A stretch of DNA of 38,380 nucleotides from Deltaproteobacteria bacterium (GTDB lineage: Bacteria > Myxococcota > JACPTQ01), in assembly GCA_016192705.1 (NCBI GenBank), contig JACPTQ010000020.1, positions 1 to 38,380 of the forward strand. The letters run 5' to 3'. This document shows, piece by piece, positions 1-38,380 of this stretch. How positions within the stretch are numbered: position 1 is the stretch's first letter; every line of letters begins with the position of its first letter. The translations under genes were made by a program, and so were the position numbers. A model generated the notes under the pieces. It did not search any database. It was not told the DNA's origin and worked only from the letters and a program-made list of their open reading frames with translations.

Positions 1-237
1 GTGGAGCCAGATTTCGGCGCCCGTCGCGCGTTTCACGGCTGCGGTCGCGCCGACGTGGTCGAGGTGCGCGTGGGTGTGCAGCAGCGCTTTCACTTTGAGG
101 TCGTAGTGGCGAACGACGTCGAGGATGCGTTCGGGTTCGTCGCCGGGGTCGATGATGACCGCTTCTTTTGTCGCGTCGCACGCGTAGATGCAGCAGTTGC
201 ACTGAAAGGCGCCGACGGGGATGACCTCGAGGAGCAT
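1..237 (-). CDS. Metallo-beta-lactamase-fold hydrolase (glyoxalase II-like), 3' part outside window
   Basis: Reading the minus strand from 237 gives MLLEVIPVGAFQCNC, then VIIDPGDEP, then the metal-binding motif HTHAHLDHVGAT. This is the THxHxDH signature of the metallo-beta-lactamase superfamily, as in hydroxyacylglutathione hydrolase-like enzymes, which bind one or two zinc ions and usually hydrolyse thioesters. Only the first 79 codons are in the window; the later His and Asp ligands lie beyond base 1. I chose the ATG at 237 because homologues typically begin about ten residues before the QCNC segment. The frame stays open upstream to a TAG at 385-387, so a non-ATG start further up cannot be excluded. 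No strong ribosome site is visible. The gene diverges from smc. Substrate unknown. Confidence 0.8.
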   Translation of the reverse strand, partial: MLLEVIPVGAFQCNCCIYACDATKEAVIIDPGDEPERILDVVRHYDLKVKALLHTHAHLDHVGATAAVKRATGAEIWLH

Positions 238-336
238 GCGGTTATCGTAGATGAAAAATTGGACGCGCGAAAGCCGCTCGTGATAAGGATGAGGCGCGGA
301 TGCGGCTGTGATGGTCGCGCCGTTTTCATGTCCTGT

Positions 337-357
337 GCGGACCTGAATCAGGTCCGC
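337..357. promoter_or_regulatory. 21-bp palindrome between the hydrolase and smc
   Basis: Ten-base arms GCGGACCTGA and TCAGGTCCGC flank a single central A and pair perfectly. It lies 100 bp upstream of the hydrolase ATG (237) and about 150 bp upstream of the smc start, in the only real gap between these divergent genes. The spacing and symmetry suit an operator for a dimeric repressor. A cruciform or a chance palindrome is also possible. Nothing else is recognised in the gap from 238 to 505 apart from an AT-richer stretch (460-480) that may hold the smc promoter. Confidence 0.35.
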
Positions 358-505
358 GTCTCTTAGGCGCGCGGCAACTCGATCCTAGCGGACGGATTGC
401 GCAAAGTGCACGCCCAGCAACGGTTTTTGGGCATCGCTTGTAAAGGAGATTTGCGCCTGCTACAACTACAATACATTACAACACATAGCCATTTAGGAGG
501 GCTAC

Positions 506-3500
506 GTGAAGATCAAAACCGTTGAAATCACTGGGTTTAAATCGTTCATGGAGCACACCGTGTTTCCGCTCGACCAGGGGATTACGGCGGTGGTCGGTCC
601 AAACGGCTGCGGCAAGTCGAACCTCGTCGACGCGATTCGGTGGGCGCTCGGGGAGCAAAGCGCGAAACACCTGCGCGGCCAGGCGATGGAGGACGTCATT
701 TTCAACGGCTCGGAGAGCCACGCGCCGATGTCGATGGCTGAGGTCACGCTGACGTTTCGGAACGATGAAGGGCAAGTCCCCGACCTGTACAAGGACTACG
801 TCGAAATCGCGGTCACGCGGCGGCTCTTTCGGTCGGGCGAAAGCGATTACCTGATTAACAAAGTTCCGGTGCGGCTCAAGGACGTCACCGACCTGTTTTT
901 GGGGACGGGCGTTGGCACCAAGGCGTACTCCATTATTGAGCAGGGGCGCGTCGGGCTCATCGTTAATGCGCGACCGGAGGACCGGCGAAATCTGATCGAG
1001 GAAGCGGCGGGCGTTAGCAAGTACCGCGTGAAGAAGAAACAAGCCGAACGAAAGATGGAGGCGACGCGGCAAAACCTCCAGCGCATCGAGGACATCTTGG
1101 GCGAGGTGACGCGGCAAATTCGGTCGCTCGAGCGGCAGGCGAAGAAGGCTGAGCGGTACAAGCGCGTGCGCGACGAGGCGAAAGGGATTGAGCTTCGTGG
1201 GGCGGCGCATGAGGCGCTTCGGATGTTCGCTGAAGTTCACGCGATCGAGGAGAGCTGCACGGCGGCACGCGAAAAGCTCGTCGACCTTGAGCGCGACTTG
1301 GTGGCACGAGAGGGGAACCTCGCGGCGGCCAAACTTGACGAGACGGCGCGCGATGGGGCGCTGCAGGAGCTCGACCGGAAACTCTATGAAGCCGACAACG
1401 AGCTCAAGTTGTGCGAGCGTGACCAGGCGCATTTGGCGCGTGAGATTGAAGCGGGCGAAGCGCGGCAAAAGGATGTCGCGGGCGAGATTGCGGCGGCTGA
1501 GGCGGCGGCTGAGCAGAACGAAACGGCGAGAGCTGAGGTCGACGCGAGCTTTGGGGCGTGTGCGGCGGAGCACGAGGCGCGATTTGGTGAGCTTGCGGAG
1601 GCGACGGGGACGGCGACGCGGCTTGAGGAGAAGTGGGGCGAGCTCAAGGTGTGCATCGACCGGTTGCGCGAGGAAGAGGCGCGCGCGAACGAGGCGATTG
1701 TGCGGGCGAAGAGCCAGATCGGTGCGATGGAACGGCAGCGCGGGGAATTCGGGGGGCGGCTGGAGACGCTTGTCGAGACCGAATCGGGGGAGCGGCGGGT
1801 CGCGGACGATGAAACGGCGCGGCGCGACGCGGTGAATGGGGCGGTGAGCGGACTTCGGCAGTTGCGGTTGGAGCTTGGCGGAAAAGAGGACGAGCTCAGG
1901 CAGCGGGCGAACGAGATTCAGGCGCGTGTCACGGCGCGGGAGACGGAAATTCGTGAGCTCTGGTCGCGGCTGTCGGAGAGGAAGTCGCGGCTCGAAGCGC
2001 TTGTTGCGATTTATGAGTCGCACGAAGGGGTTGGGGAGGGGGCGCGGCGACTGCTCGCGCGGGCGAACCAGGCTGGGCAAGTGAGCGGCGTTCGTGGACT
2101 CGTGGCGGACCTCATTGAAGTTCCCGCGGGGCTTGAGGCGGCGGCGGCGGCAGTGCTCGGGCCGCGACTCGAATATCTCGTGACGGAGAGTGACGCTGCG
2201 GCGCGGTCGATGATGGCGGAGCTTCGTGGCGAGTCGCTTGGGCGCGCTGGGTTTATCGTTCTCGATTCGGCCGCGGAGACCGCCAGTGATTCAGGACCGG
2301 CACAACCCTCGTCGTCGGCGGCTCTACCGGAAGGTTGGACGTTTGTGCGGGACGCAATCGGCGCGAATGGCAATGCCAAAGCGTTCGCCCACCTTTTTGG
2401 TCGGGTTGTTCTCGTTGATGAGATTCCCGATCGAGCGATCCTATCGGACGATTTCGCGGCGTTTACGTTCGTTTCGCGCGCGGGTGATGTCGCGGAGCCA
2501 AACGGCGTTTACTGGGGCGGAAGCGGAATGGAGGCGGGCGGCGGGTTGCTCGTGCGGCGGCGCGAGATTCGCGAGTTGCGCGAAGAGGTTTCGCGGCTTT
2601 GGGAATCGCACGACGCAAGAAAGGCGGAACAAGCGGCCGATGAACGTGAGCTCGTTGATTTGACGGGCCATTTGAGTCTCGTTCGCGAGGCGGCGCGCGT
2701 TCGAGACCAGGACATTTCGAAGGAAGAACGAGAACTTTCGCGAATTGAGGCCGAAGTCGCGAAACACACGACAAACCTCGATCGAACGCGAAAGGAGAGG
2801 CAGGCGGTTGAAGCGCGAATCGGCGAGCTCGTCGCGCAGATCGATGCGGAGTGTCGAACGCTCGTCGACGCTGAGCGGGCGCGCGGGGAGCGCCAGGCGG
2901 ACCTTCGCGAAGTCGTCGACACGGAGCGAACGGCGCGCGTCGAATTCGAAGCGGCGCGAGAGCGACAGACGGCCCTGCGGGTTCAGGTGACCGCATTGGC
3001 CGAGCGGCGTGATTCGCTGTCACGTGAGCTCGCGCGACTCAGCGCTGCTTTGGGCGAGGCGAAGGCGCGATGCGAGCGAGCGGAGCACGAAAGTGTTCGT
3101 CTTGCTGAGACGGTTTCGGCGCACCGCGAACAGCTCGCGGCGACGGGTGAAAAGTTGTCCGCTTGCCGGATCGCGTCGGCTGCGCTCGCCGAGGCGCGCG
3201 TCGGCGCAGATGCAATGCTTCGAGAAATCGTCGAGGCGGTCAACGAAATCGAGATCTCACTTCGCGACGTTCGCGCGCAAATCGACACCGAGAAGTCGAC
3301 GCTGACTGAGCGCGGATTTCAGAAAGCGCAAACTGGGCTCGAGCTCAAGCAACTTTCCGAGACGCTTCAAACCAAGTGGAAGGCGCCGCTCGCGCACGCG
3401 ATTGCGGAGTACCACATGGCGCCGATCGTCGACGAGCCAGCCCGCGCGCGTCTCGCGGAGCTGCTCGGGATTATGGAGCGCATGGGCGAAGTCAACCTTT

Positions 3501-4102
3501 CAGCGATGGACGAATACGCGGATCTCCAAAAGCGCCAGGAATTCTTGACCACGCAACGTGACGACCTCCGTCAATCGCTGCTCGCCCTGCAGCGTGCCAT
3601 CGCGAAGATCAACCACACGAGTCGCGAGCGATTCCGCGAAACGTTCGAGCTCGTCAACGCGCGTTTCCAGGAAGTCTTCCCGCGGCTCTTCCGCGGCGGG
3701 CGCGCAAAGCTCGCGCTCACCGACGAAAACGACATGCTCGAAACCGGCGTCGAAATCATCGCGCAGCCGCCGGGTCGAAAACTCCAGCACCTCACGCTCC
3801 TCTCAGGCGGTGAAAAAGCGTTGACCGCCGTAAGCCTCTTGTTCGCGCTCTTCCTCGTCAGGCCAACGCCGTTCTGCTTGCTCGACGAAGTCGACGCACC
3901 GCTCGACGACGCCAACGTCGACCGCTTCAGCGCGATGGTGCGCGAAATGTCGACCAACGGCCAATTCATCATCATCTCGCACAGCCGCGTGACAATGGAG
4001 TGTGCCGACCGCCTCATCGGCATCACGATGGAAGAACCGGGGATTTCGAAATTGGTCACCGTCGAACTCAAGGACGAAGCAACGCTCGCGATGGCCGGCT
4101 AG
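506..4102 (+). CDS. smc: Chromosome segregation protein SMC
   Basis: A 1198-residue ATPase of the bacterial condensin SMC-ScpAB, which organises and separates replicated chromosomes. Walker A is GPNGCGKSN (residues 31-39). Long coiled coils run from about 170 to 515 and about 640 to 1020. The hinge is around 520-640 (GVRGLVADLIEVP). The C-terminal head carries the signature LSGGEKALTAV and the Walker B segment CLLDEVDAPLDD. Length matches full-size bacterial SMC (about 1150-1200). The start is GTG, with a strong ribosome site AGGAGG at 495-500. It is transcribed alone on the plus strand and ends one base before the convergent membrane-protein gene. ScpA and ScpB are not in the window. The parABS system at 24-26 kb would be the expected loading platform for this protein. 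Confidence 0.97.
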   Translation: MKIKTVEITGFKSFMEHTVFPLDQGITAVVGPNGCGKSNLVDAIRWALGEQSAKHLRGQAMEDVIFNGSESHAPMSMAEVTLTFRNDEGQVPDLYKDYVEIAVTRRLFRSGESDYLINKVPVRLKDVTDLFLGTGVGTKAYSIIEQGRVGLIVNARPEDRRNLIEEAAGVSKYRVKKKQAERKMEATRQNLQRIEDILGEVTRQIRSLERQAKKAERYKRVRDEAKGIELRGAAHEALRMFAEVHAIEESCTAAREKLVDLERDLVAREGNLAAAKLDETARDGALQELDRKLYEADNELKLCERDQAHLAREIEAGEARQKDVAGEIAAAEAAAEQNETARAEVDASFGACAAEHEARFGELAEATGTATRLEEKWGELKVCIDRLREEEARANEAIVRAKSQIGAMERQRGEFGGRLETLVETESGERRVADDETARRDAVNGAVSGLRQLRLELGGKEDELRQRANEIQARVTARETEIRELWSRLSERKSRLEALVAIYESHEGVGEGARRLLARANQAGQVSGVRGLVADLIEVPAGLEAAAAAVLGPRLEYLVTESDAAARSMMAELRGESLGRAGFIVLDSAAETASDSGPAQPSSSAALPEGWTFVRDAIGANGNAKAFAHLFGRVVLVDEIPDRAILSDDFAAFTFVSRAGDVAEPNGVYWGGSGMEAGGGLLVRRREIRELREEVSRLWESHDARKAEQAADERELVDLTGHLSLVREAARVRDQDISKEERELSRIEAEVAKHTTNLDRTRKERQAVEARIGELVAQIDAECRTLVDAERARGERQADLREVVDTERTARVEFEAARERQTALRVQVTALAERRDSLSRELARLSAALGEAKARCERAEHESVRLAETVSAHREQLAATGEKLSACRIASAALAEARVGADAMLREIVEAVNEIEISLRDVRAQIDTEKSTLTERGFQKAQTGLELKQLSETLQTKWKAPLAHAIAEYHMAPIVDEPARARLAELLGIMERMGEVNLSAMDEYADLQKRQEFLTTQRDDLRQSLLALQRAIAKINHTSRERFRETFELVNARFQEVFPRLFRGGRAKLALTDENDMLETGVEIIAQPPGRKLQHLTLLSGGEKALTAVSLLFALFLVRPTPFCLLDEVDAPLDDANVDRFSAMVREMSTNGQFIIISHSRVTMECADRLIGITMEEPGISKLVTVELKDEATLAMAG

Positions 4103-4103
4103 C

Positions 4104-5804
4104 TTACTCCACTCCCCGACTCTTCAAGATTTCGGTCATCGCCTTTTCAGCCTCGCCTGCAACAACCTCATTTCCAAGCCTGCGGTACACGAGCGAACGC
4201 ACGTAATGCGCGCGCGCGGAGCGTGGCGCGATCGCAACATTGCGGTCAACATCTCGGCGGAGTCGCTCAAGTGTTTCGGCGTCAGCGGCGGCAATTCTCG
4301 CCGGTGGGTTTTCGACGGTCAGTGCACGAAAAGCGTGTTGCCGAAGCCAATCGCGCGTTTCATCGGTCTCGCGCACATAGAGCGCGGCCACGTCATCCCA
4401 ATACGCGAGTCGCCAATCGGGCAAGGATGCGAGGAATGACCAATCGGGTGAGCGATTGGACCACGAGACGAGCGCGATGCTCGCATCGTATTTTCGCGTC
4501 AGCTCGCCAAACGTAGTCCCATCGCGGGCTGCGCGGCCAACCGACGAAATGAAATCGCGCGGAAAAACCGTGTCGCTTCGGCCGTCGATGAAAACGGGAT
4601 ACGAATTCTTTAATCGCCACCCAAGGTAGCCACCAAAATGGAAGGCGTGAAAGAGTTTGCCGCGTGGGCGCGTCGCATCGAGGAAATCGGCGGCTGCGGT
4701 TGGGAACCACGGGTCCTTGAGTCCGATACCGACGGGGCGCGCACCGGGAAAAGGTGTTCGCGATGTGAGAAGGCGAACATCGGCGACGAGAAGGAGGGCG
4801 AGCGCTCCGGCCGCGACGAATCGCGGGACGACAATGGACGCGAGGCCCGACGAGACAACCCACGCGGCGCTCATCGCGGCGAGTGGGATGAACCGCGCGG
4901 AGGCGATCCCAGCGATCGACGTTGCGATGAAGAGAAAAAACACACGACGCGGAACAGCGTGAAATCGGAACACGGCGACGAGAAAACCCACAACGATGAC
5001 GACGGCAGACTGAGGCGAATCGCGCACAAAAAAATCGACCGTCGGTGGCGCCCATTCTGTGTAGGGAAGGTCACCGCCGATCAAGCCTGCGAAAAGCCCG
5101 CCGCCCGTCGAAAGAATGTCGATGCCGTTTGGATTTAAGAAAAGTGCGCCGAAAGCAAGCGGTGCGGCGATCGCCAATAGACGGCGCGACGCGCGAAGTT
5201 GCGGATCGACTTTTGGGATCCAGGCGAGCAGCGCGTAAAGGGTGACAAGTCCAGCGCCGAGTAAAGCGCTTCGGTGAAGATTCGCCCAAAGCGCCATGAG
5301 CGCGACAAGAGCGGCCGCGTCCGATCGCCGCTGGGTTTTGACGATTCGCTCAAGGAGGAGCAAGCTCGCAGGAAAGAGTGCAAACATGAAGATTTCTGGG
5401 CGTTCGGTGAGCCGGAAAATGGAAGCGAGCGCCGCGACGGAGACGGCCATTATAGGAACGGCGATGTTGGGAGGTGGGTTTTGAGAAGCGACGATCGAAC
5501 GAAACACGAGGCGAAGGAGGAGAGAGAACCCTAAGAGAACCACAAGGCATTTGAAGATAACGACCGCGACGATTCCGCCCGCGCGGTGGACGAGCGCCAG
5601 GAGGAGTTGGCCACCGAATTCAGAGTAGCGCCACGGCGCGCCGGAAAATGTGTGCGTGAAGCTGTCGGTCGCGGGAATGGACCCCGTGTCGAGGACGAAT
5701 TCGCCTGCGCGAAGGTGCCACCAAAAATCCCAATCGCCGACTTCGAACATCGACGCGAGAAGAATGGTCGCACCAAACGCGACAAAGAGCGGGAGCCTTA
5801 CCAC
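4104..5804 (-). CDS. Polytopic membrane protein, possible GT-C-type glycosyltransferase
   Basis: 566 residues. The first 330 or so are a series of hydrophobic helices (roughly ten). A first extracytoplasmic loop contains DWDFWWHLRAGEFVLDTG and PATDSFTH, an acidic-aromatic pattern that resembles the first loop of GT-C fold transferases and of a widespread family of uncharacterised membrane proteins. The C-terminal 220 residues are soluble and include FHFGGYLGWRL, PVFIDGRSDTVFP and a short TPR-like helical end. The reaction is not known. The GTG start (5804-5802) overlaps the bioD stop by 7 bp, so translation is probably coupled. The gene is last in the regulator-bioD-membrane protein operon and ends tail to tail with smc. 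Confidence 0.65.
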   Translation of the reverse strand: MVRLPLFVAFGATILLASMFEVGDWDFWWHLRAGEFVLDTGSIPATDSFTHTFSGAPWRYSEFGGQLLLALVHRAGGIVAVVIFKCLVVLLGFSLLLRLVFRSIVASQNPPPNIAVPIMAVSVAALASIFRLTERPEIFMFALFPASLLLLERIVKTQRRSDAAALVALMALWANLHRSALLGAGLVTLYALLAWIPKVDPQLRASRRLLAIAAPLAFGALFLNPNGIDILSTGGGLFAGLIGGDLPYTEWAPPTVDFFVRDSPQSAVVIVVGFLVAVFRFHAVPRRVFFLFIATSIAGIASARFIPLAAMSAAWVVSSGLASIVVPRFVAAGALALLLVADVRLLTSRTPFPGARPVGIGLKDPWFPTAAADFLDATRPRGKLFHAFHFGGYLGWRLKNSYPVFIDGRSDTVFPRDFISSVGRAARDGTTFGELTRKYDASIALVSWSNRSPDWSFLASLPDWRLAYWDDVAALYVRETDETRDWLRQHAFRALTVENPPARIAAADAETLERLRRDVDRNVAIAPRSARAHYVRSLVYRRLGNEVVAGEAEKAMTEILKSRGVE

Positions 5805-6454
5805 CCGAGTGCCTGGACGAGGTTATGGCCGATCCGGGAATCGGCGCGAATCGCAAAGGGGAGCGCCGCGGCGTTCGTTTCTCGCACGATGCGCGGCGAC
5901 GGGCTGGGCTGTGTGAGGACGACGGCGCGAAGCGGGATGCCGTGTCGGGCGAGCGTTTCGCGCGCGAGGAGGACGTGCGAGAGCGTGCCCAGTCGATTTG
6001 CGGCGACGAGAATCACCGGGACGCGAAGCCGCTTCGCCATAACGACAGCGTTGAGACCGCGGGGGCCGAGCGGCGAGTAGAGTCCACCGGCGCCTTCAAT
6101 GACGACACGCGAAAAACGACGACGAAGCGCGTCGAATGCCCGCGCGACGCGCCGAAAATCGATCGCGACGCCCACGCGCTCTGCCGCGATGGCCGGCGAA
6201 AGTGCTTCTCGGAAACGATACGGTGACACGAGGTCAAGGTTGGCTGCTGGATTCCCCGAAGCGCGAAGAAGGCGGCTCGCGTCGGCTCCAAGTCGACCGA
6301 CCCGCAACGCAAACGACGAAACTCCCGATTCGAACGGCTTCATCACTCCCACGTCGACGCCACGACGAACAAGTGCGCGCACCAGCCGAACCGCGACGTA
6401 GGTTTTGCCAACCCCCGTGTCGGTTCCCACGATCATGACCGCGACCGCCTTCAT
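5798..6454 (-). CDS. bioD: Dethiobiotin synthetase
   Basis: 218 residues. It catalyses ATP-dependent carboxylation of 7,8-diaminononanoate to dethiobiotin, the penultimate step of biotin synthesis, in the cytoplasm. The N-terminus carries the P-loop GTDTGVGKT (residues 10-18). The substrate-loop region MKPFESGV and the conserved VIEGAGGLYSPLG segment follow. Size agrees with the family (about 220-240). The ATG overlaps the TGA of the upstream response-regulator gene as ATGA, and the stop overlaps the start of the next gene. No bioA, bioB or bioF is present, so this is an orphan biotin gene inside an unrelated operon. Confidence 0.93.
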   Translation of the reverse strand: MKAVAVMIVGTDTGVGKTYVAVRLVRALVRRGVDVGVMKPFESGVSSFALRVGRLGADASRLLRASGNPAANLDLVSPYRFREALSPAIAAERVGVAIDFRRVARAFDALRRRFSRVVIEGAGGLYSPLGPRGLNAVVMAKRLRVPVILVAANRLGTLSHVLLARETLARHGIPLRAVVLTQPSPSPRIVRETNAAALPFAIRADSRIGHNLVQALGW

Positions 6455-7950
6455 TCGACGGAGCGCGTTTCGATCTCCAAGAGCGCAACAAGCATCGGAT
6501 CGAGCGCGTGCCCCGCGGCCTGTTTCATCGCGTCGATTCCGTCGCCAACCTTTCGTTGCTTCTCATCCGCGTACGCCTTCGACACCGCTAGAATCCTCGC
6601 CCCGAGTGGAATCGCGTCGCGCAAAAGCCCATCGGGACCACCGGCTCCGTCCCACCGTTCACCCTGCGAGCGAATGAAGTCGGCGGCCCGCGCTAGGCTT
6701 GGAAACGCGCGCGTGACGCGTTCGCCTTCCTCGGCGCATGCGTACAACCGCGATGGATCTGGCGTTTTATTCGGTTCTGCGGTTTGGCGCGCGGTGACGT
6801 ATTCGCCGATGCGGTGGAGTCGCGCCGCACACACAACTTGCTCAAGGTCCTCATCGGCGAGGTCGAGCCAGCCGCCGAATTGCTGCGCGATCCGCGCAAC
6901 GCGGTCCGATGAGACGGCGTCGCTCGGCAAAAACAGATTCTCTGCGCCCGCGAGCACCCGAAGGAGCGCGTGTGATGTTGCGCGATCGAGCGCAAGGTAG
7001 CGCCCAGAAAAATCGACGTACCGCGCGGCCCGGGCGGCGAGCGAGGCGAGGCGTTCGCGCTCGCGTTCCGAAAACAGAACGGATGGGTCGAATGAGTAGA
7101 CCGTGATCGTGCCGATGAGTCGCATGTGGATTCGAATCGGCACGGAAACAAGCGCCGATACCGCGACGGTGGGCGGTCGCTCGAAAAACTGCCGCGTCGC
7201 CGAACCCAGAGCGACAAGGCTCCGATCCTCGTCGTGGTAACGCAAAAGTGAATTGATCGCCAAATCGCCGGCGTCGTTCGAAACCGCGTCGAACGAAACG
7301 AGTCGGCTCGCCTCAACGCATTCGACTTCAGCGAGCGACCCTTCGATCGCCTCCGCAACATGAATGATCGCGACTTCGCCACCGACGAGGCGGAGCCCCG
7401 TCTCGGCAAGGCCGCCGAGCAGCTGGGCGCGATCGACGCTTGGCCCCTCGCCCATTTCCAATTCGGCGTCGGACGATTCAACGGCCCGCGCCTCCGCGAG
7501 ATCCGTTTGCAAGTTGGCGATCTGCGCCCGCGCGTCGAGGAAATCGCCGCCTCGCTTCAACGCACTCAAGAGCTCCTCAGCGTTGAACGGCTTCATGATG
7601 TATGCGAAGGCGCCCGCCTTGAGGGCGTCAACCGCGGCATCAACAGAAGAGCCGAGCCCGATCATCACGATGGCGACGATGTCAGGATTCAGGACTTTTG
7701 CGCGGACAAGCGTTTCGATGCCGCTCAGGCCGGGCAACTTGAGGTCGACGACCACGAAGGCGATCTCTTCATCCTTGACGATCGCCAGCGCGCGCTCACC
7801 TGAAGCAGCGGTCTTCGCGGCATACCCCTCACAGCGAACAAAGTCCGCGAGCGCGTCGCGAACGGCACGGTCGCCGTCAACGACGAGCACGGTGCGCTGG
7901 GGCGCTGTCGCAGCCCGCGAAGCGCCGAGGTGTTCGCCCCCGAGAGTCAC
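6451..7950 (-). CDS. Response regulator: receiver, GAF-like and degenerate HD-GYP domain
   Basis: 499 residues. The receiver domain (about 19-135) has acidic D25/D27, the phospho-acceptor D69 in VVVDLKLPG and K120 in YIMKPF. The usual Thr/Ser after strand 4 is missing (VMIGLGS). A GAF-like middle part (about 170-320) includes VSVPIRIHMRLIGTITVYS. The C-terminal part aligns by eye with HD-GYP c-di-GMP phosphodiesterases (AARLHRIGE, ERWDGAGGPDGL, IPLGARILAVSKAY), but the HD pair is now HR and GYP is now GGP, so catalysis is unlikely. It is more likely a phosphorylation-controlled binding or sensing protein. The start is GTG at 7950 with no obvious ribosome site. It is first in the operon with bioD. 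Confidence 0.82.
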   Translation of the reverse strand: MTLGGEHLGASRAATAPQRTVLVVDGDRAVRDALADFVRCEGYAAKTAASGERALAIVKDEEIAFVVVDLKLPGLSGIETLVRAKVLNPDIVAIVMIGLGSSVDAAVDALKAGAFAYIMKPFNAEELLSALKRGGDFLDARAQIANLQTDLAEARAVESSDAELEMGEGPSVDRAQLLGGLAETGLRLVGGEVAIIHVAEAIEGSLAEVECVEASRLVSFDAVSNDAGDLAINSLLRYHDEDRSLVALGSATRQFFERPPTVAVSALVSVPIRIHMRLIGTITVYSFDPSVLFSERERERLASLAARAARYVDFSGRYLALDRATSHALLRVLAGAENLFLPSDAVSSDRVARIAQQFGGWLDLADEDLEQVVCAARLHRIGEYVTARQTAEPNKTPDPSRLYACAEEGERVTRAFPSLARAADFIRSQGERWDGAGGPDGLLRDAIPLGARILAVSKAYADEKQRKVGDGIDAMKQAAGHALDPMLVALLEIETRSVE

Positions 7951-8043
7951 GGAACTATGCTAGTCGACTGGGGATTCTGGCGTCAAAGAATCGCCTGTTT
8001 AGGGGGAGCGGAGCAAGACCGTTTGAGAAAGACAAAAAGGGGG

Positions 8044-8071
8044 TTGACAAAATGACGCGGCGTGTTAACAT
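8044..8071 (+). promoter_or_regulatory. Sigma70-type promoter of the phasin-like gene
   Basis: A perfect -35 hexamer TTGACA (8044-8049), a 16-bp spacer and a -10 candidate TAACAT (8066-8071, 4 of 6 matches) lie 33 bp before the ATG at 8105. The ribosome site GGAGG follows at 8093-8097. This is one of the two best-formed promoters in the window and suggests strong independent expression of the small protein. Confidence 0.6.
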
Positions 8072-8104
8072 TGTGCGTCGAAAGGGGAAACTGGAGGTAA
8101 AAAA

Positions 8105-8527
8105 ATGAGTGAACAAGCGCAGAAAAAGAGTTTTCAGGAAATCGTGAAGCAGCGCGTCGAAGACGGCAAGGCGAAAATCTTGTCGTTCGAAGACGAGGCG
8201 AAGAAGTTTGCGAAGTCGATCCTCGAGAAGGGGAAGGCGTCGCAGGAAGAGGGCAAAAAGCGCCTCGACGAGCTTTCCGCCAAGGTGCTGGGCGCGGTCG
8301 ACAAGGTTTCGAAGATGAAAGAAGCCGACATCTTGAAGCATGCGACGGCGTTTCGCAAAGAGCTTGAGACGAAGCTCGGCGGGCGGCTCGAGAAGTTGTT
8401 TGAGTCGCTTGGGCTGCCTTCGAAGGAAGAGGTCCAGAAGTTGTCGGAGCGTCTTGAGTCGCTGTCGAAACGCGTCGGCGAGCTCGCGGAGCGACTTCGT
8501 TCGTACGGGCGCAAAGGCCGAAAGTAA
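8105..8527 (+). CDS. Small charged helical protein, phasin-like
   Basis: 140 residues, very rich in Lys, Glu, Ala and Leu, with no Cys or Trp, and predicted to be almost wholly helical. The C-terminal half has a heptad-like stretch (GLPSKEEVQKLSERLESLSK, then RVGELAERLRS, about residues 101-134). This resembles the C-terminus of phasins and polyhydroxyalkanoate granule-associated proteins, which coat storage granules. No PHA synthase is nearby, so a general coiled-coil or DNA-condensing role is an alternative. Start ATG at 8105 with ribosome site GGAGG and an A-rich spacer. It is transcribed alone between two minus-strand operons. Confidence 0.6.
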   Translation: MSEQAQKKSFQEIVKQRVEDGKAKILSFEDEAKKFAKSILEKGKASQEEGKKRLDELSAKVLGAVDKVSKMKEADILKHATAFRKELETKLGGRLEKLFESLGLPSKEEVQKLSERLESLSKRVGELAERLRSYGRKGRK

Positions 8528-8538
8528 GCGTCGTCCGT

Positions 8539-8593
8539 CAGTTTGTTTGTAAACTGGCTAGAATAATTTCGCGTGCAATCGGGGCGAACCCCG
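8539..8593. terminator. Two hairpins between convergent genes, possible bidirectional terminator
   Basis: Between the phasin-like stop (8527) and the oppF stop (8600) lie a 6-bp hairpin CAGTTT/AAACTG (8539-8556) and a 5-bp hairpin CGGGG/CCCCG with a 4-base loop (8580-8593; loop TTCG when read on the minus strand). Neither is followed by a clean T-run, so intrinsic termination is only suggested by their position between convergent genes. Confidence 0.3.
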
Positions 8594-8599
8594 CCTCGT

Positions 8600-9589
8600 T
8601 TATTCTGCCGCGAAATGACATGCGGCGAAGTGACCGGTTCCTGAGCCGCCGATCTGCACGAGCGCCGGCGCCTCGATGCGGCAGCGCTCTTCGGCGATCG
8701 GGCAACGGGTATGAAAGTGGCACCCGGACGGTGGATTGAGTGGGCTCGGGACATCGCCCTTCAGCACGACGCGGTCACGCGACTTTTCGACGCGCGGGTC
8801 AGGGATCGGCACGGACGAGAGGAGCGCCTCTGTGTAAGGGTGCCGCGGCGACGCGTAGAGCGCTTTGAACGGCGCGATTTCGACGATTTTGCCGAGATAC
8901 ATGACCGCGACGCGATCGCTCATGTGCTTCACAACCGAGAGGTCGTGCGCGATGAAGAGGATCGTGAGCGAGAGTTTTTCGCGCAGCTCCATCATGAGGT
9001 TCAAGATTTGTGCTTGGACCGAAACGTCGAGCGCCGAGACCGGCTCGTCGGCGACAACAAATTCGGGGTGAAGCGCGAGGGCGCGCGCAATGCCGATGCG
9101 TTGCCGCTGGCCACCAGAGAATTCGTGCGGGTAGCGGCGAATCATGCGTGGCGAAAGGCCGACGAGCGAAAGAATCTCCTTAACACGATCTTCGCGGGCG
9201 CGACGACGAAGCGCGCGTTCATGCGTCACGAGCGGCTCCGCGACGATCGACCCGACGGTCATGCGCGGGTTGAGCGACGCGTACGGGTCTTGGAAAATTA
9301 TTTGGAAGTGGCGCCGAAACGGCACGAGTGCCTTGGGCTTGAGGCGCGTGAGCTCGGTGCCGTTGAACACGACGCGGCCGGCCGTTGGTCGATAGAGCTG
9401 CAAAATGGCGCGACCCGTCGTCGATTTTCCGCAGCCCGATTCGCCGACGAGCCCGAGGATTTCGCCCTTTTCGACCGTAAAGCTGACGTCGTCGACCGCG
9501 CGCACCGTTCCAACGCGGCGCTTGATGAAGAGCCCCTTTGTTACGGGGAAGTACATTTTGAGGTTTTCGACTGAGACGAGCGTCTTCAT
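8600..9589 (-). CDS. oppF: Oligopeptide/dipeptide ABC transporter ATP-binding protein (OppF/DppF type)
   Basis: 329 residues from the ATG at 9589, which overlaps the oppD stop as ATGA. The open frame extends upstream to 9724 but those residues are unrelated, so the internal ATG ([16 protein letters not shown]) is the start. It is a cytoplasmic ATPase that drives peptide uptake. Walker A is GESGCGKST, signature [15 protein letters not shown], Walker [13 protein letters not shown]. The C-terminal extension typical of this subfamily ([16 protein letters not shown]) carries four cysteines (CHFHTRC, EERC, AACHF), a pattern that binds an iron-sulfur cluster in some DppD/OppD structures. It is last in the oppBCDF operon. 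Opp, Dpp and Nik-type transporters cannot be told apart from sequence alone. Confidence 0.93.
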
Positions 9590-10608
9590 GGCTCGACCTC
9601 GGCACGAGGGGTCGTCGTAGGAGCCGTCGCGGGATCGACGAAACACGCAGCCTCGTGCGTCGCGGCGCCGACGGTGCGGGTCGGGGGGTAGCTTTCGCTG
9701 CAACGCGCCTCGGCGAAATCGCAACGCGGTCGAAACGGGCAGCCGGCGTCGAGCCGCGCGAGGTCGGGGGGCGTCCCGCGAATGGGCACGAGACGCGACT
9801 CGCTCGTGTCGAGACGCGGAATCGACCTCAAAAGGCCGAGCGTGTACGGGTGGCTGGGGCGGTGAAAAATGTCGTCGGCCGTGCCGCGCTCAACAACGCG
9901 GCCTGCGTACATCACAAGAATTTCGTCCGCCATTCCGGCGACGACACCGAGGTCGTGCGTGACGAGAATGACGGCAGTCCCGAGGTCGCGCCTGAGCGAG
10001 CCAATCAGGTCGAGGATTTGCGCTTGAATCGTCACGTCGACCGCGGTCGTCGGTTCGTCGGCGATCAAAATTTCTGGTTTGCAAAGGAGCGCCATGGCGA
10101 TCATCACGCGCTGCCGCATCCCGCCCGAAAACTGATGCGGGTACTGGTCGATCCGATTTTCGGGTTCGGGAATCCCGACGCGCGCGAGCATGTCGATCGA
10201 TTGGCGACGCGCATCCGCGGGCGACGCCGCGAAATGCTCTTCGAGCACTTCGGTCAATTGCCGGCCGACCGTGAGGTACGGATTCAGCGATGTCATCGGG
10301 TCCTGAAAGATCATCGAGATGCGGTTGCCGCGAACCTTGCGCATCTCGGCATCGGTCACCGAAAGAAGGTTTTGCCTGTGAAAGAGAATTTCGCCTCCAA
10401 CAATGCGTCCTGGAGGATCCGGGATGAGCCGCAGAATCGACAGATTCGTGACCGATTTTCCGCTCCCCGATTCGCCGACAATCCCGAGAACGCCGCCCCT
10501 TCGCAAATCGAACGACACGCCGTCGACGGCCTTGACGATGCCTTCTTCGCCGCGAAAATGCGTCCGCAAATCGCAGACCGAGAGAATGACGTCGCCGACC
10601 TCCGCCAT
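9586..10608 (-). CDS. oppD: Oligopeptide/dipeptide ABC transporter ATP-binding protein (OppD/DppD type)
   Basis: 340 residues. It is the partner ATPase of OppF; the two form a heterodimer under the OppB/OppC channel. Walker A is GESGSGKS, signature [15 protein letters not shown], Walker [13 protein letters not shown]. The C-terminal peptide-transporter extension ([15 protein letters not shown]) ends in a four-cysteine pattern ([14 protein letters not shown], then AACF). The ATG at 10608 lies 3 bp after the oppC stop, and the stop overlaps oppF as ATGA, so the two ATPases are translationally coupled. Length is usual for the family (about 320-340). Confidence 0.94.
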
Positions 10609-10611
10609 GCG

Positions 10612-11526
10612 CTAGTCTTTCCTCGTCTTGGGGTCGAGCGCATCGCGTAGCCCGTCACCCAAAAAATTGAGCGAGAGAAGCGTGAGCGCGAGAAACGCCG
10701 CGGGGAAGACCAGAAGCCACGGGTAAAAGACCATGCTTTGCGCGCCTTCCGCAACGAGGAGGCCCCAACTCGATGCGGGCGGCTGCACGCCGAGTCCCAG
10801 AAACGAGAGGAACGCCTCCTGAAGCATGACCGACGGGATGGTGAGCGTTGAGAGAACAATGATCGGGCCCATCGCGTTCGGGACGAGGTGGCGAAAAATA
10901 ATCGTGAGGTTCGGGACTCCTATGGCCCGCGCGGCTTCGACGTAATCGCGGTGTTTGAGTGAAAGAACCTGACCGCGAACGAGCCGCGCCATCGTAAGCC
11001 ACAGCACGCCGCCGATGCCGACGAAGACCATAAAAATCGACCGGCCAAAGATCACGACGAGAAGGATCACGATGAACATGTACGGAAGCGTGTAGAGGAC
11101 GTCAACGACGCGCATCATGATGTTGTCGGTGACGCCACCCGCGAAACCCGAAATCGCGCCATACGTCACGCCGATAAATAGGCTCACGATCGTCGCGACG
11201 ACGCCAACCATGAGCGAGATGCGGCCTCCGTGCATCACGCGCACCATGAGGTCGCGGCCGAGAAAGTCGGTGCCGAACCAGTGCGCGAAACTGGGCGGCT
11301 GCGCGCCGTAGGCGAGGTTTTGCGATTCGTACGTGTAACCCCAGACCCATCCGACAACCATGGGACCGAGGAAACAGAAAACGACGACGAAACCAAGAAA
11401 CGCGCCGCCCGCAACCGCGAGCTTGTGTTTGCGAAGGCGCCGCCACGCGTCGGCCCAGAGCGAGGTTCCGTGGATTTCGTCGAAGTTGTCGACGATCGGC
11501 TTACCGTTGGTGACACGCGCGTTCAT
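10612..11526 (-). CDS. oppC: Oligopeptide/dipeptide ABC transporter permease (OppC type)
   Basis: 304 residues from the second ATG of an ATGATG pair (11526). A GAGG lies five bases before it and just after the oppB stop. The open frame reaches 11628, but that Ser-rich extension overlaps oppB and is rejected. The N-terminal OppC-N segment (SLWADAWRRLRKHKLAVAGG) leads into TM1. A periplasmic part contains HWFGTDFLGRDLMVRVMHGGR. Five more helices follow, with the EAA loop EAARAIGVPNLTIIFRHLVPNA that contacts the ATPases. The end (LNFLGDGLRDALDPK) is typical of OppC/DppC. It is third from the end of the oppBCDF operon. Confidence 0.93.
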   Translation of the reverse strand: MNARVTNGKPIVDNFDEIHGTSLWADAWRRLRKHKLAVAGGAFLGFVVVFCFLGPMVVGWVWGYTYESQNLAYGAQPPSFAHWFGTDFLGRDLMVRVMHGGRISLMVGVVATIVSLFIGVTYGAISGFAGGVTDNIMMRVVDVLYTLPYMFIVILLVVIFGRSIFMVFVGIGGVLWLTMARLVRGQVLSLKHRDYVEAARAIGVPNLTIIFRHLVPNAMGPIIVLSTLTIPSVMLQEAFLSFLGLGVQPPASSWGLLVAEGAQSMVFYPWLLVFPAAFLALTLLSLNFLGDGLRDALDPKTRKD

Positions 11527-11533
11527 CATCGCC

Positions 11534-12451
11534 TCAGTCGTACCGGACGCGCGGGTCGAGGACGCCGTAGAGGATGTCGACGATAAGGTTGAAAACGAGA
11601 AGTACGGCGGCATCGACGATGACGACACCCATGACCAAAGTCAGGTCGCGGTTCAACGCCGCGTCGACAAAATAGCGGCCCATCCCCGGAATGAGAAAAA
11701 TCTTTTCGACGACGATCGACCCCGTCAACATGGCGGCCGCCGCGGGGCCCAGATACGAAACCGCCGGCGTGATGCCACCGCGGAGCGCATGACGAAGAAT
11801 GACGAGGCGCTCGCGAAGACCTTTCGCGCGGGCGGTGCGGATGAAATCCTCGGTCAAAACGTCTAGCATTCCGGCGCGCGCGAGGCGTGCAATGTACGCG
11901 GCATGAACAAGACTCAGCGAGAATCCCGGCAGAATCACGCTTTCCCAACTTTCCCAGCGGCCCGGCGGAAAAATTGAGAGGCCCAGCGAAAAAAAGAGGA
12001 TGAGAATCGGCGCGATCACAAAATTCGGAATCGCGATCCCCAGCATCGCAAAACCCATCGAACCGTAATCCCAAAACGTGTTTCGTCGAATCGCGGCGAT
12101 GAGTCCGGCGCCGAGGCCAATCATGAGCGAAAAAAAGAGCGCGACGAGTCCGAGTTGCATGCTCACGGGGAAACCCTGTCCGACGATCTCGTTGACACTC
12201 ATCTCCTGGTATTTGTAGCTGGGACCGAGATCGAAGCTCGCGATTTGTTTTAGGTAGAGGACGTACTGAACGTAAAGCGGTTTATCGAGATGATATTTTT
12301 CTTCGATCGCTTCGAGCACTTTGGGTGGAATCTTTTTGTCGCGATCGAACGGCCCGCCCGGCGCGACCCGAATAATGAAAAATGCGACCGTGATGACGCA
12401 AAAAAGCGTCGGGAAAAACCCGAGAATGCGGCGAATGATGTACCGTCCCAT
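11534..12451 (-). CDS. oppB: Oligopeptide/dipeptide ABC transporter permease (OppB type)
   Basis: 305 residues from the ATG at 12451 (MGRYIIRRILGFFPTLF), the standard OppB/DppB opening; 20 upstream codons in the open frame are rejected. It has six membrane helices, the early motif RVAPGGPFD and an EAA-type loop (TARAKGLRERLVILRHALRG). The C-terminus VDILYGVLDPRVRYD is typical. It is the first gene of the operon, with its promoter in the 159-bp gap shared with rarA (12452-12610), where no clear hexamers are visible. There is no substrate-binding protein (OppA) gene in the operon or elsewhere in the window, so the ligand is unknown and the binding protein must be encoded elsewhere. Confidence 0.93.
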   Translation of the reverse strand: MGRYIIRRILGFFPTLFCVITVAFFIIRVAPGGPFDRDKKIPPKVLEAIEEKYHLDKPLYVQYVLYLKQIASFDLGPSYKYQEMSVNEIVGQGFPVSMQLGLVALFFSLMIGLGAGLIAAIRRNTFWDYGSMGFAMLGIAIPNFVIAPILILFFSLGLSIFPPGRWESWESVILPGFSLSLVHAAYIARLARAGMLDVLTEDFIRTARAKGLRERLVILRHALRGGITPAVSYLGPAAAAMLTGSIVVEKIFLIPGMGRYFVDAALNRDLTLVMGVVIVDAAVLLVFNLIVDILYGVLDPRVRYD

Positions 12452-12610
12452 GCGTGCGTCGTTTCTGTCGGGCGAATGCAAGGCCCAGAACGCGACGTTG
12501 GTAGTACGCACGACGGGAGAGCGTCAAGGAAATTGAGGGCGACCTCGTGTGCAGGGTTGATGCGCGGCGGTTCTATGGCTTTCGCCGCCGGTGCGCGCTA
12601 GCCTTCGCGC

Positions 12611-13942
12611 GTGGACCTTTTCGAGCAGGCCGCCGACCGCGCCGGAGCCGGGTTTCCGCTCGCTGAGCGCATGCGCCCCGAGCGGCTGGACGACGTCGTC
12701 GGGCAACGCACGCTCCTTGCGCCGGGGACGCTTTTCCGATCGGCCGTCGAGCGCGACGAAATCGCGTCGATGATCCTGTGGGGACCGCCTGGCTCGGGGA
12801 AAACGACGCTTGCGAGCGTTATCGCGCGCACGACGGGTTCGACGTTTATTCCGCTGTCGGCCGTGAGCGCCGGGGTCAAAGAGATTCGCGAGGAGGTCGA
12901 GGCGGCGCGGACGCGGCGTGCGGCGTATCGGAAGCGCACAATTCTTTTTCTCGACGAAATCCACCGTCTCAACAAAGCGCAGCAGGACGCGCTTTTGCCG
13001 CACGTCGAACGCGGCACCGTGACGCTCATCGGCGCAACAACCGAAAACCCGAGCTTCGAAGTGAACGCCGCCCTCCTCTCGCGCACGATGGTTTTCGTGC
13101 TCGCGGCACTCGCCGCCGACGACCTCGAAACGTTGATACGACGCGCGCTGGTTGACGCCACGCACGGAATCGGCGCGTTCAACCAATCGATCACCGACGA
13201 TGCCGCGCGCGCAATCGCCGCAGGCGCTGACGGCGACGCCCGCCGTGCGCTAAGCGCCCTTGATGCAGCGGCTGCGTTTGGGCGCACCGCAGCACGAAGC
13301 ACCATCGAAATCGCCGACGTCGAAGCGGCACTCCAAAAGCGCGTCCTTCTTTACGATCGCGCCGGGGAAGAGCATTACAACGTCGTATCCGCGTTCATTA
13401 AGAGCCTTCGCGGTTCCGACCCCGATGCCGCGCTCTACTGGATGGCGCGCATGTTGGAAGCCGGCGAGGCGCCGCGTTTTATTTTGAGACGCATGGTCAT
13501 CTTCGCGTCGGAAGATGTGGGAAACGCCGATCCGCGCGCCCTCATGATTACCGTCGCGGCCCTCCATGCGTTCGAGCTCGTCGGCTTGCCCGAGGGACGC
13601 CTCGCCATGACGCAAGCCGCGACCTATCTAGCCCTCGCGCCCAAGTCGAACGCCGTCATTACCGCCTACGACGCTGCCCGCGCCGTTGTTCGCGATCGCG
13701 GCGCGCTCCCCGTTCCTGCGAAGCTGCGCAATGCGCCGACGAAGTTAATGCGTGAGCTGGCTTATGGGCATGGCTATCAATATCCACATGACCATGAGGG
13801 CGCGTATGTTCCCGAGACGTACCTCCCCGACGAGATTGCCGACGAGATTTTTTACAAACCACGAAACTCTGGCTTTGAACGTGACCTCGCGATCCGCCTC
13901 GCAGAGCTCAAGCGCCTCCGAGACACCGGCCCGAACAAGTAA
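12611..13942 (+). CDS. rarA: Replication-associated recombination protein A (RarA/MgsA, AAA+ ATPase)
   Basis: 443 residues of the RarA/Mgs1/WRNIP1 family, clamp-loader-like AAA+ ATPases that act at stalled forks and single-strand gaps. The opening MRPERLDDVVGQRTLL, Walker A GPPGSGKT (58-65), Walker B FLDEIHRLN and sensor segment IGATTENPSFEVN are all present. The C-terminal tetramer/helical region ends in the highly conserved YQYPHDHEGAYVPETYLPDE. The start is GTG at 12611 with no good ribosome site. The gene diverges from oppBCDF and converges on the chemotaxis gene with a 28-bp gap. Confidence 0.95.
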   Translation: MDLFEQAADRAGAGFPLAERMRPERLDDVVGQRTLLAPGTLFRSAVERDEIASMILWGPPGSGKTTLASVIARTTGSTFIPLSAVSAGVKEIREEVEAARTRRAAYRKRTILFLDEIHRLNKAQQDALLPHVERGTVTLIGATTENPSFEVNAALLSRTMVFVLAALAADDLETLIRRALVDATHGIGAFNQSITDDAARAIAAGADGDARRALSALDAAAAFGRTAARSTIEIADVEAALQKRVLLYDRAGEEHYNVVSAFIKSLRGSDPDAALYWMARMLEAGEAPRFILRRMVIFASEDVGNADPRALMITVAALHAFELVGLPEGRLAMTQAATYLALAPKSNAVITAYDAARAVVRDRGALPVPAKLRNAPTKLMRELAYGHGYQYPHDHEGAYVPETYLPDEIADEIFYKPRNSGFERDLAIRLAELKRLRDTGPNK

Positions 13943-13952
13943 CCGCAAATGA

Positions 13953-13970
13953 GCGTTTTTCAGCAAACGC
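13953..13970. terminator. Short hairpin between convergent rarA and MCP genes
   Basis: GCGTTT and AAACGC form a 6-bp stem with a 6-base loop, filling most of the 28-bp gap between the rarA stop and the stop of the chemotaxis gene. There is no T-run. It could serve as a weak bidirectional terminator. Confidence 0.3.
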
Positions 13971-16139
13971 CTAACGCGACGGAAGCCGCGCGGGACCAAG
14001 GTCTCCAATCTCTCGCGGTTTCGGACGATCGAGCAACCGTCGCGAACCACCTGGCCCGCCCCCGCTCCGCCGCCCCATCTGCGAAATCTCGTCTCGCAAA
14101 ACCCCCGTCTCGCGGTCGAGCGTCTCCATCGCCGCACGCAGCGCCCGCGCCGCATCAGCGTTTTTCTCCGTTACCGCCTTGAGCCCCCGCACAAACTCCG
14201 CAAGCCGCTGCGCAACCGCCTCGCGATTTGTGCTTGTCCCAGCAACCTGCTGCACCACCTCGCGAATCTTCTCGAGCGTCTGCGCAATCATCACACTCCC
14301 GCGCGACTGCTCCTCCGTCGCCCGCCTCATCGCCTCGGTACTCTCCGCAACAACCCGCGTAAACTCTTGTATCCGCCCCGAATCGCGCGTTTGCTCCGCG
14401 ACCGCCGCGCTAATGTTCCCAGCTTTATCCGTCACCGCCTGCATCAGCTCCGTGATCCGCCGCCCCTCATGCGTCAGCTCGCGCGCCCCCTCCTCCATCG
14501 CCCGCACCACCTGCGACGACTGCCGCGCGCTCACCTGAATCCGCTCAAGCGCCGCGCGCGACGTGTTCGACAGCGTGACGCCCTCATCGACGATCTGCGC
14601 CCCCTCCTCCATCGAATAAATCAGCGACGACGTATCGCGCTGGAACGCCTCGATCAGCCCGCCGATCTTCCCGGTCGACACCGCCGTTCGCTCAGCCAGC
14701 TCTCGGATTTCCGCGGCCACAACCGAAAACCCACGCCCATGCTCACCTGCCTGCGCCGCGATGATCGCCGCATTTAACGCGAGCAAATTCGTTTGCGTCG
14801 CAACCGTATCGATGAACCCAACGATTTCACCAATCTTTTGCGAATGCGCGTCGAGCCGCTTGATCCCTTCGCGCGACAACTCGAACGCCTCGCGAATCCG
14901 CCGCGTCCCACCCGTCGATGCATCAACCGCGTCCATCCCATTCTCAGCGGCCTCCGCGGTCATCTGCGCCAGATCGAGCGCCTCCTTAACCGTCCCCTCA
15001 ATCTTGCGGTGCGTCGAATCCATCGCCCGCGTGCGCCGCATCGTCTCTTCGACGGAACCCGACAAATCGGTTACCGCATCGTTCACGCGCGCAATCGATT
15101 CGCCAACCCCACGCGTCGCCTCTTTCGCCTTGCGCGCCGACTCCGTCAGCCCGTCGGCTCCTTGCGCAATGTCACGGATTGCGCTCGTCAGCTCAAATAC
15201 CGAAACCGACGCTTCCTCGGATGTCTTCACGAGCTGCGCCAAACTTCGAAGCGTGGTCTGCAAAATCTCGTCGACGGAGGCGAGCGTCTGCTCCCCCTCG
15301 CCGATGAGGCTCCGCTGCAAAGCGGCGCCACCGACAACCTGTTCCGCAACGCGATCGGCTTCGTGCGCCGCGCCGTCAACCCCCGTCGCACGCACGACGA
15401 GCTTTTCAACGCGCTCCTCGGTGGCGCTGACGATTTTTGTAAGCGCATGCGCCAAATCCGCCGTGACATCTGATTCGCGTCCGCCGCTGATGCGATCGGG
15501 TATTTTTCCAACGGCGAACTGCTCCGCGACGCCGGTAATCGCTCGGATCGGCGTCACGACGGTTGTGCCAAGCCTCACCAAGATAAGAACAAACGACAAA
15601 AGGCCCGCAACGAGAAACGTCACGCCCACGATAAGCGTCGCGGTACTCGCCGCCGGCAGAGCAACCACGCGGAAACCCGCGATCGCAAAGCCGTCCGCCC
15701 GCTTCCCATCTGAGCGCCGAAACTCAAGCGCCGCCCACGCAATCTCGCCAACGGCCGCGGTGGTTGTCCCAGACGCTCCACCACCCAGCGCACCATCGCC
15801 CGTCCACGTCGCCGGAGCCGTCTCGTCGAGCGAAACGACCAGCCGTCGCTGCGTGTCGTAAATCCGCAGCCACTCAAGGTCGGGAACGCCCGCGCCCAAT
15901 TTCCGCAGCGCTTCGCGAGACGGACCCGCACCTTTCGACGCGGCTTCCGCTAACACCGTCCGAAGCGCATCGTCGGTCGCGCCGACCCAAGCCCGCGCAA
16001 ACGCTGCCGCGCGCGTCCGCGCAAGATGCGGTGTCGATTCGCGCCAGTTCGACGCGACAAGCGCCGAGATGAGCACCGCGCCGCCCAAGGGGACGAGCGC
16101 CCACGGGCCCAGTCGCACGGCCATCGACCCTTGACTCAT
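13971..16139 (-). CDS. Methyl-accepting chemotaxis protein
   Basis: 722 residues. TM1 is about 10-27. A periplasmic sensor part of about 140 residues follows (no cysteines, little similarity I can name), then TM2 about 167-190 and a HAMP-like segment with [20 protein letters not shown] long methyl-accepting coiled coil follows. The signalling tip near residues 440-475 reads [11 protein letters not shown], then [25 protein letters not shown], matching the CheA/CheW-binding hairpin except that the usual AAIEAARAGE is [10 protein letters not shown]. The tail after the coiled coil is long ([15 protein letters not shown]) and has no CheR-binding pentapeptide. No che genes are nearby, so it is an orphan receptor for a chemotaxis-like pathway (flagellar, pilus or other output). 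Confidence 0.9.
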
Positions 16140-16556
16140 TCCGTTCGCATTATACGGGGGCGAGCGCCGTTCGCGAAATCAGTTACTCGTTCCCGGTCAA
16201 CGGCCAAGACCAGCGTCGGGCGGTCGGGTTTGGGCTCGCTCCGGCTCGCAAAAGTCCTCGGGTCTGACATGATATGTGAGTCTGCACGAAACGAATAAAA
16301 CATCATGAGAACGGCAATTCCACGCCCCATCGGCACCTCATCCCCTCCGGATGCGAGCCTCCGCTTGCCCAATCCCCGTCCGCCCAATCAGAATTCGGCC
16401 GTTTCCCTGGAACGGCGCTTGAGAGACTTGGGGGTCGATCGATCGTCAGCCGACACCTCAAATCAGACCCGAGGACGTCGGCGCGCCGAAGCGGGCTCCT
16501 GTCGACCCTCACGCTCACGAACGAACCAACCGCTTAACCGGGGATTGGGGACGAAA
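16140..16556. repeat. Gene-free repeat region, copy 1 of dispersed element C
   Basis: No supported gene in 417 bp. Segment A (16199-16267) matches 38091-38159 without gaps at roughly 85% identity. Segment B (16407-16455) matches 38164-38212 at 45 of 49 positions. In the second copy A and B are only 4 bp apart; here they are separated by 139 bp (16268-16406). Right of B, 16463-16498 is an inverted copy of the end of A (16232-16267): 14 bp perfect (GTCCTCGGGTCTGA / TCAGACCCGAGGAC) and 30 of 36 overall. The spacer holds its own small inverted repeat (CATGATATGT / ACATCATG, 16268-16277 and 16300-16307). This looks like a non-coding mobile or structured element. It lies between the divergently read start of the chemotaxis gene and the end of the lipoprotein gene. 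Confidence 0.75.
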
Positions 16557-17093
16557 TCAGTTGTTGGTCAAACTCGACAGCTTTCGAAACGAGATGAGTC
16601 CGTCGGGTGCGGCGAAGTAGTCCTTCGACTGCAAGCGAAACTCGCCCTCAACAATAATCCGAGCGCCGAGAAGCGGCGTCGCGGCCTCGGACGACGGAAT
16701 ATCGGCGATAACAACGCGCGCGTCGCCCGGATATGGCGTTTCGCGATCCGCAAGCACCAAGTGGTACCGATCGCAGCGCTTCATCCCCGAAACGCACCGC
16801 GGCGCCTCAACGACGTAGCCTTTGACCCGCGCGACAAATCCACCCTTCTCCGCTTCGAACCGTCGCTTCAGAAGTCCCCACACGGAAAACGCTTTCTCGT
16901 CTTCGTAGCGCGCCGGAATGCCGGGGGGCGTGGGGCGTGGGGCGATTGGCTTTTCGGGAAGCTTCACAGCGTGAATGGAAAGTGGTGGTCGCTTGACGTT
17001 GCCGTCCGTCGCTTTACAGGAAACGACGCCCGCAAAGAGAAGCGCGCCGCCAACGAACGCCGGGCGAATCCCATTCGCAAACCGACGCGTCAC
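16557..17093 (-). CDS. Small putative lipoprotein with OB-fold-like domain
   Basis: 178 residues from a GTG at 17093 that overlaps the upstream sulfatase stop as GTGA; the longer open frame (to 17138) runs inside the sulfatase gene and is rejected. The N-terminus (RRFANGIRPAFVGGALLFAG, then VVSC) looks like a lipoprotein signal with Cys about residue 26. After a Pro-rich linker, the region from about residue 80 has a strand-rich pattern (VARVKGYVVEAPRC, KRCDRYHLVLAD, ARVVIADIP, GARIIVEGEF) reminiscent of an OB fold with two cysteines close together. Function is unknown. It is last in the long minus-strand unit. Confidence 0.6.
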   Translation of the reverse strand: MTRRFANGIRPAFVGGALLFAGVVSCKATDGNVKRPPLSIHAVKLPEKPIAPRPTPPGIPARYEDEKAFSVWGLLKRRFEAEKGGFVARVKGYVVEAPRCVSGMKRCDRYHLVLADRETPYPGDARVVIADIPSSEAATPLLGARIIVEGEFRLQSKDYFAAPDGLISFRKLSSLTNN

Positions 17094-19132
17094 GGAGGCT
17101 CTCCCATCTCGGACCATTTCGGAAGGCCCGTCGTCCATTTGAGGAGCGTGCCGCGCATCGATGCGAATCGCGCCGCGTCCGATCGAACGAGGTTTTTCTT
17201 TTCGGCCGGGTCGACGACGTAGTTGAACATGACGAACGAATTCCGCGCTTCATGATAGATGAGTTTGAACGCGCCGTCGATCATCGCCTTTTGGCCCTGA
17301 ATGTGATTCTCCGGGAGAAGCTCCGCGAAAACGGGGCGAATCGCGGCGTTCGACTCGAAAAGATTCGTGCCGTGAAAAAGTGGATCGCGCGGCAAACCCG
17401 CGTGGAATGCGAGTGTCGGCGCGATATCAATGAGGCTCACCGGCCGATCGACGACGCGCGGCAATTCGCCGGGCACGCGGAAAATGAGTGGCACGCGAAG
17501 CTGTTCGTTGTGGAGCGTCTCCCCGTGGAATCTATGGCCGTGCTCGCCAAACGCTTCGCCATGGTCGGCCGTCACGACGACGATCGTTCGCCCCCAATCG
17601 GCGCGGCGCGCGAGAGCGTCGAACAATCGGCCGAGGTGTTTGTCGGTGAACGCTATTTCTTGGTCGTATCGATCGATGGTGCGGGCGCCGAACGACGCGA
17701 ACTCGGGGTGCGCGAGGTATTTTTGGTGCGGGTCAAAGTAGTGCGCCCAAAGGAAGAGCGGACGCGCCGGGCGCTTTGGCGACGCAAGGTAGGCGAGCAG
17801 CTTGTCGGTCACGAGGTGAGACGTCGGGCGACCAAACGCGACCTCGTCGTCGGTTGAGACGAGTGACGTGTCCCAGTGCTCAAAACCTTGGTTGATGTGG
17901 TTGTACTTCGCGAAGTAGGTGTGCGTCGCGATTCCCGCGGTGTGATAACCGGCCTCGCGGAGGCGCTCCGCAATGAGCCGGTTACCTGGGCGTAAGGGAA
18001 CGTACCGTGGCTTCGTCCAGTTGAGCGTCGATGCGTAACGCCCCGCAAAAAGCGCCGGCACCGACGGTTTTGTTTTGGTGTCGGCCGCAAACGCCCACTT
18101 AAAAACGACGGCGTGGTCACGCGCAAACCGATCGAGATTCGGCGACGTCGGGCGCGCGTACCCATAAACACCCAAATGGTCGGCGCGCATCGCATCGACC
18201 GTAATCAAAATGATGTTCGGTTTTTCGCCAGCAATGGGCAGCACACCCGCATCCGGCCCCGCTCCCGTTCTTTTGTCTTCCCTTGTTCCCTCCGTGTTTC
18301 CGTGTCTCCGTGGTGAATCTTCTCTTTCTTTCCCCGTACGCATCGCGCACTCAGCCGGCCCCACCTTCGGATTCGAATCGTCGCAATCACCACCGCCCAA
18401 AATCGTCGAGAACCCGTCGCGATCGCGATCCGCAAGTGATTGCCAAACGGACACGAGACGAGTCGCCACAAACCCGTGGCGATTGATCATCTCCGCGGCC
18501 GCATTTTGTCCGTCGAAAGTCGCGAGCGTTATTCCAGCCGCGCTCGCCAACACTCCGATGACCGCGACGAATCCCCAACGTTCACCGAGCGCGATCGCCC
18601 ATCGGCTGGGCAAAAAAGACGCGGCGGCAAAAGCAGCGATAAGGCACGCGGCGAAAAATGGAAGTGGCGGCGGCGACAAGTCGTAGAGTGAAAAAAGTCC
18701 CCACGTGGCGGCCGGAAGCGACATCAACAACACGCGGACCGACCATCGCGGCACCACAAGACGAATGCGACGCAGAGCACGAAACGCAAGCGCGGCACCA
18801 CAAAGCCCACTGAGCGCAACAACAGGCGAAGCCGCAGCGCCAACGGGTCGCACGGCGAACGTCGTCAGGGCCGCAACACCGCCGCCGAACGCCACGGCGA
18901 CAGAGAATCGGTATGCGCCTTCGTCAAGATGGGCGCTGCAGAATTGCGACACCTGCGAGATCAGGATCGCGAACCCGAACAGAATGGGCGCCATAAGCCC
19001 GAGCGTGTAAACGAAAACGACCGGCGCGAGGTCACCGCCACGAACCGTCGCAGCCACCGCCTCCACGAACGCCGTGAGCACGCCGCCCATGACCGCGTGG
19101 CCGAAAACTGCGCGACCGCTTGATGCCATCAA
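17090..19132 (-). CDS. Membrane-anchored sulfatase/alkaline-phosphatase superfamily protein
   Basis: 680 residues. An N-terminal domain (1-205) has about six or seven hydrophobic helices. Then comes a calcium-loop-like DRDGFSTILGGGDCDD (about 237-252), a repeat-derived linker (265-300), and a sulfatase-type catalytic domain from about 304: NIILITVDAMRADHLGVYGY with D313, and VVTADHGEAFGEHGHRFHG (about 519-537) with metal ligands D523/H524. The expected CxPxR or SxPxR formylglycine site is replaced by PSVPALFAG (S357, with Leu where Arg should be). A phosphotransferase or hydrolase of the wider alkaline-phosphatase superfamily is therefore as likely as a true sulfatase. The start is ATGATG at 19132/19129, 8 bp after the aroE stop. 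Confidence 0.8.
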   Translation of the reverse strand: MMASSGRAVFGHAVMGGVLTAFVEAVAATVRGGDLAPVVFVYTLGLMAPILFGFAILISQVSQFCSAHLDEGAYRFSVAVAFGGGVAALTTFAVRPVGAAASPVVALSGLCGAALAFRALRRIRLVVPRWSVRVLLMSLPAATWGLFSLYDLSPPPLPFFAACLIAAFAAASFLPSRWAIALGERWGFVAVIGVLASAAGITLATFDGQNAAAEMINRHGFVATRLVSVWQSLADRDRDGFSTILGGGDCDDSNPKVGPAECAMRTGKEREDSPRRHGNTEGTREDKRTGAGPDAGVLPIAGEKPNIILITVDAMRADHLGVYGYARPTSPNLDRFARDHAVVFKWAFAADTKTKPSVPALFAGRYASTLNWTKPRYVPLRPGNRLIAERLREAGYHTAGIATHTYFAKYNHINQGFEHWDTSLVSTDDEVAFGRPTSHLVTDKLLAYLASPKRPARPLFLWAHYFDPHQKYLAHPEFASFGARTIDRYDQEIAFTDKHLGRLFDALARRADWGRTIVVVTADHGEAFGEHGHRFHGETLHNEQLRVPLIFRVPGELPRVVDRPVSLIDIAPTLAFHAGLPRDPLFHGTNLFESNAAIRPVFAELLPENHIQGQKAMIDGAFKLIYHEARNSFVMFNYVVDPAEKKNLVRSDAARFASMRGTLLKWTTGLPKWSEMGEPP
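18248..18332. repeat. In-frame repeat insertion inside the sulfatase gene
   Basis: On the minus strand 18332-18272 contains CACCACGGAGACACGGAAAC followed by ACGGAGGGAACAAGGGAAGA. This is a tandem-like purine-rich repeat of a type I recall from many environmental bacterial genomes (recall, not checked). It is followed by hexamer units CGCATC, CGGCCC, CGCTCC (18248-18265, plus strand). Translated, it gives residues about 265-300 (HGNTEGTREDKRTG, GAGPDAG), placed exactly between the calcium-like loop and the catalytic domain. The reading frame is kept. Confidence 0.7.
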
Positions 19133-19140
19133 GCCAGGCC

Positions 19141-19932
19141 CTACCGAGCCGCGAGCGCGGCCTCGCGCATCACTTCGAGGGGGGCCGCGCGTTTCGTCCA
19201 GAGCTCGAACGACAGCGCCGCCTGGTGAACAAGCATCGGAAGACCGTCCTGCGTTCGCAAGCCGCCGGCCCGCGCCATCTCGATGAGCGCCGTCGACCGA
19301 TAAACCAAATCGACGACCAGCGCGCTTCGCGACAAGAGCTCAAGCGGCAACGCATCAAACGCATCGCCCTTCCAGCCGATCGGCGTGGCGTTGACAACAA
19401 GCTCCGCACCGCGAAGCGCTGCGTCGAAGTTCATCGTTGCCGTGATTCCAAAAAGCGCCGCGATCGCGTCGGCCCTTGGTGCCGAGCGGTTGACAACGGT
19501 GATGGGGTCAGCGCCCGCCCGTGCGAGCACACGCGCAACCGCCCGCGCAGCCCCACCCGCACCCAAAATCACCGCGTGTTTATCGTGCGGGTCGAACTCC
19601 ACTTCAGCGAGAGCCCGCGCAAACCCCTCGGCGTCGGTGTTGTAGGCGATGAGCTTCCGACCCTCGTGAACCACGCAATTCGCAGCACCGATCTCGCGTG
19701 CCGAGGCATCGACGTCGTCGACCAACCCGAGAACCGCTTCCTTGTGGGGGATTGTGATGTTGGCGCCACGACAATCGGCGTCACGAAGTCGCGCAATTTC
19801 TTGGCGAAGCATATCAGGCGGCGTCGGCCGCGCAGCGTACTCCCACGGAAAGTCGCACGCGCGAAAGGCGGCGGCGTGAATGGCGGGCGACAGCGTCGAT
19901 TCAAGCGGCCAACCGAGAATTCGCACGAGCAT
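19141..19932 (-). CDS. aroE: Shikimate dehydrogenase
   Basis: 263 residues. It catalyses NADPH-dependent reduction of 3-dehydroshikimate to shikimate in aromatic amino acid synthesis. The N-terminal substrate domain has WPLESTLSPAIHAAAF and the catalytic lysine in NITIPHKEAV (the family usually has NVTVPHK). AANCVV and AYNTDAEGF contain the conserved Asn and Asp. The nucleotide-binding loop is VILGAGGAARAVA and the cofactor segment VVNRS. The end has the conserved GLPMLVHQAALSFELWT. The ATG at 19932 shares a base with the stop of the upstream radical SAM gene (TGATG), so the two are coupled. Confidence 0.95.
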   Translation of the reverse strand: MLVRILGWPLESTLSPAIHAAAFRACDFPWEYAARPTPPDMLRQEIARLRDADCRGANITIPHKEAVLGLVDDVDASAREIGAANCVVHEGRKLIAYNTDAEGFARALAEVEFDPHDKHAVILGAGGAARAVARVLARAGADPITVVNRSAPRADAIAALFGITATMNFDAALRGAELVVNATPIGWKGDAFDALPLELLSRSALVVDLVYRSTALIEMARAGGLRTQDGLPMLVHQAALSFELWTKRAAPLEVMREAALAAR

Positions 19933-21023
19933 CAGTGGACGAGCCCAAGAATGTGGCGACGCCCCGACGTTCGATGCACTTGATTCGGATCAAAATGGCC
20001 CGCGATCGCCTTGCCGCACCCTGCGCATCTCCCGGCCGCATCGATCCGATACGACAAGATCGCATGCCAATCGCGCTCAATCACGGCGACTCCGCAAGCC
20101 GGGCAGTACGTCGTTTCACCTTCGATGTCATGAACATTTCCCACGTAAACGTAGCGGAGGCCGGTTTCGCACGCAATCCGCCGCGCGCGCGTGAGAGTCG
20201 CCGCGGGTGTCGGCGGTCGGTCGGTCATCTTGAAGTCGGGATGAAACGCCGTGAAATGGACCGGAACGTCGAGCCCCAATTCGCTCGCAACCCAAGTCGA
20301 CAGCGCGCGAACTTCGTCGTCCGAGTCGTTCAAGCCCGGAATGAGGAGCGTCGTAATCTCCGTCCAAACGTTGGTTTCGTGCACGAGCCAGCGCAAAGTC
20401 TCCTTGACCGGCTCAATGTGGGAGAGCGTTGTCTTTCGATAAAACTCCTCCGTGAACGCCTTGAGGTCGACGTTCACCGCATCAACAAATTCATACAGCT
20501 CGCCGCGCGCGCGTTCAGTCACATAGCCCGCCGTTACGAGAACGTTCTTGATTCCGCGCGAGCGCGCAATGCGCGCGACGTCGATGACGTATTCGGCCCA
20601 AATCACAGGGTCGTTGTAAGTGTACGCGATGGCCGGGCATCGCTGCCGCTCGGCGAGCGCGACAACCTCGTCGGGCGAAACCTCGCTCGACATCGCATTG
20701 TCGAGGCGCGCCTTTGAGATCGACCAGTTTTGGCAAAACTTGCAACCGAGATTGCAGCCTGCGGTTCCGAACGACAGGACGGGTGTACCTGGGTAGAAAT
20801 TATTGAGTGGCTTCTTTTCAATAGGATCTACCGCGAATCCCGTCGACCGGCCATACGCAGCTTGAATAAGGCGTCCACCCTCGTTCTTTCGAATAAAACA
20901 AAACCCGCTCTGCCCGTCGCCAATTTCGCATGTCCGCGGGCAAAGCTCACAAACGACACGATCGCCGTCGGTCCGCCACCATCTCGCCTCGTGATTGATG
21001 CTCGCTTTGTTGTCCCGCCCCAT
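19932..21023 (-). CDS. amrS: Radical SAM protein, AmrS / pyruvate formate-lyase activase-like
   Basis: 363 residues from the ATG at 21023, which overlaps the oxidoreductase stop as TGATG; a TTG one codon earlier is possible. The radical SAM [4Fe-4S] motif CNLGCKFCQNW is at about residues 90-100. An N-terminal cysteine set (CELCPRTCEI, SGFCFIR) is typical of the AmmeMemoRadiSam radical SAM family. Later come TYNDPVIWAEYVIDVAR and LIPGLNDSD. A C-terminal CPACG, then CAGCGK, suggests a small metal-binding knuckle. The substrate of this family is not established. The partner genes AMMECR1 and Memo are not in the window; its coupling to the aldehyde oxidoreductase hints at a joint role. Confidence 0.9.
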   Translation of the reverse strand: MGRDNKASINHEARWWRTDGDRVVCELCPRTCEIGDGQSGFCFIRKNEGGRLIQAAYGRSTGFAVDPIEKKPLNNFYPGTPVLSFGTAGCNLGCKFCQNWSISKARLDNAMSSEVSPDEVVALAERQRCPAIAYTYNDPVIWAEYVIDVARIARSRGIKNVLVTAGYVTERARGELYEFVDAVNVDLKAFTEEFYRKTTLSHIEPVKETLRWLVHETNVWTEITTLLIPGLNDSDDEVRALSTWVASELGLDVPVHFTAFHPDFKMTDRPPTPAATLTRARRIACETGLRYVYVGNVHDIEGETTYCPACGVAVIERDWHAILSYRIDAAGRCAGCGKAIAGHFDPNQVHRTSGRRHILGLVH

Positions 21024-22888
21024 CAAGGAGATTGTAACGCATCCGCGGCCAGGGCGAGACCCAGCTTTGTGAGCGCCGCCCGCGACGGCCGCCCATCGGC
21101 GTTAATGCCGCGGAGTTCGTAATACTCGCGAAGCATGAGATCCATGTCCGGCACCGACCCCGCCGCCGCGCCATCCGAAACGGGCGTCATGATTTTTTTG
21201 GGCAGCCGGTCGTCCGCGCGCGTTGCGCCCCAAAGGAAATTCAACGTCCTCTTTATCATCCACGTGCGCGCGCCGACGTCCATGTACTCCGCGAGCGAAT
21301 AATCAAAGCCGGTCACTGAATTCAAAAAACCGAGGAGATCGTCCGCGGAATAGCACCACGAATCGAAGTGGCACATCACAAGCGAGTTCATCGGGATTCC
21401 AAAGTTTTCGCCAAGCACAACCAGCTTAGCTTTTCCCTCGCTCGTTTGCCCCACGTAGTCCGCCTCGAACCCCGCGTCGCTCATGTTGATCATCCCCTGT
21501 TCAATCGGGTGAACAGAATGCGCCAAATGACACGCGCCACGATTCGACGTCGCGTACGCGAGCCCCATGCCGTGAAATCCACGCGGGTCGTGCATCGGAA
21601 CTTCGAGCCCCTTCACTTCGACCGCGAGATCGCCAGCGCCCCGCCCGAGTCGCCGCGCCACTTCGCGCGATCCCTCGGCCAGTAAGTCGCCGACGCCCTC
21701 GCGGTACGCGATTTTCCGCACGAGCTCAATCGCCGGCGCCGGGTCGCCCCATTTCAGCTCGAGTCCATCGCAGTCCGCCTTCGTCAGAATCCCATGCGCG
21801 AAGCAGTCGTACGCAAACGCGATCGTCGCGCCGAGCGAGATGACGTCCATACAGAGCCGATTCGCAAGGTCGTTCGCACGAATGACCGCCGCGAGGTCGG
21901 CCACCTGAATCATCGTGCCGAGCGTCGTACACGCCTCATACTCCGGCCCCGCACCGCGCGCGGTTTTGTGCGGCCCATCCTTGACTTCGGTTTCGCGCCG
22001 GCACGAAATGGGACACGCGAAGCAGGCGTGGCGGTCGGTTAAGTAGTCCTCAGTCATGCGCGGGCCGCCGAGCGCATCCGCGAGCGGGTGGTCTTCGCCG
22101 ATGTTCCAATTTTGAATCGGGACGTCGCCCGTCATCATCCCGAGGCTCATCCCGGCGTCGGTCCCCATGAGGCGAAGCGACTGCGCGACCATCGATTCGG
22201 TTGTTTTCTTGACGCCCGTCGCCTTGACCGCCTTGTACTTTCCTGGGTCCGCGATTGCCGTTGCGCCTTTCGCGACGCAAACAATTGCCTTGACGTTTTT
22301 CGATCCCATGACAGCGCCCATTCCCGTTCGTCCAACGAGATCGTGGGGACCGCCTGAAATCGCCGCGAATCGAACCAATCGCTCGCCGGCCGGTCCAATC
22401 ACCATCGTCTGGGCGCGTCGCCCATTTCCGTGGCGTTTTCCGAGGATTTCCATCGTTTCGAACGTCTCTTTCCCCCAAAGATCGGCGGCATCGCGAACCT
22501 CCACCTTACCGCCCGCGAACAATAAATAGCACGGCGCATTAGCCTTTCCATCGAATACGATCCCGTCGTACCCCGCAAATTTCAGCTCAGGCCCGAAATC
22601 GCCACCACACGTCCCTTCGCCCCAAAGTCGCGTGAGCGGCGAGCGTGCCGCGACCGCAAACCGCGACGCACCGGGCGTTTTCGTTCCGGTGAGTGGCCCC
22701 GCGAACACGATGAGTGGGTTGTCGGGCGCGAGCGCGCCGACTTTCGGTTTGAACCGATCGAAGTAGACCTTTGCCGCGAGCCCCGCGCCGCCGATGAACG
22801 CGCGGTGATCGGATGCCGGGGCCGGGTCGTCTTTCACGGTGCCCGCTGCGAGATTCACGGAGAGGGTTTTGCCGCAGTATCCGCCCAT
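21023..22888 (-). CDS. aor: Aldehyde ferredoxin oxidoreductase (tungsten type)
   Basis: 621 residues, full length for the family. It oxidises aldehydes to carboxylic acids (or the reverse) with tungstopterin and ferredoxin, in the cytoplasm. The N-terminal domain (MGGYCGKTLSVNLAAGTV, then FIGGAGLAAKVYFDR) is characteristic. Cofactor-region motifs are GASRFAVAARSPLT and GRTGMGAVMGSKNVKAI. The [4Fe-4S] ligands begin with CFACPISC (C289, C292, C296), and a fourth Cys is likely in DSWCYS. A strong ribosome site (GGGAGGA) precedes the ATG at 22888. Presence of this enzyme usually points to anaerobic or microaerobic metabolism. No tungstate transporter or pterin genes are nearby. Confidence 0.94.
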   Translation of the reverse strand: MGGYCGKTLSVNLAAGTVKDDPAPASDHRAFIGGAGLAAKVYFDRFKPKVGALAPDNPLIVFAGPLTGTKTPGASRFAVAARSPLTRLWGEGTCGGDFGPELKFAGYDGIVFDGKANAPCYLLFAGGKVEVRDAADLWGKETFETMEILGKRHGNGRRAQTMVIGPAGERLVRFAAISGGPHDLVGRTGMGAVMGSKNVKAIVCVAKGATAIADPGKYKAVKATGVKKTTESMVAQSLRLMGTDAGMSLGMMTGDVPIQNWNIGEDHPLADALGGPRMTEDYLTDRHACFACPISCRRETEVKDGPHKTARGAGPEYEACTTLGTMIQVADLAAVIRANDLANRLCMDVISLGATIAFAYDCFAHGILTKADCDGLELKWGDPAPAIELVRKIAYREGVGDLLAEGSREVARRLGRGAGDLAVEVKGLEVPMHDPRGFHGMGLAYATSNRGACHLAHSVHPIEQGMINMSDAGFEADYVGQTSEGKAKLVVLGENFGIPMNSLVMCHFDSWCYSADDLLGFLNSVTGFDYSLAEYMDVGARTWMIKRTLNFLWGATRADDRLPKKIMTPVSDGAAAGSVPDMDLMLREYYELRGINADGRPSRAALTKLGLALAADALQSP

Positions 22889-22925
22889 AATTCCTCCCTG
22901 GTTTTGATTTCGCGTTGATTATAGC

Positions 22926-24218
22926 TTACGGCGTAATCTTTTCGAGCATTCGCGGAAATGGGATCGTTTCACGAACGTGTGGCAGTCCACAAATCCACGC
23001 GACGGTTCTCTCGATTCCGAGCCCAAACCCCGCGTGTGGAACCGACCCGTAACGCCGCAAATCGAGATACCACTTGAACGCCTCCATCGGCAGCGCGTGC
23101 CGTCGAATCTCAGACTCGAGCGCCTCGAGCGAATCCTCGCGCTGACCGCCGCCGATCACTTCGCCGTAGCCTTCGGGCGCGAGCACATCCATGCAAAGCG
23201 CGCGCGACGGGTCGGCCGGGTCCTTCTTCATATAGAAGGCTTTGCACACGGCTGGATAGCGGTGAACAATCACCGGCTTTTCGAACGACTGCGCGAGAAC
23301 CGTCTCCTGCTCCGCGCCGAAATCGTCGTTCTCGTCGGCCGGTACGCCCTTTTCCAGCAGGAGCGCCACCGCCTCCCTGTGCGACAGTCGTGGGAACGGC
23401 GCCTTCACCTTCTCCAGCGCTGCGGTGTTTCGCTCAAGGAGTGCCAGCTCCGGGCGGCGCCGCTCAAGGACCCGCGACACAACGTACTCAAGGAACTCCT
23501 CAGCGAGAACCATGTCTTCAGTTAACGTGAAGTACGCGACCTCCGGCTCAACCATCCAAAACTCTGTTAAGTGCCTGCGAGTCTTACTCTTTTCGGCGCG
23601 AAACGTTGGGCCAAAACAGTACACTTTGCCAAGCGCCATCGCGGCCGCTTCCATATAAAGTTGCCCGCTCTGGGTGAGGTACGCCTTTTCACCAAAGTAA
23701 TCAGTCTCGAAAAGAGTCGTCGTCCCCTCGCAAGCGGCGGGCGTGAAGATCGGCGCGTCGACGAGCACAAATCCGCGATCATCGAAAAACGAACGTACCG
23801 CAGCGATGATCTCGGCGCGAACCCGCAATATCGCACGCTGTCGCGACGACCGAAGCCAGAGGTGGCGATGCTCCATTAGAAAGGCGACGCCATGCTCTTT
23901 CGGCGTAATCGGGTACTCCTCTGACTCGTGAACGACTTCAAATCCCTTTGCGGAGACCTCGACGCCAATTGGCGACCGGGCGTCGGCCTTAACGGAACCG
24001 TGAACGACAACCGAAGATTCGTGAGCGAGGTGATCCGCACGCTGAAAAGTCGCCTCGTCAACGTCGCCCCTGAACATCACGCACTGCACGACCCCCGAGC
24101 CATCCCGAACTTGTAAAAAATGCAGCTTCCCGCTCGACCGCTTTCCGTCAAGCCATCCGCGCAGCTCGACCTCTTGCCCAATTCGCTCCTTGAGCTGCGA
24201 AACCGAAACCCAATCCAC
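22926..24218 (-). CDS. asnS: Asparaginyl-tRNA synthetase
   Basis: 430 residues. This class IIb synthetase charges tRNA-Asn. The N-terminal OB-fold anticodon-binding domain ([20 protein letters not shown]) is followed by the catalytic core: motif 2 in [20 protein letters not shown] and motif 3 in [20 protein letters not shown]. The ending [10 protein letters not shown] separates AsnS from AspS. The GTG start (24218) follows the parB stop by 2 bp, and a GGGAGG within the end of parB is the ribosome site, so the two are probably co-transcribed. Confidence 0.96.
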
Positions 24219-24220
24219 GG

Positions 24221-25096
24221 TTACCTCCCAGAAATTCGGTCGACAATCCGCTCAAAATCGATCGGTGAAAAGTAATCGATCTCGATTCTACCTTCGCGCG
24301 GGTTTTTTTCGACCAAGCGAACCTTGGTCCCGAGCGCGCGCTGCATTCGCTCCACAAGGTCCCGAACTTCGGGTCTGCTCGGTCGAGACCCACGCTCTGC
24401 GTTCGCCGACGGATCGCGTTCTGCCCGCACCCGACTCGAACCACCGCTCTCAGAAACGAGCTTCTCCACCTCTCGCACCGAGAGCTTATCGTTTGCGATT
24501 CGGCGCGCGATTGCGATAAGTTCCCCGGCCGCACCAGCCCCAATCAGCGCGCGCGCGTGACCAGCGCTGATCTCGCCCGCAGCCAACAGCTCCTGAACCT
24601 GCGGCGGCAAATCGAGGAGCCGCAACATGTTTGTCACCGCACTCCGACTCTTGCCAACGCGCTTCGCGATCTCGTCGTGGGTCAAGCCGTACTCATCCAT
24701 GAGGCGCTCATACGCCTCAGCCTCTTCAATCGGGTTCAAATCCTCGCGTTGAATATTCTCAATGAGCGCGAGCTCAAGCGCCGCACCATCCTTAAGATCT
24801 GTAGATACAATGACCGGAACCGTCTTAAGACCCGCGATTTTCGCCGCACGAAGCCGGCGTTCGCCCGCAACCACCTCAAGCCCCTTCGCGGTTCGGCGCG
24901 CAAGGATCGGCTGAAGAATCCCCTTTTCCTTTATCGACGCGGCAAGCTGGTCGAGCGCGTTTTGCACAAACTCTTTTCGCGGCTGAATTTGGCTGGCGAT
25001 CAGTCCGTCAACCGGAATCTCCTGAATCGACGGTCCCCGCTTCGTCTCGGGCAACAGCGCCGAAAACCCACGCCCAAGAACAGGTGCCTTTATCAT
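24221..25096 (-). CDS. parB: Chromosome partitioning protein ParB
   Basis: 291 residues. ParB is a CTP-dependent DNA clamp that loads at parS and spreads. The N-terminus GRGFSALLP, the CTP-binding [12 protein letters not shown] (GERRxRA box), the [17 protein letters not shown] segment and the [17 protein letters not shown] helix-turn-helix are all typical. After an Arg/Ser-rich linker comes a C-terminal dimerisation domain. Length is normal. The ATG overlaps the parA stop as ATGA. It should act with ParA, the parS at 25147 and SMC (gene at 506) in origin segregation. Confidence 0.96.
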
Positions 25097-25905
25097 CTGA
25101 GTCCCTCCACCCTTTCATCCGTTTTCGTCGTTCCGCTAAGCGAAAATGTTCCACGTGAAACAATTTCCTCCGCGAGCGCCACGTAGCTTTGGGCGCCTTT
25201 TGATTGTGGATCGTAGGTAATGGCCGGGACGCCATGCGACGGCGATTCACTTAGCCGAACATTCCGCGGAATAAACGTTAAAAAAAGCCGGTCGCCGAAG
25301 TGCTTTCGCGCCTCATCGGCCACCGCGTGCGCGAGGTTATTCCTCACGTCGAACATCGTCATAACGACCCCGTCGATTTCTAAACCAGGGTTGAGCGCCG
25401 CTTGAATCCGCTCAACCGCCTGCAGCAGCTCGGCGACGCCTTCGAGCGCGTAGTACTCCGCCTGAAGCGGAATCAGAATACCGTCCGCCGCAGTGAGAGC
25501 GTTAATCGTTAGAATCCCAAGAGATGGAGGGCAATCGATCAAGACCACGTCAAAGTGTGGCGATACCGCCTCGATCGCCCGACGAAGAACCCGTTCCCTC
25601 CCGTCCGCTGAAAGGAGTTCTATTTCGGCGGCCACGAGGTCGCGCGAACCTGGAACGACTAAAAGCCGGGAAAGCCCCGTTCCCACGACGGCCGACGAAA
25701 GCTCCGCGCCGCCTACGAGCACATCGTATAAAGTTGTTCCTTGATGTCCGCGAAGTCCCAAGCCTGACGTAGCGTTTGCCTGCGGGTCAAGGTCAACAAC
25801 GAGTGTTTGGGCACCCTTTTGGGCGAGGGCCGCACCTAGGTTTACAGCGGTCGTCGTCTTCCCAACGCCGCCCTTTTGGTTTGCTATGGCGAGTACCCGC
25901 CCCAC
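25093..25905 (-). CDS. parA: Chromosome partitioning ATPase ParA (Soj)
   Basis: 270 residues. The deviant Walker A motif KGGVGKTT (residues 11-18) and DLDPQANATSGLG define the ParA/MinD-type ATPase; the DxPP segment VLIDCPPSLG is Walker A'. The short N-terminus without a helix-turn-helix is the chromosomal Soj type. Start GTG at 25905 with a weak AGGT upstream. It heads the parA-parB-asnS unit. The gene carries a parS site near its 3' end. The usual neighbours rsmG and mnmG are not in the window. Confidence 0.96.
   Translation of the reverse strand: MGRVLAIANQKGGVGKTTTAVNLGAALAQKGAQTLVVDLDPQANATSGLGLRGHQGTTLYDVLVGGAELSSAVVGTGLSRLLVVPGSRDLVAAEIELLSADGRERVLRRAIEAVSPHFDVVLIDCPPSLGILTINALTAADGILIPLQAEYYALEGVAELLQAVERIQAALNPGLEIDGVVMTMFDVRNNLAHAVADEARKHFGDRLFLTFIPRNVRLSESPSHGVPAITYDPQSKGAQSYVALAEEIVSRGTFSLSGTTKTDERVEGLR
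25147..25162. promoter_or_regulatory. parS: parS centromere site inside parA
   Basis: TGTTCCACGTGAAACA is a perfect 16-bp match to the near-universal bacterial parS palindrome. It lies inside the 3' part of parA, about 50 bp from the parB start. ParB nucleates here. By known biology parS sites cluster close to the replication origin, so this part of the window is probably origin-proximal. Confidence 0.95.
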
Positions 25906-25917
25906 AGCCGCTACCTA

Positions 25918-26063
25918 TCACACCCCCGGTTTAAATCGAAAGCATAAACTTCAAAAACTCAAGAGGCAGCATCAACCATAAACCACTCAACACGATACTG
26001 ATTATTATTTGAGCAATTGATATGTTACTCCAACTCTTTAGTCGCGTAGAAACAACATGTTGC
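25918..26063. other. AT-rich gap upstream of parA
   Basis: About 146 bp is clearly richer in A and T than the rest of the window (for example GATTATTATTTGAGCAATTG and TGTTGCCTATTTATTACTC). It contains no gene. It must include the parA promoter, although no well-spaced hexamers were found. The AT-richness also extends into the last codons of the convergent-side secreted protein (SSKSNK). It could also be a DNA-unwinding region or a remnant of horizontally gained DNA. Confidence 0.5.
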
Positions 26064-26879
26064 CTATTTATTACTCTTTGACGAGTAAACCATGCCTATT
26101 TCAGATCTAATACTAGATTTGCACACAAAAGATCCAAGTTCTTTTTTCTGAGCCGCCACTTCGTCCTTTGTTCCAAGCGCGTCTCCGGCCAACATGTCGA
26201 TAACGTGCGGGTCGCAATCACCATCGTCGCCGCCGCCAAATCGGTGCGGTCCTTCAACTTCGTTGACCTTCCGCGACAACAGGTCCCCCCTATCCGGGAA
26301 TCCCTCGTTCGACTGCACGAGAACTTGGAACCCCCAACTCTCTTGAACCGCTCCGCCTAGATCCTTCTTCGAAACGACGGCTACAATCGTCTTCCCGCTC
26401 GAATACGTTCGCTTCGGAATCACAATATCGCCGCGAACGTCTTTCGCCTTAAGCTCGATTTCGCTCGCAAGCCGCTCGCGCCCTTGCGGCGACATCACAA
26501 CGACCTTCTCCCAATAACTCGCTTTCATGAAATCGACGTTCATACCCGGCAGCGCCGACCGATGCCCCGACCCTTCCTTATGATCCTTATCTATATAGAC
26601 CTGCAACATTTGAAGCGAGAACCCGTTACCACCCCAGCTCTTCGAATCCCACGGATCTTCGATTCGGGCGCGCATCGTCGCGCGAAACTCTACGTCGCTC
26701 CCCTTCGATCGCACCTCAAACTTCACGAGATCAAAGGAGCCGCGCTTATAAACCGCGTCCGTTGGGTAAACGTACGACCCGGGCCCCCGATCGTCGCCCA
26801 CCGGATCCCGAAACACGAGCGACTTCGAAAACGCGACATTCGCCACGAGCGTCACAACGCCAAACAGAATCACTTTCAT
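26064..26879 (-). CDS. Secreted protein with glucodextranase C-terminal-like domain
   Basis: 271 residues. The signal peptide is MKVILFGVVTLVANVAFS. The mature part matches by eye the SLH-like C-terminal module of glucodextranase (Pfam Glucodextran_C): DPVGDDRGPGSYVYPTD, GSFDLVKFEVRSKG, WGGNGFSLQMLQVYIDKD and FGGGDDGDCDPHVIDMLAG are all recognisable pieces of that fold. In known proteins this module binds carbohydrate or anchors enzymes to the cell surface; here it is the whole protein, with no catalytic domain. Ribosome site AGGAGG lies 9 bp before the ATG (26879). The gene is transcribed alone; the last few codons are AT-rich. Confidence 0.75.
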   Translation of the reverse strand: MKVILFGVVTLVANVAFSKSLVFRDPVGDDRGPGSYVYPTDAVYKRGSFDLVKFEVRSKGSDVEFRATMRARIEDPWDSKSWGGNGFSLQMLQVYIDKDHKEGSGHRSALPGMNVDFMKASYWEKVVVMSPQGRERLASEIELKAKDVRGDIVIPKRTYSSGKTIVAVVSKKDLGGAVQESWGFQVLVQSNEGFPDRGDLLSRKVNEVEGPHRFGGGDDGDCDPHVIDMLAGDALGTKDEVAAQKKELGSFVCKSSIRSEIGMVYSSKSNK

Positions 26880-26922
26880 TGGTAAACGCCTCCTTGGAGC
26901 CCCAAACGGAAATCGCCGCTAC

Positions 26923-27048
26923 CAGGTTGCTGAAAAACGCCCATCTGCGGCGTTGGCGCGTCGCCGCTCGCTTCCGCGTATATATGAATACAGCGTCAGC
27001 TCGCGGCTTTCCGCGCCGCCTTGCATCTGGACGTTTTTGAACAACCTG
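26923..27048. repeat. 126-bp inverted-repeat element
   Basis: The ends 26923-26943 (starting CAGGTTGCTGAAAAACG) and 27028-27048 (ending CGTTTTTGAACAACCTG) are inverted repeats with 18 of 21 matches. A further imperfect end copy (TTTTTCAGCACCCTG) sits at 27059-27073, touching the stop codon of the receiver gene. The interior is GC-rich and non-coding. It resembles a MITE- or REP-like repeat that I recall from deltaproteobacterial genomes (not verified). It occupies most of the gap between the secreted protein and the receiver protein, so it could also supply a terminator. Confidence 0.7.
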
Positions 27049-27073
27049 TAGAATTCACTTTTTCAGCACCCTG

Positions 27074-27436
27074 CTACGCCCAAAAAAGGGCTGAAAGCTC
27101 ATCACGCTCCAGGGGACGCGTCAAGTAATAGAAAATACCGAGCTTCCTCAAGCGGAACTCGTCCTCGATCGAGCCGTTGCCTCGCGCGATCGGAACCACA
27201 CGCGCCCAAGGATCGCGCGCCTTTAGTCCCGCAATGGCGCGCTCGATCTCGACGAGCGGCGCATCGGCGTCGAGGAAGACAAGCTGATAATCGGCGAGGC
27301 CCGGGCTGTCATAAAGCTCGCCCGGCGCCTGGACGACATCAAGCTTGATTCGCGCGTTCGCCGTCGACCTCACAAACTCGCGCACGAGCGCCAAGTCCTC
27401 CGACAAGAGACAAACTTTGGGGGTCGGCTCAACCAT
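27074..27436 (-). CDS. Stand-alone receiver-like protein (atypical)
   Basis: 120 residues, one receiver-type domain with no output domain. The acidic pocket is reduced to SED (E13/D14), with phospho-acceptor candidate D56 in LVFLDAD. The conserved Thr is absent (VVPIARGNG), and the invariant Lys-Pro is Arg-Pro (YYLTRPLE, R107). It may therefore be a pseudo-receiver that does not follow the usual phosphorylation switch. Start ATG at 27436 without a clear ribosome site. The stop abuts the inverted-repeat element. No histidine kinase is nearby. A divergent single-domain regulator such as those used in motility or development is possible. Confidence 0.6.
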   Translation of the reverse strand: MVEPTPKVCLLSEDLALVREFVRSTANARIKLDVVQAPGELYDSPGLADYQLVFLDADAPLVEIERAIAGLKARDPWARVVPIARGNGSIEDEFRLRKLGIFYYLTRPLERDELSALFWA

Positions 27437-27576
27437 TCGTAAGGGACTGATGATTCAATCGGCGTGCCATGCCAACGGTCTGTTTTTCCCTTTGTGGTTC
27501 GGCACGAACGCGCGTTTATTTGTTTAAAACGCCATCGCAGCGCGGCTTTTATCAACAATCAGCCTGCATTCATAAG

Positions 27577-27605
27577 TTGACGTTCTGCCCGCAAAAAAAT
27601 AGAGT
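27577..27605 (+). promoter_or_regulatory. Promoter of tRNA-Thr
   Basis: -35 TTGACG (27577-27582, 5 of 6), 17-bp spacer, -10 TAGAGT (27600-27605, 4 of 6), followed after 13 bp by the tRNA 5' end. Spacing and position fit a sigma70-type promoter for the tRNA. Confidence 0.6.
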
Positions 27606-27618
27606 TACGACCCCAGGC

Positions 27619-27691
27619 GCCGAGGTAGCTCAGTTGGTAGAGCAGCGCATTCGTAATGCGCGGGTCGGGGGTTCAAGTCCCCCCCTTGGCT
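27619..27691 (+). tRNA. tRNA-Thr (anticodon CGT)
   Basis: A complete cloverleaf of 73 nt. The acceptor stem is GCCGAGG with CCTTGGC (one G-U pair), the D arm GCTC/GAGC, the anticodon stem GCGCA/TGCGC with loop TTCGTAA (anticodon CGT, reads ACG), the variable loop GGGTC, and the T arm GGGGG/CCCCC with loop TTCAAGT. CCA is not encoded (TAT follows). A single-gene transcript from the promoter just upstream is likely. A 22-nt near-copy of its 3' end lies 337 bp downstream. Confidence 0.97.
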
Positions 27692-27832
27692 ATTTTCGCC
27701 GCATTCTGCGCGAATGCCTGTGGCAATTTCCGCTGCTTTCTGCGGACAAGCCAGCGGCTTGTTCGCGCAGCGGAAATGGCGAGGGCGACGGAACGGAGCC
27801 CGATGTCCACACCGGGAGCGCGCGGCGAAAAT
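27692..27832. repeat. Palindromic element P0, interrupted by element P1
   Basis: Arms ATTTTCGCCGC (27692-27702) and GCGGCGAAAAT (27822-27832) are perfectly complementary over 11 bp. The right arm is followed by GGGGAG, as in the other P copies (GGCGAG or GGGGAG). Between the arms lie a small hairpin (GCATTC/GAATGC, 27701-27717) and the whole of P1. P0 lacks its own second hairpin, which is cut off by P2. This reads as one P element inserted into another. Confidence 0.6.
27726..27801 (+). repeat. Palindromic element P1
   Basis: Outer stem ATTTCCGCTG/CAGCGGAAAT (27726-27735 with 27768-27777, 10 bp perfect). Inner stem 27743-27752 with 27756-27765 (CGGACAAGCC/GGCTTGTTCG, one G-T pair, loop AGC). 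The second hairpin is GGGC/GCCC (27783-27786 with 27798-27801) around the constant loop GACGGAACGGA. The same layout with different but still paired stem bases occurs in P2 and P3. Confidence 0.8.
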
Positions 27833-27841
27833 GGGGAGCGC

Positions 27842-27917
27842 CTATTTGCGAGCCGTCTGTCGACAAGCCGGCGGCTTGTCGGCGCGAGCAAATGGCGAGA
27901 CCGACGGAACGGAGGTC
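27842..27917 (+). repeat. Palindromic element P2
   Basis: Outer stem ATTTGC/GCAAAT (27844-27849 with 27888-27893, extended by a C-G and a T-G pair). Inner stem CGACAAGCC/GGCTTGTCG (27861-27869 with 27873-27881, 9 bp perfect, 3-base loop). Second hairpin GACC/GGTC (27899-27902 with 27914-27917) around GACGGAACGGA. Downstream at 27943-27954 is GCGAACCCCACC, shared exactly with P3. Confidence 0.8.
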
Positions 27918-28008
27918 GCAGCCTACCACAACTTTGCAGAGCGCGAACCCCACCTTGCTCACCGCAGTTGGACACGCTCGCTCTCGCTCGCGTTTGATCA
28001 GCAGCGCG

Positions 28009-28030
28009 TGCAAGTCCCCCCCTTTGCTAT
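28009..28030 (+). repeat. Near-copy of the tRNA-Thr 3' end
   Basis: TGCAAGTCCCCCCCTTTGCTAT matches the tRNA region 27672-27693 at 20 of 22 positions. The bases just before it (AGCAGCGC, 28000-28007) match 27641-27648 of the tRNA D arm/anticodon stem, so the copy looks like a tRNA fragment with an internal deletion. Together with the real tRNA end it flanks the P0/P1/P2 island, as attachment-site repeats flank integrated elements. It ends 4 bp before the stop codon of the FHA-GAF gene. Confidence 0.65.
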
Positions 28031-28034
28031 CAAA

Positions 28035-29651
28035 TCAATTGATTCCCAGTTCGCCGGTCGCCGCACACCGAGCCGTCTCTTCCGCTCGTCGAAGCGCATC
28101 GCCCACCGCGATAAACTCGAGCCGCTCCGCATCGCCCACGATTCCACCCCGAATGCGGCCAACCGCGATCCCGACCGCCGCAAATCGCACGCCTCGTCTT
28201 TCCGCGACGGTCCAGCGCGTCGCGACGAGCGCTTCAATCATCCCGAGAACGCCGTCCGCCGCGCGTTCCGCCGCCGCCCGCGCATCCCTTCGCGCATCCG
28301 GCAACCCAAACACCGCGAGAACGCCGCGCCCACTCGACGACACAATCGCCCCGAGCTCCTTGAACACGCTTTCAGCGACGAACTGCGAAAGCTGGTTCAT
28401 CATCGGCAGCGCTTCGCCCACCGGCAGCCGCGCAATTTCGCTCTGCAGCCCTTCCCAATCGACGAACATCGCCGCCGCATCGGTCTCCACCAAGAACTCG
28501 ACGCGCTCTCCTTTCGCCGGCCGCACGATCCGTTCAACGACCTCATTCGACACGAACCGCTCGAGCGTTGCGCGCCAACTCCGCTCGCGCAGCATCGCCT
28601 CCTTGAGCCGTGCCCGCTCAACCCCGCTCGCCGTCAAATGCGCGACGGGCCCTAAGAGGTCGAGAATCCCGGAGTCGAATTCGCCGGTCGATCGCGTCAA
28701 ATAGAGCACGCCCACCGCGTGCCCACCCTTCATCAGCGGCACACAAACCGCGCCACGAATGTCGAGCGCGACGATCGACTCGGACGCCATAAACCGTTGG
28801 TCCCGACGCGCATCGGCCGAGAAAATCGCGACACCACCCGCGACCGCGTCTTTCAGAACCGACCGCGAAATCGGAACGCCCTCCTTGGGAAGCGGCGCAA
28901 AGTGCCGCACAACGCGCGGAACGAGCTCGACGGCATCGCCCTCTGCGAGCAGCACGACGCCGGTGTCGGCCTGCGCAATTGCCATAACGAGGTCGAGCAC
29001 TTCGCCCAAAAACTCATCGAGTGACGTCGTGACGTTCAGCCGTTCGCTCACGCGCGACAGCAAATACATCCCGAGCAGCTCCTGCCGATCTTCTTCCCCG
29101 ACCGGCGATACCTCGGGCGCCATGAGGTCCTCGACCGAAACCCAGTCGAGGTTCCGATAGGCGTTCACGATCTTTCCCTCGACCGCGCGCGTGCTGGTCC
29201 TAAATTCCGACCGTTCGTCCGATTCGTCGAAAAACTGCACCATCGGGTTCCCCGTCGCCCCCGCGCCCGCATCGCCGCGAATTGCCACCATCCGCTGCGT
29301 CGAAGGCGCTTCGTCCATTGTCCCGCCCCGTCCCGAATCGGCCGCGTCCACCGCATCGTCCGGCGCGAGCCACATCACGAAATTCCCGATTTGAATCTGG
29401 TCGCCCACCGCCACCTCGCGCCGCCCAACGCGTTGCCCGTTAACCCACGTTCCGTTGTGGCTCTTCAAGTCACGAATCGCGCACCGGCCGTCGTGCAGCG
29501 AAACAACCGCGTGATGCCGCGACACAACTTCATTCGCGAGCACAATCTCGTTGTCCGGCGTCCGCCCCAAACGCATCTCGCCTTCGCGAAGCGCGAGCAC
29601 GCGCTCCGTGCGCCCCTTCTCCTTCCCGACTTCAACGATGATGAGCCGCAT
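28035..29651 (-). CDS. FHA-GAF protein with degenerate class III cyclase domain
   Basis: 538 residues. The N-terminal FHA domain (about 24-100) has the full phosphothreonine-binding pattern (RLGRTPDNEIVL, SRHHAVVS, SHNGTWVNGQRV). A GAF domain (about 205-365) is followed by a region like adenylate/guanylate cyclases (375-538). There the first metal Asp is kept (AAAMFVDWEGLQ), but the second metal site GDAVMAVFG is GRGVLAVFG and the catalytic Asn-x-x-x-Arg segment is altered (IAVGDALRRAEE). It is probably not an active cyclase. The ATG at 29651 overlaps the stop of the barrel gene as TGATG. Known FHA-cyclase proteins respond to Ser/Thr kinases; none is in the window. Confidence 0.82.
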   Translation of the reverse strand: MRLIIVEVGKEKGRTERVLALREGEMRLGRTPDNEIVLANEVVSRHHAVVSLHDGRCAIRDLKSHNGTWVNGQRVGRREVAVGDQIQIGNFVMWLAPDDAVDAADSGRGGTMDEAPSTQRMVAIRGDAGAGATGNPMVQFFDESDERSEFRTSTRAVEGKIVNAYRNLDWVSVEDLMAPEVSPVGEEDRQELLGMYLLSRVSERLNVTTSLDEFLGEVLDLVMAIAQADTGVVLLAEGDAVELVPRVVRHFAPLPKEGVPISRSVLKDAVAGGVAIFSADARRDQRFMASESIVALDIRGAVCVPLMKGGHAVGVLYLTRSTGEFDSGILDLLGPVAHLTASGVERARLKEAMLRERSWRATLERFVSNEVVERIVRPAKGERVEFLVETDAAAMFVDWEGLQSEIARLPVGEALPMMNQLSQFVAESVFKELGAIVSSSGRGVLAVFGLPDARRDARAAAERAADGVLGMIEALVATRWTVAERRGVRFAAVGIAVGRIRGGIVGDAERLEFIAVGDALRRAEETARCAATGELGIN

Positions 29652-31798
29652 CAAAACTCCATCCGGTATCCGGTCCCGATCGTAAACGCCTGCACATTAT
29701 TCGGGTCGCTCGACACGTTCGTATCAGGTTGCTGTTTAATCGTCTGATGAAAACGAAATGCGAGCGGTATCGTTCCGGGTCCCACCTTGAATTCAATTCC
29801 AAACGGCACCTGAAACCCCACGAGGAGCGACAGCTGCGACGTGATCACGCCGCCCTGGTTGATATCCACTCCTACAACATACGCCCCTCCTGCGAGGCCC
29901 GCGTGCAACGAAAACCACGGCCGTCCGACCACGCGCCGATAAAGCATCCCGCCGACCACCGAAAACACTTGCTTACCTTGATAATCAGCGCTGACTTTTG
30001 GGCTCGTTGGATCCGAACGCGTCACGTCATTAAGGAAATACGCACCCGCGGAGACCAAAACGCTAAAGTTCCTGTCGAGCACCTTGAGTCGAATGAGGAA
30101 ATCGATGTCGACGCCCAAACCCAAAGAGTCCGCAAGCGGAATCCAACCGCCAACGCTCGCGCCCAGCCGAAACCTCTTCTCGGCCGCCGGAAAATCACTC
30201 GCGAGGCTCGACTCGATCGAAATCGACTCACTGTACCCGACGCTCCCATCGTCACTCGCGACACGAATCCGCACCGGAAACTCGGTTCGCGTCTTATCGA
30301 CGATCGTGGGCGGCTGATACTCCGCGTAGTAATAACCACTCTCTTTCTCGACCACCTTCGTGACCCGCCCGGCCGACGCCACTACGTTCAGCCGCTTCCC
30401 CAACACGGCCTTCCCGTCCTCGTCGAAAAGGTGAACCACGACCTCCGATGGGCGACCATTCGCTCGAATCGTCTCGGGCTTAAGATGAAGCCCAACTTCA
30501 ACCGGTGGCGCCGACGGCAACACTGGCCTGCGTCTAAGCTCCGGCACCTCCACCGTTACCTCTCTCCGCGTTCCATCCGCCATCACGCGCGTCTCAACCT
30601 TCGTCACCTTCGCGACCTCGATCACCAGCCCAAGTCGGTGCGCCGAAAACTCGGCTTCGTTGCTGAGCGCAGCCGTCGCTCCCCGCGCGGCCACGTGCGA
30701 GACCTTAACGTGAATTTTGCCGGCCTTGCGCACAATATCTTCGAGTGACTTGGGCACCGAAAACACCGCTTGATACCGACCATTTCCGAGCTCGCGGGTT
30801 TTCGGCCGCCCGCAATCCGGCTCCGCGAGAAAAAGAAGCCGCTCGCCCGAAATCGCGATCTTGTTCCGACTGCGAAGCGTCGCCAGAACCACAAACCGCG
30901 CGTCCGTATCTTTCTCCGAAACACGCTCCACCCGATCGCTTACCGTTATGTCGTACGGCTCGAGCGGCTTGAGCTCGAGTGTCCGAACATCGAACGACCG
31001 GCGATCCCCCGCGATCGACGCGGAGATCCTTTCCGTTGCCGCGGAACCGCGCGGCCGCGCGATGTAGGTCGCCGCTTGATACCCATCGATCGACCCCAAG
31101 CTAATGAAACGCCCGGCGGTCGAATTGAGCTGGACACCGCGTGACATCAAACGCCCCGACCGCGTGACGGCAACAACGCGCACAGGGACCACGCTCCGAC
31201 CGTCGGCGAACGCCTCCGTTCCACCGACGATGAGTTGGACACGATTCCACGAGGGCACATCGATCGTATCCTCCGTCACCGTACGTTTTCCGTTGGGGTA
31301 GGTTGTGTGAATCGTAGCCTTTGTAACTCCGGGCGCGATGCGTACGGTGACCGTGACCTCGCCTTTGGCGTTTCCGACGGCCGGCGACGATCGATGGGTC
31401 CCGACGTCGACGATAACCGTCGCGCCGGGCGCCGACTCGAGCTGCATCGTGAGGTTCGCGTGGATCGGAATGGTGACGTGGCCGAGGGTCGAAATATCTT
31501 CGGAGTCCCAAAACGCGATGAGGACGATTTGCGGCGGCGACCCTTCCTTGGGTGGTGTATAGAGCGCATGGTAACGCCCATTCCCCTGTGACTCGACGCG
31601 CCCGATCGTCCCGGCCGTTGCAGAGAGCCGCGGAGCGCCCTTGAGTTTCTTGCCGGGGATGATTTCAAGCACGACGCGCTTGTCGATGCCAAGCACAACA
31701 ATGTCGGGCTGCGCGCGCATTTCGACGCTACGCGCGGAAGCTGTGCGCGCTATGCCGCACGCAGCAAAGGCCAAAGCGAGCACGCCACGCAACTTCAC
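29651..31798 (-). CDS. Outer-membrane protein: Ig-like repeats plus C-terminal beta-barrel
   Basis: 715 residues from a GTG at 31798 that overlaps the stop of the Cys-rich gene as GTGA. The signal peptide is KLRGVLALAFAACGIARTASA. Residues about 20-540 form several strand-rich modules with invasin/Big1-like wording (VQLNSTAGRFISLGSIDGYQ, GNGRYQAVFSVP, LNVVASAGRVTKVVEKESGY). The last 170 residues alternate in the manner of an outer-membrane barrel (RLGASVGGWIPLADSLGLGV, SLHAGLAGGAYVVGV) and end in YRMEF with a C-terminal Phe, the usual barrel-assembly signal. A surface adhesin or scaffold is likely; ligand unknown. Middle gene of a coupled three-gene operon. Confidence 0.72.
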   Translation of the reverse strand: MKLRGVLALAFAACGIARTASARSVEMRAQPDIVVLGIDKRVVLEIIPGKKLKGAPRLSATAGTIGRVESQGNGRYHALYTPPKEGSPPQIVLIAFWDSEDISTLGHVTIPIHANLTMQLESAPGATVIVDVGTHRSSPAVGNAKGEVTVTVRIAPGVTKATIHTTYPNGKRTVTEDTIDVPSWNRVQLIVGGTEAFADGRSVVPVRVVAVTRSGRLMSRGVQLNSTAGRFISLGSIDGYQAATYIARPRGSAATERISASIAGDRRSFDVRTLELKPLEPYDITVSDRVERVSEKDTDARFVVLATLRSRNKIAISGERLLFLAEPDCGRPKTRELGNGRYQAVFSVPKSLEDIVRKAGKIHVKVSHVAARGATAALSNEAEFSAHRLGLVIEVAKVTKVETRVMADGTRREVTVEVPELRRRPVLPSAPPVEVGLHLKPETIRANGRPSEVVVHLFDEDGKAVLGKRLNVVASAGRVTKVVEKESGYYYAEYQPPTIVDKTRTEFPVRIRVASDDGSVGYSESISIESSLASDFPAAEKRFRLGASVGGWIPLADSLGLGVDIDFLIRLKVLDRNFSVLVSAGAYFLNDVTRSDPTSPKVSADYQGKQVFSVVGGMLYRRVVGRPWFSLHAGLAGGAYVVGVDINQGGVITSQLSLLVGFQVPFGIEFKVGPGTIPLAFRFHQTIKQQPDTNVSSDPNNVQAFTIGTGYRMEF

Positions 31799-34440
31799 GG
31801 TTTCATACACACCTTTATATTCCCGGTACCGCTGCATCTCTTGGCATTGTCACATTCCTTAGAGGGGCAATCGTTGCCGTTGCTGCACCGAATACTGCAG
31901 TATCCGGTACCAAGGAAAGGCACGACGCACTCTCCATCGCCCGCATCGGGAATTCCGCACAGCGTATCGTCCGTGCTCGGCCGCCCCGGCGGGGCCGTCA
32001 GACACGTGACCGGGCAGCTCGCAAAGGTCCGCGCTTGAGAAAACGCTTCGCACGTCGTGCTCGCGCTCGGCGTACAAACCGTCCCCGAATTTCCACCCGC
32101 ATCCGCGATCGTTCGGTTGCTGCACTTAAGTCCATCCACGATGGCGGTGCAGTCATCGCTCGTCGCGCACGACTTCATGCAGTGATACCGGCCATCGAAA
32201 TCAGGAACCAACGCGCATCGATAGCCGGTATCACAATCGCCGTCGCCGGAACACGATGCGCAACGTCCACCGAGACTTCCAACGGCTGTGCACGATTCGC
32301 AACGTGGTGCGACGCAGCGACCCGAGGAGCACGTGAAGCCGGTCGGACAGTAGGCGTCGCTCAGGCACGGTGTGCACATGCCCGCGTCACAGAATGGACG
32401 ATTGGGAATGGCCGACGCGCATTCGGCGTTCGAGGCGCACGTTGCGCACGTTTCGTTTTTGCAGAGCGGCGTCGACGCGGGGCAATGTGAAGCGTTTGTA
32501 CAGACCACGCAACCACCGTCGCCGTTGCAATGAGGCGTTCCGCCCGAGCAATCGGCGTTGCCGCCGCCGTCGTCGTCAGGGTTGCAGCCGCGGCAGAAGT
32601 ACCCGAGCGAATCGCAGAACGGTTTCGCCGGATAGCAATTGCCGCCATCCGCGCACTCCTGACATGACGACCCGATGCATACCGGCTTCGGTGACGCGCA
32701 GTGCGCGCTCGTCGCACAACCCGTCGTGCAACCCGCGTCGACGCAGCGGTTTCCATTTGCGTTCGGGGGGCATTCGCTGTCGGTCGTACATCCAACAAAG
32801 CACGTGTTCAACACACACGTCCCCGCGTCGCAATCCGCGGGATTCACGCACGCGACGCAAGCGCCCGGTGTCGTTGGCGCTGCGGCCCCATAGCAGAATG
32901 GTTTCCCAATCTCCGACGCGCAATCATCATTCGTAAAGCACCCCGACGCACAAACATGGGCGGCGGTACAAACTTCTCCCGAGCCGCAATGGATCTTTTC
33001 AAGGCATTCGACGCACACTTTCGCCGCCAGGTCACACTTCGGCGTCGGCGCGCCGCAACGCGCATCGCTGTCGCAGCCGGGCACGCAAACATTCGCCGCG
33101 CAGTAGTTGCCCACGGCGCAATCCGCGCTCGACGTGCAATCGGCGCACACGCCTGGGTTCCCCGTGCAACGACGCCCCGGGAGACACCGCGTGTCGTCGT
33201 AACAACCAGGCGCGCAAACGCCACTCGAGCAGATCTGTTCGAGCGAACAGCACGAATCGCCCGTGCAGGCCCCGGTGCACGTGAACGTCACCTGGCTACA
33301 CGTCTGCGCGCAACCGATTTCAACGGGACATTCCGCGTCGCTCCGGCATCCCGCGCGACACGCGTTCGAATCGCAAATGATCCCGCCGCCACCATCCGCG
33401 CCGCAATCGACATCGTTGAGGCACTCTACGCACGCACCGCCATCAAAACACTTCTGCGTCCCGCACGACGTCTCGATGCAGCCGGATACGCACTCATTCC
33501 CTGAACAGAGTGTTCCCGGCGAGCAATCGCCGTTGACGAGACACCGCACGCAAAACTGCGATACCGGCTCGCAGCGCGGCGTCGTCCCCGAACAATCGCT
33601 GTCGACTTCGCACGCGATGCACCGGCGATAAGTCGTCGCACACGTCGCGTCCCACTGCGGGCACCTACAAAACGGCGCCGCCGCGATGCACTCCGAGTCG
33701 TTTGCGCACGCGTTAATGACGATCGTCGCGCGCGCCGTCGTCTCGCGCCCCAACGCGTCGGTCGCCTTGAAATCCGCGTACGTTGGCTGCCCAAACTTGA
33801 GGATCGACGGCACCGCCACAAGAAACGGCGTCGCAACGCTTGCCGCGGGAAACGTCGGCTCGCCACCCGCGTCGCACGTCGTTGAAACATCGGTCGAAAA
33901 TGAGCCGATGACGTACGGCGCAAAGGCGCGCGTGCAAGCAACGCCCGTGAGCGCCGCGCCGTTGCCCGTCGCCGAAACCGTGAGCGCCGCCGTCGACCCC
34001 GCATAAACAACGCCCGCGTCCGAGACAATCACCGTCGGCACAAGCCCCACTTGAAACCCGTCATACGCCGCGGTCTCGCCTTGTGGCGTCGCGACGCGAA
34101 GGAGGTACGACCCGATCGCAAGGCTCGGCAGTCCCCCGGCCGGGATCGACAAACGCGTCACCTCTTCGAAAGTCGCCGACACACTCGCCGCCTCGCCGCC
34201 GTCGAGAAAAAACGCAACGGTAAAAGTCTGGTCGAACCGCTCAACGCCGCCGCTCGCGCTCGCAACAACCTTTGGCGCGAATCCGCCGCCCGTAATCGTG
34301 ATCGACGTCGTCGGCAATCCCGCGATTGAAACGTAGGTCGGCGAAACTCCCGTGATATACGGCTGACTCGTTCGTGTCTTCGTGCACACACACACCACCG
34401 CACAAGCGACCATCACGGCGCTTTTCCACATGACCCTCAT
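31795..34440 (-). CDS. Large Cys-rich surface protein with IPT/TIG domain
   Basis: 881 residues. I start at the ATG at 34440 (MRVMWKSAVMVACAVVCVC, a lipoprotein-like signal); an ATG three codons later is possible. The open frame upstream to 34638 runs against the lipase gene and is rejected. An IPT/TIG Ig-like domain (TGVSPTYVSIAGLPTTSITI) follows the signal. A second strand-rich part and then some 550 residues of Cys repeats come next, with spacing such as CVNGDCSPGTLCSGNECVSGC, DSDCSGTTPRC and CASNAECASA, like the Dickkopf/EGF-like repeats common in Myxococcota surface proteins. The protein must be exported and disulfide-bonded. Function unknown. First gene of the operon with the barrel and FHA proteins. 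Confidence 0.75.
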   Translation of the reverse strand: MRVMWKSAVMVACAVVCVCTKTRTSQPYITGVSPTYVSIAGLPTTSITITGGGFAPKVVASASGGVERFDQTFTVAFFLDGGEAASVSATFEEVTRLSIPAGGLPSLAIGSYLLRVATPQGETAAYDGFQVGLVPTVIVSDAGVVYAGSTAALTVSATGNGAALTGVACTRAFAPYVIGSFSTDVSTTCDAGGEPTFPAASVATPFLVAVPSILKFGQPTYADFKATDALGRETTARATIVINACANDSECIAAAPFCRCPQWDATCATTYRRCIACEVDSDCSGTTPRCEPVSQFCVRCLVNGDCSPGTLCSGNECVSGCIETSCGTQKCFDGGACVECLNDVDCGADGGGGIICDSNACRAGCRSDAECPVEIGCAQTCSQVTFTCTGACTGDSCCSLEQICSSGVCAPGCYDDTRCLPGRRCTGNPGVCADCTSSADCAVGNYCAANVCVPGCDSDARCGAPTPKCDLAAKVCVECLEKIHCGSGEVCTAAHVCASGCFTNDDCASEIGKPFCYGAAAPTTPGACVACVNPADCDAGTCVLNTCFVGCTTDSECPPNANGNRCVDAGCTTGCATSAHCASPKPVCIGSSCQECADGGNCYPAKPFCDSLGYFCRGCNPDDDGGGNADCSGGTPHCNGDGGCVVCTNASHCPASTPLCKNETCATCASNAECASAIPNRPFCDAGMCTPCLSDAYCPTGFTCSSGRCVAPRCESCTAVGSLGGRCASCSGDGDCDTGYRCALVPDFDGRYHCMKSCATSDDCTAIVDGLKCSNRTIADAGGNSGTVCTPSASTTCEAFSQARTFASCPVTCLTAPPGRPSTDDTLCGIPDAGDGECVVPFLGTGYCSIRCSNGNDCPSKECDNAKRCSGTGNIKVCMKP

Positions 34441-34458
34441 AAGTATAATGGGAGGTAG

Positions 34459-35319
34459 ATGCCCCGGCCACTCCCCATCCGCCTTGGTGGCGCCGTTCGC
34501 GAAGCGGCGTACATCGCGAAGAACCTCGTCGATCATGGCGTCGCGCTCGCGATGCGCTTCTCGCCGCGTCACCAGCCCTACTTGACACGTCGCCTCCGCA
34601 CCTACCGAGGTCAGCGCAGCGCCGTCTTTCTCTTTCACGGCTACCTCCAGTGGGGCCCGACGTTTAACCGACTCGAGAAACTACTCGACCTCGAGCCGCT
34701 CGATCTCTTCCCCGTCAATTGCGACTATCAGCCCTATTCACAAGACCTGCGGCGCTCCGCGGACGAGGAGCGAAGCACGATCGACTGGGTGCTCGCGAAA
34801 ACCGACGTGCGCGAGGTGTTTCTCGTGGGACACAGCCAGGGCGGCATCATCGCGCGTGAGATCGCGCAGCGACAGACGCCGATTCGCGGCCTCACGCGCG
34901 TTGTGACGCTGTCGTCGCCGCATCAGGGGACCTACACGGCGCACGTGGGAAACGTGAATTGGGCGGTGACGCGCGCACTTCGCGTGGTGCCGGGGTTTCC
35001 GCGCATCGATGGCGAATCGGGACGCCAAATCAACGTCGGCAGCCGCTACCTCGAATCGCTGAACGCATGCCCGTTGCCACGCGACGTCACATTCGTGTCG
35101 ATTTTCAATCACTGGGACCCGTTTGTGACGCCGACGAAGAACGCGCGGATGCCTTACCCAGAAGCCACGAACATTTGCCTCGATAAGCCGGGGCACTTTC
35201 ATCCGCTCTATGATGTCGACACGCACGCGCTCGTCGTGCGCGCGCTATTCGGCCGGCTTCGTGAATCGCAGGGCGAGCGCCTCGATCTCGCGAACACGCG
35301 TGGCGCCCACAGCCGGTAA
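34459..35319 (+). CDS. Alpha/beta-hydrolase, lipase-like (triacylglycerol lipase/PGAP1-type)
   Basis: 286 residues. The oxyanion segment is VFLFHGYLQWGPTFNRLEK, the nucleophile elbow GHSQGGIIA and the segment after it VVTLSSPHQGT, typical of esterases and lipases of the PGAP1/LipA-like group. The likely acid is Asp in NHWDPFVTP and the likely His is in KPGHFHPLYD. No signal peptide; the N-terminus is basic and partly hydrophobic. Ribosome site GGGAGG sits only 3 bp from the ATG, and a TATAAT (34444-34449) lies before it without a matching -35. The last 75 bp overlap the 3' end of tal-pgi on the other strand. Confidence 0.82.
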   Translation: MPRPLPIRLGGAVREAAYIAKNLVDHGVALAMRFSPRHQPYLTRRLRTYRGQRSAVFLFHGYLQWGPTFNRLEKLLDLEPLDLFPVNCDYQPYSQDLRRSADEERSTIDWVLAKTDVREVFLVGHSQGGIIAREIAQRQTPIRGLTRVVTLSSPHQGTYTAHVGNVNWAVTRALRVVPGFPRIDGESGRQINVGSRYLESLNACPLPRDVTFVSIFNHWDPFVTPTKNARMPYPEATNICLDKPGHFHPLYDVDTHALVVRALFGRLRESQGERLDLANTRGAHSR

Positions 35320-37950
35320 AGAAACGCGCGCGACGCGACGCTTGTGGCGAATGAGCGTGGCGACGTCGCCAGCGGCCTGGGCGTCGATGAGTTGCCCGAA
35401 AGTATAAGGGCGGCCGGGGATCGCGAGATCGTCGGCGCGGGATGCCGTGAGCACGATGAAAACGCCGTTCGCGGGGCCGCCCTTGTGGAGCTGCCCTGTC
35501 GAATGGAGGTAGCGCGGGCCAAAGCCGAGCGTTGTTGCGGCGCCGGTTGCGTCGCGAATCTTCTCGCGAAGCCGGCCAAGGGCCGAAGCGTCGTCGGGTG
35601 ACGGTTGAAAATAGGCAAGAAGCGCAACGTAGTCTGCGGGGCGGATCGAAGCCGCGAGTTCCGTCGCGTCAAGCCCGTTGGTCGCCGATTCCTCGCCCGA
35701 CAAGACTTTCCACGTCACCTCTTTCGCTTCTGAAACGTTTGGTTCATCAAATGGGTTGACGCCAAGCGCCGCGGCTGCGACGGCCGTCGCGATTTCCCAC
35801 GCGTAAAACTCGGCACCCAAATCGAGTGCGTCGGCGATCACCCGACGCATGACGGGGAATCCGGCCGATTCGAGCGTCTTGAGCGCGGACGGCTCAACTT
35901 CGCCGATCGTCCGAACGGAAACAAAGCAGCGATCTGCGCCATAATTTCGCGAGCAATCGGCGGAGAAGCCAGTGGCTTCTCCGTGCGAGCGAAATGGGGA
36001 GCCCGACGGACACGGAGGGCGAACCCCACCGTTTCCCGCAGGCTCGCCGAGCAACTCGCCGTCAACGGGAACAACGCCTCGCCCTTCTTTGCCGAGACTC
36101 TCCGCAACGAGTTGCTCGATCCAAAGTCCGAGCGCGGAAAGGGCGGGCGAGAGGACGAGCGTCAACTTGTCCCGCAGCATCGTCGCCTGGCGCCCAATAA
36201 ACGACCCGAGCAGAGCTCCGTCGTCTTCACGAACACGCCCAAGAAGCGCCGAGACATCGACACCCGCGAGTGCCGCCGGGACAAGGCCAAAGTACGAGAG
36301 CGCCGAATATCGCCCGCCAATGTCGCCTGGGTTCACAAAGATACGCCGAAATCCGTTTTCCTTCGCGAGGCGCTCGAGCGGCGTTCCCGCATCTGTAATC
36401 GCGACGAAAGCGTCACCTCGCATCGACGTTCGCTCCCAAAAATAACGCCAAAGCGCATCGACTTCGATCGTTGTGCCCGATTTGCTCGCGACAACAAACA
36501 GCGTGCGCTTCGCGTCGATGCGCCGCTCGGTCGCCCGGATCGCCTCAGGACAAGTCGTGTCGAGCACATGGAGTCGAAGCCCGTTGGCGTTTTCCCGGAA
36601 TGTCTGCCAAAAAACCTCGGCCGCAAGGCTCGATCCTCCCATCCCAAGAACAACCGCGTCGGTGAACCCCGCACCGCGCACGTCCGCGGCAAACGACTTT
36701 AATTCGCCCGCGCGCTCCCGCGCCCACGGCACGCATGACACCCAACCGAGCCGATTCGTGATGGCCGAGACCGCGTCCGGCGCCGACTTCCAAAGCGTCG
36801 CATCCTTTTGTCGCACGCGCGTGACGACGTCGCTCTTGACCGCGCGCCGCTTCTCGTCGATCCCCTGGATGAGCTTGTCGAACGACTCCGCAAAAAGCCG
36901 CACGCCATCTTTGAGCAACTCCGCGCAAACCGCATCGGTCGAAATCCCAAGCGCCGCAAGGTCGCCGACGATATTTCCGCACGCGTCCATCTCCGCAAGC
37001 GCGACGCGTCCATGCTCGTTGAACGCCTTCAGCGTCGCGGGCGGCATCGTGTTGACCGTATCTCTCGCAACAAGGTCATCGACATACTTCACGTCCGAGT
37101 AAGCCGCGTTTTTCGTTCCAGTCGACGCCCAAAGCGGCCGCTGCACGCGCGCACCCTTTGCCGCGAGCGCCTCCCATCGCGCCCCCGAAAAGACGCCCTT
37201 GAAGCGCGCATACGCGATCCGCGCGTTCGCAACCGCCGCGATGCCGACCTGCGCCTCTGCACGCGCCTTTTCCGCCGCCGACGTCGCCTTCGCCGCGATC
37301 TCCGCGAGCCGCTTGTCGATGACCGAGTCGACGCGCGACACAAAGAAGCTCGCAACCGACCGCACGCCCGAAAGCGGCAGCCCGCGCGCCGCCCGCGCTT
37401 CGAGCCCGTCGATATACGCGCGCATGACGTCACCGTACGCCTCGACCGAAAAGATGAGCGTCACGTTGACCGAAATCCCGTCCGCGATGAGCGCCCGAAT
37501 TGCCGGTACCCCCTCGGGCGTCGCCGGCACCTTTATATAGAGGTTGTCGCGCCCGATGCGCCCCCAAAAACTCCGCGCCTCGGCGATGGTTCCTGCCGTG
37601 TCGTGCGCGAGGTGCGGCGACACTTCTATAGATACAACGCCATCGACGCCGCGCGTCCGCTCGTAAACCGGGCGCAGAACATCACAAGCCGCGCGAATGT
37701 CGCCAAACGCAAGCGCTTCATAAATCTCCGTTGCGCTGGCTCCGGCCGCCGCAAGCCGTGCGATCTCCTCGGCGTACTCTTTCCCTTCGCGAATCGATTT
37801 TTCGAAAATCGTCGGGTTGCTCGTGACGCCGACGACGCCTTCTTCGTCCCGCAACCGCGCGAGTTCGCCCGACACGATGAGCCCACGCCCGAGCGAATCG
37901 AACCACACCGACTGCCCAAGCCCAAGAAGTGCCTCCGCGCGACAACCCAT
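35245..37950 (-). CDS. tal-pgi: Bifunctional transaldolase / glucose-6-phosphate isomerase
   Basis: 901 residues. The N-terminal transaldolase half (about 1-365) has GVTSNPTIFEKSI, NLYIKVPATPEG with Schiff-base Lys140, and VTLIFSVEAY. The C-terminal isomerase half has GMGGSSLAAEVF, VASKSGTTIEVDALW and FVNPGDIGGRYSALS. The fusion links the pentose phosphate pathway with glycolysis and is known in several bacterial groups. Residues 639-669 are not family sequence: they are encoded by palindromic element P3, inserted in frame between GELLGEPA and YGADRCFV. The isomerase may still work if this is a surface loop. Ribosome site GGGAGG precedes the ATG at 37950. Confidence 0.92.
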   Translation of the reverse strand: MGCRAEALLGLGQSVWFDSLGRGLIVSGELARLRDEEGVVGVTSNPTIFEKSIREGKEYAEEIARLAAAGASATEIYEALAFGDIRAACDVLRPVYERTRGVDGVVSIEVSPHLAHDTAGTIAEARSFWGRIGRDNLYIKVPATPEGVPAIRALIADGISVNVTLIFSVEAYGDVMRAYIDGLEARAARGLPLSGVRSVASFFVSRVDSVIDKRLAEIAAKATSAAEKARAEAQVGIAAVANARIAYARFKGVFSGARWEALAAKGARVQRPLWASTGTKNAAYSDVKYVDDLVARDTVNTMPPATLKAFNEHGRVALAEMDACGNIVGDLAALGISTDAVCAELLKDGVRLFAESFDKLIQGIDEKRRAVKSDVVTRVRQKDATLWKSAPDAVSAITNRLGWVSCVPWARERAGELKSFAADVRGAGFTDAVVLGMGGSSLAAEVFWQTFRENANGLRLHVLDTTCPEAIRATERRIDAKRTLFVVASKSGTTIEVDALWRYFWERTSMRGDAFVAITDAGTPLERLAKENGFRRIFVNPGDIGGRYSALSYFGLVPAALAGVDVSALLGRVREDDGALLGSFIGRQATMLRDKLTLVLSPALSALGLWIEQLVAESLGKEGRGVVPVDGELLGEPAGNGGVRPPCPSGSPFRSHGEATGFSADCSRNYGADRCFVSVRTIGEVEPSALKTLESAGFPVMRRVIADALDLGAEFYAWEIATAVAAAALGVNPFDEPNVSEAKEVTWKVLSGEESATNGLDATELAASIRPADYVALLAYFQPSPDDASALGRLREKIRDATGAATTLGFGPRYLHSTGQLHKGGPANGVFIVLTASRADDLAIPGRPYTFGQLIDAQAAGDVATLIRHKRRVARVSLPAVGATRVREIEALALRFTKPAE
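35944..36036 (+). repeat. Palindromic element P3 inside tal-pgi (in frame)
   Basis: 93 bp, exactly 31 codons. Outer stem ATTTCGC/GCGAAAT (35944-35950 with 35989-35995). Inner stem CGGAGAAGCC/GGCTTCTCCG (35961-35970 with 35974-35983, 10 bp perfect). Second hairpin GCCC/GGGC (36001-36004 with 36017-36020) around GACGGACACGGA. Then comes GCGAACCCCACC, identical to the P2 tail. Removing it would restore a normal isomerase loop (GEPA-YGADR). Confidence 0.85.
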
Positions 37951-38380
37951 CCGTGCCTCCCTTACGTTCCCAACCTTTACCGCGCCCGTGACCGCATCCG
38001 CAACCGCACCCGCATCCGCTCCCGTCTTGACGACCTCGCCTCGATCGTCCGCGCCTTGCCGCCGAGCGCAATTATCCTGGATCCCCGGATAACGGAGAAG
38101 ACTTCAGTGGGGCGGTCGGGGTTGCGCTCGCTCCGGCTCGCGGAAGTCCTCGGGTCTGATTTCCTGGAACGGCGGTTAAGAGACTTGGGGCTCGATCGAT
38201 CGTTAGCCGACATCCAGCAGGTGAACGCTTCGTACCACCCTCAAGGGCGAGGAATACGTACCGGGTAAGCGGTTCGTCCGGAGTTGCGTCGGGTTGGTAG
38301 GGGTGCCGCAACGGCGCGCCTCCGCAGGGTCTGCAGCGCAATATCGCTTGGAATCTCTGAGTTTTCGCACGCCGTGAAAC
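37951..38380. repeat. Gene-free right end: hexamer array and copy 2 of element C
   Basis: No supported gene. The region 37993-38022 holds five CGCNNC hexamer units (CGCATC, CGCAAC, CGCACC, CGCATC, CGCTCC). A hairpin TTATCC/GGATAA is at 38072-38092. Element C follows at 38091-38212: segments A and B are nearly contiguous here, whereas they are split at 16.2 kb. Beyond it, CCGGGTAAGCGGTTCGT (38261-38277) resembles, inverted, 16521-16541 of the first copy. The tal-pgi promoter must lie in the left part but is not obvious. Nothing is recognised from 38280 to the end. Confidence 0.7.

Follow-up and report, generated by a model that had tools for sequence, protein, structure and literature searches.

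As far as the reviews describe it, in-frame insertion of repeats on the scale reported here is known mainly from Rickettsia, which is obligately intracellular. The Rickettsia palindromic element (RPE) lies in frame in 19 reading frames, and the guanylate kinase product concerned is translated and active (PMC2229807); the portion of that account available to us names no parent gene for RPE. ERIC and Correia/NEMIS, according to similarly partial accounts, are non-autonomous inverted-repeat elements that can also fuse in frame with genes (PMC2229807, PMC10969869). To judge from what these two sources give, RPE is the nearest known kind to the repeat that we describe here.

The repeat lies in a window of 38,380 nucleotides (the whole stretch of DNA that was analysed) from a bacterium of the Myxococcota. 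On the minus strand, 17090-19132 encodes a sulfatase-family membrane protein of 680 codons counted from TTG, in an open frame of 749 amino acids, and its translation meets no stop through the repeat at 18275-18338. Read on the minus strand, the repeat is GAAGATTCACCACGGAGACACGGAAACACGGAGG and encodes residues 265-286 (TGKEREDSPRRHGNTEGTRED), before the catalytic domain (17396-18220, minus strand, residues 305-579), which matches the Pfam sulfatase profile PF00884 (4.6e-50, 171 bits) over positions 1-300 of 301. The first-pass annotation of this DNA had proposed an in-frame linker at 18248-18340, a range that corresponds to residues 265-295. Indeed the gene is open through the repeat. There is no sign of the frameshift or assembly error that was named there as the refuting case, and arms lie in other genes in the same way, as described below. 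At the likely nucleophile position the protein has T-K-P-S-V and not C/S-x-P-x-R, which we take to be the sulfatase nucleophile motif; judged by sequence, it may be a transferase-like member of the family instead of a true sulfatase. Within 16500-20000 of the window, no RNA family was matched at gathering score.

The linker had further been placed exactly between a calcium-binding-like loop and the catalytic domain. Its position ahead of the catalytic domain is correct, but the loop is not intact: the first half is present at 18368-18430 (minus strand, residues 235-255, DRDRDGFSTILGGGDCDDSNP), and the second half, NGxDxDCxG, is absent. In a comparison with homologues, the five distinct ones possessing the first half all carry the second as well. 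Native sulfatase sequence was thus lost beside the repeat, or was never there; we infer that the loss of part of the loop belonged to the insertion event.

Is the repeat real, or is it chance purine-rich coding sequence or an artefact of assembly? The window alone would allow the latter, since loose matches in it are at chance level (5 at <=3 mismatches versus 4.98 expected, the two best both being the sulfatase site). No other arm of this type stands out there by the general arm pattern. The genome-wide counts, however, are far above controls. The 14-mer CACGGAGACACGGA occurs 27 times with <=1 mismatch versus 5 times for the reversed control, a 20-mer of the repeat 16 times with <=3 mismatches versus none, and the general three-unit arm pattern 236 times versus 35. 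Given that the same structure is found at independent loci and contigs, we find chance or artefact hardly conceivable.

To count the repeat, which we call family A, we built a sequence-only model from an alignment of 33 copies (alignment A1). At E<=1 it picks out at least 149 matches in the genome of 5.21 Mb, a lower bound, as 150 of 733 candidates were scored. The window arm is matched at 18277-18335 (minus strand) with 45.7 bits, third among these matches; it is one of the 33 training copies, so its rank is not independent. The alignment distinguishes three subtypes by leader, GAGAAACCAC, GATTCACCAC and ACATGCACCAC, and the window copy, a single arm only, has a leader of the GATTC type. Its core (18290-18312, minus strand) consists of three CRCNRAG units, CACGGAG-A-CACGGAA-A-CACGGAG, and departs from the general arm pattern at one position. 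Elsewhere arms occur in plus/minus pairs, for example at C79:110248/110324, C65:38274/38337 and C47:33033/33098, among about a dozen close pairs listed. Many dispersed copies and terminal inverted repeats are characteristic of MITE-like elements, and the family shows both. That the repeat is one arm, or half, of a dispersed palindromic element is a point absent from the first-pass annotation.

How often the repeat lies in genes was also to be counted across the genome. Of the 149 matches 125 could be classified (22 weak ones were not fetched and two had too little flank), and 35 of these 125 are internal to an open reading frame that is coding to the left and right of the arm. An arm was taken as internal if the frame is open through it, if either flank has at least 25 codons and if both flanks have a coding score above 8, the score coming from our own dicodon gene model trained on 230 long open frames. 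In 33 of the 35 internal arms the purine strand is the sense strand and in two it is antisense (binomial p 4e-8). Frames across the arms are open more often in antisense (312 of 375) than in sense (227 of 375), so the bias is not due to stops on the other strand. The encoded peptides differ strongly: mean hydropathy is -2.34, very hydrophilic, in sense and +1.02, hydrophobic, in antisense. A bias of this kind suggests that selection acts on the peptide which the arm encodes.

The internal arms are also mostly without a recognisable partner. In a strict test, which superseded a looser one that allowed 2 mismatches, an inverted partner within 150 bases 3' was found for 4 of the 35 genic arms versus 28 of the 90 others; the far control gives 5 of 35 for genic arms and 6 of 90 for the others. 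Some genic arms are followed by hexamers. Ten of the 35 genic arms and 6 of the 90 others have an array of four or more GNNGCG units within 200 bases on their 3' side; on the 5' side none of the 35 and one of the 90 have one. Their position 3' of arms accounts for the CGCNNC hexamers that had been reported beside the sulfatase repeat. These are present directly 3' of the arm, at 18248-18265 (minus strand, GGAGCG-type, CGCNNC on the plus strand), but they are degenerate: the plus strand reads CGCATC CGGCCC CGCTCC, so that two of the three units are exact. More GNNGCG arrays occur in the window at 37995-38024 and 29256-29273 (-).

The distribution of arms bears on a different interpretation, in which the arm is a selected linker module that serves spacing, solubility or partner binding and has spread by its usefulness, perhaps through gene conversion. 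The strong sense bias would suit such a module, and so would the preference for positions between domains. The midpoint of the arm is inside a Pfam stretch for 6 of 32 arms versus 18.4 expected, and none of 5000 permutations was as low; the test covers 32 of the 35 arms (three are in proteins without a Pfam hit) and uses best stretches, which insertions can split, so the avoidance is overstated. The suggestion, made in the first-pass annotation, that such repeats sit at domain or loop boundaries is therefore right as a tendency, but some arms are intradomain, namely those in the DnaE finger, UvrC and the asparaginase. Against a favoured module, random 60-base positions pass the internal test in 978 of 1500 cases, evenly on both strands (488 to 490), versus 35 of 125 for arms. 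Arms are under-represented in genes, and strand-biased when genic, as is the case for tolerated insertions, and this depletion is more readily explained by purifying selection on insertions than by a favoured module. Moreover, internal arms use all three sense frames, and the functions of their hosts have no obvious common theme. The sulfatases themselves can be argued both ways. Three paralogues carry element DNA at one protein position, which would suit a module, but the DNA belongs to different families: A in the window gene, and in the paralogues at C62 and C24, in the same linker and in frame, family B. Family B elements are full palindromes of the CGCAAAG type; of 22 that were examined (from 20 regions taken as listed, and the known L075), 21 are paired and 7 lie in frame inside genes. 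Taken together, we think a selected module improbable.

In our opinion it is quite probable, instead, that the linker is one half of a MITE-like element, tolerated in place and translated; the likely parent is an element with a GxxExxY gene. In this course of events, a small palindromic element would have inserted into the stretch that separates the membrane part of the sulfatase-family protein from its catalytic domain, with loss of part of the calcium-like loop, and its second arm and loop sequence would have been lost during or after insertion. The remaining purine-rich arm would now be read as a charged, probably disordered linker. It would persist owing to the very hydrophilic peptide specified by its sense strand and to its site, a linker that tolerates changes in length. 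Dozens of genes in this genome, essential ones among them, would have undergone the same process.

The 35 internal arms sit in 33 proteins, for which the gene names are our reading of Pfam sets. They include Der/EngA, the DNA polymerase III alpha subunit (DnaE), CarB, ThrS, ProS, UvrA, UvrC and GrpE, and further an Asparaginase_2 protein, a CheA-like kinase, two HlyD proteins and one further sulfatase. Such in-frame location inside unrelated conserved protein genes, for 35 of 125 arms, is RPE-like. The only full-length copy of ThrS in the genome is the arm-bearing one, with 21 extra residues at the arm relative to the E. coli structure 1qf6. Compared with solved homologues, DnaE has 15 extra residues at the arm, Der has a linker there that exceeds theirs by about 37 residues, ProS has an extra stretch between its two aligned parts, and the asparaginase has about 30 residues added just before residue 195, the start of the beta chain in homologues. 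In CarB (L108:330-3494, plus strand; arm at residues 466-485) part of the oligomerisation domain is missing, and the protein has 1054 residues versus 1073. Since native sequence is missing at the arm in both CarB and the sulfatase, simple insertion is not the whole explanation. A separate case is L110:1385-3325 (plus strand), a single frame with Tpt1/KptA-like, NUDIX and GCV_T-like parts and an arm at residues 300-318 before the GCV_T part; possibly it is a gene fusion made through the arm.

A protein need not contain what its gene does. The insert could be excised from RNA, as 23S rRNA intervening sequences are, and the protein would then never have it. Full elements do form long hairpins (the full palindrome in L103 folds strongly, z -8.35), and the genome has 35 matches to PF05635, the 23S intervening-sequence protein, on contigs C19, C3, C76, C10, C27 and others. 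However, the fold of the window half-copy is nothing unusual (z 0.59), the reading frame stays open through internal arms and specifies matching peptides, and at the two PF05635 loci examined, L328 and L329, no family A arm lies around the gene. We consider excision very unlikely. The PF05635 elements also seem an unlikely parent of family A, to judge by L328, where the repeats are different: the gene there is bracketed by inverted repeats of the GGTCCAGG and GGTCCAGGTCCA types. At L329 a family B-type pair lies about 0.3-0.4 kb past the gene. Many of the PF05635 matches consist of a strong hit with a partial one on the opposite strand about 70 bases further along, and these loci form a second expanded small-element system in the genome.

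The likely parent of family A, as far as sequence can tell, is an element with a GxxExxY gene (PDDEXK_3, PF13366) between two arms. There is one parent-like copy, on contig C31, where the sole strong PF13366 gene of the genome (27261-27614, minus strand, 148 bits) is flanked by arm matches at 27182-27228 (plus) and 27624-27681 (minus), with two clear units each; the frame itself opens with a translated arm (MGMEEGSNHRDTE). The arrangement extends far beyond this genome. Among 80 named GxxExxY loci from many phyla, the best 80 of 129 relatives, 70 have inverted CRCNNAG arms both upstream and downstream within 200 bases, scored as at least two units per side. Control windows 1 kb off have both arms in none of 62 cases and a single arm in 3 and 1. 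The inverted-repeat score exceeds all 50 shuffles at 67 of 79 loci (L156 was dropped), versus 24 of 79 in the direct comparison. An alignment of the homologues (alignment A2) holds 45 of the 80; L190, which has a stop, L167 and L175 were left out, and the rest were not chosen. The GxxExxY loci L226, L228 and L207 have near-perfect inverted ends of about 80-90 bases, and from this appearance they are candidates for recently active elements.

The protein is consistent with such a role. Its AlphaFold model is confidently of the PD-(D/E)XK type (pLDDT 91), and the nearest structure is SSO0001 (Z 10.7, rmsd 3.1, 98 aligned), with Holliday-junction resolvases among many tied rows of the structure match. 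By sequence, no solved homologue of the GxxExxY protein was found at E<=1, and none for L119 in the PDB at E<=1e-100. We infer that the GxxExxY nuclease mobilises the arms. In the literature we found no description of GxxExxY, PDDEXK_3 or PF13366 genes bracketed by CRCNNAG arms, so the link of these genes to the arms, and the scale of in-frame insertion in this genome, look new.

One can accept a mobile element and still doubt its engine: the GxxExxY gene might be a passenger or old invader, with another enzyme moving the arms. A single strong GxxExxY gene faces at least 149 arm matches, which favours this, and the phylum offers evidence in both directions. Over 195 genomes arm counts are near control except in five, our own (101), G063 (198), G064 (204), G059 (89) and G068 (78), and PF13366 is present in four of these five versus 11 of the 190 others (Fisher p = 1e-4). 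The exception, G059, has no PF13366 hit in an assembly that is 61% complete. The 11 arm-poor genomes, on the other hand, have the gene and no arm expansion, and at 13 of the 17 PF13366 loci of the phylum search the three-unit arm is absent, C31, with its two clear units, being among the 13. Against a passenger stands the bracketing of the gene at 70 of 80 named loci, together with the absence of the RAYT family, a mobiliser that we tried and rejected, as PF01797 (Y1_Tnp) has 0 matches in the genome. In our opinion a passenger is a real possibility, if somewhat doubtful. In-gene sense arms were not reproduced in the four other arm-rich genomes: 5 of 20, 2 of 18, 0 of 8 and 1 of 13 arms are internal there, and the pooled 8 of 59 comprise 5 sense and 3 antisense, with no clear sense bias.

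Movement itself may be seen in one intergenic event in genus g49, another genus than that of the window genome. In G063 an element of this superfamily lies between two genes, and the orthologous sites in G058, G060, G061, G062 and G064 are empty (the alignment used 6 of 9 searched genomes). On a wider scale we would tentatively suggest, without claiming that it is the likelier outcome, that GxxExxY proteins are the mobilising nucleases of unrecognised cross-phylum elements with CRCNNAG inverted ends, whose palindromes and half-palindromes, readable in most frames, steadily seed in-frame linkers, including in essential enzymes. The arm formula ties GxxExxY, a common orphan family, to a testable mobile-element role. 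Judged by the same formula, NHGDTE, TTKDTK, QRRKDAETQR and many similar stretches of low complexity, which presumably occur in database proteins, would be translated element arms.

Compared with the described systems, family A shares with RPE, as far as the account of the latter goes, the in-frame presence of small palindromic repeats in conserved protein genes that are numerous and unrelated; here, in a 5.2 Mb genome, the genes with such insertions extend to those of tRNA synthetases, of the replicative polymerase and of a GTPase for ribosome assembly. It differs from RPE in its sequence, being made of CRCNNAG units, in that nearly every genic copy is half an element and has the same orientation, and in that a candidate parent gene is identified. 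With the ERIC and Correia/NEMIS MITEs, as partially described, it has in common non-autonomous inverted repeats and in-frame fusion with genes, but the repeats here flank a PDDEXK_3 gene instead of a classical transposase and are patchy over many phyla. In REPIN/RAYT systems, short inverted repeats are dispersed in pairs and the genome has one putative mobiliser gene, as is the case in the present system. Instead of PF01797, however, it has a nuclease-fold gene between its arms, and this gene, on C31, is by its match to PF13366 a member of the GxxExxY/PDDEXK_3 family.

Follow-up and report, generated by a model that had tools for sequence, protein, structure and literature searches.

The repeat family described here, P, is probably a set of very small non-autonomous mobile elements spreading within one genome. 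A covariance model (R1) recovered at least 148 copies at E ≤ 0.01 from the 5.21-Mb genome of the host, each unit being 86 to 89 nt long (about 87 nt); this count is a lower bound, since 150 candidates were scored and further copies surface on single-locus searches. Three copies lie in the window, the 38,380-nucleotide stretch of DNA that was analysed. They had been described in an earlier note, which placed them correctly, with the right stems, and took a genome search for further paired copies as its refuting test; that search returned more than 145 others, with paired stems. Run on 194 further genomes from the phylum, the same model found no copy, and together these counts support the suggestion of an undescribed mobile palindromic element. 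The pattern AAATGGNGAGNNCGACGGA, built from the constant bases, occurred at 72 genome sites with at most one mismatch and, read backwards, at none. Neither the named GTDB species genomes nor viral contigs matched the core pattern exactly; this set possibly excludes the host genome itself. None of the comparison genomes was closer to the host than phylum level, and only relative to them does the family count as private to this genome. Since no close relative was compared and no empty site was seen, mobility is read from copy number and position. The assembly comprises 88 contigs, is 96.7% complete, and has P-bearing repeats at many contig ends. Surroundings of 147 copies were read in 94 fragments totaling 1.62 Mb (31% of the genome), and genes in these fragments were called with a simple home-made hexamer model, on which the in-frame counts below depend. 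Features of the window are as follows.

27619..27691, forward strand: tRNA-Thr (CGT); Rfam RF00005, 69.5 bits, and ARAGORN.
27691..27724, forward strand: 5' half of host element A2 (ATTTTCGCCGC..GCGCGAATGCCTGTGGC); read from the sequence, pairs with 27814-27832.
27725..27811, forward strand: P1, complete element; R1 match E 4e-19, fold z -5.0.
27812..27842, forward strand: middle of A2 (GGGAGCGC GCGGCGAAAAT GGGGAGCGCC); read from the sequence, junction layout as in other genomic copies.
27843..27927, forward strand: P2, complete element; R1 match E 4e-18, fold z -3.5.
27928..27954, forward strand: 3' end of A2 (TTTGCAGAGCGCGAACCCCACC); read from the sequence, matches uninterrupted CTGCTTGCAG-tip copies.
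35245..37950, reverse strand: bifunctional transaldolase/phosphoglucose isomerase gene (tal-pgi); NF007080 equivalog, 1003.9 bits (cut-off 712), Pfam TAL_FSA and PGI.
35943..36030, forward strand: P3, complete, with one extra tip base (GACGGACACGGA); R1 match E 1.5e-21, frame test.

Every copy of P is a two-hairpin fold, and aligned copies support four helices in it. A MAFFT alignment of 33 copies, scored against the named 29-pair structure, had 97.6% of its cells paired, compared with 80.5% in shuffles and 32 to 44% in slid registers. Hairpin 1 opens with (T/A)ATTT and continues through three to four variable pairs, a two-base step, GC/GC and about five unpaired bases to the inner stem; the outer stem reads ATTT../..AAAT, and the inner stem has 11 pairs with AGT/AGC at the apex. 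At the two-base step, GA faces GA in 22 of the 33 copies, and the rest have Watson-Crick pairs there (CC/GG, CT/AG and similar), which is what sheared tandem G-A pairs would allow; these conserved pairs were absent from the first description. Hairpin 2 follows immediately as GGN / GA / G-NN-C / tip / G-NN-C / GNA / NCC (also written GGN-GAG-NNC-(tip)-GNN-CGNA-NCC), usually with the tip GACGGAACGGA. All three stems originally reported to covary do so, and beyond them a fourth short helix, GGN with NCC around hairpin 2, covaries as well (G-C 19, C-G 11, U-A 2). Against this variation in the stems, the unpaired columns GA, GACGGA and GGA never change. Truncation polarity gives no direction of synthesis, as copies consisting of hairpin 1 only are rare. 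Outside the model alignment, two copies following tRNA-Cys and tRNA-Arg (L233, L243) have the GGG/CCC helix around hairpin 2 flipped to CCC/GGG (CCCGAG...GAGGG), an instance of further covariation. At L020 and L028, a complete P is abutted on its right flank by another 5' half of itself, which ends at or near the apex.

Changes on both sides were found at 16 pairs of the 33-copy alignment, and its covariation score was 0.467 compared with 0.155 in shuffles. Because the copies are related, events were also counted on a FastTree tree, giving 61 co-changes, 57 of them compensatory. When 3' columns were swapped between pairs as a null, compensatory events averaged 0.7 and never exceeded 6. The claim that covariation of the stems reflects selection on a folded form is supported by this comparison. 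Folded as single strands, P1, P2 and P3 had z-scores against shuffles of -5.0, -3.5 and -5.2, respectively. The drawn strand has 32 G-T pairs and 4 A-C pairs (p = 2e-6), where the other strand would show the reverse; the drawn strand is therefore the folding strand. This asymmetry fits folded RNA and folded single-stranded DNA alike. Covariation could also arise without selection if hairpin-templated mutation (quasi-palindrome correction) and recombination perfected the palindromes, with copies made via slippage and gene conversion. Replication-type rearrangements at P fit such a process, namely the tandem partial repeats at L020 and L028 and the exact ~80-bp duplication next to one copy (described below), but an eightfold excess of G-T over A-C is unexpected from strand-symmetric correction, and neither the persistence of the tandem G-A mismatch in two thirds of the aligned copies (22/33) nor the invariance of the unpaired motifs is in keeping with it. 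We consider this account hardly credible.

P1 and P2 are both nested in a third element, A2, which was missing from the earlier note and starts at the 3' end of tRNA-Thr, its own insertion point. P1 sits in the apex of the inner hairpin of A2 and P2 in the tip of its second hairpin, so that the middle segment listed above consists of the 3' arms of A2 hairpin 1 plus the 5' arm of its hairpin 2. The apex junction, AGTGGC^T...CCGGG, recurs in host elements of differing sequence. Recurrent nested junctions were not counted as independent insertions because composites may themselves move; distinct types (the apex with two subfamilies, and the tip) suggest at least three separate nesting events. 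Downstream of A2, positions 27955-28031 hold a second tRNA-linked sequence type (..CTCGCTCTCGCTCG..), which closes with an imperfect copy of the 3' end of the upstream tRNA (GTGCAAGTCCCCCCCTTTGCTAT). This type also occurs in L244 and L245, after tRNA-Met and tRNA-Glu, with the matching inverted repeat of the tRNA end.

Association of P with tRNA genes extends across the genome. From 41 Rfam matches, one of them weak, 40 tRNA genes were counted, and at least 15 of these have a copy of P beginning at their 3' end, without exception in sense. Two other copies (C44, C16) interrupt tRNA sequence, in the anticodon loop of a tRNA-Arg and the D region of a tRNA-Leu; in both cases an intact tRNA gene follows closely. 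At L013:1370-1665, a P within a partial tRNA-Arg is flanked by an exact direct repeat of ~80 bp that includes the 5' half of the tRNA gene, and an intact tRNA-Arg comes next. The flank 3' of P is T-rich.

Protein-coding genes also contain P. P3 lies in frame within tal-pgi, a gene not mentioned in the earlier note, at codons about 640-669 of the opposite strand. About 20 copies fall inside ORFs, with 19 in sense and 4 in antisense orientation; in a strict set the sense bias is only 9 versus 2 (p = 0.065). Where same-strand coding signal was present on both sides, 11 of 16 copies were in frame, and at least one of the other five was at a gene end. The only leucyl-tRNA synthetase (LeuRS) in the genome carries P in frame between the N-terminal helix and the first Rossmann strand, as placed by alignment to 1h3n (junction APVRAQDK|WYQLTMLPYPSG); the sole other genome match to its editing domain is weak and covers part of the model (34.6 versus 223.9 bits). 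In prolyl-tRNA synthetase (ProRS), P is in frame in the editing domain. P also lies in the genes for an acyl-CoA ligase, an AhbC/NirJ1-like radical SAM protein, phosphatidylserine decarboxylase and, at the N-terminus, GyrA. Where P and the gene run in the same direction, the frame read through P is mostly open, which makes insertions of this kind survivable. The extra tip base seen in P3 was present in 6 of 13 in-gene copies versus 6 of 33 (p = 0.07), which is only suggestive of frame repair.

These positions bear on two further explanations. If P were removed after transcription or skipped in translation, as are rRNA intervening sequences and mitochondrial byps, essential proteins would be made without it. 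Its location in or beside catalytic-domain regions of LeuRS, ProRS and the acyl-CoA ligase, and a compact, stable fold by z-score, would suit that arrangement; yet frames remain open and in frame through P, which is needless under skipping, and the intact tRNA genes downstream of C44 and C16 make splicing dispensable there. We regard removal or skipping as very improbable. A primary role as a structured RNA is also unlikely for P; on that account it would be, for example, a terminator, a signal for processing or a tRNA 3' trailer, copied into many transcripts and maintained for what the RNA does. In favor of such a role are the sense-only copies at tRNA 3' ends, the sense bias within genes (19 versus 4), the T-rich 3' flank and the identity of the sense strand with the folding strand. 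However, 25 tRNA genes lack P, copies occur mid-gene in coding sequence, four of them antisense, and inside one another, and the family matches no Rfam family above threshold and is absent from relatives in the phylum (194 genomes). In Rfam, no family reached the gathering score for P, and only tRNA did so in the window; the best sub-threshold match was RF03169, to P2 alone (21.5 bits versus 40), and identification of P2 as a c-di-GMP-II riboswitch was rejected as a chance match.

Around 51 of the 147 copies read lie within two types of larger noncoding palindromic repeat. Palindromic noncoding repeats of ~0.6-0.7 kb with P inside were seen at L034:1582-2294, at L036:1597-2231 and at many contig ends. 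In the two types, P is followed by ..GAATGG or ..AATCGC, and the repeat breaks the assembly at many contig ends. A module of ~75 nt (ACACCCGAGATCTTTGTGTGCTCGGAG...GCAGTGCCGCGC), apparently another structured element, occupies the tip of hairpin 2 in about 13 copies, including L034:2030-2105 and L044:2020-2095.

A linked REP-type Y1 transposase, for which the earlier note had proposed a search, was not supported, with no match to PF01797 in the 96.7%-complete assembly of the host, while control genomes gave matches. The host genome likewise returned no match to reverse transcriptase (RVT_1, PF00078), TnpB, IS110 or rve. Eight tyrosine recombinase matches were present, and no link between them and P was seen. 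Among multicopy proteins in the 1.6 Mb read (31% of the genome), none was transposase-like. No GTAG-type REP signature was seen, nor were inverted REP doublets with a short conserved tetranucleotide found, P being a fixed two-hairpin unit. Strand-specific hairpins, compensatory stem changes and the lack of target duplication would fit single-strand transposition, and thus a REP/REPIN-like or IS200/IS605-derived origin whose Y1 transposase has been lost or falls in an assembly gap; but the assembly yielded neither Y1_Tnp nor TnpB, the doublets are missing, and REPs are extragenic where P is often intragenic. Without a Y1 transposase, membership in the REP/REPIN group fails, and we judge this origin rather improbable. 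The mobilizing enzyme could be missing from the assembly, since the latter is 96.7% complete and in 88 contigs, many ending in P-bearing repeats; it could also belong to another family or be a host enzyme.

No consistent target-site duplication was detected, the best enrichment being a 3-bp match at 8 of 72 copies (1.7 expected). A fixed target duplication was accordingly rejected, and the ~80-bp duplication at tRNA-Arg is a single case. A hairpin-loop target for stand-alone copies was rejected too: empty sites were no more structured than random positions, and loop targeting thus applies to nested copies alone.

By description, P appears to work like the Rickettsia palindromic elements (RPE) and to look like the mitochondrial double-hairpin elements (DHE), both likenesses being analogies, since the host is no mitochondrion and was not identified as Rickettsia. 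RPE occur between genes, in frame in conserved protein genes and also in RNA genes, and their transcripts form stem-loops; they are 105-146 bp long with terminal inverted repeats, are found in obligate intracellular bacteria, and have an unknown mobility enzyme (PMC2229807). P is similarly small and palindromic and lies both between genes and in frame in conserved protein genes, where its frame is read through. Unlike RPE, it is ~87 nt long, with two serial hairpins and fixed unpaired motifs, occupies tRNA 3' ends and nests in itself. DHE, known from Allomyces and Schizosaccharomyces, comprise two consecutive hairpins, are thought to be mobile, and occur in intergenic regions and rRNA genes of fungal mitochondria, at low copy in fission yeasts (1-14 per genome) (PMC10085805). 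P shares their two adjacent hairpins (29 pairs, 97.6% of cells paired), whereas it is bacterial and chromosomal (5.2-Mb genome), has at least 148 copies and enters protein genes in frame. REPINs, mobilized with RAYTs, are high-copy non-autonomous hairpin repeats in which compensatory stem changes are common (PMC3116915); P differs in the absence of a Y1 transposase from the genome and of inverted REP doublets, and in having many copies inside genes. Bacterial MITEs (NEMIS/Correia, ERIC, RUP) are non-autonomous repeats of ~100 bp with folded transcripts, some fused in frame to genes, and usually have terminal inverted repeats and target duplication (PMC2229807). P, in contrast, lacks a consistent target duplication, and a parent transposon did not turn up in the rve, IS110 and TnpB searches or in the 31% of the genome read.

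Taken as a mobile element, P would spread when one of its strands folds, as single-stranded DNA or as RNA. An enzyme acting in trans would then recognize the fold together with the constant unpaired bases GGNGAG and GACGGA..CGGA, and insert the element at sites starting T/A-A. We infer this recognition from copy number, the scattered and nested positions, and the conserved fold with its fixed unpaired motifs. P may persist because it does little harm, read-through frames usually being open and net insertions frame-preserving, and host proteins would carry a 29-30-residue insert derived from it. More speculatively, P might represent a new mobility system, in which a folded single strand is inserted in sense by an enzyme outside the reverse transcriptases and known transposases, or by host enzymes of replication or repair. 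Such a system would favor tRNA 3' ends and the loops of its own hairpins, letting elements grow by nesting; we think this possible, though doubtful.

Ever since the Rickettsia elements, small palindromic elements within protein genes have been a matter of debate, and we know of no enzyme for them. In this genome there are about 150 copies, their fold is known to the single base pair, P is tied precisely to tRNA 3' ends, and the nesting preserves the sequence of events. P thereby opens to testing the strand and the enzyme by which such elements move, and its insertions in ProRS, tal-pgi and the sole LeuRS make testable how essential enzymes tolerate a hairpin-encoded insert.
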